64,000 nucleotides of DNA from contig NZ_CAKAKL010000001.1 in assembly GCF_916619195.1 (NCBI RefSeq), positions 1,674,001 to 1,738,000 on the forward strand, in the 5' to 3' direction. The stretch is from Inquilinus sp. Marseille-Q2685 (GTDB taxonomy: Bacteria > Pseudomonadota > Alphaproteobacteria > DSM-16000 > Inquilinaceae). Both the position numbers and the translations under genes were made by a program. The notes below the pieces were generated by a model, which saw nothing but the letters and a program-made list of their open reading frames with translations, was not told the DNA's origin and did not search any database. The number at the start of each line of letters is the position of its first letter. The stretch's first letter is position 1. Below, in pieces: positions 1 through 64,000 of this stretch.

Positions 1-300
1 CCGGATCGGCTGGTGGACGGTCACCAGCTTGGTGCCGTCGGGGAAGGTGGCTTCGACCTGGACGTCGTGGATCATCTCGGCCACGCCCTCCATCACCTGG
101 TCGCGGGTCAGCACCGTGGCGCCGGCCGCCATCAGCTCGGCGACCGTGCGGCCATCACGCGCGCCTTCGGTGACGAAATCGGAGATCAGCGCCACCGCCT
201 CCGGATGGTTCAGCTTCACGCCGCGCTCCAGCCGCCGGCGCGCCACCATCGCGGCCATGGCGATCAGGAGCTTGTCCTTCTCCCGCGGGGTCAGGTTCAC
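1..300 (-). CDS. ureA: Urease subunit gamma (3' end cut by window edge)
   Basis: Smallest structural subunit of the nickel urease that splits urea into ammonia and carbamate in the cytoplasm. The frame begins at a GTG at 300 and reads [20 protein letters not shown], then [18 protein letters not shown] and a tail ending in TVHQPIR, the standard 100-residue UreA layout. All 100 codons are present; only the stop lies outside the window. It sits 21 bp downstream of ureD, so it belongs to the same transcript as the urea transporter genes upstream. Family assignment is secure; the GTG start follows from the conserved N-terminus. Confidence 0.95.
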
Positions 301-321
301 GGAGAGTCCTCCCGGTCTTCG

Positions 322-1197
322 TCAACATTGCCAGACGCGCGGCAGCGGGCGCCCCGCCCGCAGCACGCCGAGCGCCGAGATCAGGTCGCGCCGCAGCACC
401 TTGCCGTCGGGCGCGGCGAAGCGGGCGACCAGGATGCCGTTCCAGGCGCTGGCGCCGGCCAGCCCTTCGGCCCCGGCCAGCGCCGCGCGCAACGGGTCGA
501 TCAGGTCCTGCGCCTCGGGCGCCGCGAACAGCAGGGTCGCCACCGCCCGGGCGCCGCGGCCGAGGCCCGGCCGGTCCAAAGCCGCCGCCGGGTCGCCGTC
601 GACCGCCAGCGCATCGGCATAGACCAGGCGCCCGTCCCGCCGGATTCGCCAGGCATCGCGCAGGCTGCCCTGCCGCACCGTCTCGCCCATCGCCGCCCGG
701 CCGAACACGACCGCCTCGACCCCGAGGAAGCGGGCGTCGCCGCGCAGCTCGATCTGCAGGTCGCGGTCCAGCCGGGCACGGTCGAACAGGATGGTCTCCT
801 GCGGCAGCCATTCCGCCGTGGCGCTGGGCTCGACTGCCAGCCGGGTCTCGATCCGCGCCGCGTCGCCCAGCGAACGGTAGATCCGCTCCGCCGCCTGCCC
901 CGCCACGGTCGCCGCCGTCCCCTCGCCCCAGCGCACCGACTGGCTCAGCCGGTCACCGCCGGTCAGCCCGCCGGCGGTGTTCAGCAGCACGGCGCCGGCG
1001 AAGGCCCCGGCCTCGCGCCGCGGGAGCCGCGCCTTGGCGCAGCCCTCCTGGAACAGGGCGTCGAGCACGGTCTCGGCCCCGCGCCGCTTGAAGCCGAGGT
1101 CGAGCCGGCCGCGGGCGCGCGCCAGCGGCACGGGCAGGACCGACGGCTCGGGGGCCGGCGGCTCAGACCGTAAGGTGACGACGGACGCTGTCTTCAT
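322..1197 (-). CDS. ureD: Urease accessory protein UreD
   Basis: Scaffold protein that works with UreF and UreG to load nickel into apo-urease. The 291-residue product carries the family hallmark NTAGGLTGGD near residue 75, followed by AERIYRS and a C-terminal RRDLISALGVLRAGRPLPRVW. Length fits the family (about 270-300). The ATG at 1197 gives MKTASVVTLRSEP; a longer frame reaches 1269 but would overlap urtE by over 100 bp. Even with the chosen start it overlaps the end of urtE by 35 bp, which suggests translational coupling of urea import to urease assembly. ureA follows 21 bp downstream. Confidence 0.93.
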   Translation of the reverse strand: MKTASVVTLRSEPPAPEPSVLPVPLARARGRLDLGFKRRGAETVLDALFQEGCAKARLPRREAGAFAGAVLLNTAGGLTGGDRLSQSVRWGEGTAATVAGQAAERIYRSLGDAARIETRLAVEPSATAEWLPQETILFDRARLDRDLQIELRGDARFLGVEAVVFGRAAMGETVRQGSLRDAWRIRRDGRLVYADALAVDGDPAAALDRPGLGRGARAVATLLFAAPEAQDLIDPLRAALAGAEGLAGASAWNGILVARFAAPDGKVLRRDLISALGVLRAGRPLPRVWQC

Positions 1198-1858
1198 CGA
1201 GCGCGGTCTTGTCCCCGTCCACCACCACCTCGCCGCGATCCAGCACGACGAGGCGCTGGCCCAGCGCATGGGCGAAATCGAAATACTGCTCGACCAGCAG
1301 GATCGCCATGGTGCCGCGGTCGCGCAACATCGCGATGACGCGGCCGATGTCCTTGATGATCGAGGGCTGGATGCCCTCGGTCGGCTCGTCCAGGATCAGC
1401 AGGCGGGGCTTGGTAACGAGCGCCCGGCCGATCGCCAGCTGCTGCTGCTGCCCGCCCGACAGGTCGCCGCCGCGCCGGCCGAGCATCGACTTTAAGACCG
1501 GGAACAGCTCGAAGATCTCCTCCGGGATCCGCCGCTCGCGCCGCGGCAGCACGGCGAAGCCGGTCTCGAGGTTCTCCTTCACCGTCAGCAGCGGGAAGAT
1601 CTCGCGCCCTTGCGGCACGAAGGCGATGCCGCGCCGCGCCCGCTCCGCCGTCGGCAGGCGGGTGATGTCCTCGCCCTCCCACAGGATCTTACCGGCGGCG
1701 ACCGGCTGCTGGCCGACGATGGCGCGCAGCGTGCTGGTCTTGCCGACGCCGTTGCGGCCGAGCAGGCAGGTCACCTGCCCCGGCCCGACGCCGAGCGACA
1801 CCCGCCGCAGCGCCTGGGCCGCGCCATAGAACAGATCGATGCCTTCGACCGACAGCAT
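1163..1858 (-). CDS. urtE: Urea ABC transporter ATP-binding subunit UrtE
   Basis: One of two ATPases of the high-affinity urea importer, on the cytoplasmic face. The 231-residue protein has Walker A GRNGVGKT at residues 34-41, the signature LSGGQQQQLAIGRAL, Walker B LLILDEPTEGIQP and the H-loop region. The phrase EGIQPSIIKDIGRVI is typical of UrtE rather than LivF. It starts 3 bp after the urtD stop and overlaps ureD at its end. Confidence in UrtE over a branched-chain amino acid LivF comes from its place in urtABCDE directly before urease genes. Confidence 0.95.
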   Translation of the reverse strand: MLSVEGIDLFYGAAQALRRVSLGVGPGQVTCLLGRNGVGKTSTLRAIVGQQPVAAGKILWEGEDITRLPTAERARRGIAFVPQGREIFPLLTVKENLETGFAVLPRRERRIPEEIFELFPVLKSMLGRRGGDLSGGQQQQLAIGRALVTKPRLLILDEPTEGIQPSIIKDIGRVIAMLRDRGTMAILLVEQYFDFAHALGQRLVVLDRGEVVVDGDKTALDEDSVRRHLTV

Positions 1859-1861
1859 CGC

Positions 1862-2620
1862 TCAGCGCCCCAGATAGACGTCGATGACGCGCGGATCGGC
1901 GCTGACGGCGTCGAGCGGCCCTTCGGCCAGCACCGAGCCCTCATGCAGCACCGTCACCTTGACGTCCAGGGCGCGGACGAAATGCATGTCGTGCTCCACC
2001 ACCACCACGGAGCGGGTCCTGTTGATCTCGCGCAGCAGGATCGCCGTCTCCTCGGTCTCGGCATCGGTCATGCCGGCCACCGGTTCGTCGACCAGCAGCA
2101 GCGCCGGCTCCTGCGCCAGCAGCATGCCGATCTCCAGCCACTGCTTCTGGCCGTGCGACAGCGCCCCGGCCAGCCGGTCGCGATGCGCCGTCAGCTTGGT
2201 CGTCGTCAGGATCTCGTCGATCCGCTCCGACGTGTCGGCGCGGGGCCGGCAGAACAGCAGGTTGGTCGGCGATCGCGGGCCGGCCAGGGCGAGGAGGAGG
2301 TTGTCCCCGACCGTGTGACTGTCGAACACCGTCGGCTTCTGGAACTTTCGTCCGATGCCGAGGCCCGCGATCGCCGTCTCGTCCAGCCGGGTCAGGTCGT
2401 GGGTGCCGCGGAACAGCGCCTCGCCCCGATCCGGCCGGGTCTTGCCGGTGATGACGTCCATCATCGTGGTCTTGCCGGCCCCGTTCGGGCCGATGATCGC
2501 TCGCATCTCGCCCGGCTCGATCACCAGCGACAGGGCGTTGAGCGCCCGGAAGCCGCTGAAGGTGACGGTGATGCCGTCGAGATAGAGCAGCGCCTGGGTG
2601 GCCGCTTCCGGCGCGGTCAT
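1862..2620 (-). CDS. urtD: Urea ABC transporter ATP-binding subunit UrtD
   Basis: Second ATPase of the urea importer. The 252-residue product has Walker A GPNGAGKTT at 44-52, a variant signature LSHGQKQWLEIGMLL, and Walker B LLLVDEPVAGM, the pattern shared by UrtD and LivG ATPases. Start is the ATG at 2620, which overlaps the urtC stop in an ATGA (4 bp) junction. Upstream extension to 3088 would lie inside urtC and is rejected. Context in the urt cluster gives the substrate; the sequence alone could not separate it from an amino-acid transporter subunit. Confidence 0.95.
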   Translation of the reverse strand: MTAPEAATQALLYLDGITVTFSGFRALNALSLVIEPGEMRAIIGPNGAGKTTMMDVITGKTRPDRGEALFRGTHDLTRLDETAIAGLGIGRKFQKPTVFDSHTVGDNLLLALAGPRSPTNLLFCRPRADTSERIDEILTTTKLTAHRDRLAGALSHGQKQWLEIGMLLAQEPALLLVDEPVAGMTDAETEETAILLREINRTRSVVVVEHDMHFVRALDVKVTVLHEGSVLAEGPLDAVSADPRVIDVYLGR

Positions 2621-3753
2621 CGCGGCGTCTCCGTCGCCACTTCGGCCGTGCGCCGGGCGGGGCGCAAGCGCCGGGACCGCCAGGCCGCCTGCGCCGCGCC
2701 GACGATGCCCTTGGGCAGCACCAGTGTCACCAGGATGAACAGCCCGCCCAGCGCGAACAGCCAGAATTCGGGCAGCAGGTTGGTGAAGACGGTCTTGCCG
2801 AGATTGACCGAGACGGCACCGATGATCGGTCCGACCAGCGTGCCGCGGCCGCCGACCGCGACCCAGATCACCGCCTCGATCGAGTTGGCCGGGGCGAATT
2901 CGCCCGGGTTGATGATGCCGACCTGCGGCACGTAGAGCGCGCCGGCCACCCCGGCCATCATGGCCGACAGGGTGAACACCACGAGCTTGTAGGATTCGAC
3001 CCGGTAGCCAAGGAAGCGGGTGCGGCTCTCGGCGTCGCGGATGGCGATCATCACCTTGCCGAAGCGAGACCGGGTGATGGCCCGGCACATCAGGAAGGCG
3101 GCGGCGAGCGCCACGGCGCTGGCCAGGAACAGCCCGGCCCGCGTCGCGTCGGCCTGCAGGCTGAAGCCGAGCAGGTCCTTGAAGTCGGTCAGGCCGTTAT
3201 TGCCGCCGAAGCCCATGTCGTTGCGGAAGAAGGCCAGCAGCAGGGCGTAGGTCATCGCCTGGGTGATGATCGACAGATAGACGCCGGAGACGCGGCTGCG
3301 GAAGGCGAACCAGCCGAAGACGAAAGCCAGCGCGCCGGGCACCAGCAGCACCATCAGCGCCGCGAACCAGAACTGGTCGAAGCCGTGCCAGTACCAGGGC
3401 AGTTCCGGCCAGTTCAGGAACACCATGAAGTCCGGCAGCACCGGGTTGCCGTAGACCCCGCGCGGCCCGATCTGGCGCATGAGGTACATGCCCATGGCGT
3501 AGCCGCCGAGGGCGAAGAAGGCGCCGTGGCCGAGGCTGAGGATGCCGACATAGCCCCAGACCAGGTCGATGGCGAGCGCCAGCAGCGCGTAGCAGAGGTA
3601 CTTGCCCATCAGGCTGACGGCGTAGCCGGGCACGTGCAGCGGCGACTCCGGCGGCAGCGCCAGGTTGGCCAGCAGCACCAGCACCGCCGCGGCGACCAGG
3701 CCGAGGGCGAAGGCCGGCCCGCCGGAGGCGCGGAGCAGACGGGCCGTGATCAT
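2617..3753 (-). CDS. urtC: Urea ABC transporter permease UrtC
   Basis: Inner-membrane permease of the urea importer, LivM-like. The 378-residue protein has about ten hydrophobic segments. It carries the family stretch LVWGYVGILSLGHGAFFALG near residue 60 and, towards the end, WVAVGGRGTLVGPIIGA. The C-terminus is basic (RRLRPARRTAE). The ATG at 3753 forms an ATGA overlap with the urtB stop, and its own stop overlaps the urtD start the same way, so urtBCD translation is tightly coupled. Confidence 0.95.
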   Translation of the reverse strand: MITARLLRASGGPAFALGLVAAAVLVLLANLALPPESPLHVPGYAVSLMGKYLCYALLALAIDLVWGYVGILSLGHGAFFALGGYAMGMYLMRQIGPRGVYGNPVLPDFMVFLNWPELPWYWHGFDQFWFAALMVLLVPGALAFVFGWFAFRSRVSGVYLSIITQAMTYALLLAFFRNDMGFGGNNGLTDFKDLLGFSLQADATRAGLFLASAVALAAAFLMCRAITRSRFGKVMIAIRDAESRTRFLGYRVESYKLVVFTLSAMMAGVAGALYVPQVGIINPGEFAPANSIEAVIWVAVGGRGTLVGPIIGAVSVNLGKTVFTNLLPEFWLFALGGLFILVTLVLPKGIVGAAQAAWRSRRLRPARRTAEVATETPR

Positions 3754-5354
3754 GATTCCACCGCCCGTCCCTTCAGCGGGAACAGCCCGCGCGGCTTGCG
3801 CTGGATGAACAGGATGATTCCGACCAGGATCGCGATCTTGCCCAGCACCGCCCCAGCCCAGGGCTCCAAGAGCTTGTTGGCGACGCCGAGCGACAGCGCG
3901 CCCACCAGCGTGCCCCACAGGTTGCCGACGCCGCCGAACACCACGACCATGAAGCTGTCGATGATGTATCCCTGGCCGAGATTGGGGCTGACATTATCGA
4001 TCTGGCTGAGCGCCACCCCGGCGATGCCGGCGACGCCGGAGCCGATGCCGAAGGTCAGCATGTCGACCCGGGCGGTGCGGATGCCCATGGCCGCGGCCAT
4101 GCGCCGGTTCTGCGTCACCGCCCGCATCTGCAGGCCGAGGGCCGTGTAGCGCAGCACCAGCATCAGCGCGGCGAAGACCAGGAGGGCGAAGACGATGATC
4201 CAGAGCCGGTTCCAGGTCAGGGTCAGGCCGCCCAGGTCGAAGGCTCCGGACATCCAGGCCGGGTTGCCGACCTCGCGGTTCGACGGGCCGAAGATCGTGC
4301 GCACCGCCTGCTGCAGGATCAGCGACAGGCCGAAGGTGGCCAGCAGCGTCTCCAGCGGCCTTCCGTAGAGGAAGCGGATGATGCCGCGCTCGATCGCGAC
4401 GCCGGCCAGGGCCGCGACCAGGAAGGCCAGCGGCAGCGCCACCGCCAGGGAATAGTCGAACAGGTTCGGCGCCCAGGCCCGGAACACCTCCTGCACCAGG
4501 AAGGTGGTGTAGGCGCCGAGCATGACGATCTCGCCATGCGCCATGTTGATCACGCCCATCACGCCGAAGGTGATGGCGAGGCCGATGGCGGCGATCAGCA
4601 GCACCGAGCCGAGGCTGAGACCGTAATACAGGCTCTGCACGCCGTTCCAGATCGCCAGCCTTGTGTCGATCCGCCCGATCGCGGATTCGGCCGCGGCGGC
4701 GACGGCCGGGGACGGGCTCGGGATGCCGGAGAGGAGCGCCCGCGCCTCCTGGTCGCCGCGGGCGGCGACGGTGTCGATTGCCGGCAGCAGCGCGTCGTCG
4801 GCGCCGCCCTTGGCCAGCAGGATGGCGGCACGGGCCTCGGTGAAGGCCTGCTTCACCGCCGGGTCCTGCTCGCGCGCCAGCGCCGCCTCCAGCGCGGGCA
4901 GCGCCTTGTCGTCGCGCGACTTGAAGACGGCTGCGGCGGCATCGAGCCGCTTGGCCGGGTCGGGCGCCAGCAGGGTCAGCGACCCCATGGCCGCGTCGAT
5001 CGCCCGCCGCACCCTGTTGTTGACCCGCACCGGCTTGGCGCCCGCCGGGGCCTCGGTCAGCGCGGCCCCGGTCGCGGCATCGACGAAGCCGCCGGCCTCG
5101 GTCCTGATCGCGACGGCGCCGGGCGCCGCGACCAGCCGGCCGGCCGCCAGCGCCTCCAGCACCGCCGGCGCCTGCGCGTCGCCCGAGGCGGCGACCCCGT
5201 CCACCCCGGCGGCGATGTCGTCGTAACTGGTCGACGCGAACCGCGCCAGCACCTCGGCCGGGATCTCGGCCCGGGCGGAGAATGGGAGGATCAGGAGCAG
5301 GAGAGCGAGAACAGCCAGAACCGCCGATCCAACCGCGCGCGCCGACCCAGCCAA
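3750..5354 (-). CDS. urtB: Urea ABC transporter permease UrtB with N-terminal extracytoplasmic domain
   Basis: Second permease of the urea importer. Residues about 8-27 form a signal segment (AVLAVLALLLLILPFSARA), followed by an Ala-rich helical repeat domain of about 200 residues and then the membrane permease (FGVMGVINMAHGEIVMLGAY, GGVGNLWGTLVGAL). This extended UrtB form of about 530 residues is normal. I chose the TTG at 5354, preceded by a GGGGGAG ribosome site. The frame stays open to a GTG at 5471, but that stretch would translate a palindromic repeat (positions 5362-5397) and is probably not original coding sequence. Start remains uncertain. Confidence 0.88.
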   Translation of the reverse strand: MAGSARAVGSAVLAVLALLLLILPFSARAEIPAEVLARFASTSYDDIAAGVDGVAASGDAQAPAVLEALAAGRLVAAPGAVAIRTEAGGFVDAATGAALTEAPAGAKPVRVNNRVRRAIDAAMGSLTLLAPDPAKRLDAAAAVFKSRDDKALPALEAALAREQDPAVKQAFTEARAAILLAKGGADDALLPAIDTVAARGDQEARALLSGIPSPSPAVAAAAESAIGRIDTRLAIWNGVQSLYYGLSLGSVLLIAAIGLAITFGVMGVINMAHGEIVMLGAYTTFLVQEVFRAWAPNLFDYSLAVALPLAFLVAALAGVAIERGIIRFLYGRPLETLLATFGLSLILQQAVRTIFGPSNREVGNPAWMSGAFDLGGLTLTWNRLWIIVFALLVFAALMLVLRYTALGLQMRAVTQNRRMAAAMGIRTARVDMLTFGIGSGVAGIAGVALSQIDNVSPNLGQGYIIDSFMVVVFGGVGNLWGTLVGALSLGVANKLLEPWAGAVLGKIAILVGIILFIQRKPRGLFPLKGRAVES

Positions 5355-5361
5355 ACGCTCT

Positions 5362-5397
5362 CCCCCTCCCCTTGCGGGAGGGGGGAAGGGGGAGGGG
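5362..5397. repeat. GC-rich palindromic repeat, copy A
   Basis: Core CCCCTCCCCTTGCGGGAGGGG followed by a G-rich arm ending GGGGGAGGGG. The same element recurs inverted at 5475-5513 and again at 24775-24811, each outside recognised genes, so it is a dispersed REP-like unit. It lies just upstream of the chosen urtB start and supplies its purine-rich ribosome site. Confidence 0.75.
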
Positions 5398-5474
5398 TTT
5401 GCCGCAGCCGCCGCAATTGCGGCTCCACGGCATGGCCCCACCACTCCAATCCAGCTTCGCACCAGCGGCACTAG

Positions 5475-5513
5475 CCCCCTCCCCCTGCCCCCTCCCGCAA
5501 GGGGAGGGGGAGG
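5475..5513. repeat. GC-rich palindromic repeat, copy B (inverted)
   Basis: Inverted copy of the 5362-5397 element; its reverse complement contains CTCCCCTTGCGGGAGGGGG and a similar G-rich arm. The head-to-head pair 80 bp apart in the urtA-urtB gap looks like a BIME-type arrangement. In RNA the pair could fold and separate the abundant binding-protein message (urtA) from the permease message, which is a known role of such elements in other bacteria but an inference here. Confidence 0.75.
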
Positions 5514-5572
5514 ATCTCTCTCGGACTCATCGAACGGACCGAACCGGCCATCCCGGCTTCAATGGCACTGGG

Positions 5573-6865
5573 TCACGACCCCGACCCGCCGCACTTGCCG
5601 GTCTTGACGTTGAAGTTCCCGCAGGCCAGCGGCTTGCGCCAATCGGCGATCAGCTCCTTCGAGCCCTCGAGGTAGTCGGACCACTCGTCGCCCACGACCT
5701 CGGGGGTCTCCGACACCGTCTGGATCTGGCCGTCGGCCTGGATCTCGCCGATCAGCACCGGCTTGGTGATGTGATGGTTCGGCATCATCGTGGCGTAGCC
5801 GCCGGTCAGGTTCGGCACGGTCACGCCGACCATCGCGTCGATCACCTTGTCGGGGTCGGTGGTGCCTGCCTTCTCCACCGCCTTCACCCACATGTTGAAG
5901 CCGATATAGTGCGCCTCCATCGGGTCGTTGGTGGTGCGCTTGTCGTTCTTGATGAAGGCGTGCCACTTGGCGATGAAGTCTTCATTCGCCGGCGTGTCGA
6001 CGCTCTGGAAGTAGTTCCAGGCGGCCAGATGGCCGACCAGCGGGCCGGTGTCGAGCCCGGCCAGTTCCTCCTCGCCGACAGAGAAGGCCACGACCGGGAT
6101 GTCGGTCGCCCTGATGCCCTGGTTCGCCAGTTCCTTGTAGAAGGGCACGTTGGCGTCGCCGTTGACGGTCGAGACCACGGCGGTCTTCTTGCCAGCCGAC
6201 CCGAAGGCCTTGATCTTGCCGACCTCGGTTTGCCAGTCGGAGAAGCCGAACGGCGTGTAGTTGACGACGATGTCCTCCGGCGCCACGCCCTTGGCCTTCA
6301 GATAGGCCTCGAGGATCTTGTTGGTGGTGCGCGGATAGACGTAGTCGGTGCCTTCCAGCACCCAGCGCTGCACCCCCTCCTCGTTCATCAGGTAGTCGAC
6401 CGCCGGGATCGCCTGCTGGTTCGGCGCGGCGCCGGTGTAGAAGATGTTGCGCGAGCTCTCCTCGCCCTCGTACTGCACCGGGTAGAACAGGATGCCGTCC
6501 AGCTCCTCGAACACCGGCAGCACCGATTTGCGCGACACTGAGGTCCAGCAGCCGAAGGTGGCCGCGACCTTGTCGACCGACAGCAGCTGCCGCGCCTTCT
6601 CAGCGAAGAGCGGCCAGTCGGAGGCTGGGTCCACCACCACCGGCTCCAGCTTCTTGCCGAGCAGCCCGCCCTTTTTGTTCTGCTCGTCGATCAGCATCAG
6701 CATGACGTCCTTCAGCGTGGTCTCGCTGATCGCCATGGTGCCGGACAGGGAATGGAGGATGCCGACCTTGATGGTGTCCTCGGCCCGGGCGGCGCTGGTC
6801 AAGCCCAGCCCCATGGCCACCGCCAGCGCGGCGCCCATCACCCAATGTTTCTGCGACAATGCCAT
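5573..6865 (-). CDS. urtA: Urea ABC transporter substrate-binding protein UrtA
   Basis: Periplasmic urea receptor of the UrtABCDE importer. The 430-residue precursor has a Sec signal (about residues 1-29, ending TSAARA-ED), then VGILHSLSGTMAISE and FYPVQYEGEESSRNIFYTGAAPN split along the chain, the classic UrtA/FmdD-type features. The two Cys near the C-terminus (LACGNFNVKTGKC) also fit UrtA. ATG at 6865 is preceded by GGGAGCG. A frame extension to 6901 lacks a signal-like start. First gene of the minus-strand urea operon, behind a sigma-54-like element at 6915-6929. Confidence 0.96.
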   Translation of the reverse strand: MALSQKHWVMGAALAVAMGLGLTSAARAEDTIKVGILHSLSGTMAISETTLKDVMLMLIDEQNKKGGLLGKKLEPVVVDPASDWPLFAEKARQLLSVDKVAATFGCWTSVSRKSVLPVFEELDGILFYPVQYEGEESSRNIFYTGAAPNQQAIPAVDYLMNEEGVQRWVLEGTDYVYPRTTNKILEAYLKAKGVAPEDIVVNYTPFGFSDWQTEVGKIKAFGSAGKKTAVVSTVNGDANVPFYKELANQGIRATDIPVVAFSVGEEELAGLDTGPLVGHLAAWNYFQSVDTPANEDFIAKWHAFIKNDKRTTNDPMEAHYIGFNMWVKAVEKAGTTDPDKVIDAMVGVTVPNLTGGYATMMPNHHITKPVLIGEIQADGQIQTVSETPEVVGDEWSDYLEGSKELIADWRKPLACGNFNVKTGKCGGSGS

Positions 6866-6914
6866 CGTGCGCTCCCTGAACTCGCTTGTTTGCGTCCGCA
6901 TCCCCGATCTCTAG

Positions 6915-6929
6915 GCAAGTTCCGGGCCA
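6915..6929 (-). promoter_or_regulatory. Sigma-54-like promoter of urtA
   Basis: On the minus strand the site reads TGGCCCG-GAAC-TTGC, matching the RpoN consensus TGGCACG-N4-TTGC at 10 of 11 fixed positions with the right GG-to-GC spacing. It lies 50 bp upstream of the urtA ATG. RpoN/NtrC control of urea uptake is well known in other bacteria; here it is inferred from sequence only. Confidence 0.65.
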
Positions 6930-6947
6930 GTGGCGGAACTCCGCCAC
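6930..6947. promoter_or_regulatory. Perfect palindrome between urtA and nasT
   Basis: GTGGCGGA-AC-TCCGCCAC has 8-bp perfect arms around two bases. It abuts the -24 side of the urtA sigma-54-like element. It does not match the usual NtrC site (GCAC..GTGC), so the binding factor is unknown; it could also be a chance hairpin in GC-rich DNA. Confidence 0.4.
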
Positions 6948-7018
6948 GTAACACCTGCCCAAGAGGGCGGCAGATGGCTTCCCTGCCCAATCCCTGCGCA
7001 GCGGCCCGATTCCGGCTG

Positions 7019-7033
7019 TGGTCCGGAACTTGC
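7019..7033 (+). promoter_or_regulatory. Sigma-54-like promoter of nasT
   Basis: TGGTCCG-GAAC-TTGC keeps the invariant GG and GC at RpoN spacing and is the near mirror image of the urtA element (13 of 15 positions). Two mismatches to the -24 consensus make it weaker. It lies 38 bp before the nasT ATG. Confidence 0.5.
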
Positions 7034-7070
7034 TGGGATCGCGCCGCCCCCCTTGTCTGTTGCCCCGCGA

Positions 7071-7655
7071 ATGGTCCTGCGCATCCTTCTGGTCGATGAG
7101 AACGCCGAACGCTGCCGCCTGGTCGAGGCGGCGCTGACTGCGGCCGGCCACGGCGTGGTCACCACCGCCAGCGGCACCGAGAACCTGCTGGCGCGGGTGC
7201 GCGAGATCGAGCCCGACGTGATCATCGTCGACCTCGACGCCCCCAACCGCGACGCGCTGGAGCATATGCGCAGCGTCAGCCGCGAGCGGCCGAAGCCGAT
7301 CGTGATGTTCGTGGACCAGAGTGACGACGTCGCGATCGGCGAGGCGATCCGCGCCGGGGTCAGCGCCTATGTCGTCGACGGCCTCAGCCCGCACCGGGTG
7401 AAGCCGGTGCTGGAGGCTGCGATCGCCCGGTTCCAGGCCTTCCAGGCGATGCGCGACGAGCTGGAGAAGACCCGCGCCACCCTGGCCGAGCGCAAGCGGA
7501 TCGAACGCGCCAAGGGCATCCTGATGCAGCAGCGCGGCATGACAGAGGACGAGGCCTACAAGGCCCTGCGTAAGCTGGCGATGGACCGCGGCAAGCCCCT
7601 GGCCGAGATCGCCGAGCAGGTGATCAGCATCAGCGAGTTGCTGACCAAGGATTAG
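7071..7655 (+). CDS. nasT: ANTAR-domain response regulator, NasT-like antiterminator
   Basis: RNA-binding antiterminator that promotes read-through into nitrate assimilation genes when released from its sensor NasS. The 194-residue protein has an N-terminal receiver-like domain (ILLVDENAERC, VIIVDLDAPNRD around residue 50) and a C-terminal coiled coil plus ANTAR domain (AKGILMQQRGMTEDEAYKAL, then LRKLAMDRGKPLAEIAE). The ATG at 7071 places ILLVDEN at the normal N-terminus; an upstream frame to 6930 crosses the promoter and is rejected. It is followed by an RNA leader with an ANTAR-type hairpin and terminator, and then a NasS-like gene. Confidence 0.92.
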   Translation: MVLRILLVDENAERCRLVEAALTAAGHGVVTTASGTENLLARVREIEPDVIIVDLDAPNRDALEHMRSVSRERPKPIVMFVDQSDDVAIGEAIRAGVSAYVVDGLSPHRVKPVLEAAIARFQAFQAMRDELEKTRATLAERKRIERAKGILMQQRGMTEDEAYKALRKLAMDRGKPLAEIAEQVISISELLTKD

Positions 7656-7678
7656 GCACGACTGTTTTCGCCGCTTTT

Positions 7679-7693
7679 TTGTGCATTGCACAA
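7679..7693. promoter_or_regulatory. 15-bp perfect palindrome, possible operator
   Basis: TTGTGCA-T-TGCACAA, 7-bp arms around one base, 110 bp upstream of the nas sigma-54 promoter. The position fits an enhancer site, but the half-site order is opposite to the NtrC consensus, so the ligand is unassigned. Confidence 0.4.
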
Positions 7694-7751
7694 CAGCAGA
7701 GCAGATTCGTGCCGCAGCGCAGCGTGACCATGCCGACCGTCTTCGATCCCT

Positions 7752-7775
7752 GAATCGAGCCGCGATGCTCGATTC
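7752..7775. promoter_or_regulatory. Inverted repeat upstream of the nas promoter
   Basis: GAATCGAG-N8-CTCGATTC, perfect 8-bp arms, about 30 bp upstream of the sigma-54 element. It could be an activator site or a transcript-end hairpin for nasT, but there is no U-run after it. Confidence 0.35.
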
Positions 7776-7803
7776 CCGATTTCGGCTGCCGCCGCGAGGG
7801 AAC

Positions 7804-7819
7804 TGGCACGCCGCTTGCG
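7804..7819 (+). promoter_or_regulatory. Sigma-54 promoter of the nas operon
   Basis: TGGCACG-CCGC-TTGCG is an exact match to the RpoN -24/-12 consensus. Transcription would start near 7830, just before the ANTAR-type hairpin, leaving a leader of about 135 nt before the first gene at 7965. Confidence 0.85.
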
Positions 7820-7834
7820 TATCCTCTGGGTGGT

Positions 7835-7890
7835 GACGGGCAATGGCGTCCGTCCGACGATATCTTGGGCAGTCCGACGCTGGACCGCCT
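7835..7890 (+). promoter_or_regulatory. ANTAR-target tandem hairpins in the nas leader
   Basis: Hairpin P1 spans 7835-7854: a 7-bp stem closes the six-base loop AATGGC (7842-7847), with A at loop position 1 and G at position 4, the known ANTAR recognition pattern. A second hairpin at about 7867-7890 has a six-base loop GACGCT (7876-7881) and one internal A-C mismatch. It keeps G at position 4 but not A at position 1. The two-hairpin layout followed by a terminator is the published NasT/NasR architecture; binding here is inferred. Confidence 0.7.
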
Positions 7891-7899
7891 GAACCGGGC

Positions 7900-7954
7900 A
7901 AAGGCGTCCGAGGGTTGCGGATCTTCCGCACGCTCTCGGGCGCCTTTTCGTTTT
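7900..7954 (+). terminator. Intrinsic terminator in the nas leader (attenuator)
   Basis: Outer stem AAAGGCGTCCGAG (7900-7912) pairs with CTCGGGCGCCTTT (7935-7947) with a single T-G wobble. An inner 6-bp hairpin TGCGGA-TCT-TCCGCA sits at 7916-7930. TTTTCGTTTT follows, ending about 10 bp before the first ATG and next to the GGAGCGG ribosome site. Placement between the ANTAR hairpins and the operon makes it the conditional terminator. Confidence 0.85.
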
Positions 7955-7964
7955 GGAGCGGCTG

Positions 7965-9221
7965 ATGACGGACCACCGCACAGATCTGACCCTAGGCTTC
8001 GTGCCGCTGGCGGACTGCGCCCCCCTGATCGTGGCGGAGCGGAAAGGCTTCTTCCGCGAGGAGGGGCTGTCGGTCCGGCTGTCACGCGAGAGCAGCTGGG
8101 CCAGCCTGCGCGACAAGCTGGTCTGCGGCCTGCTGGACGGCGCCCATATGCTGGCGCCGCTGCCGCTGGCGATCACGCTGGGCCTGAGCGGTGCGAAGAC
8201 GCCGATGCTGGTCGGCCTGTCGCTGAACCTGAACGGCAACGCCGTCACCGTCTCGAACGCCCTGGCGGCGGAGATGGCGGCGGCGGATCCGGAGGGCGCG
8301 GCCGCCGGCTCTGCCACCGCGGTCGCGGCGGTCGTCGCCGCCCGGCGCAAGGCCGGCGCCCCGCCCCCGGTCTTCGCCATCGTCTTCCCGGTGTCGAGCC
8401 ATCACGACCAGCTGCGCTATTGGCTGGCAGCCGGCGGGGTCGACCCGCAGCGCGATGTGCGCATCGTGGTGGTGCCGCCGCCGCAGATGGTGTCGCATCT
8501 CTCGGCCGGGCGGGTCGACGGCTTCTGCGTCGGCGCGCCCTGGGGCGATGTCGCGGTCGACCAGGGGGTCGGCGTGATGGCCACCACCGGCTGGCGGATC
8601 TGGAACAACGCGCCGGAGAAGGTGTTCGCCGTCACCCGCGCCTGGGCCGAGCCCCGGCCGGACGTCCACCGCGCCCTGCTGCGCGCCCTGATCCGGGCCG
8701 CGGCCTGGCTGGACCGGCCGCAGCACCGGACGCAGGCGGTGGCGATGCTGGCGGCGCCGGAGGTGCTGAACGCCCCGGCGGCGTCGATCGCCGCCGGCCT
8801 GGTCGGCCGGCCGGGCGAGCTGATGGTCGACGGGCTGCCGGCCCGCGGCCCGGTCTATCACCGCCGCGCCGCCGGCCTGCCCTGGCGGTCCCATGCCGCC
8901 TGGTTCCTGGCGCAGCTGCGGCGCTGGGGCGAGCTGCCGGACGGCGTCGACATCGCCGCCGCGGCCGCCGCCGTCTACCGGCCGGACCTCTACCGCGAGG
9001 CCGTCTGGGACCTCGGCTATCCGGCCCCCGCCGCGGACAGCAAGGCCGAGGGGCTGCACGCCGCCCCCTGGGTCCTGGCCGACCCGGCCGGTGAGGTGGC
9101 GCTGGGCGCCGCCCGCTTCTGCGACGGCCGGGTCTTCGATCCCGCCGCGATCGACAGCTATCTCGCCGGCCTCGGCTACGCCGCCGGCGGCAACGCAACC
9201 GCCGCGGCGCAACGCGGCTGA
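7965..9221 (+). CDS. nasS: NasS-like cytoplasmic nitrate sensor (NrtA/CmpA family)
   Basis: 418-residue protein of the NrtA/CmpA nitrate-binding family (GFVPLADCAPLIVAERKGFF, VVVPPPQMVSHL, VDGFCVGAPWGD) but without any signal peptide, so it should stay in the cytoplasm. That matches NasS, which binds nitrate and releases NasT. It is encoded right after the nasT leader and before the true transporter binding protein nrtA, of which it is a paralogue. An Ala-rich insertion (about residues 103-128) replaces part of the family core. ATG at 7965 follows GGAGCGG; a TTG at 7953 lies in the terminator tail. Confidence 0.85.
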   Translation: MTDHRTDLTLGFVPLADCAPLIVAERKGFFREEGLSVRLSRESSWASLRDKLVCGLLDGAHMLAPLPLAITLGLSGAKTPMLVGLSLNLNGNAVTVSNALAAEMAAADPEGAAAGSATAVAAVVAARRKAGAPPPVFAIVFPVSSHHDQLRYWLAAGGVDPQRDVRIVVVPPPQMVSHLSAGRVDGFCVGAPWGDVAVDQGVGVMATTGWRIWNNAPEKVFAVTRAWAEPRPDVHRALLRALIRAAAWLDRPQHRTQAVAMLAAPEVLNAPAASIAAGLVGRPGELMVDGLPARGPVYHRRAAGLPWRSHAAWFLAQLRRWGELPDGVDIAAAAAAVYRPDLYREAVWDLGYPAPAADSKAEGLHAAPWVLADPAGEVALGAARFCDGRVFDPAAIDSYLAGLGYAAGGNATAAAQRG

Positions 9222-9242
9222 CGGAAACCGAAGGGGGCTTTC

Positions 9243-10556
9243 ATGACCGGACGCGACCGCCCCACCACCCTCACCCGCCGCGGCCTGCTGCAGGGCACCG
9301 CCAGGCTGACCGGCGCCGCGGCGACCGTCGCCGCGCTGCGCTCCGCCTTCCCCGCCGGCGCCTTCGCGCAAGGAGCGGGGCCGGAGACGACGAAGGCGAC
9401 GCTGGGCTTCATCGCCCTGACCGACTCCTCGCCCTTGATCATCGCCAAGGAGAAGGGGCTGTTCGACAAGGTCGGGCTGAGCGAGGTCACGGTCAGCAAG
9501 CAGGCCTCCTGGGGCACCCCCCGCGACAACCTGGTGCTGGGCTCGGCCGGCGGCGGCATCGACGGCGCCCACATCCTGACCCCGATGCCCTCCCTGATGA
9601 CGCTCGGCACCATCACCGCCGAGAACAAGCCGCTGCCGATGCAGATCCTGTGCCGGCTGAACACCAACGGCCAGGCGATCTCGGTGGCCAAGGACCTGAT
9701 GCCGGCCGGCGCCACGGTCGACGCCAAGCCGCTGAAGGCCGCCTTCGCCGACATGAAGGCGAAGGGGCAGGAGGTGAAGTGCGCCGTCACCTTCCCCGGC
9801 GGCACGCACGACCTGTGGATGCGCTACTGGCTGGCAGCGGCCGGCATCGACCCGAACAAGGACGTCAGCACCATCGTGGTGCCGCCGCCGCAGATGGTCG
9901 CCAACATGAAGGTCGGCAACATGCAGGCCTTCTGCGTCGGCGAGCCGTGGAACGACCAGCTCGTGCACCAGGGGATCGGTTATTCGGCCTGCGTCACCGG
10001 CGAGCTGTGGAAGGACCATCCGGAGAAGAGCCTGGCGCTGCGCGCCGACTGGATCGACGCCCACCCGAAGGCGGCGGAAGCGCTGCTGCAGGCGGTCCTC
10101 GACGCCCAGCGCTGGGCCGACAAGCCGGAGAACAAGGAGGAAATGGCCCAGATCATCGGCCGGAGGGCATGGTTCAACGTGCCCCCGGCCGACATCCTGC
10201 CGCGCTCGCTCGGCACCATCGACTACGGCGACGGCCGCAAGGTCGAGAACAGCCCGCTGCTGATGAAGTTCTGGCGGGACTTCGCCTCCTACCCGTTCCA
10301 GAGCCACGAGCTGTGGTTCCTGACCGAGGACCGGCGCTGGGGCTACATCGCCCCCGATGTCGACCTCAAGGGGCTGATCGCCAGGGTCAACCGCGAGGAC
10401 CTCTGGCGCCAGGCCGCCCAGGCGATCGGCGTGCCGGCCGCAGAGATCCCGGCAGGCCCCTCGCGCGGCAAGGAGACCTTCTTCGACGGCAAGGTCTTCG
10501 ACCCCGACGCCCCCGACGCCTACCTCGCCAGCCTCGCCATCAAGACCGTCGCCTGA
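9243..10556 (+). CDS. nrtA: Nitrate ABC transporter substrate-binding protein NrtA
   Basis: Periplasmic nitrate/nitrite receptor of the importer. The 437-residue precursor starts with a twin-arginine signal (TLTRRGLLQG near residues 9-18, then a hydrophobic Ala-rich stretch to AFA-Q), unlike cyanobacterial lipoprotein NrtA. Family features: GFIALTDSSPLIIAKEKGLF, FPGGTHDLWMRYWLAAAGID, VVPPPQMVANMKVGNMQAFC, GEPWNDQLVHQGIG. It lies 21 bp after nasS and 31 bp before nrtB, in one operon. Confidence 0.94.
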   Translation: MTGRDRPTTLTRRGLLQGTARLTGAAATVAALRSAFPAGAFAQGAGPETTKATLGFIALTDSSPLIIAKEKGLFDKVGLSEVTVSKQASWGTPRDNLVLGSAGGGIDGAHILTPMPSLMTLGTITAENKPLPMQILCRLNTNGQAISVAKDLMPAGATVDAKPLKAAFADMKAKGQEVKCAVTFPGGTHDLWMRYWLAAAGIDPNKDVSTIVVPPPQMVANMKVGNMQAFCVGEPWNDQLVHQGIGYSACVTGELWKDHPEKSLALRADWIDAHPKAAEALLQAVLDAQRWADKPENKEEMAQIIGRRAWFNVPPADILPRSLGTIDYGDGRKVENSPLLMKFWRDFASYPFQSHELWFLTEDRRWGYIAPDVDLKGLIARVNREDLWRQAAQAIGVPAAEIPAGPSRGKETFFDGKVFDPDAPDAYLASLAIKTVA

Positions 10557-10587
10557 CGCCCGACGACAGCCAGCCGGAGCCAGCCTC

Positions 10588-11487
10588 GTGCCTCAGACCG
10601 CCCAGATTGTATCCAAGGCCCCCGCCGCCGCGCCCAAGCCGGCGCCGGCCGGCCGGGTCCTGTCCCTGCCGGTGGCGCGGCCGCCGCTCGCCCCCATCCT
10701 CGGCCGCCTCGCCGCCGGGGCCGCGGCCCGGGTGATCCCGCCCTTGATCGTGCTGGCGCTGCTGCTGCTGGCCTGGCAGCTGCTGTGCTCCAGCCCCGGC
10801 TCCAGCCTGCCGTCCCCGCTCAAGGTGCTGGACGACACCTGGGACTTCATCATCGACCCGTTCTATGACAATGGCGGGGTCGACAAGGGCGCCTTCTGGC
10901 AGATCGCCACCAGCCTGTCGCGGGTGGCGATGGGTTTCGCCCTGGCCGCCGTGGTCGGGGTCGCGCTCGGCGTCCTGATCGGCCAGAGCGTCTGGGCCAT
11001 GCGCGGGCTCGACCCGATCTTCCAGGTGCTGCGCACGATCCCGCCGCTGGCCTGGCTGCCGATCTCGCTGGCCGGGTTCCAGCAGGCCGAGCCGTCGGCG
11101 ATCTTCGTGATCTTCATCACCTCGATCTGGCCGATCGTGATCAACACCGCGGTCGGGGTGCGCAACATCCCGCAGGACTACCGCAACGTGGCCGCGGTGC
11201 TGCGCCTGTCGCCCTGGGAGGTGTTCACCAAGATCACCCTTCCGGCCACCGTGCCCTACATCTTCACCGGCCTGCGCATCGGCATCGGCCTGTCCTGGCT
11301 GGCGATCATCGCCGCCGAGATGCTGATCGGCGGCGTCGGCATCGGCTTCTTCATCTGGGACGCGTGGAACAGCTCGCGCATCAGCGACATCGTCGTGGCT
11401 CTGGTCTATGTCGGGCTGGTCGGCTTCGTCCTCGACCGCCTGATCGGCTTCGCCGGCGCGCTCGTCGCCCGCGGCACCTCGGCCTGA
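10588..11487 (+). CDS. nrtB: Nitrate ABC transporter permease NrtB
   Basis: Inner-membrane permease of the nitrate importer, BPD type. The 299-residue protein has a Pro/Ala-rich cytoplasmic N-terminus, about six membrane segments and the EAA loop region (LRLSPWEVFTKITLPATVPY). IGLSWLAIIAAEMLIGGVGI and FFIWDAWNSSRISDIV are typical of NrtB/SsuC-class permeases. The start is a GTG at 10588. The partner ATPase follows 11 bp downstream. Confidence 0.93.
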   Translation: MPQTAQIVSKAPAAAPKPAPAGRVLSLPVARPPLAPILGRLAAGAAARVIPPLIVLALLLLAWQLLCSSPGSSLPSPLKVLDDTWDFIIDPFYDNGGVDKGAFWQIATSLSRVAMGFALAAVVGVALGVLIGQSVWAMRGLDPIFQVLRTIPPLAWLPISLAGFQQAEPSAIFVIFITSIWPIVINTAVGVRNIPQDYRNVAAVLRLSPWEVFTKITLPATVPYIFTGLRIGIGLSWLAIIAAEMLIGGVGIGFFIWDAWNSSRISDIVVALVYVGLVGFVLDRLIGFAGALVARGTSA

Positions 11488-11498
11488 GGAGACGCCCC

Positions 11499-12296
11499 AT
11501 GGACAGCTATCTCTCGATCGAGCAGGTCGGCATGCGCTTCACCCGCGGCAGCGCGGTCAGCGAGGTGCTGGTCGACGTCAACCTCGGCATCGCCCAGGGC
11601 GAGTTCGTGTCGATCATCGGCCATTCCGGCTGCGGCAAGTCGACCCTGCTGAACATCGTCGGCGGCCTGGTCCGTTCCACCACCGGCGAGGTGCTGCTGG
11701 ATGGCGCGGTGGTCGACAGCCCCGGCCCCGACCGCGCCATCGTGTTCCAGAACCACTCGCTGCTGCCCTGGCTGACCGTCTACGGCAATGTCCGGATCGC
11801 GGTCGACAAGGTGTTCGGCCGGTCCAAGAGCGCCGCCGAGCGGCACGACTGGGTGATGCACAACCTGGCGCTGGTCCACATGGCGCATGCCAAGGACAAG
11901 CGGCCGGGCGAGATCTCCGGCGGCATGAAGCAGCGCGTCGGCATCGCCCGGGCGCTGGCGATGCAGCCCAAGATCCTGCTGATGGACGAGCCTTTCGGCG
12001 CGCTGGACGCCCTGACCCGGGCGCATCTGCAGGACTCGGTGATGGAGATCCACGCCGCGCTCGGCAACACCGTGCTGATGATCACCCATGACGTCGACGA
12101 GGCGGTGCTGCTGTCCGACCGCATCGTGATGATGACCAACGGCCCCAGCGCCACCATCGGCGAGGTGCTGGAGATCCCGCTGGGGCGGCCGCGCCGCCGC
12201 CTGGCGCTGGCCGACGATCCGACTTACGCCGCGTGCCGGGTGCAGGTGCTGCGCTTCCTCGACGAGCGCCAGCGCTTCACCACCGCGGCCGCCTGA
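11499..12296 (+). CDS. nrtC: Nitrate ABC transporter ATP-binding protein
   Basis: ATPase of the nitrate importer, 265 residues. Walker A is GHSGCGKST at 41-49, signature ISGGMKQRVGIARAL, Walker B ILLMDEPFGALDA, H-loop MITHDVDEA. It is a single-domain ATPase and lacks the C-terminal NrtA-like regulatory domain of cyanobacterial NrtC, so it resembles NrtD/NasD; the symbol follows proteobacterial usage. ATG at 11499 follows GAGGAGACG. nirB starts 13 bp after the stop. Confidence 0.93.
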   Translation: MDSYLSIEQVGMRFTRGSAVSEVLVDVNLGIAQGEFVSIIGHSGCGKSTLLNIVGGLVRSTTGEVLLDGAVVDSPGPDRAIVFQNHSLLPWLTVYGNVRIAVDKVFGRSKSAAERHDWVMHNLALVHMAHAKDKRPGEISGGMKQRVGIARALAMQPKILLMDEPFGALDALTRAHLQDSVMEIHAALGNTVLMITHDVDEAVLLSDRIVMMTNGPSATIGEVLEIPLGRPRRRLALADDPTYAACRVQVLRFLDERQRFTTAAA

Positions 12297-12309
12297 GGGG
12301 GAGGGAAAG

Positions 12310-14775
12310 ATGCCCGAAGGAAGCTGGGGCCCGAAGGAGAGCCTCGTCGTCATCGGCAACGGCATGGCCGGGATGCGGGCGGTGGAGGAGCTGCTGGCCC
12401 GCGCGCCCGGCCGCTACGCCGTCACCGTGTTCGGCGCCGAGCCGCAGGTGAACTACAACCGCATCATGCTGTCACCGGTGCTGGCCGGGGAGAAGCGGTT
12501 CGACGACATCGTCATCAACGACCGCGCCTGGTACGACGCCAACGGCATCGACCTGCGCGCCGGGGTGCGGGTGACGGCGATCGATCGCGAGGCGCGCGAG
12601 GTGGTCGGCGCCGACGGCGGCCGCCGCCGCTACGACCGGCTGCTGCTGGCCACCGGGTCCGACCCGATCGTGATCCCGGTGCCGGGGCGCGACCTGCCCG
12701 GCGTCGTCACCTTCCGCGACATCGCCGATGTCGAGGCGATGCTGGCGGCGGCGCGCGAGGGCCGCACCCGCGCCGTGGTGATCGGCGGCGGCCTGCTGGG
12801 GCTGGAGGCCGCCAACGGCCTGCGCGCCAACGGCATGGAGGTCACCGTCCTGCACCTGATGCCGGTGCTGATGGAGCGTCAGCTCGACCCGGCCGCCGCC
12901 TATCTGCTGCAGCGCGAGCTGGAGCGGCGCGGCCTGACCGTGCTGACCGAGGCCGACACCGCCGCGATCGAGGGCGACGGCAGGGTCGAGGCGGTGCGGC
13001 TGAAGGACGGGAGGGTGATCCCGGCCGACCTGGTGGTGATGGCGGTCGGCATCCGCCCGGCCACGGCGCTGGCCCGCGAGGCCGGCCTGACGGTCGAACG
13101 CGGCGTCGTGGTCGACGACCGGATGATCACCTCCGACCCCTGCATCCTCGCCGTCGGCGAATGCGTCCAGCACCAGGGCCGGACCTACGGGCTGGTGGCG
13201 CCGCTGTACGAGATGGCGCGGATCTGCGCCGACCAGCTGGCCGGCACGGCGGAGAGCGAGTATCGCGGCTCGGTCACCTCGACCAAGCTCAAGGTCACCG
13301 GCATCGACGTGTTCTCGGCCGGCGACTTCCAGGGCGGCGAGGATTGCGAGGACATCGTGTTCCGCGACGCCGCCCGCGGCGTCTACAAGCGGCTGGTGCT
13401 GAAGGACAACCGCATCGCCGGCGCCGTGCTGTACGGCGACACCGCCGACGGCGCCTGGTTCTTCCAGATGCTGCGCGAGGGCCGGGACGTGGCGCCGCTG
13501 CGCGACGGGCTGATCTTCGGCCAGGCGCTGGCGGCCGCCGGGGGTGCGGCGCCGGACCCTAAGCAGGCCGTTGCCGCCCTGCCGCCGGAGGCGGAGATCT
13601 GCGGCTGCAACGGCGTCTGCAAGGGCACCATCGTCCAGGCGATCACCGAGAAGGGGCTGGCCAGCCTGGACGCGGTGCGGGCCCACACCAAGGCCTCGTC
13701 CTCCTGCGGCTCCTGCACCGGGCTGGTCGAGAGCCTGCTGGCGGTGACGCTGGGCGACGGCTACGAGGGCGGGCCGAAGATCAAGCCGGTCTGCGGCTGC
13801 ACCGATTTCGGCCATGACGAGGTGCGGCGGCTGATCCTGGCGCGCGAGCTGCGGTCGATCCCCGCGGTGATGCAGGAGCTGGGCTGGCGCACGCCGCAGG
13901 GCTGCGCCAAATGCCGGCCGGCGCTGAACTACTATCTGATCTGCGCCTGGCCGGGCGAGTACACCGACGACCAGCAGTCCCGCTTCATCAACGAGCGGGC
14001 GCACGCCAACATCCAGAAGGACGGCACCTATTCGGTGGTGCCGCGGATGTGGGGCGGCGTCACCACCGCCCAGGAGCTGCGGGCGATCGCCGACGTGGTC
14101 GACCGCTACCAGATCCCGAGCGTGAAGGTGACGGGCGGCCAGCGCATCGACCTGCTGGGCGTGAAGAAGGAGCAGCTGCCGGATGTCTGGCGCGACCTGA
14201 ACGCCGCCGGCATGGTCTCCGGCCACGCCTACGGCAAGGCGCTGCGGACGGTGAAAACCTGCGTCGGATCGGAATGGTGCCGCTTCGGCACCCAGGATTC
14301 GACGGCCATGGGCATCGCGCTGGAGAAGATGACCTGGGGCACCTGGACGCCGCACAAGGTCAAGATGGCGGTGTCCGGCTGCCCGCGGAACTGCGCCGAG
14401 GCGACGATCAAGGATTTCGGCGTGATCGCGGTCGACAGCGGCTGGGAGCTGCATGTCGGCGGCAATGGCGGCATCAAGCTGCGCGGCACCGACTTCCTGT
14501 GCAAGGTCGAGACCGAGGCCGAGGTGCTGGAATACTGCGGCGCCTTCCTGCAGCTGCACCGCGAGGAATCGCATTATCTGGAGCGCACCGCGCCCTGGAT
14601 CGAGCGGGTCGGCCTGGACCACGTCAAGCGCCGGATCGTCGAGGACGCGGAGTCGCGCAAGCGGCTGCATGCCCGCTTCCTGCATTCGCAGCAATTCGCC
14701 CAACAGGACCCCTGGGCCGAACGCGCCGCCGGCGCCGAGGCGCACGAGTTTCGCCCGATGGCGGCGGTGGAGTGA
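12310..14775 (+). CDS. nirB: Assimilatory nitrite reductase large subunit NirB
   Basis: Cytoplasmic NAD(P)H-dependent nitrite reductase making ammonium from nitrite. The 821-residue protein has an FAD/NAD(P) oxidoreductase module (VVIGNGMAGMR near residue 15; VVIGGGLLGLEAANGLR near 160) and a BFD-like 2Fe-2S domain (CGCNGVC..CGSC near 435-475). A second Cys set follows (CGCTDF, CAKC). The C-terminal ferredoxin-nitrite reductase module has 4Fe-4S/siroheme ligands Cys651, Cys657, Cys691 and Cys695. Full length for the family. nirD follows after 5 bp. Confidence 0.96.
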   Translation: MPEGSWGPKESLVVIGNGMAGMRAVEELLARAPGRYAVTVFGAEPQVNYNRIMLSPVLAGEKRFDDIVINDRAWYDANGIDLRAGVRVTAIDREAREVVGADGGRRRYDRLLLATGSDPIVIPVPGRDLPGVVTFRDIADVEAMLAAAREGRTRAVVIGGGLLGLEAANGLRANGMEVTVLHLMPVLMERQLDPAAAYLLQRELERRGLTVLTEADTAAIEGDGRVEAVRLKDGRVIPADLVVMAVGIRPATALAREAGLTVERGVVVDDRMITSDPCILAVGECVQHQGRTYGLVAPLYEMARICADQLAGTAESEYRGSVTSTKLKVTGIDVFSAGDFQGGEDCEDIVFRDAARGVYKRLVLKDNRIAGAVLYGDTADGAWFFQMLREGRDVAPLRDGLIFGQALAAAGGAAPDPKQAVAALPPEAEICGCNGVCKGTIVQAITEKGLASLDAVRAHTKASSSCGSCTGLVESLLAVTLGDGYEGGPKIKPVCGCTDFGHDEVRRLILARELRSIPAVMQELGWRTPQGCAKCRPALNYYLICAWPGEYTDDQQSRFINERAHANIQKDGTYSVVPRMWGGVTTAQELRAIADVVDRYQIPSVKVTGGQRIDLLGVKKEQLPDVWRDLNAAGMVSGHAYGKALRTVKTCVGSEWCRFGTQDSTAMGIALEKMTWGTWTPHKVKMAVSGCPRNCAEATIKDFGVIAVDSGWELHVGGNGGIKLRGTDFLCKVETEAEVLEYCGAFLQLHREESHYLERTAPWIERVGLDHVKRRIVEDAESRKRLHARFLHSQQFAQQDPWAERAAGAEAHEFRPMAAVE

Positions 14776-14780
14776 CGACG

Positions 14781-15122
14781 ATGACCATGCCGCTGTGGAT
14801 CGATGTCGGCGGGATCGAGGACATCCCGCCGATGGGCGCCCGGGTGGTGAAGAGCCCGGACGGCGACATCGCCCTGTTCCGCACCGCCGACGACCGGGTC
14901 TTCGCGCTGTACGACCGTTGTCCCCACAAGGGCGGGCCGCTGTCGCAGGGCATCGTGCACGGCACCAGCGTCACCTGCCCGCTGCACGCCTGGGTGATCA
15001 GCCTGGAGACCGGATCGGTCGAGGGGCCGGACGAGGGTTGCGTCCACCGCATCGCGGTCGAGCTGCAGGCCGGCCGCATCCGCCTCGGCCTGCCGTCGCC
15101 GCAACTGGTCGCCAATGGCTGA
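14781..15122 (+). CDS. nirD: Nitrite reductase small subunit NirD
   Basis: 113-residue Rieske-fold partner of NirB. YDRCPHKGGPLSQG and CPLHAWVISLETG keep the CPHKGG and CPLH positions of the cluster-binding loops. In many NirD proteins these ligands are partly degenerate; here both Cys-X-His pairs are intact, so a 2Fe-2S cluster is possible. ATG at 14781 is 5 bp after nirB; the stop overlaps the nasA start by 8 bp (ATGGCTGA). Confidence 0.94.
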   Translation: MTMPLWIDVGGIEDIPPMGARVVKSPDGDIALFRTADDRVFALYDRCPHKGGPLSQGIVHGTSVTCPLHAWVISLETGSVEGPDEGCVHRIAVELQAGRIRLGLPSPQLVANG

Positions 15123-17928
15123 GATCCGCACCACCTGCCCCTATTGCGGCGTCGGCTGCGGCGTTGCCGTGTCGGGTGGAGCTGACGCGTTGCCTCTCCC
15201 GCTTGCGGGAGAGGTCGGAGCCGCGTTGGCGGCTCCGGGTGAGGGGAGTCTGTCGAGGCCTGGGCCAGCCCTCACCCGGTCTCGCTCCGCGAGCCCGACC
15301 TCTCCCGCGTCCGGCGGGAGAGGTCACGCGACAGAGCACACGGTCAAAGGCGATCCGATCCACCCGGCGAATTTCGGCCGGCTCTGCTCCAAGGGCGGGG
15401 CGCTGGGCGAGACGCTGGGGCTGGACGGGCGCCTGCTCGACCCGATGATCGGCGGCCGGACGGCAAGCTGGGACGAGGCGCTGGACCGCGTCGCCGCCGG
15501 CTTCACCGAGGCGATCGAACAGCACGGGCCGGAGTCCGTCGCCTTCTACGTCTCCGGCCAGCTGCTGACCGAGGACTACTACGTCGCCAACAAGCTGATG
15601 AAAGGCTTCATCGGCTCCGGCAATATCGACACCAACTCCCGCCTGTGCATGGCGTCCTCGGTCGCCGGCCACCGCCGCGCTTTCGGCGGCGACGTGGTGC
15701 CCGGCTGCTACGAGGATTGGGAGCAGGCGGACCTCGCCATCTATGTCGGCTCCAACGCCGCCTGGTGCCATCCGATCCTGCACAGAAGGCTGCTGGCGGC
15801 GCGCGAGCGCCGCGGCACCAGGATCGTGGTGATCGACCCGCGCCGCACCGCGACCTGCGACGAGGCCGACCTGCACCTCGCCATCGCCCCCGGCACCGAC
15901 GTGCTGCTGTTCAACGGCCTGCTCGCCCATCTGGTGCGCGAGGGCTTGCTGGACCGCGGCTGGATCGCAGCCCATGCTTCGGGCTTCGAGGAGGCGGCCA
16001 TCGCCGCGGCCGAGGACGCGCCGGACATCGCCGCCGTCGCCGCCGGCTGCCGCCTGCCGGAGGAGGCGGTGCGGCGCTTCTACGCCTGGTTCGCCCACAC
16101 CCCCGCAACGCTGACGATCTACTCCCAGGGCGTGAACCAGTCGACCCAGGGCACCGACAAGGTGAACGCCATCATCAACTGTCATCTCGCCACCGGCCGG
16201 ATCGGCCGGCCGGGCATGGGTCCCTTCTCGGTCACCGGCCAGCCCAACGCCATGGGCGGGCGCGAGGTCGGCGGCCTGGCCAACCAGTTGGCCGCGCATA
16301 TGGCCTTCGAGGATGCGGCTTCGCGCGACCGGGTGCGCCGCTTCTGGCGGGCGCCGCGCCTGGCGGAGCGGCCGGGGCTGAAGGCGGTGGAGCTGTTCGA
16401 CGCCGTCGCCGCCGGCCGGATCAAGGCGCTGTGGATCATGGCGACCAACCCGGCGGTCAGCGTGCCGGAGGCGGAGCGGCTGCGCCGCGGCCTCGCTCGC
16501 TGCGATCTGGTCGTGGTCTCCGACGTCACCGCCGAGACCGACACCGCCCGCCTCGCCGATGTGCTGCTGCCCGCCGCCGGATGGGGCGAGAAGGACGGCA
16601 CCGTCACAAACTCCGAGCGCCGGATCTCGCGGCAGCGCGGCTTCCGCCCCCTGCCTGGCCAGGCCCGGCCGGATTGGTGGATCGTCACCCAGGTGGCGCG
16701 TCGCATGGGTTTCGCCAACGCCTTTCCCTATGAGGAGCCGGCCGCGATCTTCCGCGAGCACGCCGCCCTGTCCGCCTTCGAGAACGGCGGCAAGCGGGCC
16801 TTCGACATCGGCGCCCTCGCGGCGCTGGACCGCGAGGCCTATGACGCGCTGCAACCGGTGCAGTGGCCGGTGCCGGAAGGCCGACGGCTAGGCACGGCGC
16901 GGCTGTTCGCCGACGGCCGCTTCCCGACGCCGGACGGCCGTGCCCGCTTCGTCCCGGGGCGGCACCGCCCGCCGGCCCACCGCCCGGACCGCGACCGGCC
17001 GATGCTGCTGAACACCGGCCGGCTGCGCGACCAGTGGCACACCATGACCCGCACCGGCGCGGTGCCGCGCCTGGCCGCCAACAGCCCGGAGCCGGCGGTC
17101 GAGCTGCATCCGGACGACGCCCGCCGCCACGGCCTCGCCGAAGGCGATCTGGTGCGGGTGAGGAGCGGCTGGGGCCGCGCCCTCGCCCGCGCCCGGATCA
17201 CGCCCGACCAGGCGCCCGGCCAGGCCTTCCTGGCGATGCATTGGAACGACCGCTTCACCACCGACTGCGTCGTCGGCAGGCTGGCCAGCCCAGCCGTCGA
17301 CCCGGTCTCCGGCCAGCCGGAGCTGAAGCACATGCCGGTCGCGCTCGAACGGATCGCGCTGGGCTGGGAGGGCTTTCTGGTCTCGCGTCGGCGGATGCGG
17401 CCGACCGGCCTGGTCTACTGGACCCGCCGCGCCGCCGCCGGCTGCCAGATCTACACCCTGGGCGGGCCCGAGCCGCCGGCCGACGGCATCATCCTCGGCC
17501 GGTCGCGGCTGGCGCCGGGCAAGGACCGGCAGGTGATCGAGTTCGCCGATGCCAAGCGCGGCCTGTTTCGCCTGGCGACGCTGGATGCCGGCGGCTTGGC
17601 CGAGTGCCTGTTCGTCGCCCCGCCCGGCCGGCTGCCCGACCCGGAATGGCTGCTGGCCCGCTTCGCCGCCGAGACGCCGCAGCTGGACGACGCCGACCGC
17701 CGTGCCCTGCTGTCCGGCCGCGCCCCGGCCGGCGCCCCAGCCGAGGGCCGCATCGTCTGCGCCTGCCTCGGCGTCGGCCTCGAGCGGATCCTGCGCACCC
17801 TGCGGGAAGGGCAGGGCATCGGGGTCAAGGAGCTCGGCGCTCTGCTCGGCGCCGGGACCAATTGCGGCTCCTGCGTGCCGGAGCTGAAGGAGATCGTCGC
17901 CCATGCCGCCCTTCCTGCAGCAGGCTGA
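15115..17928 (+). CDS. nasA: Assimilatory nitrate reductase catalytic subunit with in-frame repeat insert
   Basis: Molybdopterin enzyme reducing nitrate to nitrite, cytoplasmic, 937 residues. The N-terminal 4Fe-4S site has Cys8, Cys11, Cys15 and Cys91 (GRLCSKG). Molybdopterin-domain stretches follow (YYVANKLMKGFIGSGNIDTN, VTGQPNAMGGREVGGLANQL). A C-terminal BFD-type 2Fe-2S domain has Cys882, Cys884, Cys917 and Cys920. Residues about 25-71 (LPLPLAGEVG...SPASGGRG) are encoded by a palindromic repeat inserted between the third and fourth 4Fe-4S ligands, where relatives have only about 25 residues. The frame is intact, so the enzyme may still work. The product overlaps the next gene by 26 bp. Confidence 0.94.
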   Translation: MAEIRTTCPYCGVGCGVAVSGGADALPLPLAGEVGAALAAPGEGSLSRPGPALTRSRSASPTSPASGGRGHATEHTVKGDPIHPANFGRLCSKGGALGETLGLDGRLLDPMIGGRTASWDEALDRVAAGFTEAIEQHGPESVAFYVSGQLLTEDYYVANKLMKGFIGSGNIDTNSRLCMASSVAGHRRAFGGDVVPGCYEDWEQADLAIYVGSNAAWCHPILHRRLLAARERRGTRIVVIDPRRTATCDEADLHLAIAPGTDVLLFNGLLAHLVREGLLDRGWIAAHASGFEEAAIAAAEDAPDIAAVAAGCRLPEEAVRRFYAWFAHTPATLTIYSQGVNQSTQGTDKVNAIINCHLATGRIGRPGMGPFSVTGQPNAMGGREVGGLANQLAAHMAFEDAASRDRVRRFWRAPRLAERPGLKAVELFDAVAAGRIKALWIMATNPAVSVPEAERLRRGLARCDLVVVSDVTAETDTARLADVLLPAAGWGEKDGTVTNSERRISRQRGFRPLPGQARPDWWIVTQVARRMGFANAFPYEEPAAIFREHAALSAFENGGKRAFDIGALAALDREAYDALQPVQWPVPEGRRLGTARLFADGRFPTPDGRARFVPGRHRPPAHRPDRDRPMLLNTGRLRDQWHTMTRTGAVPRLAANSPEPAVELHPDDARRHGLAEGDLVRVRSGWGRALARARITPDQAPGQAFLAMHWNDRFTTDCVVGRLASPAVDPVSGQPELKHMPVALERIALGWEGFLVSRRRMRPTGLVYWTRRAAAGCQIYTLGGPEPPADGIILGRSRLAPGKDRQVIEFADAKRGLFRLATLDAGGLAECLFVAPPGRLPDPEWLLARFAAETPQLDDADRRALLSGRAPAGAPAEGRIVCACLGVGLERILRTLREGQGIGVKELGALLGAGTNCGSCVPELKEIVAHAALPAAG
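15193..15323. repeat. 131-bp palindromic element inside nasA
   Basis: The two halves are inverted copies. CCTCTCCCGC-TTGC-GGGAGAGG opens the left half at 15193, and CCTCTCCCGC-GTCCG-GCGGGAGAGG closes the right half at 15323. CCGGGTGAGGG (15235-15245) pairs with CCCTCACCCGG (15269-15279). It is read through in frame as about 44 Leu/Pro/Ala/Gly/Ser-rich residues. Its palindrome differs from the repeats at 5.4 and 24.8 kb but has similar style. Confidence 0.9.
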
Positions 17929-18817
17929 CGCCCTGCCCCATCTTCCCCTCTTCCTGACCGTGCGCGGCCGGGCCTGCGTCCTGGTCGGCGGCGGCGATGC
18001 CACGGCGCCGAAATTCGAGCTGCTGCGCCGCGCCGGCGCCGCGGTCCGGCTGGTCGGCGCCGATCCCACCTTCGCCGAGACGGCGGCCGGCGCGGAGGTC
18101 CTGCCGGGGCCGCTGAAGGCCGAGCATCTCGCCGGGGCCTGCCTGGTGATCGACGCCTCGGGCGACGACCGGACCAATGAGCGCAGCGCCGCCCTGGCGC
18201 GGGCGGCCGGCGTGCCGCTGAACGTCGTCGACCGGCCGGCGCTGTGCGATTTCATCCTGCCGGCGATCCTGGACCGGTCGCCGGTGGTGGTCGCGGTCTC
18301 GACCGGCGGCGCAGCTCCGGCCCTGGCCGGGCTGATCCGGCAGGAGCTGGAGGCGCTGATCCCGCCCGGTCTCGGCCGGCTGGCTGCCCTGTCCGGCACG
18401 CTGCGCGACGAGATCCGCCGCCGCATCGCCGACCCGGCCCGCCGCCTGGCCTTCTGGCGCCGGCTGTACCGCGACGGCGCAACCGATCGGGCCCTGGCGC
18501 TCGATCTGATGGACCAGGTGGCGGCCGCCCGCCCCTCCGTCGGTTCCCTGACCCGGATCGCGGTCGGCCCGGGCGGCGAGCAGGACCTGACGCTGCGCCA
18601 GGTGGCGGCGCTGCGCCGGGCCGACCTGCTGCTGGTCGAGGACGGCGTCGACCCGGCGGTGCTGGACCATGCCCGGCGCGACGCGCCGCGCCGCGGCCCG
18701 GTGCGGACGCCGGCCGAGGCCGCCGCCTTGCGCGACGACCTGGGCCGAGGCCTGCAGGTGGTGCAGCTGGTCGCCGCTTCCGTCTTGCAGAGCACGGTAA
18801 TGCTCGCGGCGGAGTAG
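17903..18817 (+). CDS. cysG: Precorrin-2 dehydrogenase/sirohydrochlorin ferrochelatase (CysG N-terminal type)
   Basis: Makes siroheme, the cofactor of NirB, by oxidising precorrin-2 and inserting iron. The 304-residue protein starts with FLTVRGRACVLVGGGDATAPK, the Rossmann motif of CysG/Met8, and has PLNVVDRPALCDFILPAIL and VVAVSTGGAAPALA. After residue about 215 a stretch ([30 protein letters not shown]) resembles the first part of a uroporphyrinogen-III methyltransferase, but the rest of that 240-residue domain is missing. So methylation must come from another gene. It overlaps nasA by 26 bp and ends the nas operon. Confidence 0.88.
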   Translation: MPPFLQQADALPHLPLFLTVRGRACVLVGGGDATAPKFELLRRAGAAVRLVGADPTFAETAAGAEVLPGPLKAEHLAGACLVIDASGDDRTNERSAALARAAGVPLNVVDRPALCDFILPAILDRSPVVVAVSTGGAAPALAGLIRQELEALIPPGLGRLAALSGTLRDEIRRRIADPARRLAFWRRLYRDGATDRALALDLMDQVAAARPSVGSLTRIAVGPGGEQDLTLRQVAALRRADLLLVEDGVDPAVLDHARRDAPRRGPVRTPAEAAALRDDLGRGLQVVQLVAASVLQSTVMLAAE

Positions 18818-18883
18818 CGACGCTCTTGCCGCATGGCGCCGCCTCGCCGGCTTGCTTAGTTTGAGGCGGCCATTGTCCCGCGA

Positions 18884-20335
18884 ATGCCGATGATGACCCG
18901 TACCCTGATCCTGATCGCCGCCCTGACCTTGGCCGGCGGCGCCCCGGCCCTGGCGGCGCCCGAATTCCATGAAGGGGCCTGCGGCTTCACGGTGCCTGAC
19001 GGACGAGCCGCCACCTGCGGCACCGTCATCGTGCCGGAGAACCGGGACAAGCCCGACGGCGCCACCGTGACGCTCGCCGTCGCCATCCTCTCGACCCCCG
19101 ATAAGCTCGGCGATGCGCCGCCGATCCTGTATCTCGAAGGCGGCCCGGGCGGGGCGGCGGGGCTGGACCCCGACGGCATCGCCCGCTGGTGGGACCTGAT
19201 CGCCCGCAACGACTGGCTGCAGAAACGCAAGCTGGTGCTGTACGACCAGCGCGGCATGGGCAGGTCGGAGCCGAACCTGACCTGCCCGGAGATGGTGGAA
19301 GCCCAGATCCGCGGCAACGGCCCGGAGGGCGACGGCGGCAACGCCTCCGCGGCGGTCGACGCCGCCCGCGCCTGCCGCGGCCGCTGGGAGGCCGAGGGCC
19401 ACGATCTGACCCGCTACACCACGCCCGACAGCGCCCGCGACGTGGCCGATCTGCGCCGCGCCCTCGGCATCGACCGATGGGTGCTGTTCGGATCGTCCTA
19501 CGGCACCCGGCTGGCGCTGGAGACGGTGCGGCGCTATCCCGACGGCATCGCCGCGATGATCCTCGACGGCGTCTATCCGCCCGGCAGGAGCCTGTTCACC
19601 GCGTCGGAGGAGGACGACCCGGACGGCGGCCGGTCGCTGCAGCGCGTCTTCGCCGCCTGCGCCGCCGACGACACCTGCAACGCCGCCTATCCCGACCTGG
19701 CCGCGCGCTACCGCACCCTGCTGGAACGGCTGGACGACGAGCCGCCGACCGTCACCGTGGCGCGGCCCGACGGCAACGGCGAGGCCGAGCTGATGTTCAC
19801 CGGCGGCCTGCTGGCCGAGGTGGTGTTCAACGACCTCTACTCCCGCGACGACGCCGCCACCCTGCCGGCGCTGATCGCCGGCATCGATGCCGACCGCGAC
19901 GAGGCCTATGAGGAGGCGGCGGAGCAGTGGCTGACGGGTCTGCTGGACCCGACCATCGCCAACGGCGCATACGACCTGGCCGAATGCCTGTCGCCGGACG
20001 CCGGCGACCTGCGCGACGCGCCGGGGTCGACCTGCCCGGCCTGGCCGGCCGGCGCCGCGGACGATCTCGCCTCCGAGCCGGTCGACAGCGATATCCCGGC
20101 CCTGATCCTGTCCGGCGGACTCGACCCGGTGACGCCGCCGACCTGGGCGCGCGCCACCGCCTCGCATCTGCCGAACGCCTTCCTGATCGAGCGCCAGGAC
20201 CAGGGCCACGGCCTGATCGGCAGCGACCCCTGCGCCGAGACCCTGGCGGGGAAGTTCCTGGATGCGCCGGACCGGCAGCCGGTCGATGCCTGCCAGGTCG
20301 CGCCCGACCCGCTGCGCTTCCTGGTGAATGGCTGA
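18884..20335 (+). CDS. Secreted alpha/beta hydrolase, prolyl/tripeptidyl aminopeptidase-like
   Basis: 483-residue exported hydrolase. A signal peptide covers about residues 1-25 (LILIAALTLAGGAPALA-A). The oxyanion/HGG-like region is LYLEGGPGGAAG, the nucleophile elbow is GSSYG, the acid is in ILSGGLDPVTPP and the catalytic His in GHGLIGSDPC. The C-terminal block matches the TAP-like domain of tripeptidyl aminopeptidases. Cys pairs (ACGFTV/ATCGTV, ACAADDTC, DPC/DAC) suggest periplasmic disulfides. It stands alone between the nas operon and the copper module. Substrate unknown. Confidence 0.82.
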   Translation: MPMMTRTLILIAALTLAGGAPALAAPEFHEGACGFTVPDGRAATCGTVIVPENRDKPDGATVTLAVAILSTPDKLGDAPPILYLEGGPGGAAGLDPDGIARWWDLIARNDWLQKRKLVLYDQRGMGRSEPNLTCPEMVEAQIRGNGPEGDGGNASAAVDAARACRGRWEAEGHDLTRYTTPDSARDVADLRRALGIDRWVLFGSSYGTRLALETVRRYPDGIAAMILDGVYPPGRSLFTASEEDDPDGGRSLQRVFAACAADDTCNAAYPDLAARYRTLLERLDDEPPTVTVARPDGNGEAELMFTGGLLAEVVFNDLYSRDDAATLPALIAGIDADRDEAYEEAAEQWLTGLLDPTIANGAYDLAECLSPDAGDLRDAPGSTCPAWPAGAADDLASEPVDSDIPALILSGGLDPVTPPTWARATASHLPNAFLIERQDQGHGLIGSDPCAETLAGKFLDAPDRQPVDACQVAPDPLRFLVNG

Positions 20336-20359
20336 GCCGGCGGGCGCCGGCCGCCCGCC

Positions 20360-20566
20360 TCAGGCCGCTTCGGGCGTGTAGCCGGCCTCCGTGATCAGCC
20401 CGGCGACCCGGGCCCGGTCCTCGGTTCCGGTGACGGAGACCAGCTTGCGCACCGGGTCGGCCTCGACCCGGGCGCCGGGGATGCTGCCCTCGATCGCGCC
20501 CTTGATCGTGCCGGCGCAATGGCCGCAGGTCATGTCCTCGACCCGGAAGGACAGCGGGACACCCAT
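20360..20566 (-). CDS. copZ: Copper chaperone, heavy-metal-associated domain (CopZ-like)
   Basis: 68-residue HMA protein that binds and hands over Cu(I). The metal motif is MTCGHCAGTI (MTCxxC) near residues 12-21, followed by ITEAGYTPE at the end. ATG at 20566 gives MGVPLSFRVEDM; a longer frame to 20749 would cross the regulatory region and is rejected. It is divergent from copA and preceded by a CueR-type operator at 20610-20632, so both are probably induced together by copper. Confidence 0.92.
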   Translation of the reverse strand: MGVPLSFRVEDMTCGHCAGTIKGAIEGSIPGARVEADPVRKLVSVTGTEDRARVAGLITEAGYTPEAA

Positions 20567-20609
20567 GATGGTTCGCTCCTGTTTCGCGTGAACTGACGGC
20601 ACTGTCGGG

Positions 20610-20632
20610 CCTTCCATCATGGGAAGGTCAAG
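20610..20632 (-). promoter_or_regulatory. CueR-type operator/promoter of copZ
   Basis: On the minus strand TTGACCTTCCCATGATGGAAGG: a dyad CCTTCC..GGAAGG embedded just after a -35 TTGACC, the layout of MerR-family promoters. It is nearly identical to the site before copA, facing the other way. Confidence 0.8.
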
Positions 20633-20672
20633 CACGTTTTTGCCGTCTTCATCGATCCCGTCGAAAGCCCCC

Positions 20673-20696
20673 TTGACCTTCCCATTGTGGGAAGGT
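20673..20696 (+). promoter_or_regulatory. CueR-type operator/promoter of copA
   Basis: TTGACC followed by the dyad ACCTTCCCA-TTG-TGGGAAGGT. MerR-family activators bind such dyads in an over-long spacer. The likely regulator is the CueR gene at 23269. The -10 region near 20698 is poor, as is usual for these promoters. Confidence 0.85.
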
Positions 20697-20725
20697 CCAT
20701 CTCTCCCCACATCCGCTGTTGCGAG

Positions 20726-23272
20726 ATGGGAATCGGGACCGTGCAGCAAGCAAATTCAGGCACCAGGGACGTGGTTCAGCTCGCCATCGAGGGCATGACC
20801 TGCGCCTCCTGCGTGCGCCGGGTCGAGCAGTCGATCGCGAAGGCACCGGGCGTCGCCGCGGCGACCGTGAACCTCGCCACCGAGCGGGCCGACGTGTCGT
20901 TCTCGGCCGCGCCGGACATCCCGGCGGTGGTCAAGGCGATCGAGAGCGCGGGCTATGCCGTGCCGCAGGACGCTGTGGAGCTGGCGATCCAGGGCATGAC
21001 CTGCGCCTCCTGCGTCGCGCGCGTCGAGAAGAAGCTGCGCGCCGTGCCCGGAGTGACCGGGGCCGCCGTCAACCTGGCCACCGAGCGCGCCACGGTCCGC
21101 TTCGCCCGCGGCGCGGTCCAGCCCGCGGCGCTGGAGCAGGCCGTCCGCGACGCGGGATACGAGGCTCGGCGCATCGGCGCGGAGGACGCCGGCGACCGTG
21201 AGCGCGACGCCCGGGCCGCGGAGATGGCTTCGCTGGGGCGCAGCCTGGCCTTCGCCGCTGTGCTGACCCTGCCGGTCTTCGTGCTGGAGATGGGCACGCA
21301 TCTGATCCCCGCCATTCACGACCTGGTGATGGCGACGATCGGCATGCGGCAGAGCTGGATCCTGCAATTCGTGCTGGCCAGCCTGGTGCTGTTCGGCCCG
21401 GGTCTGCGCTTCTTCCGCAAGGGCGTGCCGGCTCTGCTGCGCGGAGCGCCCGACATGAACTCGCTGGTCGCGCTGGGCACGGCGGCCGCCTGGGGCTATT
21501 CGGTCGTCGCCACCTTCCTGCCGGGCGCCCTGCCCGCCGGCACGGCCAATGTCTATTACGAGGCCGCGGCCGTGATCACCACGCTGATCCTGCTGGGCCG
21601 GTACCTGGAGGCGCGCGCCAAGGGCCGCACCTCGGAGGCGATCCGCCGGCTGGTCGGGCTGCAGCCGAAGACCGCGCGGGTGGTGCGCGACGGCCGGACG
21701 CTGGACCTGGCGCTGGAGGAGGTGCGGCCCGGCGACATCGTGCTGGTGCGGCCGGGCGAGCGGGTGCCGGTCGATGGCGAGGTGGTCGAGGGCTCGTCCT
21801 TCGTCGACGAGGCGATGATCACCGGCGAGCCGGTGCCGGTGGCCAAGGGTGTCGGCGCCGAGGTGGTCGGCGGCACCATCAACAGGACCGGCAGCTTCTC
21901 CTTCTGCGCCACGCGGGTGGGCGGCGAGACGCTGCTGGCCCAGATCATCCGCATGGTCGAGCAGGCCCAAGGCGCCAAGCTGCCGATCCAGGCTCTGGTC
22001 GACAAGGTCACGGCCTGGTTCGTGCCCGCGGTGATGGCGATGGCCGCCGCGACCTTCCTGGTCTGGCTGGCCTTCGGGCCGGACCCGGCCCTGGCCTTCG
22101 CCCTGGTCAACGCCGTGGCGGTGCTGATCATTGCCTGCCCCTGCGCCATGGGGCTGGCGACGCCGACCTCGATCATGGTCGGCACCGGCCGCGCCGCCGA
22201 GCTGGGCGTGCTGTTCCGCAAGGGCGATGCGCTGCAAGCCCTGCGCGACGCCCGGGTGATCGCGCTCGACAAGACCGGCACGCTGACCCAGGGGCGGGCC
22301 GAGCTGACCGATTTCGACACGCTGGACGGCGTCGACCGCGACGAGGCGCTGCGCTTGGTGGCGGCGGTCGAGGCGCGGTCGGAGCATCCGATCGCGGAGG
22401 CGATCGTCGCCGCCGCTAGCGCGCGGGGCCTGACCCTGCCGGCGGCCGAGGCCTTCGAGGCGGTGCCCGGCCACGGTGTCGCGGCATCGGTCGACGGCCG
22501 CCGCGTCGCGATCGGCGCCGACCGCTACATGCGGTCGCTGGGCCTGGACCCGTCGGCCTTCGCCGGGACGGCCGCCCGGCTGGGCGAGGACGGCAAGTCG
22601 CCGCTCTACGCCGCCATCGACGGCCGCCTGGCCGCGATCATCGCGGTGTCCGACCCGATCAAGCCGTCGACGCCGGAGGCGATCCGGGCGCTGCATGCGC
22701 TCGGCCTGAAGGTGGCGATGGTCACCGGCGACAACCGCGCCACGGCGGAGGCGATCGCCCGGCGCCTCGGCATCGACGAGGTCGCGGCCGAGGTGCTGCC
22801 GGAGGGCAAGGTCGAGGCGGTGAAGCGCCTCGGCGCAGGCGGCCGGCGGGTGGCCTTCGTCGGCGACGGCATCAACGATGCGCCGGCCCTGGCCGCCGCC
22901 GATGTCGGCATCGCCATCGGCACCGGCACGGACGTCGCCATCGAGAGCGCCGACCTGGTGCTGATGTCGGGCGACCTGCGCGGCGTGGCCAACGCCATCG
23001 CCCTGTCGCAGGCGACGATCCGCAACATCAAGCAGAACCTGTTCTGGGCCTTCGCCTACAACGCCGCGCTGATCCCGGTCGCCGCCGGCGCCCTGTACCC
23101 GGCCCAGGGCTGGCTGCTGTCGCCGATCCTGGCGGCCGGCGCCATGGCACTGTCCAGCGTGTTCGTCCTCGCCAACGCGCTGCGCCTGCGCCGTTTCCGG
23201 CCGCCCATGGCGGACCGGGACGACGGGCCGGCGCCGGCGGCGCGGCTCATTTCCAAGGAAGCCAGACCATGA
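20726..23272 (+). CDS. copA: Cu(I)-exporting P-type ATPase CopA
   Basis: P1B-type ATPase that pumps Cu(I) out of the cytoplasm; about 848 residues. Two N-terminal HMA domains each have GMTCASC (Cys26/29 and Cys93/96). Then come membrane helices, the TGEP actuator motif, the CPC metal site (ACPCAMGL near 471), DKTGT near 514, HP in SEHPIAEA and [10 protein letters not shown] near 713. ATG at 20726 has a weak ribosome site; a GTG at 20741 is better spaced from GGGA and is the alternative. Stop overlaps cueR by 4 bp. Confidence 0.95.
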
Positions 23273-23688
23273 ATATCGGCCAGGCGGCAGCCGCCTCCGG
23301 CGTCTCCGCCAAGATGATCCGCTACTACGAATCCGTCGGGCTGACCCGGCAAGTGGTTCGCACCGAAGCCGGCTATCGGGTCTACAGCGACGACGATGTG
23401 CACACGCTGCGCTTCATCCGCCGCGCCCGCGACCTTGGCTTCTCGGTCGAGCAGATCGCCGGGCTGCTGGCGCTGTGGCAGGACCGCGACCGATCCAGCG
23501 CCGATGTGAAGCGGATCGCGCTCGGCCATGTCGCCGAGTTGGAGCGGAAGGTCGAGGGGCTGAAGCAGATGATCGGCACGCTGCGGCATCTCTCCGCCTG
23601 CTGCCATGGCGACGACCGACCCGACTGCCCGATTCTCGACGACCTGGCGCTCGAGCCGAAGCCGGCCCGGCGGGCACGATCCGCCTGA
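23269..23688 (+). CDS. cueR: MerR-family copper regulator CueR/HmrR
   Basis: 139-residue Cu(I)-sensing activator. N-terminal [23 protein letters not shown]; dimer helix [15 protein letters not shown]; metal loop with Cys112 and Cys120 (CHGDDRPDC), the same numbering as E. coli CueR, plus an extra Cys111. It is translationally coupled to copA (ATGA) and should bind the two TTGACC-dyad sites at 20610-20632 and 20673-20696. A paralogue sensing another metal is less likely, because the Cys spacing is CueR type. Confidence 0.93.
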
Positions 23689-23752
23689 GGCCGGCCCGGA
23701 CGTCGCGCACCGGCTTGACCGGTTCCAGGCGTTGTGATCCAAATTGTCTGAT

Positions 23753-23758
23753 TATAAT
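23753..23758 (+). promoter_or_regulatory. Possible -10 box of the sugar ABC operon
   Basis: TATAAT in an AT-rich island (23738-23763) that stands out from the GC-rich surroundings, 55 bp before the binding-protein gene. No clear -35 at good spacing, so only a tentative call. Confidence 0.35.
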
Positions 23759-23812
23759 AGCAATGTTGACCGGCCCCGCCGCAGAGCGGGCCCGGAAAAC
23801 GGGAGGAACCTT

Positions 23813-24763
23813 ATGAAGCGCTTGATTCTGGCGGGTCTCGCGGCCGCCGTCGCATCGGCTCTCGCCATCGGCCCGGCCACCGCCGCCGACAAGACCATCG
23901 CCTTCGTCGTCAACGGGTCGTCCGATTTCTGGACCATCGCCCACAAGGGCACCGACAAGGCGGTGTCCGAGCTCAAGGGCTACAGCGTCGAGTTCAAGAT
24001 CCCCGGCCAGTCCAGCGCCGCGGAGCAGCGCCAGATCGTCGAGGACATGCTGGCCCGCGGCGTCGCCGGCATCGGCATCAGCCCGGTCGACCCGGACAAT
24101 GCCACGGCATTGCTGAACAAGGCCGCCGCCCAGGTACCGCTGTTCACCTTCGACAGCGACGCGCCGAAGAGCGACCGGCTGCTGTATATCGGTACCGACA
24201 ACGTCGCCGCCGGCGTGCAGGCGGGCGAGCTGATCAAGAAGACCCTGCCGGATGGCGGCAAGATCATGCTGTTCGTCGGCACCCTGGGCAACGCCAACGC
24301 CCGCGAGCGGGTCGAGGGCATCAAGAAGGCGATCGCCGGCACCAAGATCGAGATCGTCGACGTCCGCACCGACGACATCGACTTCGCCAAGGCCAAGCGC
24401 AATGTCGAGGACACGCTGACCAAGTACGACGACCTGGCGATGCTGGTCGGCCTCTACTCCTACAACACGCCGATCATCTACGACGCCATGAAGGCGGCCG
24501 GGAAGCTGGGCCAGATCAAGGTCGTCGGCTTCGACGAGGACCCGGTCACCCTGCGCGGCGTGCAGGAGGGCGTGATCGAGGGCACGGTGGTACAGCAGCC
24601 CTACGAGTTCGGCTACCAGACGGTGAAGCTGCTGGCCCAGTACATCGAGGGCGACAAGTCCTTCATCCCGGCCGACAAGCTGAAGATCATCCCGACCCGG
24701 CTGATCGACCAGAGCAACGTCGCCGACTTCCAGAAGCAGATGCGGGAGCTGCTGGGCAAGTAA
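23813..24763 (+). CDS. Sugar ABC transporter substrate-binding protein (RbsB family)
   Basis: Periplasmic sugar receptor, 316 residues. Signal peptide about 1-24 (LAAAVASALAIGPATAA-D). The fold resembles ribose/LacI-type receptors (FVVNGSSDFWTIAHKGTDKA, GIGISPVDPDNATALLNKAA, VGFDEDPVTLRGVQEG). ATG at 23813 follows GGGAGGAA. Followed by the ATPase and permease genes of the same importer. The exact sugar cannot be read from the sequence; no sugar kinase or isomerase gene is adjacent. Confidence 0.9.
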   Translation: MKRLILAGLAAAVASALAIGPATAADKTIAFVVNGSSDFWTIAHKGTDKAVSELKGYSVEFKIPGQSSAAEQRQIVEDMLARGVAGIGISPVDPDNATALLNKAAAQVPLFTFDSDAPKSDRLLYIGTDNVAAGVQAGELIKKTLPDGGKIMLFVGTLGNANARERVEGIKKAIAGTKIEIVDVRTDDIDFAKAKRNVEDTLTKYDDLAMLVGLYSYNTPIIYDAMKAAGKLGQIKVVGFDEDPVTLRGVQEGVIEGTVVQQPYEFGYQTVKLLAQYIEGDKSFIPADKLKIIPTRLIDQSNVADFQKQMRELLGK

Positions 24764-24774
24764 CTCCTCCTTGT

Positions 24775-24811
24775 CCCCCCTCCCCTCGCGGGAGGGGGTC
24801 AGGGGGAGGGG
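24775..24811. repeat. GC-rich palindromic repeat, copy C
   Basis: CCCCTCCCCTCGCGGGAGGGGG then GTCAGGGGGAGGGG in the 80-bp gap after the binding-protein gene. Same family as the pair at 5362 and 5475. As in urt, the repeat separates the binding-protein gene from the membrane-complex genes, where an mRNA-stabilising hairpin would raise receptor levels. Confidence 0.75.
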
Positions 24812-24843
24812 TTCTCGCGACCAGCACAGGCGGACTTCCGAGC

Positions 24844-26352
24844 ATGACCGACATCGTCCTCGCCATGGAGGGGATCTCCAAGACCTATCCGGGCGTGCAG
24901 GCGCTGAAGGATGTCAGCCTGACCGTCCGCCGCGGCGAGGTGGTCGGGCTGATCGGCGAGAACGGGGCCGGCAAGTCGACGCTGATGAAGATCCTGGGCG
25001 GGGTCGAGGCGCCGACCACCGGCACCGTCACCGTCGGCGGCACGCAGCGCACGGCCCTGACGGTGCAGGAGGCGATCGCCGCCGGCATCGCCTTCGTGCA
25101 TCAGGAATTGAACCTTTTCGACAATCTCGACGTCGCCGCCAACGTCTTCATCGGGCGCGAGCCGCGGCGCTTCGGCCCGCTGAAGCTGATCGACACCACG
25201 CGGTTGCACGCCGACACGCAAAGGCTGCTCGACCGCCTCGGCGTCGATTTCGGGCCGGCCACGCCGCTGGCCGAGCTGTCGATCGCCCAGCAGCAGATGG
25301 TGGAGATCGCCAAGGCGCTGTCGCTCGACGCCCGCATCATCATCATGGACGAGCCGACCTCGAGCCTGACCATCGCCGAGACCCAGACGCTGCTGCGCGT
25401 GGTCGGCGAGCTGAAGGCCGCCGGAGTGGCCACCATCTTCATCACCCACCGGCTGGGCGAGATCGAGGCCTGCGCCGACCGCGTGGTCTGCCTGCGCGAT
25501 GGCCGGCTGGTCGGGGCGCTGGACCGCGACGAGATCCATCACGACCGCATGGTGCGGATGATGGTCGGGCGCGACCTGCGGGCGCTGTACATCCCGCCCG
25601 CCGTCGCGGCGCAGCCCGACGCGGTCGAGATCCGCGGCGTTCGCACCGCGACATATCCGGACCATGAGGTGACGCTGTCGGTCGGCCGCGGCGAGATCGT
25701 GGGCCTGGCCGGCCTGGTCGGCTCCGGCCGCACCGAGCTGGCGCGCGCCGTGTTCGGCATCGACCGGATGCTGGCCGGCGAGATCCGCCTGGACGGCAAG
25801 CCGCTCACCATCGGCACGCCGCGCGCGGCCATTGCCCAGGGCCTGTTCCTGGTGCCGGAGGACCGCAAGCGCAGCGGCCTGGTGCTGGACATGACCATCG
25901 CCGAGAACGTCACCCTGCCCGGCCTTCGGCGCGTCGCCAGGCGCTGGCTGATCGACGGCCGCGGCGAGACGAAGGAGGCCGAGGCCCAGCGCGAGAAGCT
26001 GCGCATCCGCACGCCGTCCGTCACCACCACCGCGCTGAAGCTGTCCGGCGGCAACCAGCAGAAGATCGTGCTGGCGAAGTGGCTGGCGCTGCAGCCGCGC
26101 TTCCTGATCTTCGACGAGCCGACGCGCGGCATCGATGTCGGGGCCAAGTCCGAGATCTACCAGCTGATGCGCAACCTGGCCGACCGCGGCGTGCCGATCC
26201 TGATGATCTCCAGCGACATGGAGGAGGTGATCGGCGTCAGCGACCGCATCGCGGTGATGCATGAGGGTCGGATCAGCGGCATTCTCAGCCGTGACCAGTT
26301 CAATGAACCCAATGTGATGCAGCTCGCCGTCGGCCGGCCGCTGGCGGCGTAG
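24844..26352 (+). CDS. Sugar ABC transporter ATP-binding protein (RbsA family)
   Basis: 502-residue double ATPase. First domain: Walker A GENGAGKST near residue 38, Walker B IIIMDEPTSSL; second domain has the degenerate GLVGSGRTEL in place of Walker A, as usual for RbsA/MglA. The second signature is LSGGNQQKIVLAKWL, then FLIFDEPTRGIDVG. ATG at 24844. The permease gene follows 30 bp downstream. Confidence 0.93.
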   Translation: MTDIVLAMEGISKTYPGVQALKDVSLTVRRGEVVGLIGENGAGKSTLMKILGGVEAPTTGTVTVGGTQRTALTVQEAIAAGIAFVHQELNLFDNLDVAANVFIGREPRRFGPLKLIDTTRLHADTQRLLDRLGVDFGPATPLAELSIAQQQMVEIAKALSLDARIIIMDEPTSSLTIAETQTLLRVVGELKAAGVATIFITHRLGEIEACADRVVCLRDGRLVGALDRDEIHHDRMVRMMVGRDLRALYIPPAVAAQPDAVEIRGVRTATYPDHEVTLSVGRGEIVGLAGLVGSGRTELARAVFGIDRMLAGEIRLDGKPLTIGTPRAAIAQGLFLVPEDRKRSGLVLDMTIAENVTLPGLRRVARRWLIDGRGETKEAEAQREKLRIRTPSVTTTALKLSGGNQQKIVLAKWLALQPRFLIFDEPTRGIDVGAKSEIYQLMRNLADRGVPILMISSDMEEVIGVSDRIAVMHEGRISGILSRDQFNEPNVMQLAVGRPLAA

Positions 26353-26382
26353 GGAAAAGGCACCGGGAGGACGTCGGGGACG

Positions 26383-27393
26383 ATGAGGAAGGAACTGGGG
26401 CTGGCGGTCCTGATCCTGGTGATCGGCTGCGTTGTGGCGCTGCTGCAGCCGCGCTTCATTTCGGCGGTGAACCTGTTCAACAGGGCCAATCTGGTCGGCC
26501 TGTACGGGCTGTTCTCGATCGGCCAGGGGCTGGTGATCATCACCGCCGGCATCGAGCTATCGGTCGGGTCGATGTTCGCGCTGATCGGCGTCGTCTTCGT
26601 CGACATGGTGGTGAACTGGGGCTGGTCCTGGCCGCTGGCGCTGGCCGCCGCCATCGCCATGGGCGGGGTGTTCGGCGCCATCCACGGCTTCCTGGTCGCC
26701 CGGGTCGGCATCCAGCCCTTCGTCGTCACCCTCTGCGCCCTGCTGATCTACCGCGGCGCCGCCCGCTACTACACCGACGACGCCACCGTCGGCTTCGGCT
26801 ATGGCGGCGATTTCGACACGCTGGCGAACTTCGCCACCGGCCGCAGCTTCGGCCTTCCCAACACCTTCCTCACCATGGTGGTGGTGGCGCTGGTGATGTG
26901 GGTGGTGCTGCACCGCTCGGTGTTCGGCCGCTATCTCTTCGCCGTCGGCAAGAACGAGGAGGCGGCGCGCTATTCCGGCATCAGCACCCGCGCCGTGATC
27001 GCCTCGGCCTATGTCATCTGCGGGCTCCTGGCCGGCCTCGCGGCCGTGTTTCTCGCGTTCTACACGAACTCGATCCAGCCCTCGGCGCACGGCAATTTCT
27101 ACGAGCTCTACGCCATCGCCGCGGCGGTGCTGGGCGGCTGCTCGCTGCGCGGCGGCGAAGGCTCGATCCTCGGCATCATTCTCGGCACCGTTCTGCTGCA
27201 GGTGCTGCAGAACCTGGTCAACCTGCTCGGCATCCCCTCCTCGCTCAACTTCGCGGTGATGGGCACGGTGATCCTGATCGGCGTGCTGGCCGACCAGCAT
27301 CTGCAGAAGCTGCGCGCCGCCCGCCAGGCCCGCGCCGTCCCGGCCGCGGCCGATCGGGCGCCGGCGGTGGCGGGATCGGCGCCGAAGCCTTGA
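26383..27393 (+). CDS. Sugar ABC transporter permease (RbsC family)
   Basis: 336-residue inner-membrane permease with eight to ten hydrophobic segments. LVIITAGIELSVGSMFALIG near residue 45 and AAAVLGGCSLRGGEGSILG near 245 are the hallmark permease stretches of the RbsC/XylH family. The C-terminal tail is Ala/Arg-rich and cytoplasmic. Last gene of the sugar operon. Confidence 0.92.
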   Translation: MRKELGLAVLILVIGCVVALLQPRFISAVNLFNRANLVGLYGLFSIGQGLVIITAGIELSVGSMFALIGVVFVDMVVNWGWSWPLALAAAIAMGGVFGAIHGFLVARVGIQPFVVTLCALLIYRGAARYYTDDATVGFGYGGDFDTLANFATGRSFGLPNTFLTMVVVALVMWVVLHRSVFGRYLFAVGKNEEAARYSGISTRAVIASAYVICGLLAGLAAVFLAFYTNSIQPSAHGNFYELYAIAAAVLGGCSLRGGEGSILGIILGTVLLQVLQNLVNLLGIPSSLNFAVMGTVILIGVLADQHLQKLRAARQARAVPAAADRAPAVAGSAPKP

Positions 27394-27494
27394 CCGGGCG
27401 GTCCCGACGAAACGGCGTGCGCCGGGGCAGATCGAGGGTCATGATCATCCCGAGGCGTCACGGCTGACCGCGACGCCTTGGAAGGGAGTCGCCG

Positions 27495-28088
27495 ATGTCC
27501 GCATCCGCGATGCCGACCGTGGCGATCGTCGAGCCGCCCGAGAGCGAGCGGGCCATCGCCACCATCCTGCTGGCCTTCGCCGCCGACCCGATCGCCCGCT
27601 GGACCTACCCCGACCCGCAACAGTATCTGCTGCATTTCACAGGCTTTATCCGTGGCCTCGGCGGCACGGCCTTCGCCGACGGCACGGCCTGGCAGGTCGA
27701 CGATCACGCCGGGGCGGCACTGTGGCTGCGGCCGGGCGCCCATTCCGACGGAGAGGCCCTGGAAGCGCTGATCGCAGCGACCATCCCACGGGACAGACAG
27801 GGCGAGTTCGGCGCCATGGTCGAGCAGATGGCCCGGTACCACCCCACCGAGCCGCATTGGTATCTGCCCCTGATCGGCGTCGACCCGCTGCACCAAGGCA
27901 AGGGGTACGGCGCGGCGCTGCTGCAGGCCGCCCTGCGCCGCTGCGACCAGGACCATCTCCCGGCCTATCTCGACTCGACCAATCCGGCCAATATCGGGCT
28001 GTACCGGCGGCACGGCTTCGAGATCATGGGGACGATCCAGACGGAGTCTTCGCCGCTCCTGACCCCGATGCGGCGCGCCGCGCGCTGA
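27495..28088 (+). CDS. GNAT-family N-acetyltransferase
   Basis: 197-residue acetyl-CoA-dependent acetyltransferase. The acetyl-CoA loop is GVDPLHQGKGYGAALL near residues 128-143, followed by YLDSTNPANIGLYRRHGFEI, the normal GNAT end. ATG at 27495 follows GAAGGGAG. Its substrate is unknown; neighbours give no clear clue. Confidence 0.88.
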   Translation: MSASAMPTVAIVEPPESERAIATILLAFAADPIARWTYPDPQQYLLHFTGFIRGLGGTAFADGTAWQVDDHAGAALWLRPGAHSDGEALEALIAATIPRDRQGEFGAMVEQMARYHPTEPHWYLPLIGVDPLHQGKGYGAALLQAALRRCDQDHLPAYLDSTNPANIGLYRRHGFEIMGTIQTESSPLLTPMRRAAR

Positions 28089-28094
28089 TCGCCC

Positions 28095-28123
28095 GGACGG
28101 ATGCACGCCGGGACAATCCGTCC
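28095..28123 (+). terminator. Hairpin after the acetyltransferase gene
   Basis: GGACGGAT-N13-ATCCGTCC, perfect 8-bp arms starting 7 bp after the stop codon. No U-run follows, so termination activity is uncertain. Confidence 0.4.
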
Positions 28124-28178
28124 TGCTCCGGAATTGGGCAGCATCGATGATCCTGTGACCGGTTCTTGAGCGATCCGA

Positions 28179-28214
28179 CGGGACAAGCCCGCCATTCGGG
28201 GCGGCTTTGTCCCG
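28179..28214. promoter_or_regulatory. Long imperfect inverted repeat upstream of the NarK promoter
   Basis: CGGGACAAGCCCGCC and GGCGGCTTTGTCCCG pair at 13 of 15 positions around a six-base loop. It ends 33 bp before the sigma-54-like element; it may be a regulator site or simply a hairpin. Confidence 0.4.
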
Positions 28215-28246
28215 AGAACTCCCATGCCTTCTCCGGACAGGCAAGT

Positions 28247-28261
28247 TGGCACGATTCCTGC
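28247..28261 (+). promoter_or_regulatory. Sigma-54-like promoter of the NarK-type gene
   Basis: TGGCACG-ATTC-CTGC matches the RpoN consensus except for the first T of TTGC. It lies 53 bp upstream of the ATG at 28314. It links this transporter to the same nitrogen control as the nas operon (inference). Confidence 0.7.
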
Positions 28262-28313
28262 GGGATGCGATCCGGCCGCGAAGGCCGGTTCAGTATCGCG
28301 TCCCGGAGCATCC

Positions 28314-29561
28314 ATGGCCGACGTCAATCCACCGCCTGTAAGCCCGACCGCCACTGCCCAGCGGGCGCTGTGGATCTCGACCGTGGCCTTCACCCTGTGC
28401 TTCGCGGTCTGGACGCTGTTCGCGATCATCGGCATCCGCATCAAGCAGGAGCTCGGCCTGAGCGAAGCCGAATTCGGCCTTCTCATCGGCCTGCCGGTGC
28501 TGACCGGATCGCTCAGCCGCATCCTGCTGGGCATCTGGACCGGCCGGTACGGCGGCAGGCTGGTCTACACCGCGACGATGCTGTCTGCCGCCGCGGCGAC
28601 GTTCCTGCTGTCCCGCGCCAGCACCTATCCCGAGATGCTGCTCGCGGGCCTCGGCGTCGGCCTCGCCGGCGGGTCCTTCGCCGTGGGCGTGACTTATGTG
28701 TCGCCCTTCTTTCCGCCGGACAGGCAGGGCACGGCGCTCGGCATCTTCGGGGCCGGCAATGTCGGCGCGGCGGTGACGAAGTTCCTCGCCCCTTTCGTCC
28801 TTCTGGCCTGGGGCTGGCAGGCGGTGGCGGAAATCTGGGCCCTGGGCCTCGCCGTCATGGCCGTCGTGTTCTGGTTCACCACCGGCGACGACCCGGACTA
28901 CCGCAGGCGCAAGCTCCACGGCCATGCGCCGAAGCCCTTCCTGCAGGAATTCGCCCCGCTGAAGAACCCGCGGGTCTGGCGCTTCTCGCTCTACTATTTC
29001 TTCGCTTTCGGCGGCTTCGTCGCCCTGTCGCTGTGGCTGCCGCGCTATCTCGTCGGGGCCTACGGCTTCGATCTCGAGACCGCCGGCATGGTCGCGACCG
29101 CCTATTCGATCCCCGGCAGCATCTTCCGCGCCTATGGCGGCGTCCTGTCGGACCGGGTCGGCGCCAGGGCCGTCATGTATCTGGTGTTCATGGTCTCCGC
29201 CGTGGCGACGGCGATCCTCGCGCTGCCGGCGACACCGCCCTTTGCGATCGGCCCGGTCGTCTTCGTCGTCGCCGTCTTCGTGCTCGGCTTCGTCATGAGC
29301 CTCGGCAAAGCCGCCGTCTTCAAGCACATCGCCGCCTATTATCCCGAGAGCATCGGGGCCGTCGGCGGGGTGGTCGGCATGGTCGGCGGGCTCGGCGGCT
29401 TCGTCCTGCCCGTCGCCTTCGGTGTCCTGAAGGACGTGACCGGCCTGTGGTCGAGCTGCTTCCTGCTCCTCTTTGTCCTCATCGCCGTCTCGCTGGGCTG
29501 GATGCACCTCACCATTCGCCGCATCCCTGCCTCCCCGACCCGTGCCGGCGCATCGGCCTGA
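28314..29561 (+). CDS. narK: MFS nitrate/nitrite transporter (NarK family)
   Basis: 415-residue major facilitator with about 12 membrane segments. GLLIGLPVLTGSLSRILLG and GNVGAAVTKFLAPF match the nitrate-porter signatures of NarK/NasA (the conserved G-N-x-G nitrate motif); a second Gly-rich motif is GGVVGMVGGLGGF. ATG at 28314 follows CGGAGCA; the frame is open to 28224 but that would cover the sigma-54-like promoter. It likely brings nitrate in or nitrite out alongside NrtABC. Some family members carry other anions, so the substrate is inferred. Confidence 0.88.
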   Translation: MADVNPPPVSPTATAQRALWISTVAFTLCFAVWTLFAIIGIRIKQELGLSEAEFGLLIGLPVLTGSLSRILLGIWTGRYGGRLVYTATMLSAAAATFLLSRASTYPEMLLAGLGVGLAGGSFAVGVTYVSPFFPPDRQGTALGIFGAGNVGAAVTKFLAPFVLLAWGWQAVAEIWALGLAVMAVVFWFTTGDDPDYRRRKLHGHAPKPFLQEFAPLKNPRVWRFSLYYFFAFGGFVALSLWLPRYLVGAYGFDLETAGMVATAYSIPGSIFRAYGGVLSDRVGARAVMYLVFMVSAVATAILALPATPPFAIGPVVFVVAVFVLGFVMSLGKAAVFKHIAAYYPESIGAVGGVVGMVGGLGGFVLPVAFGVLKDVTGLWSSCFLLLFVLIAVSLGWMHLTIRRIPASPTRAGASA

Positions 29562-29625
29562 CCCGACCTGGGGCGGGGTTTCGCGCCGGATTGACCGCGC
29601 CGGCCCCGCCCCGTATCTTGCCGCC

Positions 29626-29721
29626 ATGCTTCGAGCCGCTTCCCATCGCCTGCAACAACACCGCCGCAATCCGGCGGTCGCTGTCGCCTGCGCGCCCGGG
29701 GCGAAGCCGCGGTCCTCCTGA
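29626..29721 (+). CDS. Possible leader peptide upstream of lysE
   Basis: 31-codon frame starting ATG CTT CGA, product MLRAASHRLQQHRRNPAVAV then ACAPGAKPRSS. It is rich in Arg and His near the start and lies 28 bp before a strong intrinsic terminator. That is the layout of an amino-acid attenuator, and the downstream gene is a basic amino-acid exporter family member. No clear run of one regulatory codon exists, and no good ribosome site is seen, so this is tentative. Confidence 0.35.
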   Translation: MLRAASHRLQQHRRNPAVAVACAPGAKPRSS

Positions 29722-29749
29722 CCGGCGGCTGACGGCCCGACGCACGACG

Positions 29750-29773
29750 CCCCGCCACACCGGCGGGGTTTTT
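29750..29773 (+). terminator. Intrinsic terminator before lysE
   Basis: CCCCGCC-ACACC-GGCGGGG followed by TTTTT. It ends 42 bp before the lysE start, so it is either the end of the upstream transcript or an attenuator of lysE. Confidence 0.75.
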
Positions 29774-29814
29774 CACATCCGATCCTCGCCGGCCTCCTGC
29801 CTTCGGAGAGCCCG

Positions 29815-30432
29815 ATGATCGACCCGCACCTCCTCCTCGCCTTCATCGCCACCGTCGCCCTGGTCATCCTGATCCCGGGGCCGAACGTGGCCCTGATCGT
29901 CGCCAACAGCGTCGCCTGGGGGCCGCGCTACGGTCTCTTGACCGTGTTCGGCACCAGCTCAGCCATGATGCTGCAGCTCGGCCTGACCGCCCTCGGCATG
30001 GCCGAGGCGCTGGGCACCGCCGGCGGCTGGTTCGAGACGCTGCGCTGGATCGGCGTCGCCTATCTGCTCTGGCTCGGCATCGCTCATTGGCGCGCCCCGC
30101 CGGCCGACCTGACCCGGATCGCGGCGCAGCCGAAATCCGCCAGGGCGATCTACGGCCGCGCCCTGCTGGTGTCGCTGACCAATCCGAAGACGCTGCTGTT
30201 CTACGGCGCCTTCTTCCCGCAGTTCGTCGACCCGGCACGGCCGGCCGGCGCCCAGGTGGCGTTGCTGTCGGCGGTGTTCCTGCTGCTGGCGGTGACGCTC
30301 GACAGCGGCTGGGCCCTGCTGGCCGGCCGCGCCCGGACCCTGCTGGCCCGCCATGGCCGGCTGCGGCAGAGGATCACCGGCGGCCTGCTGGTCGGCGCCG
30401 GCCTCGGCCTGGCCCTCGCCCGCGGCAGGTGA
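29815..30432 (+). CDS. LysE-family amino-acid exporter
   Basis: 205-residue inner-membrane exporter with five to six hydrophobic segments. The family opening LVILIPGPNVALIVANSVAW is clear, as is SLTNPKTLLFYGAFFPQFVD. LysE/RhtB proteins export lysine, threonine, homoserine and similar compounds; the substrate here is unknown. ATG at 29815 follows GGAGAG. Confidence 0.9.
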   Translation: MIDPHLLLAFIATVALVILIPGPNVALIVANSVAWGPRYGLLTVFGTSSAMMLQLGLTALGMAEALGTAGGWFETLRWIGVAYLLWLGIAHWRAPPADLTRIAAQPKSARAIYGRALLVSLTNPKTLLFYGAFFPQFVDPARPAGAQVALLSAVFLLLAVTLDSGWALLAGRARTLLARHGRLRQRITGGLLVGAGLGLALARGR

Positions 30433-30453
30433 GCGGTTCCGCGCCTGTCGCCG

Positions 30454-31014
30454 TCATTCGACAATCGTCAGCCAAGGCCAGCGCGCCCGGTAGGCCTCGG
30501 CTTTGGCGCGGAACAGCTCGGGCGACGGATTCAGCGGGTTGGGCCGGAGCACGCCTTCGGCCATGTCCTCGAGCCCGTTCGGGGCGTAGAGCCGGCCCGT
30601 CGCCACCTCGATGCCGATGCAGGTGCATTGCACGAGATAGCGGTCGATGCCGTCGGTGGCCGAGCGCAGCCGCGGATAGGCGCCGCCGAAGCGCTTCTGG
30701 TACCAGAGATGGACCCGCGCCTGGTTCTTCACCTCGACCGGCGCGCCGAGATCCGCGAACAGGGCGGCGGCCTCGCGGATCACCGCATCCTCCGCCTCCC
30801 AGGACAGGTCGCGGTCGTCGAAATAGAAGACGTCGTAATCCTTGACCGACGCCTCCGGCGGCCGGCCGGAGCGCCGGTTCCACACCGCCTGGAACAGGCA
30901 GCCGGCGGTCAGGAAGCATTGCGGCAGCCCGAGCCGCGGCAGCCGCTCCATCAGCGCGGCGTTCACCGGGTTCTCCATCGCCTGGGCGATGACGGTCTCG
31001 GCGGAGATCGGCAT
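30454..31014 (-). CDS. Nucleotidyltransferase-like protein (DUF925/NTP_transf_6 type)
   Basis: 186-residue protein resembling the DUF925 nucleotidyltransferase group: FLTAGCLFQAVWNRRSG, then DYDVFYFDDRDLSWEAED with the acidic D-x-D-x(4)-D pattern expected for metal binding, and VEVKNQARVHLWYQKRFG. Its reaction is unknown. The neighbour at 31022 reads in the same direction with only 7 bp between, suggesting a small operon with the NAD-binding protein and possibly rluC. Confidence 0.8.
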   Translation of the reverse strand: MPISAETVIAQAMENPVNAALMERLPRLGLPQCFLTAGCLFQAVWNRRSGRPPEASVKDYDVFYFDDRDLSWEAEDAVIREAAALFADLGAPVEVKNQARVHLWYQKRFGGAYPRLRSATDGIDRYLVQCTCIGIEVATGRLYAPNGLEDMAEGVLRPNPLNPSPELFRAKAEAYRARWPWLTIVE

Positions 31015-31021
31015 GGCTACT

Positions 31022-31564
31022 CTATTCCCGGGCTTCCAGCGCCTGTCGGAACGCCTCGACCAGCCTGTCGTCGTCCCAATGATTCCGGCGCAGCCAGTCC
31101 GGTGCCGCGGCCAGCGCCGCCGGGTCGTGCGGCACCCAGCCGATGCGGATCACTCGGGCCGAGCGCGGCTTCATCGCATACATCGCCGCCAGGCTCTCCA
31201 GCGCCAGCTTGGACCGGCCATAGCTGTTGATCGCGGCTCCGTTCTTCGGCGCGGCCCAGTCGGAAGAGGCCACGACGATCCGCCCGACGCCCTGCGCCGC
31301 GCAGGCGGCGAACAGCCGGGCGGCGTCGATCACCGCCTGCCAGTGCACCGCTTCCGGCGCGTCCGGGTCCGCCGAGGTCGCCAGATGGATCAGCGCGTCG
31401 ACGTCCCGCAGGGCCGCGGCAATCGCCGGCTCCCGGTAATCGATCGTCGAGAGGTCGGCCCGGATCTCGGCCCCCGCCGCCCGGTCGATGCCGATGCATC
31501 CCGGAAAGGCCCGGCGCAGCCGCCGCCCGATAGTGCCCTCGGATCCGGTGATGATCAGCGTCAC
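31022..31564 (-). CDS. Short NAD-dependent epimerase/dehydratase-like protein
   Basis: 180-residue Rossmann protein. It opens with MTLIITGSEGTIGRRLRRAF, the NAD-binding glycine motif of extended SDRs, has IHLATSADPD, VVASSDWAAPK and a YGRSK catalytic Y-x-x-x-K. The family normally runs to 250 residues or more, so the C-terminal substrate domain is very short. Function unknown; it may be a minimal or trimmed epimerase. Confidence 0.8.
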   Translation of the reverse strand: MTLIITGSEGTIGRRLRRAFPGCIGIDRAAGAEIRADLSTIDYREPAIAAALRDVDALIHLATSADPDAPEAVHWQAVIDAARLFAACAAQGVGRIVVASSDWAAPKNGAAINSYGRSKLALESLAAMYAMKPRSARVIRIGWVPHDPAALAAAPDWLRRNHWDDDRLVEAFRQALEARE

Positions 31565-31584
31565 GATCCGCTCCGACGCACCGC

Positions 31585-32670
31585 CTAGTCTTCCGGCCCC
31601 TCCGGCTTCGCCTTCGGGTCAAAGTCGAAGTAGCGGAAGGTCGTCGCCATGTGCGGCGGCAGGGGGGCGGTGACGTCGATCGTGCCGCGCGCCGGGTGCG
31701 GCAGCACCAGCCGGCGGGCATGCAGATGCAGCTGGCGCGGCAGCTCCGCCCCGGCGATCACGGCCTTGCCGGCGCCGTACTTGCCGTCGCCCAGGATCGG
31801 CGTGCCCAGCGCCGCCATGTGCAGGCGCAGCTGATGGGTGCGGCCGGTGAGCGGCCACAGCGCGACGAAGGCGGCGTGCCGGGCCGCGGCCTCGACCACC
31901 GTGTAGTCGGTGACCGCGCGCTGCCCCTCTTCGTCGCCGTCCTCGACCACGCGGCCGACATTGTTCGGCGACCGCGCCAGAGCCAGGTCGATGCGGCCCT
32001 GATGCGGCTGCGGCACGCCGGCCGTCACCGCCCAGTATTCCTTGCGCGTGGCGCGCTCGCGAAAGGCCTCGCTGAGCCGCCGCGTCGCCTTGGCGGTGCG
32101 GCCGATCAGCAGCACGCCCGAGGTTTCCTGGTCCAGCCGGTGGATCAGCCGCGGCCGCTCCTTCGCGTCGAACTGCAGATGATCGAGCAGCCCGTCGACA
32201 TGCGCCTTGACCTTGCCCCCGCCCTGCGTCGCCAGGCCGGACGGCTTGTTCAGCACGATCACGTCGTCGTCGATCAGGAGGATAGTGCGCTTCAGCTCCG
32301 CCGCCAGCCCCTCCGCCTTCTCGGCCCTCAGCGGCATCGGCGCGCGCGGCACCGGCGCCTGCGCCGCAGCCTCGTCGAGCGGCGGGATGCGGACGGTCTG
32401 GCCGGCCTCCAGCCGCTGCGCCGCCTTGGCGCGCTTGCCGTCGACCCGGATCTGGCCGGTGCGCAGCAGCTTCTCCAGCCTGCCATGGGTCAGGCCCGGG
32501 AAGCGCTGGCGGAACCAGCGGTCCAGCCGCAGTTCGCCGTCGTCCTGCGACACCGCGACGGTCTGCACCGCGCGCGGCGCAGGATCGCCTGACCGCGGGG
32601 TGGCGCCGGCCGCGGGCTTCGGCGCAGGATGGTCTTTTCGGGTCGGCGGCGGGGCGGGCGTTCGGCTCAT
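31585..32670 (-). CDS. rluC: Ribosomal large-subunit pseudouridine synthase, RluC-type
   Basis: 361-residue RNA-modifying enzyme converting uridine to pseudouridine in 23S rRNA. An N-terminal basic linker is followed by an S4 RNA-binding domain (LRLDRWFRQRFPGLTHGRLE near 48-67). The catalytic domain contains HRLDQETSGVLLIGRT, with the catalytic Asp, and GRTHQLRLHMAALGTPILGD. Target positions cannot be told from sequence; RluC (955/2504/2580) is the closest pattern. Divergent from crcB with 32 bp between starts. Confidence 0.9.
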   Translation of the reverse strand: MSRTPAPPPTRKDHPAPKPAAGATPRSGDPAPRAVQTVAVSQDDGELRLDRWFRQRFPGLTHGRLEKLLRTGQIRVDGKRAKAAQRLEAGQTVRIPPLDEAAAQAPVPRAPMPLRAEKAEGLAAELKRTILLIDDDVIVLNKPSGLATQGGGKVKAHVDGLLDHLQFDAKERPRLIHRLDQETSGVLLIGRTAKATRRLSEAFRERATRKEYWAVTAGVPQPHQGRIDLALARSPNNVGRVVEDGDEEGQRAVTDYTVVEAAARHAAFVALWPLTGRTHQLRLHMAALGTPILGDGKYGAGKAVIAGAELPRQLHLHARRLVLPHPARGTIDVTAPLPPHMATTFRYFDFDPKAKPEGPED

Positions 32671-32702
32671 GCGGGTTGTGTAGCACGAGAGGGGATCGTC
32701 GC

Positions 32703-33101
32703 GTGGGGACTTATCTGTGGGTCGCGGCCGGCAGCGCGCTGGGCGGCATGGCGCGGTACTGGTGCTCCGGCTTCGTCGCCGAGCGCGCCGGCGAGGCCTT
32801 TCCTTGGGGCACGCTGATCATCAACGTCCTCGGCTCCTTCGTCATCGGCCTCTTCGGCGGCCTGACCGGGCCGGACGGTCGGTTCGTCGTCAGCCCGGAC
32901 ATGCGGATCTTCGTCATGGTCGGGCTGTGCGGCGGCTACACCACCTTCTCCTCCTTCAGCCTGCAGACGCTGGCGCTGATGCAGGACGGCGAATGGGCCC
33001 GGGCGGGCGCCAATGTGGTGCTGTCGGTGGTATTGTGCCTGGCCGCGGTCTGGCTCGGCGTCGTGGCGGCCGGGGCAATCAACGCGCTGAAAGGAGCGTA
33101 A
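32703..33101 (+). CDS. crcB: Fluoride channel CrcB/FluC
   Basis: 132-residue small membrane protein with four helices that exports fluoride as a dual-topology dimer. Hallmarks: GSALGGMARYWCSG, WGTLIINVLGSFVIG and GLCGGYTTFSSFSLQT. The GTG at 32703 (MGTYLWVAAGS) follows GAGGGGATC; the frame extends to 32676 without need. No fluoride riboswitch could be recognised in the short gap to the divergent rluC start. Confidence 0.93.
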   Translation: MGTYLWVAAGSALGGMARYWCSGFVAERAGEAFPWGTLIINVLGSFVIGLFGGLTGPDGRFVVSPDMRIFVMVGLCGGYTTFSSFSLQTLALMQDGEWARAGANVVLSVVLCLAAVWLGVVAAGAINALKGA

Positions 33102-33189
33102 CGGGACGAGATTTTCCCGCCATCCGTGCATAAAGGGATATTATCATCGAGTAAGGGGATCGAGTCGGCTCAGACATTGGGGGACGGCG

Positions 33190-33693
33190 ATGAGGCTGGG
33201 GATCGTGGCGGGAATCGTGCTGCTTGGGGTGCTGGCGGGTTGCGCGCCGAAACCGCTGCCGCCGGCCCCGACCGCCGAGCAGCTGCTGGCGCACGGCGCC
33301 AAGCCGATCCCGCGCATGGCGCTGCTCGAACGGCTGACCGACAAGACGGTCTACGGCACCTTCTCGGTCGACACCAACACCGACAAGGCCGGCGACGCCT
33401 GGACCGAGTACTTCGCCCCGGACGGGCAACTCTGGTACCGCGACCGGCGCACCACCTTCCGCGGCCGCTGGCATGTGCCCGACGACCGGGACGAGCTGTG
33501 CCTGAGCTTCCGCGAGGGCGAGGAGCGCTGCGCCAGGCTGTACGAGCTCGGCACCACCATGCAGTTCGTCTCCGTCGCCCAAGGCCCCTATCAGGGCCGT
33601 GCGATCTCCTATGCCGACAAGACCGCGGATGGCGACGCCGAGGGCTTCGTGCCGAAGAAGCCGGAGCCGCGCAAGCGCCGGCCGCGGAAGTAG
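33190..33693 (+). CDS. Putative lipoprotein, paralogue of the next gene
   Basis: 167-residue protein with a lipoprotein signal (GVLAGC, Cys19). Core shared with the gene at 33755: KTVYGTFSVDTNTDKAGDAW, EYFAPDGQLWYRD, FRGRW and two Cys in the C-terminal half (LCLSF, RCARLY). The pattern recalls small alphaproteobacterial DUF995-type proteins, a weak comparison from memory. C-terminus is Lys/Arg-rich. Function unknown. Confidence 0.78.
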   Translation: MRLGIVAGIVLLGVLAGCAPKPLPPAPTAEQLLAHGAKPIPRMALLERLTDKTVYGTFSVDTNTDKAGDAWTEYFAPDGQLWYRDRRTTFRGRWHVPDDRDELCLSFREGEERCARLYELGTTMQFVSVAQGPYQGRAISYADKTADGDAEGFVPKKPEPRKRRPRK

Positions 33694-33754
33694 AGTCGGT
33701 CCCGGGACGGCGCATCACCTGCGTCGAACGGATCTGCTGGCGAGGGATGCTCAC

Positions 33755-34216
33755 ATGCGCAATCTCTTTCTGATGCTGACAGCGCTGCTGGTCCTAGCAG
33801 GCTGCCAGACATCGGAACCGAGCATCACGCCGGCGATTTTGACAGCCCAGGGCGCCAGACTTCTGACAGGCCAGCAGATCACCGATCTGGTTTCAGGCCG
33901 GACGATCTATGGCGAGTTCATCATCGACTATCGCCGCCGGCGTGCGGGGGCATCCTGGAGCGAATACTACGATCCCGACGGAACCTATCATTACAAGGAC
34001 AGCGTTCGGCCATTCCGCGGCAGGTGGACTGTCGAGGGAGATACGATCTGCTACTTCGAGCAGGACGCCAAAGGCTGCTCGCAAGTGTACAGAATCGGCG
34101 AGATGATCTATCTGCTCTATGTCACCGCCGATCGATTTCAGGGGAAGGTCATCGCGCGAAGCACTCGGATCCTGCCCGGCGATCCAGACCAGTTGAAACG
34201 GATCTTCATGCCCTGA
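33755..34216 (+). CDS. Putative lipoprotein, paralogue of the previous gene
   Basis: 153-residue protein with a lipobox (LVLAGC, Cys18). It shares RTIYGEFIIDYRRRRAGASW, EYYDPDGTYHYKD, FRGRW and the ICYFEQDAKGC Cys pair with the gene 61 bp upstream, so they arose by tandem duplication. Codon use is visibly less GC-rich than that of its neighbour (many A/T third positions), which suggests one copy was acquired or is evolving faster. Function unknown. Confidence 0.75.
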   Translation: MRNLFLMLTALLVLAGCQTSEPSITPAILTAQGARLLTGQQITDLVSGRTIYGEFIIDYRRRRAGASWSEYYDPDGTYHYKDSVRPFRGRWTVEGDTICYFEQDAKGCSQVYRIGEMIYLLYVTADRFQGKVIARSTRILPGDPDQLKRIFMP

Positions 34217-34219
34217 CGA

Positions 34220-34903
34220 TCACCCCAGCGGCCACATCACGCCGAAGCTGAACGGCGCCCACAGCGCGGTCGGCGCGCCCGCAGCCCGCAGCGCCTCGGC
34301 GGTCCAGACATTGCAGGTGCGCCAGGGCCGGTAGGTGCCATGCGCCGCGTAGAACGCCTCATGGGTCCCGGTCCCCGGCGGCGCCGCCGGCACGCCACGC
34401 CCGGCCGGGTCCAGCGCCGCGGTGCCGCGGATGAAGCGGATCAGCGCGTCCCGCCCCGCCCGGTCCAGCGCCAGCCGGGTGCAGCCCGGCACGCCCGCCG
34501 GGTCCAAAACATAGGCAACGTGCAGGGCGGTGGGGCCGCCGCCGAACAGCGCCGCCATGGCGGTGCGGAAGCGGAGGTCCGCCCAGGTCGGGGTGTCGCG
34601 GTAGAAGGTCAGGTCGCCCCAGCCGAAGGCCACATGCAGGTTCGGCACGAAGGCGACCGGCACGGCATCCGGAAACACCGCGGTCCAGTCGACCAGCCCG
34701 TCCCGCGCCGGCAGCACGATGTCGGTGTGGGTCAGGGTGGCGCAGACATAGGCCGGCGGGTCGCTCGCGGCGGCGTGCTGCATCCGGCCGCCGAGCGGCG
34801 CCAGGGCCAGCGCGAAGGCGACGCCGATATAGAGCACGGTGAGGCCCAGAAAACCCGCGGTCAGCGCGGTCGCGGTCGCCAGCAGCAGGCGCAGCGCCCT
34901 CAT
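34220..34903 (-). CDS. DUF2459/TIGR02117-like protein with membrane anchor
   Basis: 227-residue protein. One N-terminal membrane helix (TATALTAGFLGLTVLYIGVA) precedes an outside domain with VCATLTHTDIVLPARDG, VAFGWGDLTFYRDTPTW and CNVWTAEALRAAGAP. The H-T-D-I start and G-W-G-D motif are seen in the TIGR02117/DUF2459 group; the Cys-Asn-x-Trp block may be catalytic by analogy with other thiol enzymes, but nothing is proved. Start at 34903 overlaps the stop of the gene upstream by 4 bp. Confidence 0.78.
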   Translation of the reverse strand: MRALRLLLATATALTAGFLGLTVLYIGVAFALALAPLGGRMQHAAASDPPAYVCATLTHTDIVLPARDGLVDWTAVFPDAVPVAFVPNLHVAFGWGDLTFYRDTPTWADLRFRTAMAALFGGGPTALHVAYVLDPAGVPGCTRLALDRAGRDALIRFIRGTAALDPAGRGVPAAPPGTGTHEAFYAAHGTYRPWRTCNVWTAEALRAAGAPTALWAPFSFGVMWPLG

Positions 34904-35784
34904 CCGCGCACCCCGAAGATCCAGCCCTCGGTACGGGCGGTGGTGGGGTCGAGCCCCGGCGGCGACCACACGGCGGGGTCCGCCGCCAGCGCCCGCAGCC
35001 CGGCCGCGGCCACCAGCGCGTCGGTGGCGTGATCGGTCAGCGGGTCTGGCGCCAGGGCCGGGCCGCTGCCGAGACGCGCCAGCGCGGCGTCGAGATCGGC
35101 GCGGTCGCGCACCTTGGCGCTGGCGGTGCGGCCGGCCCGGCGCCAGAACAGGCGCGGAAAGATCTCGACCATGACCAGCGGATGGGCGGCCGGCGCCTCG
35201 AACGGCCACACGGCCAGCCGCCCGTCGAGCCGGCGGCGCAGATGGTGCAGCACCCGCATCCCCGCCAGCGCGCCGGGCCCGACCGTCTTCGGCCCGAACT
35301 GCTTGAACGGGCTGTCGGGCGCGCCCAGCCGGTCGCGGCGGCAGGCCAGCTCGGCGGCGCGGTGCGGCTCGGCCCAGCCGGCCGGGCGCGGCCCGCGATG
35401 CCAGAAATCGGCGGCGTAGTCGGCATGGCGGGCGAAGCCGGCGCCGTGGAAATCCGGCGCCTCGCCGGCCACCCGGTCGACCAGCGCCCACAGCGCCCCG
35501 GCGTCGCCGCCGGGCGGCAGATAGCCGGCGGCCACGGCAAAGGGCAGCGAGAAGGCGCAGTCGATCCCGGCCAGGATCCGGCCGCCGCCCTCCACCTGGT
35601 TCTCGAGCCATGCGGCGACCGCGGTCCGGGTCCAGCGCCGGCCAGCCGGGGGCGGCAGCAGCGCCGGCCCATCGGCCCCGGCCCGGCATTCGGCGACGGC
35701 GATGCCGTCATAGGCCCCGAGGGCGCCGGACCAGTCGATGGCGACGAAGCGGTCGAACGCGGCCGTCTGCTCGCCCGATGTCAC
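34900..35784 (-). CDS. Hypothetical protein, possible RNase H-fold (DUF429-like)
   Basis: 294-residue protein of unknown function. It opens with AFDRFVAIDWSGALGAYDGI, an acidic beta-strand motif like those of RNase H-fold nucleases, and has GIDCAFSLPF and VEIFPRLFWRRAG, then DLDAALARL and DHATDALVAAAGLRAL, where a late Asp pair could complete a metal site. This is pattern reading, not a confirmed family match. It is coupled by 4 bp to the downstream DUF2459-like gene. Confidence 0.65.
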   Translation of the reverse strand: MTSGEQTAAFDRFVAIDWSGALGAYDGIAVAECRAGADGPALLPPPAGRRWTRTAVAAWLENQVEGGGRILAGIDCAFSLPFAVAAGYLPPGGDAGALWALVDRVAGEAPDFHGAGFARHADYAADFWHRGPRPAGWAEPHRAAELACRRDRLGAPDSPFKQFGPKTVGPGALAGMRVLHHLRRRLDGRLAVWPFEAPAAHPLVMVEIFPRLFWRRAGRTASAKVRDRADLDAALARLGSGPALAPDPLTDHATDALVAAAGLRALAADPAVWSPPGLDPTTARTEGWIFGVRG

Positions 35785-35839
35785 TCATGCCCCCTGCCGA
35801 TGCCGTCGCGGCGACCCTGGCATGGCGGCATGGCCGAAG

Positions 35840-36772
35840 TCAGGCGAGAGCGAGGAACGCCGCCAGGAGGCCACCGAAGAAGGCGTATTTGATTGCGTAG
35901 TACAGCTTGCGGTTCTTCTTCTTCACCTTCTTGAAGAAGGCCCGCACCGGATAGACGTAGCTGAACGCCCGGTTGACCCAGGAGACCTTGTCGCCGTCGG
36001 CATTGCGGGTGGCGCCGGCCTGGATCAGGTATTTGGCGAAGAAGCGGTTCACCGCCAGCGCCCAGCGGAACCGCATCGGCCGCTCGACGTCGCAGAACAG
36101 GATCACCCGGTTCTCGTCGGAGAAGTTCTCGGCGTAGTGGATGAAGGTCTCGTCGAAGACCACGTCCTCGCCGTCGCGCCAGCTGTAGGACTTGCCGTCG
36201 ACCACGATGCGGCAGCGGTCGTCGTTCGGCGTGACCAGGCCGAGATGATAGCGCAGCGAACCGGCATAGGGGTCGCGATGCGCCACCAGCTTGCCGCCCG
36301 GCGGCAGCGAGGTGAACATCGCCGCCTTCAGGCTCGGGATGCTCTGCACCAGCGCCACCGAGTGCGGGCACTGCGCCGCGGCCGAGGGCAGCGGGTCGCC
36401 GTACCACTTCAGGTAATAGCGCTTCCAGCCGCGCCGGAAGAAGGAGTTGAAGCCGACATCGTCGAGCTTGTCGGAGCCCTTGATGTCGCCCTCCTCCTGC
36501 AGCCGCAACGCCTCTTCGCGCAGCACATGCCAGTTGTCCTTCAGCGCCTGCAGCTCCGGGAAGCTGCGCGGGTCGTGATAGGGCGTGCTCGGCACCCGCG
36601 AGAACAGGTACATGAAGCAGTTGATCGGCGCGAAGAAGGTCGAATGGTCGGTCAGCTGGCGGGTGAAGCGGTGCCGCACCTGGCCGCGGAAATGCACCCA
36701 CAGCGCCGAGGCGATATAGGCGTAGACGATCAGGAACTTCGGGGCGAACACTGTGGCCAGCATCTGGGCCAT
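35840..36772 (-). CDS. lpxO: Aspartyl/asparaginyl beta-hydroxylase family, LpxO-like
   Basis: 310-residue Fe(II)/2-oxoglutarate oxygenase. An N-terminal hydrophobic helix (FLIVYAYIASALWVHF) anchors it to the membrane. The catalytic part has LPPGGKLVAHRDPYAGSLRY (the H-x-D iron site) and DETFIHYAENFSDENRVIL with the second His. LpxO hydroxylates lipid A 2-position acyl chains; this one has the same membrane-anchored layout, but the substrate is inferred. ATG at 36772 follows TTGGAGGT. Alone in its transcription unit. Confidence 0.85.
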   Translation of the reverse strand: MAQMLATVFAPKFLIVYAYIASALWVHFRGQVRHRFTRQLTDHSTFFAPINCFMYLFSRVPSTPYHDPRSFPELQALKDNWHVLREEALRLQEEGDIKGSDKLDDVGFNSFFRRGWKRYYLKWYGDPLPSAAAQCPHSVALVQSIPSLKAAMFTSLPPGGKLVAHRDPYAGSLRYHLGLVTPNDDRCRIVVDGKSYSWRDGEDVVFDETFIHYAENFSDENRVILFCDVERPMRFRWALAVNRFFAKYLIQAGATRNADGDKVSWVNRAFSYVYPVRAFFKKVKKKNRKLYYAIKYAFFGGLLAAFLALA

Positions 36773-36873
36773 ACCTCCAACCGGACCCGGGCGACGGGAC
36801 CGGGTTTGCGACCAATTCGCACGCTCTATACCATCCCCGCCGCTTCGCCGATAGGACCAGGGCGCCGCAGGGC

Positions 36874-37728
36874 TCAGGAAGGCCCTGGCTGCCTGGGCAT
36901 GAACCGGATCTCGCGCAGATCCTGCAGCGCCTTCTGCCATAACGTCTCGAAACCCTGGGTCAGGCTTGCCGCCAGGTCGCGGTCATGCACCAGGAGCGAG
37001 GCGAAGCGCCCCTCCGGCACGAAGGGATGGTCGAGCGACAGGATCACCGTCTCGTCGTCCAGCACATGGAACGGGTGGCCCAGCTCGCCCGAATACCGCA
37101 GCCCCGACAGGTGGCCGAGCGAGCCGCCATGGCGCCGCAGGAAGGCCAGCAGCCGCGGCGCCGTGCGGTCGGAGAAGCCGAAGATCGCCCGGTGGTCCAG
37201 CCCGCGGCCGGAGGCGGCGCGGCCGAGGCGCTTCAGCACGTCGAAGCCGGACTCGGCCTGGCGGTCGATCGCCGAGAGGTCGCCCTCCTCGAGATAGGAC
37301 AGCACCCGCCGGCGGGCCCCGGCGAGACGGGCGAGATGGCGCTTCACATGGCTCTCGGTGCCCAGCGCCAGGTCGACCACGCCGCGGCCGCCGCGCAGCC
37401 GCCCGGGCAGGTCGCGCAGGGTGGCGCGCAGCTGGTCGGCCTGGGCGGCGAAGCTCTCGGCCCGCTCGCGCGCCAACTCGACCAGCCGGTCGACCACCGC
37501 GTCCGGCGGCAGCGCGGCATAGAGCTTGGGCCGGCTGTGCTGGATCTCGCACAGGCCCAGCCGGGCCAGCTTCTCCATCGCCAGGTAGATCTTCGAGGTC
37601 GGGATGTCGCCCTCGCGGCACAGCCCGGCCGCGTCCGACACGCCGAGAATCCCCAGCGCCACCAGCGCCCGCTTCTCGTAGAGCGAGAAGCCGGCCTCGT
37701 CGAGCAGCGCCAGGTCCTGCCATCGCAT
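36874..37728 (-). CDS. TrmB-like transcriptional regulator
   Basis: 284-residue regulator. N-terminal winged helix: GFSLYEKRALVALGILGVSD then EGDIPTSKIYLAMEKLARLG, the TrmB pattern best known from archaea. A coiled-coil linker (residues about 85-110) leads to a C-terminal domain of unknown ligand. ATG at 37728 sits 4 bp from a nested inverted repeat, suggesting autoregulation. It is divergent from a glyoxalase-fold gene that is its probable target. Confidence 0.8.
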   Translation of the reverse strand: MRWQDLALLDEAGFSLYEKRALVALGILGVSDAAGLCREGDIPTSKIYLAMEKLARLGLCEIQHSRPKLYAALPPDAVVDRLVELARERAESFAAQADQLRATLRDLPGRLRGGRGVVDLALGTESHVKRHLARLAGARRRVLSYLEEGDLSAIDRQAESGFDVLKRLGRAASGRGLDHRAIFGFSDRTAPRLLAFLRRHGGSLGHLSGLRYSGELGHPFHVLDDETVILSLDHPFVPEGRFASLLVHDRDLAASLTQGFETLWQKALQDLREIRFMPRQPGPS

Positions 37729-37731
37729 GAT

Positions 37732-37762
37732 CGCTTTCTACTCCAGAAAGTAGATGAAAGCG
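37732..37762. promoter_or_regulatory. Nested inverted repeat between the TrmB-like gene and the VOC gene
   Basis: TCTACT-CCAGAA-AGTAGA (37737-37754) lies inside CGCTTTC ... GAAAGCG (37732-37738 and 37756-37762). It touches the regulator start and lies 50 bp before the VOC gene, as expected for a shared operator. Confidence 0.6.
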
Positions 37763-37814
37763 AGCAGGCGGCCGCGGACAATCCCCCCATCAGCCACTCA
37801 TCGGGGAGGACGAC

Positions 37815-38270
37815 ATGAGCGAGGATCTGAGCCACCTGGCGTATCCGGAGGCCCCGGCCCAGGTGATCCCCAGCTTCTGGGTCGAGGAGGTGGAGACGCT
37901 GCGCGACTTCTATCTGGAGAAGCTCGGCTTCGGCCACATGATGGGCATCGTCGGCAAGGACGGGAAGTTCGACTTCGGCATCGTCCGGCGCGACGGCATC
38001 ATGGTGATGATGGGCCGGCCGCAATCGCCCGGCGCCGGCATCGCCCGCGGCCAGGGCGGGGCCCGGCCGCTCGACATCTACTTCTACGTCAAGGATGTCG
38101 ACGGCTTCCACGACGAGGTGCGGTCGCGCGGCGTGGCGGTGACCGAGGCGCTGACGACGCAGTGGTGGGGCGATAGGACCTTCGCGGTGAAGGATCCCTA
38201 TGGCTATTCGCTGTGGTTCTGCCAGACCGTCGGCGCGCCCGAACCGCCGCCGGGCGTGACGATGGTGTAA
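37815..38270 (+). CDS. VOC-family (glyoxalase/bleomycin resistance-like) protein
   Basis: 151-residue vicinal-oxygen-chelate fold protein. Two beta-alpha-beta-beta-beta halves are visible: VIPSFWVEEVETLRDFYLEK and LDIYFYVKDVDGFHDEVRSR, ending in FAVKDPYGYSLWFCQ with a Tyr/Trp-rich strand. The usual metal ligands of glyoxalase I are not all evident. ATG at 37815 follows GGGGAGG. Probable target of the divergent TrmB-like regulator. Confidence 0.86.
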   Translation: MSEDLSHLAYPEAPAQVIPSFWVEEVETLRDFYLEKLGFGHMMGIVGKDGKFDFGIVRRDGIMVMMGRPQSPGAGIARGQGGARPLDIYFYVKDVDGFHDEVRSRGVAVTEALTTQWWGDRTFAVKDPYGYSLWFCQTVGAPEPPPGVTMV

Positions 38271-38278
38271 GACGGCAG

Positions 38279-38310
38279 GGCGGAGGAGCGGCTACTCCTC
38301 CGCCTCCTTT
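38279..38310 (+). terminator. Intrinsic terminator of the VOC gene
   Basis: GGCGGAGGAG-CGGCTA-CTCCTCCGCC, a perfect 10-bp stem followed by TCCTTT, 8 bp after the stop codon. It separates this gene from the convergent BrnA gene. Confidence 0.7.
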
Positions 38311-38329
38311 CGAGGCCGGTTGCAGAGCC

Positions 38330-38617
38330 CTATTTTACGCGTTGCAGCCCGCGCCGCTCGGCATAGTCGCGCAGCACCTGGTTGATCCGCGTCTGATAGC
38401 CATCGCCTGCGTCCTTGAACCAGGAGACCACATCCGCGTCGAGGCGAAGCGTAAGCTGGTGTTTTGTGGGGCGATAGAATCGTCCTCGCTGGGCCCCTGT
38501 CCAGTCGGTCACCGCCGGGGCATCGGAGGTGTCGATCCGGTCGTCCGGCATCGCCTCCAGCGCCTTCAGCTCTGCCTTCAGCTCATCGGTCAATGGTTGG
38601 GAATTTCCCTTCCTCAT
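38330..38617 (-). CDS. brnA: BrnA-type antitoxin
   Basis: 95-residue antitoxin. The end has HQLTLRLDADVVSWFKDAGD and GYQTRINQVLRDYAERR, the ribbon-helix-helix type DNA-binding region of BrnA. It overlaps the upstream toxin gene by 35 bp and probably represses the pair by binding the palindrome at 38902-38923. Start: ATG at 38617; an ATG at 38632 is possible. Confidence 0.9.
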   Translation of the reverse strand: MRKGNSQPLTDELKAELKALEAMPDDRIDTSDAPAVTDWTGAQRGRFYRPTKHQLTLRLDADVVSWFKDAGDGYQTRINQVLRDYAERRGLQRVK

Positions 38618-38891
38618 AAGCCCTTCTCTCATGCGGTTCGGCCACTCTGGCACTGATGATCCGGCCCGACAGCTCGACCTGATCTTCATCATCGATCGTG
38701 TGGACCACGAACAGGACGACTCCGCTCTCGTGGCTGGGCTTTCCGATCGTCCGCCAGCGTTCCTCGTCCGGATGCGGGTCGAGGATCGACAGCTGAAAGG
38801 GATCACCAAAGACCCGCATGGCCAGCTCGAAGGAAACCCCGTGGTTCTTTCGGTTCAGGGCGGCCTTGCGAGGATCCCATCTCCAACCCAC
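38583..38891 (-). CDS. brnT: BrnT-type ribonuclease toxin
   Basis: 102-residue RelE-fold toxin that cleaves RNA and is neutralised by BrnA. Family pattern: RWDPRKAALNRKNHGVSFEL, then FGDPFQLSI, ERWRTIGKP and the C-terminal ISARVAEPHERRAYEEG. I take the GTG at 38891 as start, 7 bp after GGAG. The frame is open to a TTG at 38951, but that segment holds the palindromic operator and translates to an atypical Cys-rich leader. Confidence 0.88.
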   Translation of the reverse strand: MGWRWDPRKAALNRKNHGVSFELAMRVFGDPFQLSILDPHPDEERWRTIGKPSHESGVVLFVVHTIDDEDQVELSGRIISARVAEPHERRAYEEGKFPTIDR

Positions 38892-38901
38892 AGCCCGCTC
38901 C

Positions 38902-38923
38902 GTAGCTACACAAATGTAGTTAC
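38902..38923. promoter_or_regulatory. Palindromic operator of brnTA
   Basis: GTAGCTACA-CAAA-TGTAGTTAC: 9-bp arms with one mismatch in a locally AT-richer stretch, 10 bp upstream of the chosen brnT start. BrnTA complexes repress their own promoter through such sites. Confidence 0.6.
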
Positions 38924-38959
38924 AACAATCGGCCGATTCAAGTTCGATCAATCCACCAC

Positions 38960-40282
38960 CTACGACTCCTCGCTTCTCTGCCCCCGCAGCTTGGCCCAGT
39001 AGTCGAGCCGCTTGCGGATCTCGCGCTCGAAGCCGCGCTCCACCGGGCGGTAGAACTCCTGCCGGTCCATGTCCGGCGGGAAGTAGTTCTGGCCGGAGAA
39101 GCCTTCCTCGGTGTCGTGGTCGTAGGCGTAGCCCTTGCCGTAGCCGATCTCCTTCATCAGCCGGGTCGGGGCGTTCAGGATGTGCATCGGCGGCATCAGG
39201 CTGCCCGTCTCCTTCGCCGCCCGGGCACTGGACTTGAAGGCGGTGTAGGCGGCGTTCGATTTCGGCGCCGTGGCCAGGTAGATCACCGCCTGGGCGATCG
39301 CCAGCTCTCCCTCCGGGCTGCCCAGCCGCTCATAGGCGTCCCAGGCCGCCAGCGACTGGGTCAGCGCCTGCGGGTCGGCCATGCCGATATCCTCGACCGC
39401 GAAGCGCACCAGCCGGCGCACGACGTAGAGCGGGTCCTCGCCGCCCGCCAGCATCCGCGCGAACCAGTAGAGCCCGGCATCGACGTCGCTGCCGCGCAGC
39501 GATTTGTGCAGCGCCGAGATCAGGTTGTAGTGGCTCTCCTGCGCCTTGTCGTAGACCGGCGCCCGGCGCTGCACCGCCTGGGCCAGCGCGGCGGCGTCGA
39601 GCGGCGCCGCCACCTTGAGTGCGAACAGCTCCTCCGCCAGGTTCAGGAGATAGCGGCCATCGCCGTCGGCCATGGCCTTGACCGCGTCGCGCGCCTCCGG
39701 CGTCAGCGGCAGCGGCCGGCCCTCGGTCGCCTCGGCCCGCTGCAGCAGCTCCTCCAGCGCGCTGAAGTCCAGGCGGTTGAGGACGAAGACCTGGCAGCGT
39801 GACAAGAGGGCCGCGTTCAGCTCGAAGGACGGGTTCTCGGTGGTGGCGCCGATCAGGGTGATGGTGCCGTCCTCGACCACCGGCAGGAAGGCGTCCTGCT
39901 GGCTGCGGTTGAAGCGGTGCACCTCGTCGACGAACAGCAGTGTGCCCTGCCCCGCCGCACGCCGGCCGCGGGCGGCGTCGAACACCTTCCGCAGGTCGGC
40001 GACGCCGGAGAAGATCGCCGACAGCGGCTCGAAATGCAGGTCGGTGTGCTCGGCCAGAAGGCGGGCCAGGGTGGTCTTGCCGCAGCCGGGCGGCCCCCAC
40101 AGGATCATGCTGGCGATGCGGTGCGCCGCCACCATCCGGCCGATCGGCCCGTCCGGCTTCAGCAGATGGTCCTGGCCCACCACCTCGGCGATGCTGCGCG
40201 GCCGCAGCCGGTCGGCCAGGGGCCGCGGCGCCTGGTCGGCGAAGAGCGATGGGGTATCGTCGGGTCTGGGTGAACGAGCCAT
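38960..40282 (-). CDS. rarA: Replication-associated recombination protein A (RarA/MgsA)
   Basis: 440-residue AAA+ ATPase acting at stalled replication forks. Walker A GPPGCGKTT near residue 60, Walker B LFVDEVHRFNRSQQDAFLP, sensor 1 LIGATTENPSFELNAAL. The C-terminal tetramerisation region has SHYNLISALHKSLRGSDVDA and ARMLAGGEDPLYV. ATG at 40282 gives MARSPRPDDTPSLF, where SLF begins the usual N-terminal segment; the open frame to 40390 is not needed. Confidence 0.94.
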   Translation of the reverse strand: MARSPRPDDTPSLFADQAPRPLADRLRPRSIAEVVGQDHLLKPDGPIGRMVAAHRIASMILWGPPGCGKTTLARLLAEHTDLHFEPLSAIFSGVADLRKVFDAARGRRAAGQGTLLFVDEVHRFNRSQQDAFLPVVEDGTITLIGATTENPSFELNAALLSRCQVFVLNRLDFSALEELLQRAEATEGRPLPLTPEARDAVKAMADGDGRYLLNLAEELFALKVAAPLDAAALAQAVQRRAPVYDKAQESHYNLISALHKSLRGSDVDAGLYWFARMLAGGEDPLYVVRRLVRFAVEDIGMADPQALTQSLAAWDAYERLGSPEGELAIAQAVIYLATAPKSNAAYTAFKSSARAAKETGSLMPPMHILNAPTRLMKEIGYGKGYAYDHDTEEGFSGQNYFPPDMDRQEFYRPVERGFEREIRKRLDYWAKLRGQRSEES

Positions 40283-40401
40283 GATGGGGCGCATCGTCGA
40301 CCAGCGGCCGCGGCGGCGCAACAGCGAGCTTCCACGAGGAGCCGGCGCCGCAATCCCGCCACGCTTTCGCCCCGATGTGATCACGGTCACTTCGCCCGGA
40401 A

Positions 40402-40418
40402 CTTTTGCAGTGCAAAAG
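40402..40418. promoter_or_regulatory. 17-bp perfect palindrome before the RND genes
   Basis: CTTTTGCA-G-TGCAAAAG lies in the 229-bp gap between divergent rarA and the efflux adaptor gene. The size and symmetry fit a TetR- or MarR-type operator, but no such regulator gene is adjacent. Confidence 0.5.
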
Positions 40419-40511
40419 GCGAACGACTCTCACCCCCTAACCCCGATGCATTGACAACCCCCTATGCAGAGATGACCCTCTCGGCAGGGGACCTCCTTCG
40501 GAGTGCGAGAC

Positions 40512-41705
40512 ATGATGACCGGGCGCCTGCAGACGCGGCCAGGAAGGGTGCTTGGCACCCTGGCCGCATTGGGAACGGTGGCCTTCCTGGCCGCCTGCAA
40601 CGAATCGAGCAGCACGGAGGGCCAGTCGGCGCCGCCGCCTCCGCCGGTCACGGTGGCCTCGCCGCTGGTCAAGCGCATCACCGAATGGGACGAGTTCACC
40701 GGCCGCTACGAGGCGACGGCGACGGTCGAGGTGCGGGCCCGCGTCTCCGGCTACCTGCAGTCGATCAACTTCGCCGACGGCGCCATGGTCAAGCAGGGCG
40801 ACGTGCTGTTCGTGATCGATCCCCGGCCCTACCAGGCGGCGGTGGATTCGGCCAAGGCCGACCTGAACAGCGCCCAGGCCCGGCTCGACCTCGCCAAGGT
40901 CCAGCTCGACCGGGCCCAGTCTCTGGTCGCCCAGTCCAACGTCTCGCGTTCGGCCTACGACCAGGCGGTGCAGGAGCGCCGCGCGGCCGAGGCCCAGGTG
41001 CAGCAGACCACCGCGGCGCTGCAGTCGGCGCAGCTGAACCTCGACTTCACCCAGGTCCGGGCTCCGATGGCCGGCCGCGTCTCCAACCGCCGGGTCGACA
41101 TCGGCAACCTGGTGACCGGCGACCCGAACGCGACGCTCCTGACCACCATCGTGGCGCTCGATCCGATCTATTTCGAGTTCGACATGAGCGAGGCGGACTA
41201 CCTCGCCTATCAGCGCGCCGTCGCCCGCGGCCTGCTGCCGTCGACCCGGGACAACGAGACGATCATCCAGACCCGGCTGCCGGACGAGCAGGAGTGGCCG
41301 CATGCCGGCACCATGAACTTCGTCGACAACCAGATCGACCCCGGCTCCGGCACCATCCGCGCCCGCGCCATCCTGCAGAACAAGGACCTGTTCATCACCC
41401 CCGGCCAGTTCGGCCGGCTGCGGCTGCCCGGCTCGAACGAATACGACGCCATCCTGATCCCCGACAGCGCGATCCTGACCGACCAGTCGAACCGGATCGT
41501 GATGACGGTCAAGGATGACGGCACGGTGGAGCCGAAGATCATCCGGCCGGGCCCGACCCAGCCGGGCGGCCTGCGCATCGTGCGCGAAGGCCTGACCGGG
41601 CAGGAGAAGGTCATCATCAACGGCCTGGTCCGGGCGCGTCCGGGGGCCAAGGTGACGGCGCAGCCCGGCACCATCGAGCCGCAGCCGGAATACGAGGCCA
41701 ACTGA
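40512..41705 (+). CDS. RND efflux periplasmic adaptor (MexA/AcrA-like lipoprotein)
   Basis: 397-residue membrane fusion protein. A lipobox (FLAAC, Cys about 28) anchors it to the inner membrane. Lipoyl half-motifs flank an alpha-helical hairpin (VEVRARVSGYLQSINFADGA; QVRAPMAGRVSNRRVDIGNL), followed by beta-barrel and MP domains. The ATG at 40512 is 9 bp after GGAG; a GTG at 40503 is less well placed. The pump gene follows 10 bp later. No outer-membrane channel gene is linked, so it must use one from elsewhere. Confidence 0.92.
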   Translation: MMTGRLQTRPGRVLGTLAALGTVAFLAACNESSSTEGQSAPPPPPVTVASPLVKRITEWDEFTGRYEATATVEVRARVSGYLQSINFADGAMVKQGDVLFVIDPRPYQAAVDSAKADLNSAQARLDLAKVQLDRAQSLVAQSNVSRSAYDQAVQERRAAEAQVQQTTAALQSAQLNLDFTQVRAPMAGRVSNRRVDIGNLVTGDPNATLLTTIVALDPIYFEFDMSEADYLAYQRAVARGLLPSTRDNETIIQTRLPDEQEWPHAGTMNFVDNQIDPGSGTIRARAILQNKDLFITPGQFGRLRLPGSNEYDAILIPDSAILTDQSNRIVMTVKDDGTVEPKIIRPGPTQPGGLRIVREGLTGQEKVIINGLVRARPGAKVTAQPGTIEPQPEYEAN

Positions 41706-41715
41706 GGACGGTCCG

Positions 41716-44700
41716 ATGCGCTTCTCCCATTTCTGCATCGACCGCCCGATCTTCGCGACGGTGCTGTCGATCCTGGTCGTGCTGCTCGGCGCGGCCGCCT
41801 ATTTCACCCTGCCGGTGGCGCAGTATCCCGAGATCGCGCCGCCGACCATCGAGATCCGCACCTCCTATCCCGGCGCCTCGGCCGAGGTGGTCTCCAACAC
41901 GGTGGCGACGCCGATCGAGCAGGAGATCAACGGCGTCGAGAACATGCTGTACATGCAGTCGCAGGCGACCGGCGACGGCCAGCTGGTGATCCAGGTCACC
42001 TTCGGTCTCGGCACCGATCTCGACATCGCCCAGGTGCTGGTGCAGAACCGCGTCGCCGTGGCCGAGCCGCGGCTGCCGGAGGAGGTGCGTCAGATCGGCG
42101 TCACCGTGCGCAAATCCTCGCCCGACATGCTGATGGTGATCCATCTCAGCTCCTCGGACGGATCGCGCGACCCGCTCTACATCTCCAACTACGCGACGCT
42201 GCAGGTGCGCGACGTGCTGGCCCGCCTCGACGGCGTCGGCGACGTGCGCATCTTCGGCGCCCGCGACTACGCCATGCGGGTCTGGCTCGACCCCGACAAG
42301 GTGGCCTCGCGCAACCTGACCGCGGGCGAGGTGATCGCGGCGCTGCGCTCGCAGAACGTCCAGGTCGCCTCGGGCGTGCTGAACCAGCCGCCGGTGCCGC
42401 AGCAGGGCGCCTATCAGCTCAATGTCGAGACGCTGGGCCGGCTGGCCGACCCGCGCCAGTTCGGCAACATCGTGGTCAAGACCGACAACGACGGCCGCGT
42501 CACCCGCGTGCGCGACATCGCCACGGTCGAGCTGGCCGCCCAGGACTACACCGCCAACGGCTATCTCGACGAACGGCCGGCGGTGCCGCTCCTGGTGTTC
42601 CAGCGGCCGGGATCGAACGCGCTGGAGACCGCCGACCGCCTGATCGAGACCATGGCGGAACTGTCCAAGAGCTTCCCGCCAGGCCTGCAGTACAACATCA
42701 TCTACAACCCGACCGAGTTCATCGCCGAATCGGTGCATGAGGTCGAGAAGACGATCTGGGAAGCGGTTGTCCTGGTCGTCATCGTCGTCATCCTGTTCCT
42801 GCAGACCTGGCGCGCGGCGATCATCCCCGTCGTCGCCATCCCGATCTCGCTGATCGGCACCTTCATGGTGATGGCGGCGCTGGGCTACTCGCTGAACAAC
42901 CTGTCGCTGTTCGGCCTGGTGCTGGCCATCGGCATCGTCGTCGATGACGCCATCGTGGTGGTCGAGAACGTCGAGCGGCACCTGCGCGAGGGCCGGTCGC
43001 CGAAGGAGGCGGCGCATCTGACCATGGACGAGGTCGGCGGCGCGCTGATCGCCATCGCCCTGGTGCTGTGCGCCGTGTTCATCCCGGCGGCCATGATCAC
43101 CGGCATCTCCGGCCAGTTCTTCCGCCAGTTCGCGGTCACCATCGCCGCGGCGACGGTGATCTCGGCCTTCGTGTCGCTGACCCTGAGCCCGGCGCTCTGC
43201 GCCATCCTTTTGAAGCCGCACCAGGAGCACCACGAGAAGAAGACCTTCGTGCTGTTCCGGCCGGTCCAGTCCTTCTTCCGGGGCTTCAACTGGGCCTTCG
43301 ACAAGCTGTCCCTGGGCTATGGCGGGCTGACCCGCCGGATCCTGCGCTTCGCCGTGGTCATGCTGGTGCTCTATGTCGGGCTGATCGGCTTGACCGGGCT
43401 GCAGTTCGGCCGGGCGCCGACCGGCTTCATCCCGCAGCAGGACCAGGGCTACCTGATCACCGTGATCCAGCTGCCCCCCGGCTCGTCCCTCGCCCGCACC
43501 GACGCGGTGGTGAGGGAGGCCGCCAAGGAGATCCTGCAGGTGCCCGGCATCATCCATGTCGTGCCCTTCTCCGGCTTCGACGGCGCCACCTTCACCAACG
43601 CCTCGAACGCCGGCGCGATCTTCTCCACCTTCGCGCCCTTCGCCGAGCGCGACGCCAAGGGGCAGGACGTGACGCACCTGCAGCAGGCGCTGAACCAGAA
43701 GCTGGCCGGCATCCAGGACGCGTTCATCATCACCATCCAGCCCCCGCCCGTGCGCGGCATCGGCACCGGCGGCGGCTTCAAGATGATGATCGAGGACAAG
43801 ACCGGCCGCGGCCTGCCGGCGCTGGACGCCGCGACCCAGGAGATCGTGGGCCGGGCGAACCAGACCCCGGGTCTGGCCGGCGTGTTCTCGCTGTTCAACA
43901 CCCGCACGCCGAAGCTCTACGCCGACATCGACCGGGTGAAGGCGGAGATGCTGGGCGTGCCGGCCGACCGGGTGTTCGAGACGCTCGAGGTCTATCTCGG
44001 CTCGACCTATGTCAACGACTTCAACTATCTCGGCCGCACCTTCCGCCTGACCGCCCAGGCGGACGGCAAGTTCCGGCAGAACCTGCGCGACATCGGCAAC
44101 TACAAGACCCGCAGCGACAGCGGCGGGATGGTGCCGCTCTCCGCCGTGGCCAGCTTCCACGATCGGACCGGCCCGTACCGCGTGCCGCGCTTCAACCTGT
44201 ACCCGGCGGCCGAGGTGCAGGGGGCGACCCTGCCGGGCTATTCCACCGGCTACGCCCTGGCGGCGATGGAGCAGATCGCCACCGAGACCCTGCCGCAGGG
44301 CTTCGGCTTCGAATGGACCGAGCTGGCGCTGCAGGAGAAGCTGGCCGGCAACACCGGCATGCTGGTGTTCGTCGCCTCGGTGGTGTTCGTCTTCCTGCTG
44401 CTGGCAGCGCAGTACGAAAGCTGGACCCTGCCGCTATCGGTCATCCTGATCGTGCCGATGTGCCTGCTGGCGGCCGTCACCGGCCTGCTGCTCAGGGGCA
44501 TGGACGTCAACATCCTGGCGCAGATCGGCTTCGTCGTGCTGATCGGCCTGGCAGCGAAGAACGCGATCCTGATCGTGGAGTTCGCCCGCCAGGCGGAGGA
44601 GCATGGCGAAAGCCGGCAGGACGCCGCGGTCTCGGCCGCCCGCACCCGGCTGCGGCCGATCCTGATGACGTCCTTCGCCTTCATCTTCGGCGTGGTGCCG

Positions 44701-44892
44701 CTGGTGATCGCGTCGGGCGCCGGCTACGAGATGCGGCAGTCGCTGGGCACCGCGGTGTTCTTTGGCATGATCGGCGTGACCGTGTTCGGCCTGCTGTTCA
44801 CGCCGCTGTTCTACGTGGTCTGCCGCTGGCTCGGCACGGTGGTCTCCCGGCGCAAGCCGGTGCCGAAGCCGGAGGGCGGCCCGGCGGAGTGA
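41716..44892 (+). CDS. RND multidrug efflux transporter (AcrB/MexB-type)
   Basis: 1058-residue HAE1-family proton-driven pump with 12 membrane helices and two large periplasmic loops. Start MRFSHFCIDRPIFATVLSIL is typical. The helix-4 proton-relay acid pair is in GLVLAIGIVVDDAIVVVENVE, and SNAGAIFSTFAPF and PQQDQGYLITVIQLPPGSSL mark the porter domain. Full family length. Translated with its adaptor; substrate range unknown. Confidence 0.95.
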   Translation: MRFSHFCIDRPIFATVLSILVVLLGAAAYFTLPVAQYPEIAPPTIEIRTSYPGASAEVVSNTVATPIEQEINGVENMLYMQSQATGDGQLVIQVTFGLGTDLDIAQVLVQNRVAVAEPRLPEEVRQIGVTVRKSSPDMLMVIHLSSSDGSRDPLYISNYATLQVRDVLARLDGVGDVRIFGARDYAMRVWLDPDKVASRNLTAGEVIAALRSQNVQVASGVLNQPPVPQQGAYQLNVETLGRLADPRQFGNIVVKTDNDGRVTRVRDIATVELAAQDYTANGYLDERPAVPLLVFQRPGSNALETADRLIETMAELSKSFPPGLQYNIIYNPTEFIAESVHEVEKTIWEAVVLVVIVVILFLQTWRAAIIPVVAIPISLIGTFMVMAALGYSLNNLSLFGLVLAIGIVVDDAIVVVENVERHLREGRSPKEAAHLTMDEVGGALIAIALVLCAVFIPAAMITGISGQFFRQFAVTIAAATVISAFVSLTLSPALCAILLKPHQEHHEKKTFVLFRPVQSFFRGFNWAFDKLSLGYGGLTRRILRFAVVMLVLYVGLIGLTGLQFGRAPTGFIPQQDQGYLITVIQLPPGSSLARTDAVVREAAKEILQVPGIIHVVPFSGFDGATFTNASNAGAIFSTFAPFAERDAKGQDVTHLQQALNQKLAGIQDAFIITIQPPPVRGIGTGGGFKMMIEDKTGRGLPALDAATQEIVGRANQTPGLAGVFSLFNTRTPKLYADIDRVKAEMLGVPADRVFETLEVYLGSTYVNDFNYLGRTFRLTAQADGKFRQNLRDIGNYKTRSDSGGMVPLSAVASFHDRTGPYRVPRFNLYPAAEVQGATLPGYSTGYALAAMEQIATETLPQGFGFEWTELALQEKLAGNTGMLVFVASVVFVFLLLAAQYESWTLPLSVILIVPMCLLAAVTGLLLRGMDVNILAQIGFVVLIGLAAKNAILIVEFARQAEEHGESRQDAAVSAARTRLRPILMTSFAFIFGVVPLVIASGAGYEMRQSLGTAVFFGMIGVTVFGLLFTPLFYVVCRWLGTVVSRRKPVPKPEGGPAE

Positions 44893-44896
44893 CCGC

Positions 44897-44931
44897 GGCG
44901 GCGCCCCCGAGGCCTACTCGGGAGCGCCGCC
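44897..44931. terminator. Long hairpin between convergent genes
   Basis: GGCGGCGC (44897-44904) and CCCGAG pair with CTCGGG and GCGCCGCC (44924-44931) around a five-base loop with one mismatch. It overlaps the end of the convergent membrane-protein gene. No U-run on either strand, so its strength is uncertain. Confidence 0.45.
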
Positions 44932-45759
44932 CCGCGCCAGCTCCGGCAGCCGCAGGTCCCGATACAGCTCGGATAGGATTCCGGCGAAGACGCTGACCTC
45001 GACCGCGGTCAGCGCCAGAGACGCCAGGTCGATCACCAGGGTCACGAGGCCGAAGCCCTGCTCCTCCGGCAGGATCGCGTCCAGCACCAGACCGAGGCCG
45101 ATGGCGACCAGGAAGAACCCCAAGAGGGCGATGACCAGCGCCCCCAGCACCGCCAGCCGCCGGCCGCGCAGCAGCCGGCTGCTCTCGGCCGCGGTCAGCC
45201 CCCGGTCGCCGATCGCGATGGCGGGCAGGACCAGCCCGTAGAAGGCGAAGGGCACGGTCGACAGGATCGTGATCAGGCCCGAGATCGTCAGGATCCCCAG
45301 CATGCCGCCCGACGCGCCGCCATCGGCCACGGCGCGCAGCACCGACGGCCCGCCGACCAGGCCGAACAGGATCGACAGCACGAACAGCCCGGCCACGGCC
45401 GTGAACATGCCGAGGATGCCGAGCCAGATCTGGTACAGGGCGAAGCGGACCGTCCCGGCGTCGGCCGGGAACGGCGCCAGCTCGCCGCGCAGCACGTAGC
45501 GGTGCCAGCTGACCGCGATCAGCGCGATGGCGAACAACAGCACCAGCATCGACAGCAGCATGGCGAGCGCGGCGGTGCCGGAAGGCACCTCGTCCGCGAA
45601 CATCGCCGCGACCTCGTCGCCCCACAGCCAGTTGATGGCGAAGCGCAGGATCAGCGCGAAGGCGATGGCCGGCGCGGACAGTCGCACCAGCACACCGGCA
45701 TGCCCCAGGCTCCAGCCTACGGAACGCCGCAGCAGATCGCCGCTCGAAAGTGCCGCCAT
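44914..45759 (-). CDS. Multi-pass inner-membrane protein, unknown function
   Basis: 281-residue membrane protein with about six long hydrophobic stretches (for example LAMLLSMLVLLFAIALIAVS and ALVIALLGFFLVAIGLGLVL). An amphipathic N-terminus (SSGDLLRRSVGWSLGH) precedes them. No motif was recognised; the overall layout resembles DUF-type glycerophosphoryl-diesterase membrane domains and other poorly known proteins. ATG at 45759 follows GGAAGGGGA. Confidence 0.7.
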   Translation of the reverse strand: MAALSSGDLLRRSVGWSLGHAGVLVRLSAPAIAFALILRFAINWLWGDEVAAMFADEVPSGTAALAMLLSMLVLLFAIALIAVSWHRYVLRGELAPFPADAGTVRFALYQIWLGILGMFTAVAGLFVLSILFGLVGGPSVLRAVADGGASGGMLGILTISGLITILSTVPFAFYGLVLPAIAIGDRGLTAAESSRLLRGRRLAVLGALVIALLGFFLVAIGLGLVLDAILPEEQGFGLVTLVIDLASLALTAVEVSVFAGILSELYRDLRLPELARGGAPE

Positions 45760-45823
45760 CGTCCATCCCCTTCCCACGAATCGGGGCGGATCATTTCAGC
45801 CGGGGGGCTGAGAGGCAACCGAC

Positions 45824-47227
<1,404 letters not shown>

Positions 47228-47419
47228 CCTTCCTCCATCCGCCGTCACGGGCGTGGGTCTAGCCGAGGCCTCCGCCCGCGTCCATGGGCCGGCATGCCGC
47301 GGAGGGAGGCAGGGCTCGAACGGCGGCGCCGTCCCGGACATGGGCCGATGGCGGTCCGGAACGGCGGCCGTCCTGATCTCGTTGCCATGGCAGTCCCGCC
47401 CCAGCCAGGGAGATTGGTC

Positions 47420-47971
47420 ATGAGGACCGCCCTTGCGCTGTCCATCGTGGCGATCGGCGGTTCGATTCTGTTCGGGGCCTGCAGCAACGGCGAGAGCGAG
47501 CCCGCGGCGATGCCGGCGCCGGCCGCGGCGCCGCAGATCGATCCGGCCGACTATGTCCGGAGCACAGGCATGAGCGGCCTGTTCGAGGTCGAGTCCAGCC
47601 GGGTCGCGGCCTCTCGGGCCCGCAGCGCGGATGTCAGGCGCTTCGCCCGGATGATGGTCCGGGACCACATCGTGGCCAATGCCAGGATCCGCCGCGCCGC
47701 GGCGGCGTCGAACCCGGCCCTGCAGCCGCCGACCACGCTCGACCCGGAGCGCCGGGAGGGTCTGGCCGCGCTGAGTTCGGCCGCGCGCCCGGACTTCGAC
47801 CGCCTCTACATGCACGGCCAGATCGACGGGCATCAGAAGGCCCTGGAGCTGCAGCAGAGCTACCGCGCCTCCGGCGGCGATCCCGAGCTGAAGGTGCTGG
47901 CGTCCGAGCTGAGCCCGATGGTCCAGCGCCATCTCGAAGAAGCGCTGACCATCCTGGTCGATCTCCGCTGA
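47420..47971 (+). CDS. DUF4142-like lipoprotein
   Basis: 183-residue lipoprotein (signal ending LFGAC, Cys21) with a four-helix DUF4142/ferritin-like core: YVRSTGMSGLFEVESSRVAA, VRRFARMMVRDHIVANARI, FDRLYMHGQIDGHQKALEL. Members of this family occur in periplasmic stress contexts; no enzyme activity is known. ATG at 47420 follows GGGAGATTGG. Divergent from degP with 192 bp between, a plausible shared envelope-stress regulation site, though no motif was recognised. Confidence 0.85.
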   Translation: MRTALALSIVAIGGSILFGACSNGESEPAAMPAPAAAPQIDPADYVRSTGMSGLFEVESSRVAASRARSADVRRFARMMVRDHIVANARIRRAAAASNPALQPPTTLDPERREGLAALSSAARPDFDRLYMHGQIDGHQKALELQQSYRASGGDPELKVLASELSPMVQRHLEEALTILVDLR

Positions 47972-48014
47972 GCGGCCGTTCCGGGACGCCAAAGATCGAT
48001 CCATGTCGCCCGGA

Positions 48015-48905
48015 CTACGGTTCCGTGACCTCCCGCAGCAGCGCCAGCACCTGCAGCAGGGCCGGCGACCGGTCGCCGCGGCGCCAGGCGACGGCTATCC
48101 GCGCCTGGGGAGCGCGGCCGGCGAGGGACAGGTAGCGCACGCCATGCGGCCGCAGCCGGCGCAGCGACGCCGGCACCAGCGACACGCCGAATCCGGCCGC
48201 GACCAGCGAGACGATGGCGTGCATCTGATGCGCCGACTGGGCGACGTGCGGCACGAAGCCAGCGGCGGCGCAGGCCTCCAGGATCGCGGCGTGGAAGCCC
48301 GGCCCTTCGCCCTGCGGAAACATGACGAAGGACTCGGCGGCGAGGTCGGAGAGACTGATCCGGCCGGCACCCGCCAGCCGATGGTCGGCCGGCACCACGG
48401 CGACCATCGGCTCGGCCCAGGCCGGGCGCTGGTCCAGCCCCTCGCTGTCGGGCAGCGGCGGGATGACGAAGCCGAGATCGCAGCGGCCGCCGCGCAGATC
48501 GTCCAGCTGCCGCATCGTCGTCGCCTCGCGCAGGTCCAGCGCCAGGCCGGGATGACGCTGCCGCAGCGCCTTCAGCACCGGCGGCAGGCGCTCGAACATG
48601 GCGCTGCCGACGAAGGTGACGCGCAACAGGCCGGTCAGCCCCTGCCCCGCCTGGCGCGCCACCGCCACAGCATAATCGGCCTGGGCCAGGGTGCGGCGCG
48701 CCTCCTCCAGCAGCGCCGTGCCGGCCGGGGTCAGCGCCAATCGGCGACGGCTGCGGTCGAAGAGATCCGCGCCGATCACGTCCTCCAGCCGCCGCATCGC
48801 GGTGCTGAGCGGCGGCTGCGCCATGCCCAGGCGTTCCGCCGCCCGGCGGACATGCCGCTCCTCGGCCACGGCGATGAACTGGCGCAGGAGGCGAAGTTCG
48901 ATCAT
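48015..48905 (-). CDS. LysR-family transcriptional regulator
   Basis: 296-residue LTTR. N-terminal winged helix (LRLLRQFIAVAEERHVRRAA, ERLGMAQPPLSTAMRRLEDV) and a C-terminal co-inducer domain. It is divergent from an SDR gene, the classic layout in which the LTTR activates the neighbour and represses itself. Ligand unknown; the close LAVAxxxHVRRAA layout resembles BenM/CatM-type members. Confidence 0.9.
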   Translation of the reverse strand: MIELRLLRQFIAVAEERHVRRAAERLGMAQPPLSTAMRRLEDVIGADLFDRSRRRLALTPAGTALLEEARRTLAQADYAVAVARQAGQGLTGLLRVTFVGSAMFERLPPVLKALRQRHPGLALDLREATTMRQLDDLRGGRCDLGFVIPPLPDSEGLDQRPAWAEPMVAVVPADHRLAGAGRISLSDLAAESFVMFPQGEGPGFHAAILEACAAAGFVPHVAQSAHQMHAIVSLVAAGFGVSLVPASLRRLRPHGVRYLSLAGRAPQARIAVAWRRGDRSPALLQVLALLREVTEP

Positions 48906-48942
48906 CGGCTGATACTCTCCAGATATCAGACGCTCACGATCT

Positions 48943-48957
48943 CATATTTGAAGTATG
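48943..48957. promoter_or_regulatory. Possible LysR binding site
   Basis: CATA-TTTGAAG-TATG in the 99-bp AT-richer gap between the LysR and SDR genes, flanked by CTC and cGAG. The spacing is not an exact T-N11-A, so it is only a candidate. Confidence 0.35.
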
Positions 48958-49004
48958 CGAGACACCGTCCCATCGTCCGCTCGTCGCAACGGGAGAACGG
49001 ATCG

Positions 49005-49775
49005 ATGACACGAGTGGTGGTGGTCAGCGGCGGCGGCACGGGCATCGGCTTGGCGGTCGCCGGGCACTTCGCCGGGCAGGGTGAGCAGGTCGTGATCCTC
49101 GGCCGCCGCGCCGGCGTGCTGCAGGCGGCGGTCGAGGCGATCGGGCGGGAGCATCCGGCCGCGCCGCCGGTGCTGCCGCTGGCGGGCGACCTGTCGCAGC
49201 CGGACCGGGTCGAGGCGCTGTGCCGGGAGATCGGCGAGCGCTTCCTCGCGGTCGACGTTCTGGTCCATGCAGCCGGCGGCAACGCCATCCTGCAGGCGCC
49301 GCCGGGCCATTACGACGACGGCCTGGCCGGGGTGGCGCGGCGCTGGACCGACAACTTCGCCGGCAATGTGCTGTCCGCGGTCCTGCTGACCGAGGGGCTG
49401 CGCGACCGGCTGCGGGCGCCGGGCGGCCGGGTGGTGCTGATCGGCTCGATCGCCGCCTATCGCGGATCCGGCGCCGGCTGCTACGGCGCCGCCAAGGCCG
49501 CGCTGCATCCCTACGGCTACGACCTGGCCGTCGCCCTCGGCCCGCGCGGCATCACCGTCAACATCGTCGCGCCCGGCTATATCCGCGACACCGGGTTCTT
49601 CGCCGACCGGCTGTCGGCCGAGCGCCAGGCCGCCCTGATCGCCGAGACCTCGACCCGCCGCGCCGGGGTGCCGGCCGACATCGCCGACGCCGTGGCCTGG
49701 CTGGCCTCGCCCGGCGCCTCGCACGTCACCGCCCAGGTGATCCAGGTGAATGGCGGCGCCGAGCGCGGGCATTGA
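49005..49775 (+). CDS. Short-chain dehydrogenase/reductase
   Basis: 256-residue NAD(P)-dependent SDR. TGxxxGxG-type motif: VVSGGGTGIGLAVAGHF. Asn/Ser region LIGSIAAYRG, catalytic YGAAK, and the end VIQVNGGAERGH. Classical length. ATG at 49005 follows GGGAGAACGG. Probable target of the divergent LysR regulator; substrate unknown. Confidence 0.9.
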   Translation: MTRVVVVSGGGTGIGLAVAGHFAGQGEQVVILGRRAGVLQAAVEAIGREHPAAPPVLPLAGDLSQPDRVEALCREIGERFLAVDVLVHAAGGNAILQAPPGHYDDGLAGVARRWTDNFAGNVLSAVLLTEGLRDRLRAPGGRVVLIGSIAAYRGSGAGCYGAAKAALHPYGYDLAVALGPRGITVNIVAPGYIRDTGFFADRLSAERQAALIAETSTRRAGVPADIADAVAWLASPGASHVTAQVIQVNGGAERGH

Positions 49776-49785
49776 CCAGCCACCA

Positions 49786-49813
49786 AGAAAAAGGCCCGGC
49801 TTGCGCCGGGCCT
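49786..49813 (-). terminator. Intrinsic terminator of the rpsM-rpsK-rpoA-rplQ operon
   Basis: Read on the minus strand: AGGCCCGGC-GCAA-GCCGGGCCT followed by TTTTCTT, 27 bp after the rplQ stop. It also separates the convergent SDR gene. Confidence 0.88.
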
Positions 49814-49839
49814 CGATCCGTTCACCGTCGCGGGGCCGA

Positions 49840-50280
49840 TCAGCCCTCGGCGCCCTCGGCCTCGGCCGCGGCGGCCTTCAGCTCGGCGTCGCGCGCCTTG
49901 TCGGCGGCGCCCTTGGCGTCGCGGTCGCGGTCGACCAGCTCGATCACGGCCATCGGGGCGGCGTCGCCGTAGCGGAAGCCGGCCTTGAGCACGCGGGAGT
50001 AGCCGCCGCTGCGGGTCTTGTAGCGCTCGGCGATCACCGAGAACAGCTTCGCCACCACCTCGTCGTCGCGCAGCTGGGCATAGGCCAGGCGGCGATTGGC
50101 GAGACCGCCCTTCTTGCCGAGGGTGATCAGCTTCTCGACGATCGGGCGCAGATCCTTCGCCTTCGGCAGGGTGGTCTTGATCTGCTCATGGGTGATCAGC
50201 GCCGCCGCCATGTTGGCGAACATCGCCTTGCGGTGGCTGCTGGTGCGGCTGAAACGACGTCCGGTCACTCCGTGACGCAT
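49840..50280 (-). CDS. rplQ: 50S ribosomal protein L17
   Basis: 146-residue ribosomal protein. It starts [20 protein letters not shown] with [20 protein letters not shown], the universal L17 opening. The C-terminal Ala/Glu-rich tail ([17 protein letters not shown]) is longer than in E. coli, as in other alphaproteobacteria. Last gene of the S13-S11-RpoA-L17 unit. Confidence 0.98.
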
Positions 50281-50381
50281 GGCGATCTCTCCTCATGGCT
50301 TGGCCCCCGCGGGGGTCCGATGGCGGGACCCGCCGCCTCCCCTCATCGGGAAAGAACGGCGGGGTACAACTCGTCAGCCGA

Positions 50382-51404
50382 TCAGAACGGCTCCTCGAGC
50401 TTCTTGGCGAGATCCTCGATGTTCTCCGGCGGCCAGTTCGGAATCTCCATGCCGAGATGGAGGCCCATGGTCGACAGCACTTCCTTGATCTCGTTCAGCG
50501 ACTTGCGGCCGAAGTTCGGGGTGCGGAGCATCTCCGCCTCGGTCTTCTGCACCAGGTCGCCGATATAGACGATGTTGTCGTTCTTCAGGCAGTTGGCCGA
50601 ACGCACTGACAGCTCGAGCTCGTCCACCTTCCGCAGCAGGTTGCGGTTGAACGGCATGTCCTCCGAGGTCTCCTCGCGGTGGTCGCGCGACGGCTCCTCG
50701 AAGTTGATGAACAGCTGCAGCTGGTCCTGCAGGATGCGGGCGGCGAGCGCCACCGAATCCTCCGGCGTCACCGCGCCGTTGGTCTCGATCGTCAGCGACA
50801 GCTTGTCGTAGTCGGTGACCTGGCCGACGCGGGTGTTCTCGACCTTGTACGAGACCTTGCGGATCGGGCTGTACAGGGCGTCGACCGGGATCAGGCCGAT
50901 CGGCGCGTCCTCCGGCCGGTTCATGCTGGCCGGGACGTAGCCCTTGCCGACATTGACCGTGAACTCCATCGCCAGCTTGGCGCCGTCGTCGAGGGTGCAC
51001 AGCACCAGCTCGGGGTCCATGATCTCGATGTCCGGACCGGTGACGATGTCGCCGGCCTTGACCACCTTCGGGCCCTCGGCGTTCAGCCGCATCTTCTTCG
51101 GGCCCTCGGCGTGCATGCGCAGGGACAGCGCCTTGACGTTGAGGACGATGTCGGTGACGTCCTCGCGGACGCCCGGGATCGACGAGAATTCGTGCAGCAC
51201 GCCGTCGATGTGGATCGCGGTGACCGCGGCGCCCTGCAGCGAGGACAGCAGAACGCGGCGGATGGCGTTGCCGAGGGTCAGGCCGAAGCCGCGCTCGAGC
51301 GGGTCGGCGACCAGGGTCGCCTTGCGCTGCGAATCGTCGCCCGGCTGGACGTCGAGAGCGTTCGGCTTGATCAGTTCCTGCCAGTTGCGCTGAAGCACTG
51401 TCAT
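50382..51404 (-). CDS. rpoA: DNA-directed RNA polymerase subunit alpha
   Basis: 340-residue alpha subunit. The N-terminal assembly domain has [20 protein letters not shown] and [14 protein letters not shown]; the C-terminal domain (from about residue 255) has [17 protein letters not shown] and [18 protein letters not shown] for UP-element and activator contact. ATG at 51404 gives [15 protein letters not shown]; the frame to 51479 is not used by homologues. Confidence 0.98.
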
Positions 51405-51600
51405 ATCATCCTGTTCTGCCACGAGAGGCCGGATACGGCCGAAATGCCGACGGGGGCCGAAGCCCCCTTCCGATCCCATCCGTGGACCCTGTGGCCAGTG
51501 GTCCTGTCCCGAATCGGCCGGCGGTACTGCTGCGAAAGAGGCGGCGGCCCGCGCCGCCCCTGTCCCGGTGGGGGACGGGGCGGCGCGGGCCGGGCCGGCC

Positions 51601-52005
51601 TCAGACGCGGCGCTTCTTGCGCGGGCGGACGCCGTTGTGCGGGATCGGCGTGACGTCGCGGATCGAGGTGATCTGGAAGCCGATCGACTGCAGGGCGCGC
51701 AGCGCGCTCTCGCGGCCGGAGCCGGGGCCCTTCACGTTGATCTCGAGCACGCGCATGCCGTGCTCCTGGGCCTTGCGGCCGGCATCCTCGGCGGCGACCT
51801 GGGCGGCGTAGGGAGTCGACTTGCGGCTGCCCTTGAAGCCCATGCCACCGGCCGACGACCAAGCGATGGCGTTGCCCTGGGCGTCGGTGATGGTGATCAC
51901 CGTGTTGTTGAAGGACGAGTTCACGTGGGCGACGCCCGAGGTGATGTTCTTGCGCTCGCGACGACGCAGACGGGCGTTCGCGGCGGCAGCTGCTGGCTTG
52001 GCCAT
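51601..52005 (-). CDS. rpsK: 30S ribosomal protein S11
   Basis: 134-residue ribosomal protein. [40 protein letters not shown] and the end [14 protein letters not shown] are diagnostic. The start includes an Ala-rich extension ([17 protein letters not shown]) common in alphaproteobacteria. Gap of 196 bp to rpoA, which holds a GC-rich hairpin-prone spacer (51541-51600). Confidence 0.98.
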
Positions 52006-52023
52006 GGTTCGCTCGCCTTCCGA

Positions 52024-52392
52024 TTACTTCTTCTTGCCCGCGATGGGCTTCGCCGGACCCTTGCGGGTGCGGGCGTTGGTGTGGGTGCGCTGGCCGCGGA
52101 CCGGCAGGCCCTTGCGGTGACGCAGGCCGCGGTAGCAGCCGAGATCCATCAGGCGCTTGATGTTCATCGCGATCTCGCGACGCAGGTCACCTTCGACCGT
52201 GTAGTCGCTGTCGATGGTCTCGCGGATGCGCAGGATCTCGTCTTCGGTCAGCTCGTTGACGCGCCGGTCGGCCGGGATGCCGAGCTTGTCGATGATCGAC
52301 TGGGCGGTGTGACGGCCGATCCCATGGATGTAGGTGAGCGCGATCAGGACGCGCTTCTGGGTCGGGATATTGACGCCGGCAATACGTGCCAC
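52024..52392 (-). CDS. rpsM: 30S ribosomal protein S13
   Basis: 122-residue ribosomal protein. [40 protein letters not shown] and the basic end [11 protein letters not shown] are diagnostic. First gene of this operon; secY and adk, its usual upstream neighbours, are absent, and a strong promoter lies at 52553-52580. Confidence 0.98.
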
Positions 52393-52552
52393 GTCGCTCT
52401 CCTTGCGGTTGCCACCTTCGGCGCCGCCGCTGCCCTGCCCCGCCGGGGCCTGGCCTGCATCGCCGGGTCTGCTGGTTCATGTCTGCCCGCGGGCCGGAGC
52501 GGCCGCGCGAACGCCTTGCGCTTCGGTCGCCTTCCGGCTCCGAAGCGGGCGG

Positions 52553-52580
52553 AGTATAGTGATCGGCAGGACAGAGTCAA
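52553..52580 (-). promoter_or_regulatory. Sigma-70-type promoter of rpsM operon
   Basis: Minus strand TTGACT (52575-52580), 16-bp spacer, TATACT (52553-52558). Near consensus. The leader of about 155 nt to rpsM could hold regulatory structure, but none was clearly recognised. The 337-bp gap 52393-52729 contains this promoter and otherwise nothing identifiable. Confidence 0.8.
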
Positions 52581-52729
52581 CCGCCGGGATTCGCAATCGG
52601 AATCCGCGCCGGCCAGGGTCGACAGCGGCCGAACCATAACCGGGACCGCTTCGGCTTGTCACCTGCGCAATTGCGATCATTTTCTTGAGCACGGCCGAAG
52701 CGCCGGCCGGATGCCGCGGGAGACGGACG

Positions 52730-53296
52730 ATGCAGAACCTGCCGGTCCTTCGTGCCCTTGCCGCCAACTGGGGCGCCATCGCGCTGCGCGGCGTCCTGGC
52801 CATCCTGTTCGGGGTCCTGGCCTGGCTGTGGCCGGGCATCACCCTGGCCGTGCTGATCATCCTCTACGCCGCCTATGCGCTGGTCGACGGGGTGATGGGC
52901 ATCGTCGTCGGCATCCGCGGCCGCAACTGGGGCTACGCCCTGCTCGGGGTCGCCGGCGTCGCCGCCGGGATCATCGCGGCGGTCTGGCCGCTGCTGACCG
53001 CGGTCGTGCTGGTCCTCATCATTGCCGTGTGGGCGATCGTGATCGGGGTGATGGAGATCGTCACCGCCATCCGCCTGCGCAACGAGATCGAGGGCGAGTG
53101 GCTGCTGGCGCTGACCGGCGCGCTGTGGGTGCTGTTCGGCGCCTATGCCCTGTTCTTCCCGGGCGCCGGCGCGCTGTCGCTGGTCTGGCTGATCGGCACC
53201 TGGGCCATCGTGGTCGGGGTGCTGGAGCTGACCCTGGCCTTCCGCCTGCGCCGCCTGGCCCGGCACCACGGCGGCACGGCCGCCCCCGCCGCCTGA
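52730..53296 (+). CDS. HdeD-family membrane protein
   Basis: 188-residue protein with six short membrane helices in three pairs, as in HdeD (acid-resistance membrane protein of E. coli). WGAIALRGVLAILFGVLAWL, AAGIIAAVWPLLTAVVLVLI and AYALFFPGAGALSLVWLIG are typical. ATG at 52730 follows GGGAGACGG. Role in this organism unknown. Confidence 0.87.
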   Translation: MQNLPVLRALAANWGAIALRGVLAILFGVLAWLWPGITLAVLIILYAAYALVDGVMGIVVGIRGRNWGYALLGVAGVAAGIIAAVWPLLTAVVLVLIIAVWAIVIGVMEIVTAIRLRNEIEGEWLLALTGALWVLFGAYALFFPGAGALSLVWLIGTWAIVVGVLELTLAFRLRRLARHHGGTAAPAA

Positions 53297-53384
53297 CATC
53301 CCGACCGCGTGACGCCGCGCCGGCGTGACGCCACCCGGGGCCTCATGCCACCCTGCCCGCATCGGAATCGCGAGGAGCATCGCC

Positions 53385-53795
53385 ATGGCATCGGGGCTGA
53401 TCGAATACGAGGAGGCGTCGCCGGAGGTCCGCGCCGTCTATGACGACATCATGGCCACCCGCCGGATCGACAGGGTCAACAACTTCTGGAAGGCGCTGGC
53501 GTTGCATCCGCCGACGCTGAAGCGGACCTGGGAGAGCCTGAAGGAGGTGATGGCCCCCGGCGCGCTCGACCCGCTGGTGAAGGAGATGGTGTATCTCGCG
53601 GTCAGCGCCACCAATGGCTGCGGCTACTGCATCGCCTCGCACAGCGCGGCGGCGCGCAAGGCCGGCATGACCGACGAGATGCTGGGTGAGCTCCTGGCCG
53701 TGGTCGGCATGGCGAACGAGACCAACCGCCTGGCCAACGGCCTGCAGGTGCCGATCGACGAAGCGTTTCGCCGGACGGAGCAACGTTCCGGCTGA
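53385..53795 (+). CDS. Carboxymuconolactone decarboxylase/AhpD-family protein
   Basis: 136-residue all-helical protein with the redox motif NGCGYCIASHSAAARKAG (CxxC plus His), the AhpD/peroxidase-related active site. The preceding VKEMVYLAVSATN is the standard helix. Probably a thiol reductant of peroxide defence; an uncertain substrate is normal for this family. ATG at 53385. Confidence 0.88.
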   Translation: MASGLIEYEEASPEVRAVYDDIMATRRIDRVNNFWKALALHPPTLKRTWESLKEVMAPGALDPLVKEMVYLAVSATNGCGYCIASHSAAARKAGMTDEMLGELLAVVGMANETNRLANGLQVPIDEAFRRTEQRSG

Positions 53796-53916
53796 AATTT
53801 TCTATCACATTGAAGTAATATAATTTCGGACATTAGAAACACTGTATCGACTGCCTGAAGTTCTAGAACGATAGGATCTCGGAAAGATTTACGATCAGCA
53901 GTTTACGGAAAAGTAA

Positions 53917-53943
53917 ATATTCCGCCCTATTCAAGCGGAATAT
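53917..53943. promoter_or_regulatory. Perfect hairpin in an AT-rich leader
   Basis: ATATTCCGC-N9-GCGGAATAT, 9-bp perfect arms, in the AT-rich 53796-53994 region before the Gly-rich gene. It could be a regulator site or a 5' UTR hairpin. The low GC contrasts strongly with the flanks. Confidence 0.45.
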
Positions 53944-53994
53944 GGTCCTCCAGGTCTCGATTTATCACGATAAGCAGATTTAGAGGACACTGCC

Positions 53995-54534
53995 ATGAAG
54001 TTATGGCTCCCCCTGGCCTGCGCCGCCTTCGCATCGACGGCGGCGCAGGCGAATTCCAACCTGTTTGAGCTCTGCAACGAATCGTTCCGCGAGCTGTCGC
54101 CGGCAGAACAGCAGCTTGTCATCAGCAAAGGCTGTGCCCTCGAGCCTGCCGGCGAAGGGATCAACGTCGCCTCCCTGCCCGATGGAACCGGCAGCGGGAC
54201 GGGGACGGGCAGCGGGACGGGGACCGGCAACGGCACCGGTTCCACGGGCGGCACGGGCTCGGCCGGCGGTGGCGGCAACGGCGGCGGTTCATCGGGCGGC
54301 AATGGCGGCGGCTCGCATGGCGGAGGAGGCTCCGGCGGCGGATCCGGTGGAGGCTCGGGCGGTGGCGGATCCGGGGCGGCGGCTCGGGTGGCGGGGCTCG
54401 GGCGGCGGCGGAGGCTCCGGCGGCGGCAACGGCGGGGATCAATGTCGGGGTGGGCGGCGGCGCCACCGGCAATGGCGGCGGCATCAATGTCGGCGTCGGC
54501 AGCGGGTCCGGCAGCAACAACAGCGGCGGGGTGA
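53995..54534 (+). CDS. Secreted Gly-rich repeat protein, N-terminal part (frame broken)
   Basis: Starts MKLWLPLACAAFASTAAQA, a clean signal peptide. A short Cys-pair domain follows (LFELCNESFRELSPAEQQL..SKGCALEPAG), then a GTGSGTG linker and a Gly/Ser stretch. After GGGGSG (about residue 127) the frame turns into Arg/Ala-rich nonsense to 54534, while the Gly-rich pattern continues in other frames. The intact gene probably ran 53995-55118. Three GGGG runs (54373-54376, 54393-54396, 54433-54436) mark apparent single-base shifts. Either sequencing/assembly errors or true mutation. Confidence 0.6.
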   Translation: MKLWLPLACAAFASTAAQANSNLFELCNESFRELSPAEQQLVISKGCALEPAGEGINVASLPDGTGSGTGTGSGTGTGNGTGSTGGTGSAGGGGNGGGSSGGNGGGSHGGGGSGGGSGGGSGGGGSGAAARVAGLGRRRRLRRRQRRGSMSGWAAAPPAMAAASMSASAAGPAATTAAG

Positions 54535-55118
54535 ATGTCGGCGCGGCCGGCGGCGCCTCCCACAACTCCGGCGGGCTCAATGTCGGCGTCGGCAGCGGCG
54601 CCGCCTCGAACAACAGCGGCGGCATCAATGCCGGTGTCGGCGGCAGCGCGGTCTCCGCCAATTCCGGCGGCGTGAATGTCGGTCTGGGCGGCAAGGCCGC
54701 TTCCGGCAATACCTCCGGCATCAACGCCGGTGTCGGCAGCGGCGCGGCCTCGTCCAACCGCAGCGGCATCAATGCCGGCCTGGGCAACGGCGCCGCCTCC
54801 TCCGACAGCGGCAGCGTCAATGTTGGGCTCGGCGGCAAGGCCGCCTCCGGCAACTCCGGCGGCATCAACGCCGGGCTCGGCAGCAGCGCAACCTCGGCCA
54901 ACAGCGGCGGGCTGAATGTCGGCCTCGGCGGCAAGGCCGCCTCCGGCAACTCCGGCGGCATCAATGTCGGCATCGGCGACGACGGCACCGGCGCCGCCAG
55001 CACCAACAAGGGCGGCCTCAATGTCAGCCTGGGCGGCAAGAACGGCATCGGCGTGAGCCTGGGCGGGCATCAGAGCGGCATCAGCATCGGCGGCGCCAGG
55101 ATCGGCGCCCGCCACTGA
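54450..55118 (+). CDS. Gly-rich 16-residue repeat protein, C-terminal part (frame broken)
   Basis: Continues the gene at 53995 in a different frame. The internal ATG at 54450 is only the first in this frame and lacks a signal peptide. It holds about ten imperfect 16-residue repeats of the form GGLNVGLGGKAASGNS, with alternating I/L/V-N-V/A and Gly/Asn/Ser positions, then a C-terminal GISIGGARIGARH. The strand-loop pattern suggests a beta-solenoid or adhesin-like surface protein; no enzymatic motif. Very likely secreted as part of the full-length product. Confidence 0.6.
   Translation: MGGGATGNGGGINVGVGSGSGSNNSGGVNVGAAGGASHNSGGLNVGVGSGAASNNSGGINAGVGGSAVSANSGGVNVGLGGKAASGNTSGINAGVGSGAASSNRSGINAGLGNGAASSDSGSVNVGLGGKAASGNSGGINAGLGSSATSANSGGLNVGLGGKAASGNSGGINVGIGDDGTGAASTNKGGLNVSLGGKNGIGVSLGGHQSGISIGGARIGARH
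54477..55050 (+). repeat. 48-bp tandem coding repeats
   Basis: Ten to eleven units of about 48 bp encode 16-residue repeats. Two variants alternate: one with NVGLGGKAAS and one with NAGLG/NAGVG. Copies with identical core (GGKAASGN at three places) point to recent repeat duplication. Not CRISPR: repeats are contiguous and coding. Confidence 0.85.
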
Positions 55119-55136
55119 ACGGCGGATCCGGAAGAC

Positions 55137-55168
55137 GAAGGGCCGGCGCCGCCAGGCGCCGGCCCTTC
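55137..55168. terminator. Strong hairpin after the Gly-rich gene
   Basis: GAAGGGCCGGCGCC-GCCA-GGCGCCGGCCCTTC, a perfect 14-bp stem 18 bp after the stop at 55118. No U-run, but the stem is very stable. Confidence 0.6.
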
Positions 55169-55245
55169 GCCGCTTCCCGGCCCGGCTTGACAGTCCGGCC
55201 TGCCGCCGCGAACCATCCGGGCCCGCCTTCGGACCGGAGTGACCC

Positions 55246-56166
55246 ATGCCTCCCTATGCCGGCATCGCGACCTTCCTCAATGCCCCGCATCGCCGCCGTC
55301 CGGAAGGCGGCCGGCCCGCCGCAGCGGTGCTGGGCCTGCCCTTCGACTTCGGCACCACCAACCGGCCCGGGTCGCGCTTCGGCCCGAACGCGATCCGCGC
55401 CGCGAGCCGGACGCTGACCGGCGACGACCATCCCGATCTGGGGCTGAGCCCGGAGGAGCGGCTGGATCTCTACGATGCCGGGGACGCGGCGCCGGTCACC
55501 GCCGACATCGCCGGCAGCCTGGAGGCGATCCGCGCCGCGGCGGCGGAGCAGATCGGCGCCGGCGCCCGCCTGCTGGCCCTCGGCGGCGACCATACCGTCA
55601 CCCTGCCGCTGCTGGAGGCGACGGCGGCGAAGCACGGCCCGCTGGCGCTGATGCAGTTCGACGCGCATGTCGACACCTGGGCCGGCACGCCCTCGGCCCG
55701 GATCTATCACGGATCCTGGCTGCGCCACGCCATCGAGCGCGGGCTGGTCGATCCCCGGGCCACGGTGCAGGTCGGGCTGCACAGCCCGGTCGACCGCGCC
55801 ACCGCCGCCTGGACCCGGGACCAGGGCATCACCGGCCTGTCCGCCGAAAGCGTGCATCTCGACGGCATCGACCGGACGGTGGAGCAGATCCGCGCCGTGC
55901 TCGGCGACCGGCCGGCCTATCTGACCTTCGACATCGACGGCATCGACCCCGGCCTGGCGCCCGGCGTCGCCTGCCCGGAGGCCGGAGGCTTGTTCCCGTG
56001 GCAGGCGCTGGCGCTGCTGCGCCGGCTGGGCGACGTCGCCTGGATCGGGGCGGACGTGGTCGAGACCTGCCCGCCCCACGACCAGTCCGACGTCACCGCC
56101 GTGCTGGCCGCCACCGTCGGCTGGACCTGGCTGTGCCTGCTGGCCGCGCGGACGCCGGCAGCCTGA
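55246..56166 (+). CDS. Ureohydrolase (agmatinase/guanidinobutyrase family)
   Basis: 306-residue manganese enzyme of the arginase superfamily. Metal motifs GGDHT, DAHVDTW and DIDGIDP are all intact, and FDFGTTNRPGSRFGPNAIR is typical of agmatinase-type members. These release urea from agmatine or guanidino acids. The urea made could feed the urt/ure system at the window start; the substrate is not resolved. Confidence 0.9.
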   Translation: MPPYAGIATFLNAPHRRRPEGGRPAAAVLGLPFDFGTTNRPGSRFGPNAIRAASRTLTGDDHPDLGLSPEERLDLYDAGDAAPVTADIAGSLEAIRAAAAEQIGAGARLLALGGDHTVTLPLLEATAAKHGPLALMQFDAHVDTWAGTPSARIYHGSWLRHAIERGLVDPRATVQVGLHSPVDRATAAWTRDQGITGLSAESVHLDGIDRTVEQIRAVLGDRPAYLTFDIDGIDPGLAPGVACPEAGGLFPWQALALLRRLGDVAWIGADVVETCPPHDQSDVTAVLAATVGWTWLCLLAARTPAA

Positions 56167-56169
56167 ACG

Positions 56170-56556
56170 TCAATCGAGCACGGCGTAGCCGCGGCGGATC
56201 ATGCAGTTCCGCACCACGTTCTGGGTGCTGTTGGCGGCGGAGGCGCCGCCGCCGACCGCGCCGCTGAGGCCGCCCACCCCGGCGCCGATCGCGGCGCCGC
56301 GCCCGGCATTGCCGGTGAAGGCGCCGATGATCGCGCCGCCCGCCGCGCCGACGCCGGCGCCGAGCAGCGCCCCGCCGACCGTGCGGCCACCGGCATTCAC
56401 CTGCTCGGCGAGCTGCTGGCACTGGGCCAGGTCGTATTCATAGTTGCGCCCGCCGGCGACCGAGGTCGCGGGATCGATGATCGGCCGCACCTGCTGGGCG
56501 CAGCCGGCAATGCCGAACGCCACGACGGTCAAGGCCGCTGCTCTGCTCAAGCCCAT
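56170..56556 (-). CDS. Glycine-zipper lipoprotein
   Basis: 128-residue outer-envelope protein. Signal with lipobox (FGIAGC, Cys19), a YEYDLAQCQQLAEQ segment, then a glycine-zipper membrane stretch (GGALLGAGVGAAGGAIIGAF) and a Cys near the end (VVRNCMIRRGY). This layout is common in small alphaproteobacterial envelope proteins of unknown function. ATG at 56556 follows GAGGGAGAG. Confidence 0.87.
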   Translation of the reverse strand: MGLSRAAALTVVAFGIAGCAQQVRPIIDPATSVAGGRNYEYDLAQCQQLAEQVNAGGRTVGGALLGAGVGAAGGAIIGAFTGNAGRGAAIGAGVGGLSGAVGGGASAANSTQNVVRNCMIRRGYAVLD

Positions 56557-56668
56557 ATCTCTCTCCCTCAATCGGGCCGACAAACGGCCTCTCTTCGTCG
56601 GGGAACTATAATAAACAAATGAGACCATAGTCGGGCCAAAGCACATGCCCCGGCACCGTCCGCAAAGC

Positions 56669-56686
56669 ATAACATAACCGTAACAT
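56669..56686 (+). promoter_or_regulatory. Possible PhoB box upstream of pit
   Basis: ATAACAT-AACC-GTAACAT: two near-identical 7-bp units with 4-bp spacing, the architecture of a Pho box, 52 bp before the transporter gene. The sequence differs from the CTGTCAT consensus, so PhoB binding is only suggested. Confidence 0.4.
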
Positions 56687-56737
56687 CCGGCTTGTAGGGT
56701 CGGCGGCATCGTACCGATCGAAGCCCGCGAGGCCCGC

Positions 56738-58321
56738 ATGACCACGTCCGTGCTCGACACCAGGCCGGCAGGAGGGCTCAGCCGCCTGACGCCACTGGCC
56801 GTCATCGCCCTGCTCATCATCGGCGTCATCTATGCCGGCTGGAGCCTGGTCAACGACCTCGGCGACGTCCATTCGCCGAGTCTGCTGCCCTTCATCCTGC
56901 TCGGCATCGCCCTGCTGATCGCGCTGGGCTTCGAGTTCGTCAACGGATTCCACGACACCGCCAATGCGGTGGCGACGGTGATCTACACCAACTCGCTGCC
57001 GCCGACGGTGGCTGTGGTCTGGTCGGGCCTGTGGAACTTCCTCGGCGTCCTCACCTCCACCGGCCTCGTCGCCTTCGGCATCATCTCGCTGCTGCCGGTC
57101 GAGCTGATCCTGCAGGTCGGCAGCAATGCCGGCTTCGCCATGGTGTTCGCCCTGCTGATCGCCGCGATCATCTGGAATGTCGGCACCTGGTATTTCGGCC
57201 TGCCCTCCTCCTCCTCGCACACGCTGATCGGCTCGATCATCGGCGTCGGCGTGATGAACCAGCTGATGGCCATCCCCGGCACCGGCACCAGCGGTGTGGA
57301 CTGGTCCCAGGCGCTGGGCATCGGCAAGTCGCTGCTGCTGTCGCCGCTGATCGGCTTCGCCGCCGCGGCGCTGCTGCTGCTGGCCGCCAAGGCGCTGATC
57401 AAGCGGCCGGAGCTGTACCGTGCGCCGGAGGGCAACAAGCCGCCGCCGCTGTGGATCCGCGGCCTGCTGGTCCTGACCTGCACCGGCGTCAGCTTCGCCC
57501 ACGGCTCGAATGACGGGCAGAAGGGCATGGGGCTGATCATGCTGATCCTGATCGGCACCGTGCCCACCGCCTATGCCCTGAACCGGGCGATGCCGGAGGC
57601 GCAGATCGCCGCCTTCGCCCAGGTGTCGGACCAGGCGGCCGGGGTGCTGGCCCGCTACACCGGCGACGCGGCTGCGCCGGCCGATGCGCGGGCGGCGGTG
57701 ACCGCCTATGTCCGCGACCGGGCCCTCGCGCCGGAGACGGTGCCGGCGCTGGTCGCCCTGACGCAGGAGATCGACCGCAGCGTCGCCGGCCGCAGCTCGC
57801 TGGCCGCGGTGCCGAACGAGCAGGTCGGCAACATCCGCAACGACATGTATCTGGCCTCCGAAGCCTTGAAACAGATGGCCAAGGCCAATACGCCGGCCTT
57901 CAGCGCCGACGACGGCAAGGTGCTGACCCAGTATCGCGGCTATCTCGACCAGGCGACCAAGTTCATCCCCGACTGGGTCAAGGTCGCGGTCGCCATCGCG
58001 CTGGGCCTCGGCACCATGGTCGGCTGGAAGCGCATCGTCGTCACCGTCGGCGAGAAGATCGGCAAGGAGCACCTGACCTACGCCCAGGGCGGCTCGGCCG
58101 AGCTGGTGGCGATGGCGACGATCGGCGCCGCCGATGTCTACGGCCTGCCCGTCAGCACCACCCATGTGCTGTCCTCCGGCGTCGCCGGCACCATGGCGGC
58201 GAACCGCTCGGGCCTGCAATGGGGCACGATCCGCAACCTGATCATGGCCTGGGTGCTGACCCTGCCGGCCTCGATCGCCCTGGCCGCCGCGCTCTACTGG
58301 CTGCTGCGGCACCTGTTCTGA
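56738..58321 (+). CDS. pit: PiT-family inorganic phosphate transporter
   Basis: 527-residue low-affinity metal-phosphate symporter. Both duplicated signatures are visible: FVNGFHDTANAVAT (residues 67-80) and, in the second half, SSGVAGTMAANRSG with AHGSNDGQKGMG between. About ten membrane helices surround a central soluble loop (about residues 280-400). Possible Pho-regulated start (site at 56669-56686). Confidence 0.93.
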   Translation: MTTSVLDTRPAGGLSRLTPLAVIALLIIGVIYAGWSLVNDLGDVHSPSLLPFILLGIALLIALGFEFVNGFHDTANAVATVIYTNSLPPTVAVVWSGLWNFLGVLTSTGLVAFGIISLLPVELILQVGSNAGFAMVFALLIAAIIWNVGTWYFGLPSSSSHTLIGSIIGVGVMNQLMAIPGTGTSGVDWSQALGIGKSLLLSPLIGFAAAALLLLAAKALIKRPELYRAPEGNKPPPLWIRGLLVLTCTGVSFAHGSNDGQKGMGLIMLILIGTVPTAYALNRAMPEAQIAAFAQVSDQAAGVLARYTGDAAAPADARAAVTAYVRDRALAPETVPALVALTQEIDRSVAGRSSLAAVPNEQVGNIRNDMYLASEALKQMAKANTPAFSADDGKVLTQYRGYLDQATKFIPDWVKVAVAIALGLGTMVGWKRIVVTVGEKIGKEHLTYAQGGSAELVAMATIGAADVYGLPVSTTHVLSSGVAGTMAANRSGLQWGTIRNLIMAWVLTLPASIALAAALYWLLRHLF

Positions 58322-58334
58322 TCCGGGTTCCGGG

Positions 58335-59345
58335 TTGGACGCGATACGAGCCCCGGTCAGCTTCCATTTCGGCGAGGCCGTCGCCGCCGCCTACCGCTTC
58401 GACCCCGGGTCCGGCGCCTGTCGCCAGACCGGGGTCGACCCGCTGCCGGAGGCGGGCGACGGCTGGGTCTGGCTGCACCTGAAGCTGACCGACACCCGCG
58501 CCCGGCACTGGCTGGCCCGCCATGGCGCCCTGCCGCCGGTCGTGGCGCAATGGCTGCTGGACGGGCCCGACCGGGTGCAGGTGCAGCGGCTGGACGGTTG
58601 GCTGGTCGGTGCCGCCAACGGGCTGCACCACGACTTCGCCTTCGAGCCGGACCAGATCAGCCGGCTGCGTTTCTGCCTGGGGCCGAACCTCCTCGTCACC
58701 GGCCGGCGCCATCCGCTGCGCGCGATCGACGGGGTCCACCGCAGCCTGGCCGCCGGGCGCGCGCCGGCCACCGCGCTGGCCATGCTGGCCCTGGTGGTCG
58801 AGCATCTGGCGGCGGAGGCCGAGGCCACGGTCGAGTCGCTGATGGACGAGGTCGACGGCATCGAGGACCGGGTGCTGGACGACCGGTCGACCAGCCGCAC
58901 CGTCGAGGACCGCCAGGCGCTGGGCCGCATCCGCCGCAGCGCCGCGGCGTTGCGGCGGCATCTGCTGCCGGAGGGCGTGGTCCTCGCCGCCGGGCTGGAC
59001 GACCTGCCGGACTGGGCCGACCCCGAAGGCCGCGCCGGCCTGGCCGCCGCCGCCGAGCGCTTCCGCCGCGCCGCCCGCAGCCTGGACGAGGTGATCGACC
59101 GCACCCGCATGCTGCAGGAGGAGATCGCGGCGCAGCGGGCCGAGGCGATGAACCGCAGCCTGCTGGCGCTGGCGGTGCTGACCGCGATCTTCCTGCCGAT
59201 GACGCTGATCACCGGCATCTTCGGCATGAACGTCGCCGGCCTGCCGGGCCTGCAGGATCCGGATGCCTTTCTGTGGGTGATGGTGCTGATCCTGGCCGCC
59301 GGCGTCGCGACGCTGGCGCTGATGCTGTGGCGGAGAATGTTCTGA
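58335..59345 (+). CDS. CorA-family divalent cation transporter (ZntB-like)
   Basis: 336-residue membrane protein. A long N-terminal cytoplasmic domain with a helical funnel (IAAQRAEAMNRSLLALAVLT) ends in two C-terminal membrane helices and the CorA signature GMN (IFGMNVAGLPG, near residue 298). Zinc-exporting ZntB and magnesium CorA share this; the short N-terminal domain favours ZntB, but this is uncertain. Starts at a TTG (58335) 13 bp after pit, probably co-transcribed. Confidence 0.85.
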   Translation: MDAIRAPVSFHFGEAVAAAYRFDPGSGACRQTGVDPLPEAGDGWVWLHLKLTDTRARHWLARHGALPPVVAQWLLDGPDRVQVQRLDGWLVGAANGLHHDFAFEPDQISRLRFCLGPNLLVTGRRHPLRAIDGVHRSLAAGRAPATALAMLALVVEHLAAEAEATVESLMDEVDGIEDRVLDDRSTSRTVEDRQALGRIRRSAAALRRHLLPEGVVLAAGLDDLPDWADPEGRAGLAAAAERFRRAARSLDEVIDRTRMLQEEIAAQRAEAMNRSLLALAVLTAIFLPMTLITGIFGMNVAGLPGLQDPDAFLWVMVLILAAGVATLALMLWRRMF

Positions 59346-59348
59346 ACC

Positions 59349-60605
59349 CTATTCCGCCGCGGTGCGGTTGCCGATCGCCGGCAGGTTGCGCAGCAGCAGG
59401 CGCACCAGCTCGGACTGCCGGTTGGTGCGGGTCTTGATGAAGATCTTCTTGAGATGGTTGCGGATGGTCTCGTAGCTGACGTCGAGACGGGTCGCGATCT
59501 CCTTCAGCGACAGACCGGCCGCCAGCTCGCCGGCGATCCGCGCCTCGGTCGCGGTCAGGCCGTACAGCCGCCGCAGCTCCGGCTGCGACAGCTGGTTGGC
59601 CGGCGCCGGCGCGGCGATGAAGATCGCCGCCTTGGGCGCGGTCAGGCTGAGCAGGGGCCGGTTGCGGCTGACCGGCGAGACCAGCACCGCAAGCTGGTCG
59701 CCGCCCGCCGAGTCGGTCAGGGTCAGCCCGCCGCCCGGCTCGAGCCGCGGATCGTCGAGGATGATCGAGGCCGAGGCGATCAGCTGGCGCAGCTTCGCGG
59801 TCTCGCCGGGCTGGGTGGCGCAGATCAGCCCGCGCTGGTCGATCCGCAGCGCGGTGCCGGCCCGCAGCAGCGCCTCGGCCGCCCGGTTGGAGAAGGAGAC
59901 GCGGCCGGTGGGGTCGGTCAGGATCACCCCGATCGAAAGGCGGTCGAGGCCGGTCTCCAGCGCGTCGCGCTGGGTGACCACGTCGCCGAGCCGCTGGTGG
60001 ATCTGGGCGGCGCGGGCGAAGTGCGGCAGCAGCCGCCGCATCATCCCCGCCAGCCGCTCCGTCTCCTGTGCCGCCATCGGCTCGGCATGCAGCACGCTGA
60101 TATGGGCCGAGACCCCGCCGCGGCGCAGGAAGGTGCCGCCGATGCCGGACAGCAGCTGCTGCGGCCGCAGCCAGTCGGAATAGAACTCGGTCCGCTCCAG
60201 CGTGCCGCGCGGCACCAGCATGTCGCTGACCGTGACCTCGCCGACGGCGCGGCTCAGGACCCGCTCGCTCCAGGGGTTCAGGCGCCAGAAATGCTGGGCA
60301 TAGCTGTCGAGGAAGGCCGTATCCCAGCGGCTGGTCGCGGCCAGCGCCTCAAAGGCCGTGGTCTCGGCGTCGTCGGATTCGTGCAGCAGGTACAGGCTGG
60401 CGTGGCCGTCGGCGAACATGCCGGCGAGATCGTTGAGAACCGAGTCCCACAGGCCGTGGTCGAGCGCCGCGTCGTAGATTCTCGCGATGAGGTCCGGGAG
60501 ATCATCCGCCATTTCGGGAACGATCCTCGACTGGACACCGAAGGGATCGGCCTTGCGCCGCGGCATCTGGCCGGTTTCACCGGCCTGTCGAGGACCATAG
60601 TCCAT
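59349..60605 (-). CDS. LuxR-family transcriptional regulator
   Basis: 418-residue regulator. A large N-terminal sensing region contains a PAS-like stretch (LSIGVILTDPTGRVSFSNRA), and the C-terminus is a LuxR-type HTH (LTATEARIAGELAAGLSLKE then VSYETIRNHLKKIFIKT). No receiver domain, so not a classical response regulator. Start at 60605 is the longest; ATGs at 60566 and 60512 (MADDLPDLIARIYD) are alternatives. The PQQ dehydrogenase/cytochrome unit nearby, in the same orientation upstream, may be a target (speculation). Confidence 0.82.
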   Translation of the reverse strand: MDYGPRQAGETGQMPRRKADPFGVQSRIVPEMADDLPDLIARIYDAALDHGLWDSVLNDLAGMFADGHASLYLLHESDDAETTAFEALAATSRWDTAFLDSYAQHFWRLNPWSERVLSRAVGEVTVSDMLVPRGTLERTEFYSDWLRPQQLLSGIGGTFLRRGGVSAHISVLHAEPMAAQETERLAGMMRRLLPHFARAAQIHQRLGDVVTQRDALETGLDRLSIGVILTDPTGRVSFSNRAAEALLRAGTALRIDQRGLICATQPGETAKLRQLIASASIILDDPRLEPGGGLTLTDSAGGDQLAVLVSPVSRNRPLLSLTAPKAAIFIAAPAPANQLSQPELRRLYGLTATEARIAGELAAGLSLKEIATRLDVSYETIRNHLKKIFIKTRTNRQSELVRLLLRNLPAIGNRTAAE

Positions 60606-60819
60606 TTGGGTCAGGTTGCCACCCTCAATTTTGCGGATAGGACCGGAATGGGTTTTCAGTCATCCTGTGGGTGTTTCGAGAGTACAGAGATTATAGACAC
60701 CCACGAAGATTGATACAATTTTCATTCAATCTGAGGCATTTCGTTCAAAAATCAGAAGGCCGAGCGGCTCGTCCGGGGAGGTTCAACCGAGGGCGACGTG
60801 CAGACCGACGGCATTCGGG

Positions 60820-60850
60820 GACAGGCCACACCCGCTCGGTGTGGCCTGTC
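60820..60850. terminator. Perfect 13-bp hairpin downstream of cytochrome c
   Basis: GACAGGCCACACC-CGCTC-GGTGTGGCCTGTC lies 20 bp after the cytochrome c stop codon on the minus strand. No U-run, but the stem is perfect. The region 60606-60819 before it is AT-richer and holds the LuxR gene upstream sequence, with no clear promoter recognised. Confidence 0.55.
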
Positions 60851-60869
60851 TCGCATCCGGGCCCGTCTC

Positions 60870-61208
60870 CTATTCCGGCACCGTCACCGAGAACCTGATG
60901 CCGGCGTACCAGGCGGCGAGATCGGCGATGTCCTGGTCGCTCAGCGGTTTGGCGACGACCGACATCTGCGGGTCGGCCCGCTCGCCGCTGCGGAAGGCCT
61001 TCAGCTGCTTCTCGAGATAGATCGGGCTCTCGCCGGCGATGTTCGGCACATTCGGCATCTTCGCCAGGCCGTTGAGCCCGTGGCAGGCGGCGCATTGCCG
61101 TGCCTTGGCCCGGCCGGCGGCGCTGTCGCCGGCCGCCCAGGCCGCGTCGGGCGCCGCCGTCCCGGCCATCGCCAGCAGGGCCAGCCCCGCCTGAATCCGC
61201 TTGAGCAT
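60870..61208 (-). CDS. Cytochrome c, class I
   Basis: 112-residue periplasmic electron carrier. Signal peptide about 1-24, heme motif CAACH (QCAACHGLNG), axial Met in MPNVPNIAGESP or QMSVV. YLEKQLKAFRSGER and LSDQDIADLAAWYAG are typical c-type cytochrome helices. ATG at 61208 follows GGGAGGCAGGG. It follows the PQQ dehydrogenase gene by 25 bp and is its likely electron acceptor. Confidence 0.92.
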   Translation of the reverse strand: MLKRIQAGLALLAMAGTAAPDAAWAAGDSAAGRAKARQCAACHGLNGLAKMPNVPNIAGESPIYLEKQLKAFRSGERADPQMSVVAKPLSDQDIADLAAWYAGIRFSVTVPE

Positions 61209-61233
61209 GACCCTGCCTCCCGTCGGCCTCGTC

Positions 61234-62481
61234 TCAGCCTTCATGCCAGATGCGATAGATCGCGCCGGCGAAGTCGTCGGAAACCAGCAGCGAACCGTCC
61301 GGCAGCTGCGCGATGTCGACCGGCCGGCCGAAATACTCGCCGGTGTCGGCCAGCCAGCCCTCGGCGAACACCTCGGTCGCGCCGGCGCTGCCGTCCGGCT
61401 TCACCGGGGTGAACATGATCCGCGCGCCGACCGGCGTGGTGCGGTTCCAGGAGCCGTGCTGGGCCGAGAAGACGCCGCCGCGATACTGCTCCGGGAAGGT
61501 CTTGCCGGTGTAGAACACCATGCCGAGATCGGCCGCATGCGCATCCATCTCGGCCACCGGCGGCACCGCATCCGCCGGCGGGTCGCTGTCCTTGTACTCC
61601 GCGGTGCGGACCGTGCCGCCGCCATACCAGGGGAAGCCGAAATGCTGGCCGGCCGCGGTGATGCGGTTCAGCTCGCCCGGCGGGGTGTCGTCGCCCATGC
61701 CGTCGACCTGGTTGTCGGTGAACCACAGCTCGCCATTGGCCGGGTTGAAGTCCATGCCGACGGAGTTGCGGATGCCGCGGGCGAACACCTCGCGCCCGGA
61801 GCCGTCCCGCGCCATCCGGATGATGCCGCCGATGCCGGCCTCGCCATACAGCGCGGCCTTCTCCGGCGGCGGCACGTTGAAGGGCTGGCCGAGCGAGACG
61901 TAGAGCTTGTTGTCCGGGCCGACCCGGCAGACCCGGGCGCCGTGGTTGAAGGACTCCTCGGCGGCCGGGATCAGCGTCTCCGCCACCACGCCGATCGCCG
62001 TGTCCGGGCCTTCGTAGAAGAACTCGGCGGCCGGGAAGACCAGCAGCCGGTTGTGCTCGACGACATGGAGGAAGCCGTCCTTGGAGAAGCAGACCCCGTT
62101 CGGCACCTTCATGTCGACCGAGGGCGCGAACACCTTCACCTCGTCCGCCACCCGGTCCTTGTTGCGGTCGGTCACCGCCCAGACCTGGGTCTTGCGCGTG
62201 CCGACGAAGACCATGCCGGTGCTGGGGCCGACCGCCATGTGCCGGGCGTCCGGCACCACGGCGTAGAGCGCGATCCTGAAGCCCGGCGGCAGCTTCACCT
62301 GCTGCAGGTTGGTCCGGATCTGGTCGGCGTAGTCGCCGGTCTGCGGCACCGTCTCCAGCTGCAGCGGGGTGCCGGTGACCTTGAAGTCCTGCAGCTTCTT
62401 GATGTTGCTGGACTGGCCGAAGGCGCCGCCTGAGACCGCGACCATGACGCCTGCCAGCAGAACCGCACGAATCCCTTTCAT
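61234..62481 (-). CDS. PQQ-dependent sugar dehydrogenase (sorbosone/glucose dehydrogenase type)
   Basis: 415-residue soluble periplasmic beta-propeller. Signal about 1-23 (LLAGVMVAVSGGAFG-Q). GARVCRVGPDNKLYVSLGQP, VFARGIRNSVGMDFNPANGE and WFTDNQVDGMGDDTPPGELN are typical of the glucose/sorbosone dehydrogenase family (GSDH). ATG at 62481 follows GGGGGAGACG. Coupled to the cytochrome c gene, suggesting direct periplasmic sugar oxidation. The sugar is not determined. Confidence 0.9.
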   Translation of the reverse strand: MKGIRAVLLAGVMVAVSGGAFGQSSNIKKLQDFKVTGTPLQLETVPQTGDYADQIRTNLQQVKLPPGFRIALYAVVPDARHMAVGPSTGMVFVGTRKTQVWAVTDRNKDRVADEVKVFAPSVDMKVPNGVCFSKDGFLHVVEHNRLLVFPAAEFFYEGPDTAIGVVAETLIPAAEESFNHGARVCRVGPDNKLYVSLGQPFNVPPPEKAALYGEAGIGGIIRMARDGSGREVFARGIRNSVGMDFNPANGELWFTDNQVDGMGDDTPPGELNRITAAGQHFGFPWYGGGTVRTAEYKDSDPPADAVPPVAEMDAHAADLGMVFYTGKTFPEQYRGGVFSAQHGSWNRTTPVGARIMFTPVKPDGSAGATEVFAEGWLADTGEYFGRPVDIAQLPDGSLLVSDDFAGAIYRIWHEG

Positions 62482-62611
62482 GGCGTCTCCCCCTTCTTTG
62501 ATGCCGGGCGATGCTGCCGAAATGGAATTTCTGTTTGTGCCGGTCATTCGCCCGACGATTGCGCAGCCTCAGGGTAGATCGGCTTGCCGATCCGGAGAAG
62601 GGGCTCGCGGA

Positions 62612-63862
62612 TCAAGGCACCGAAAGGATGATGCCGGCCGCGCCGGCGGCCAGCATCGCGACCGTCGCCGGCAGGATGCGCAGCGCCATCGCCCGGCCGC
62701 CGAGGGCGACGGCGAGCCCGGCCTTGACCAGGGTGTTCACCCCGGCCGCGATCAGCACCACCGTGGCGCCGGCGGCGATGTCGAGTCCGCCCTGGGTCAG
62801 CCGCGCCGCCGACAGGGTGATCGCGTCGACATCGGCCAGGCCGGAGACGGCGGCGAGCAGGTAGAGGCCGGCGACGCCGAGGGTGTCGTCCAGCACCTTC
62901 GACAACAGCAGCACCGCCGTGATCAGCGCCACGATCTTCAAGGCCGACCAGAGGTCCAGCGGGTTGCCGAGCGGCGGCGCCGCCTCGCTGGTCCGGTCGG
63001 AAGCGGCGCGCCACAGCCACAGGCCGCAGCCGATCGCCACCGCCGCGGCGCCGGCGAGGGACGCCGCCAGGGCCAGGGCCAGCGGCGGGTGCAGGACCAG
63101 GACCAGCACGCCGATGCGGATGACCATCACCGCCCAGGCGGCGACGATGCCGGCCGCCAGCGCCGGCGCCGCCTGGGGCGCGGCCTGCGCCTGGCGGGCG
63201 AAGACCAGGGTCAGCGCGGTGGAGGACACCAGGCCGCCGAGCAGCCCGGTCAGCAGGGTCCCGACCCGGGGTCCGGCGATCCGCACCGCGGCATAGCCGG
63301 CGAAGGACAGGCCGGCGACCAGCACCACCAGCCACCAGATCTTCGCCGGGTTGATCGCCTCCCAAGGGTCGAGCGCCCGGTCAGGCAGGAAGGGCGGCAC
63401 GACCACGGCGATCAGCAGGAACTGCAGCGCCGCCGCGGTCTCGGTCGGGGTGAAGCGCTCCAGCCAGCCATGCAGCCGGGCCTTCTCGCGCAGCAGCAGG
63501 GCCACGACCACGGCGCCGCCGATGCCCGCTAGGTCGTGCCCGGTCCCGGCGGCGGCGCCGAGCAGGGCGGTGACCAGCATGGCGACCTCGGTGGTCAGGC
63601 CCAGGCTGCCCTGCTCGCGCCAATAGGCGGCCAGCATGTAGGCCCCGATCCCGGCCAGGAACAGCAGCAGCGGGCCGGGCCCGAGATCCGGCGCCAGGAC
63701 TGCGGCGACGCCGGCGCCGAAGCCGGTGATGGCGAAGGTGCGAAGGCCGGCGGCGCGGCGCCCCTCCGGCCGGTCCCGGTCGGTCCAGCCGCGCTCCAGC
63801 CCGATGATCAGGCCGACGGCCAGGGCGGCGCCGAGGCGGAGGGCGACGGTAAGATCGTCCAT
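62612..63862 (-). CDS. MgtC/SapB-DUF4010 family membrane protein
   Basis: 416-residue inner-membrane protein with about 11 helices. The start LGAALAVGLIIGLERGW with RRAAGLRTFAITGFGAGVAA is the MgtC/SapB N-terminal pattern; the rest (SGLADVDAITLSAARL, VNTLVKAGLAVALGG) is the DUF4010 permease-like part. Function unknown; MgtC proteins help growth at low magnesium in other bacteria. ATG at 63862. Confidence 0.86.
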   Translation of the reverse strand: MDDLTVALRLGAALAVGLIIGLERGWTDRDRPEGRRAAGLRTFAITGFGAGVAAVLAPDLGPGPLLLFLAGIGAYMLAAYWREQGSLGLTTEVAMLVTALLGAAAGTGHDLAGIGGAVVVALLLREKARLHGWLERFTPTETAAALQFLLIAVVVPPFLPDRALDPWEAINPAKIWWLVVLVAGLSFAGYAAVRIAGPRVGTLLTGLLGGLVSSTALTLVFARQAQAAPQAAPALAAGIVAAWAVMVIRIGVLVLVLHPPLALALAASLAGAAAVAIGCGLWLWRAASDRTSEAAPPLGNPLDLWSALKIVALITAVLLLSKVLDDTLGVAGLYLLAAVSGLADVDAITLSAARLTQGGLDIAAGATVVLIAAGVNTLVKAGLAVALGGRAMALRILPATVAMLAAGAAGIILSVP

Positions 63863-63878
63863 CGCCGTCCGGCTCCGG

Positions 63879-64000
63879 TCAGCCGTTCAGCTTCTTCTTC
63901 AAAAGCTCGTTCAGCAGCGCTGGGTTGGCCTTGCCGCCCGAGGCCTTCATCACCTGGCCGACGAAGAACCCGAACAGCTTGTCCTTGCCCGAGCGGTATT
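63879..64000 (-). CDS. gatB: Asp-tRNA(Asn)/Glu-tRNA(Gln) amidotransferase subunit B, 3' end
   Basis: The last 40 codons: [20 protein letters not shown] then [19 protein letters not shown] and stop at 63879. This is the C-terminal Yqey/GatB tRNA-binding tail. The main part of the gene lies beyond the window edge. Confidence 0.93.

Follow-up and report, generated by a model that had tools for sequence, protein, structure and literature searches.

The catalytic subunit of the assimilatory nitrate reductase, NasA, of this Inquilinus genome very probably owes an extra loop to a dispersed palindromic repeat that was passively captured in frame and is tolerated as a disordered segment next to a metal-binding site. 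The repeat belongs to one of three palindrome families, here called A, B and C, that are dispersed in the genus; the reading frame of nasA is open through it, sister species carry empty alleles and the same site holds several families. Our analysis covers the window (the whole stretch of 64,000 nucleotides), the genome it comes from (G000) and five other Inquilinus genomes (G001–G005). Empty and filled alleles in such close species provide a comparative case for repeats turning into protein sequence, and several palindromes at one metal-binding loop amount to a natural experiment on how much an Fe–S domain tolerates.

The palindrome in the NasA loop

The nasA frame begins at the stop codon of the preceding gene and continues for 937 codons without interruption (Table 1). 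Three cysteines upstream of the element and one downstream, which in this enzyme family serve as the first three ligands and the fourth ligand of the cluster, are separated by 75 residues (Cys15 to Cys91), and the insert contributes a peptide of about 45 residues rich in Gly, Pro, Ser and Arg. An earlier note, made from the letters alone, had described a 131-bp element encoding about 44 residues where relatives have about 25, figures that fall within a few units of our own (134 bp, residues 26–70 and 23–35 residues, respectively). Its description of a largely self-complementary element, in frame between Cys15 and Cys91, also holds: the outer and the inner arms are each 86% complementary, a third pair of arms (15297–15308 and 15314–15325) is 100% complementary, and the strand at 15180–15336 folds end to end with −116.7 kcal/mol (z = −7.8, with 0 of 200 dinucleotide shuffles folding equally well). 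A gene finder whose codon model was trained on the window places the start of nasA 3′ of the element, and a scan of 14700–18100 for promoters and terminators found none. Two further inverted repeats with arms of 24–32 nt lie elsewhere in the window, at 20614–20690 and 6915–7033.

Table 1 Features of nasA and its palindrome, and a second palindrome copy, in window coordinates.
Feature	Position	Strand	Remarks
nasA, assimilatory nitrate reductase catalytic subunit, 937 aa	15115..17928	+	Open through the element; four Cys invariant in a 32-sequence alignment
Core of family A palindromic repeat, 134 bp, in frame as about residues 26–70	15190..15323	+	
Left outer arm of inverted repeat, reaching beyond the repeated core	15182..15202	+	
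Right outer arm of inverted repeat	15314..15334	+	
Left inner arm	15205..15225	+	
Right inner arm	15288..15308	+	
Codons of Cys8, Cys11 and Cys15, 5′ of the insert	15136..15159	+	From ORF coordinates; invariant in the alignment
Codon of Cys91, 3′ of the insert	15385..15387	+	From the sequence; invariant in the alignment
Copy of family C palindrome; the nasA loop of G002 holds such a palindrome in frame	5357..5515	+	

In Pfam terms, residues 1–19 are the start of the Fe4S4 domain, the molybdopterin domains cover 106–529 and 631–740, and a BFD-like 2Fe–2S domain covers 880–929. An AlphaFold2 model built with 32 sequences has a mean pLDDT of 82.7 and falls below 50 at residues 23–72, between the strands at 16–20 and 76–79; low pLDDT is not unique to the insert, as a second long stretch (377–395) also lies below 50. 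Foldseek matches the model to formate dehydrogenases and periplasmic nitrate reductases. In the solved relative 7qv7, ten residues lie between the stretches that align to positions 3–18 (a weak piece taken alone) and 77 onward, which puts the insert at a hairpin turn. The insert thus looks like a disordered loop in a mostly well-modelled enzyme, and the predicted low confidence across it lends support to the earlier suggestion of a tolerated surface loop.

The closest named relatives by NasA include Inquilinus limosus records; a record titled Mycobacterium sp. KBS0706 encodes a NasA 94% identical to the window protein, and its title looks wrong. The insert is absent from three of the six Inquilinus genomes (G003, G005 and, in a partial gene, G004), so that close homologues do not all share the residues, the point on which the note had proposed to check itself; these alleles have 22–23 residues between the same cysteines (22 in G004) and a short turn, for example GVAAAPDGRVAGD. 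More widely, the third and fourth cysteines are 23–35 residues apart in 78 of 79 readable loops (80 loci), the exception having 79. The remaining two genomes are filled in other ways. G001 has both ends of family A with an 87-bp family B palindrome nested between them and an open frame (spacing 79), and in G002 the site is taken by a family C palindrome (spacing 91), in a frame that is open as far as the contig end, where the partial gene stops. No two species share an intact A copy in nasA, and the loop would be a permissive site, which in other species holds other palindrome families, B inside A or C. The residues flanking the A core also differ from those of the empty alleles, so the event was not a clean insertion; the earlier claim that the element hit the loop without breaking the frame stands as to the frame and fails as to a clean event. 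Comparison by eye with empty alleles of nasA and of alr (below) revealed no target-site duplication, although short ones could escape such inspection.

Dispersal of the palindromes and capture in other genes

As the note had supposed, the element is a dispersed repeat. Family A occupies at least 40 places in the 7.29 Mb of its own genome, hand-merged from 79 match rows on both strands, a lower bound, as scoring covered 40 of the 154 first-look candidates. Copies are about 132–150 bp long and mostly intergenic, and in most of those other than nasA the match begins near 15190 and stops at 15323 or a few bases past it. Each of the three families occurs in every one of the six Inquilinus genomes, where a first look gave between 101 and 540 candidates per genome and 40 of these were scored. 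Family A DNA is nearly absent outside the genus, appearing at E ≤ 1 × 10−8 in 3 genomes, its own included, out of 190 from the class, with at most four candidates scored per genome.

A census of the 40 A places in G000 gave 37 between genes, two within genes (uvrD and nasA) and one partial, touching a gene end; both in-gene copies are in frame, which answers the note's question of how copies divide between genes and intergenic DNA. The raw output of the gene finder was 38 intergenic, one partial and one read through, and nasA, counted among the 38 because its predicted start follows the element, was corrected by hand. Tested on ten known in-gene copies, the gene finder read through nine and called the tenth partial, a control that is not independent, since the same codon model had served to choose these copies. 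In samples of 20 places each from G000, family B was intergenic in all 20 and family C in 19, with one partial, and neither family had a copy that was read through. Assuming that 80–90% of the genome is coding, random insertion would put far more of the 40 A places in or against genes than the three or fewer observed. At the partial place (L013, 1485–1617) the 3′ end of a predicted gene falls within the A copy, so the repeat may supply its last codons.

A peptide search of the genus yielded four further genes with in-frame palindromes and no stops in the aligned stretch; sister-genome loci were a subset of the matches selected for long open frames, so that captured genes may be more numerous than those listed, and frequencies are taken from the G000 set only. 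In uvrD, family A is present in G000, G001, G003 and G004, and a CGTCAT...ATGACG palindrome, known here from uvrD alone, occupies the same linker in G002 and G005. The alanine racemase gene alr carries family A in G003 and G004 and is empty in the other four genomes. A gene for an acetolactate synthase-like ThDP enzyme has A in G001 (across two contigs), G004 and G005 and is empty in G000 and G003; G002 offered no close match, the best being 33%. The E2 acyltransferase gene has A in G001 and G004 and family C in frame in G002, G003 and G005. In G000 the family C palindrome of the E2 linker (contig C7) is out of frame, and this sequence may reflect either a broken gene or an assembly error; unless it is the latter, capture is not always harmless. 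Judged by Pfam and NCBIfam domain boundaries, the alr insert falls within the N-terminal domain, and those of uvrD, the ThDP enzyme and E2 fall between domains. The C-bearing E2 alleles finish, as judged by eye, in a stretch like the right end of A, which together with B inside A in the nasA of G001 suggests that nesting may recur. In-frame capture, which the note called rare, is indeed so by the two A places of 40 that lie in genes, but it is no single oddity, with at least four more genes in the genus and intragenic REPs that PMC3733652 describes in several other bacteria.

Selection, mechanism and competing explanations

In the explanation we favour, a copy of family A, whose mobility we infer, would have inserted at the hairpin turn after the CxxCxxxC motif of NasA, and the filled allele would be what is now present in G000 and, further altered, in G001. 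The length and phase of the element would have kept the frame open for ribosomes to read about 45 residues, and the enzyme would remain in use with its loop, tolerated by the protein. Like captures would have taken place in no fewer than four further enzymes, again at a linker or loop, and in-gene insertions that broke the frame or hit the fold would presumably have been lost, which would leave the rare in-frame survivors.

It is very unlikely that the insert peptide was instead recruited, for docking, stability or regulation, and kept by selection on its amino acids. The frame is held in three species with three different palindromes at the nasA loop, and copies in other genes keep a single length, as recruitment would have it; however, the same nasA site holds differing peptides, three species have none and the AlphaFold model shows no structure in the insert. 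In the other genes, pooled over five pairs, pN/pS is 1.20 inside the element compared with 0.26 in the flanks (p = 0.0004, from rounded counts), which speaks against selection on the peptide there, though nasA is not among them. Highly improbable, too, is the idea that nasA is decaying, its cluster knocked out and the gene heading for loss, or is translated from a start 3′ of the element. The gene finder does call a start there, and the loop does come after the metal-binding motif; yet all 937 codons are intact, the cysteines are invariant and the frame is kept in the three insert-bearing species, in G002 up to the contig end. The dN/dS of nasA is 0.17–0.26 over six pairs of four genomes (the partial genes of G002 and G004 left out), with 0.169 for the pair of insert-bearing alleles and 0.169 for G000–G005, which does not exceed the 0.261 of the empty pair G003–G005. 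The gene is under purifying selection, and relaxed selection is unsupported by dN/dS in these four of the six genomes.

We also reject a coding-adapted palindrome lineage that spreads from gene to gene in frame, separate from the intergenic copies. The 15 best protein-level matches all lie within open frames of at least 251 aa, and a length of 132 bp is common to all 11 in-gene A copies identified outside nasA, compared with 6 of 29 full-length copies outside genes, one of which (L013) touches a gene end. This bias (Fisher p = 5 × 10−6 if the copies, though not independent, are counted singly, and 0.005 when counted as four loci) compares in-gene copies from five genomes with outside-gene copies from G000 only. 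Against such a lineage, in-gene and intergenic copies are intermixed in a tree of 77 distinct copies, where no clade of fewer than 62 contains all the in-gene ones, and an intergenic copy (L014) is 96–98% identical to those in the alr of G003 and the ThDP gene. An assembly or annotation artefact in nasA has a practically negligible probability: palindromes assemble poorly and the genome is in 18 contigs, but the nasA copy is internal to a contig of 1.86 Mb and a separate genome, G001, has A ends at the same place.

Passive capture leaves room for more than one history of the filled alleles. Purifying selection acts on the host genes, counting the element where there is one (dN/dS 0.17–0.42). 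In genes other than nasA the element is less diverged overall than its flanks (4.7% versus 9.3%) and shows few synonymous changes, which gives it the look of a younger sequence than its hosts or of one homogenised relative to them. Over 129 nt the uvrD element is identical in G000 and G001 and the surrounding gene differs by 8.6%, a pattern that suggests homogenisation, exchange or recent insertion. In gene trees, A carriers group together for E2 (G001 and G004, support 1.0) and for the ThDP gene (0.88), as do the two carriers of the CGTCAT palindrome in uvrD (0.95); an rpoB tree places G001 with G002. Carriers of A in alr (G003 and G004) and in nasA (G000 and G001) are ungrouped, which calls for recombination, repeated insertion or loss; the sequences allow cross-species recombination, repeated insertion and precise loss alike. 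We regard as tentative, and on balance doubtful, the broader reading that a few enzyme loops and linkers of Inquilinus are lasting landing pads, where different families insert recurrently, preferentially into resident palindromes, and filled alleles are exchanged between species; were it true, repeat DNA would be a standing source of in-frame linker variation.

Relation to known palindromic elements

Rfam searches of the window gave only matches below the gathering score, the best by E value being whalefall-1 (26.1 bits compared with a gathering score of 37). The same family matched below 37 in 4 of 11 further loci (24–30 bits overall; window 15190–15246, L014, L020, L160 and L163). Half of the family A element resembles whalefall-1, which may itself partly reflect a dispersed palindrome. 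A similar score for mir-3622, by its name an animal family, is taken as an effect of the palindrome.

Rickettsia palindromic elements (RPEs), according to the review PMC10969869, are about 150 bp long, form several families and occur in frame in unrelated genes, where they are predicted to be compatible with protein structure. The Inquilinus palindromes, at about 100–150 bp and in frame in unrelated protein-coding genes, are alike in this, but their host is a 7.3-Mb, GC-rich genome in which most copies are intergenic, and several families at one site together with empty alleles are seen within one genus. The NCBIfam library contains RPE models, and no RPE family was among the matches listed for five proteins at E ≤ 0.001.

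Intragenic REPs, tagged by GTAG or CGTC, are according to Di Nocera and others (PMC3733652) mostly located between genes and in several species also inside ORFs, including that of a UvrD/REP helicase; in two Xanthomonas, recB carries REPs that differ from each other at roughly one position, flexible linkers or loops are proposed for the products, and CCTC is named as a variant CGTC tag. Similar to these are the B element and the palindrome in uvrD of G002 and G005, each starting with CGTCAT, the tag followed by a stem that begins with AT (CGTCATTGCGAG... and CGTCATCCCCGCG..., by eye). Family A differs as a longer compound palindrome that encodes about 44 residues as one unit; most copies end in GTTGCC...GGCAA without CGTC or GTAG (by eye), and CCTC is present but paired within a 10-bp stem that does not begin with AT. 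Small inverted-repeat elements such as Coxiella QMITEs and other MITEs sometimes lie in frame or extend an ORF, as PMC5896051 reports. Family A shares terminal inverted repeats with these and differs in having no target-site duplication recognisable by eye, although short ones could escape.

In the open-licence literature we found no report of family A, of such elements in this genus or of three palindrome families filling one metal-site loop, and nothing on the subject under Inquilinus palindromes or under the genome, repeats or nitrate reductase of Inquilinus limosus. Since in-frame palindromes are established in Rickettsia and intragenic REPs elsewhere, the kind of event is already known, whereas the family, the genus and the turnover of palindromes at a single loop of a metal site appear to be new as far as the literature searched goes.
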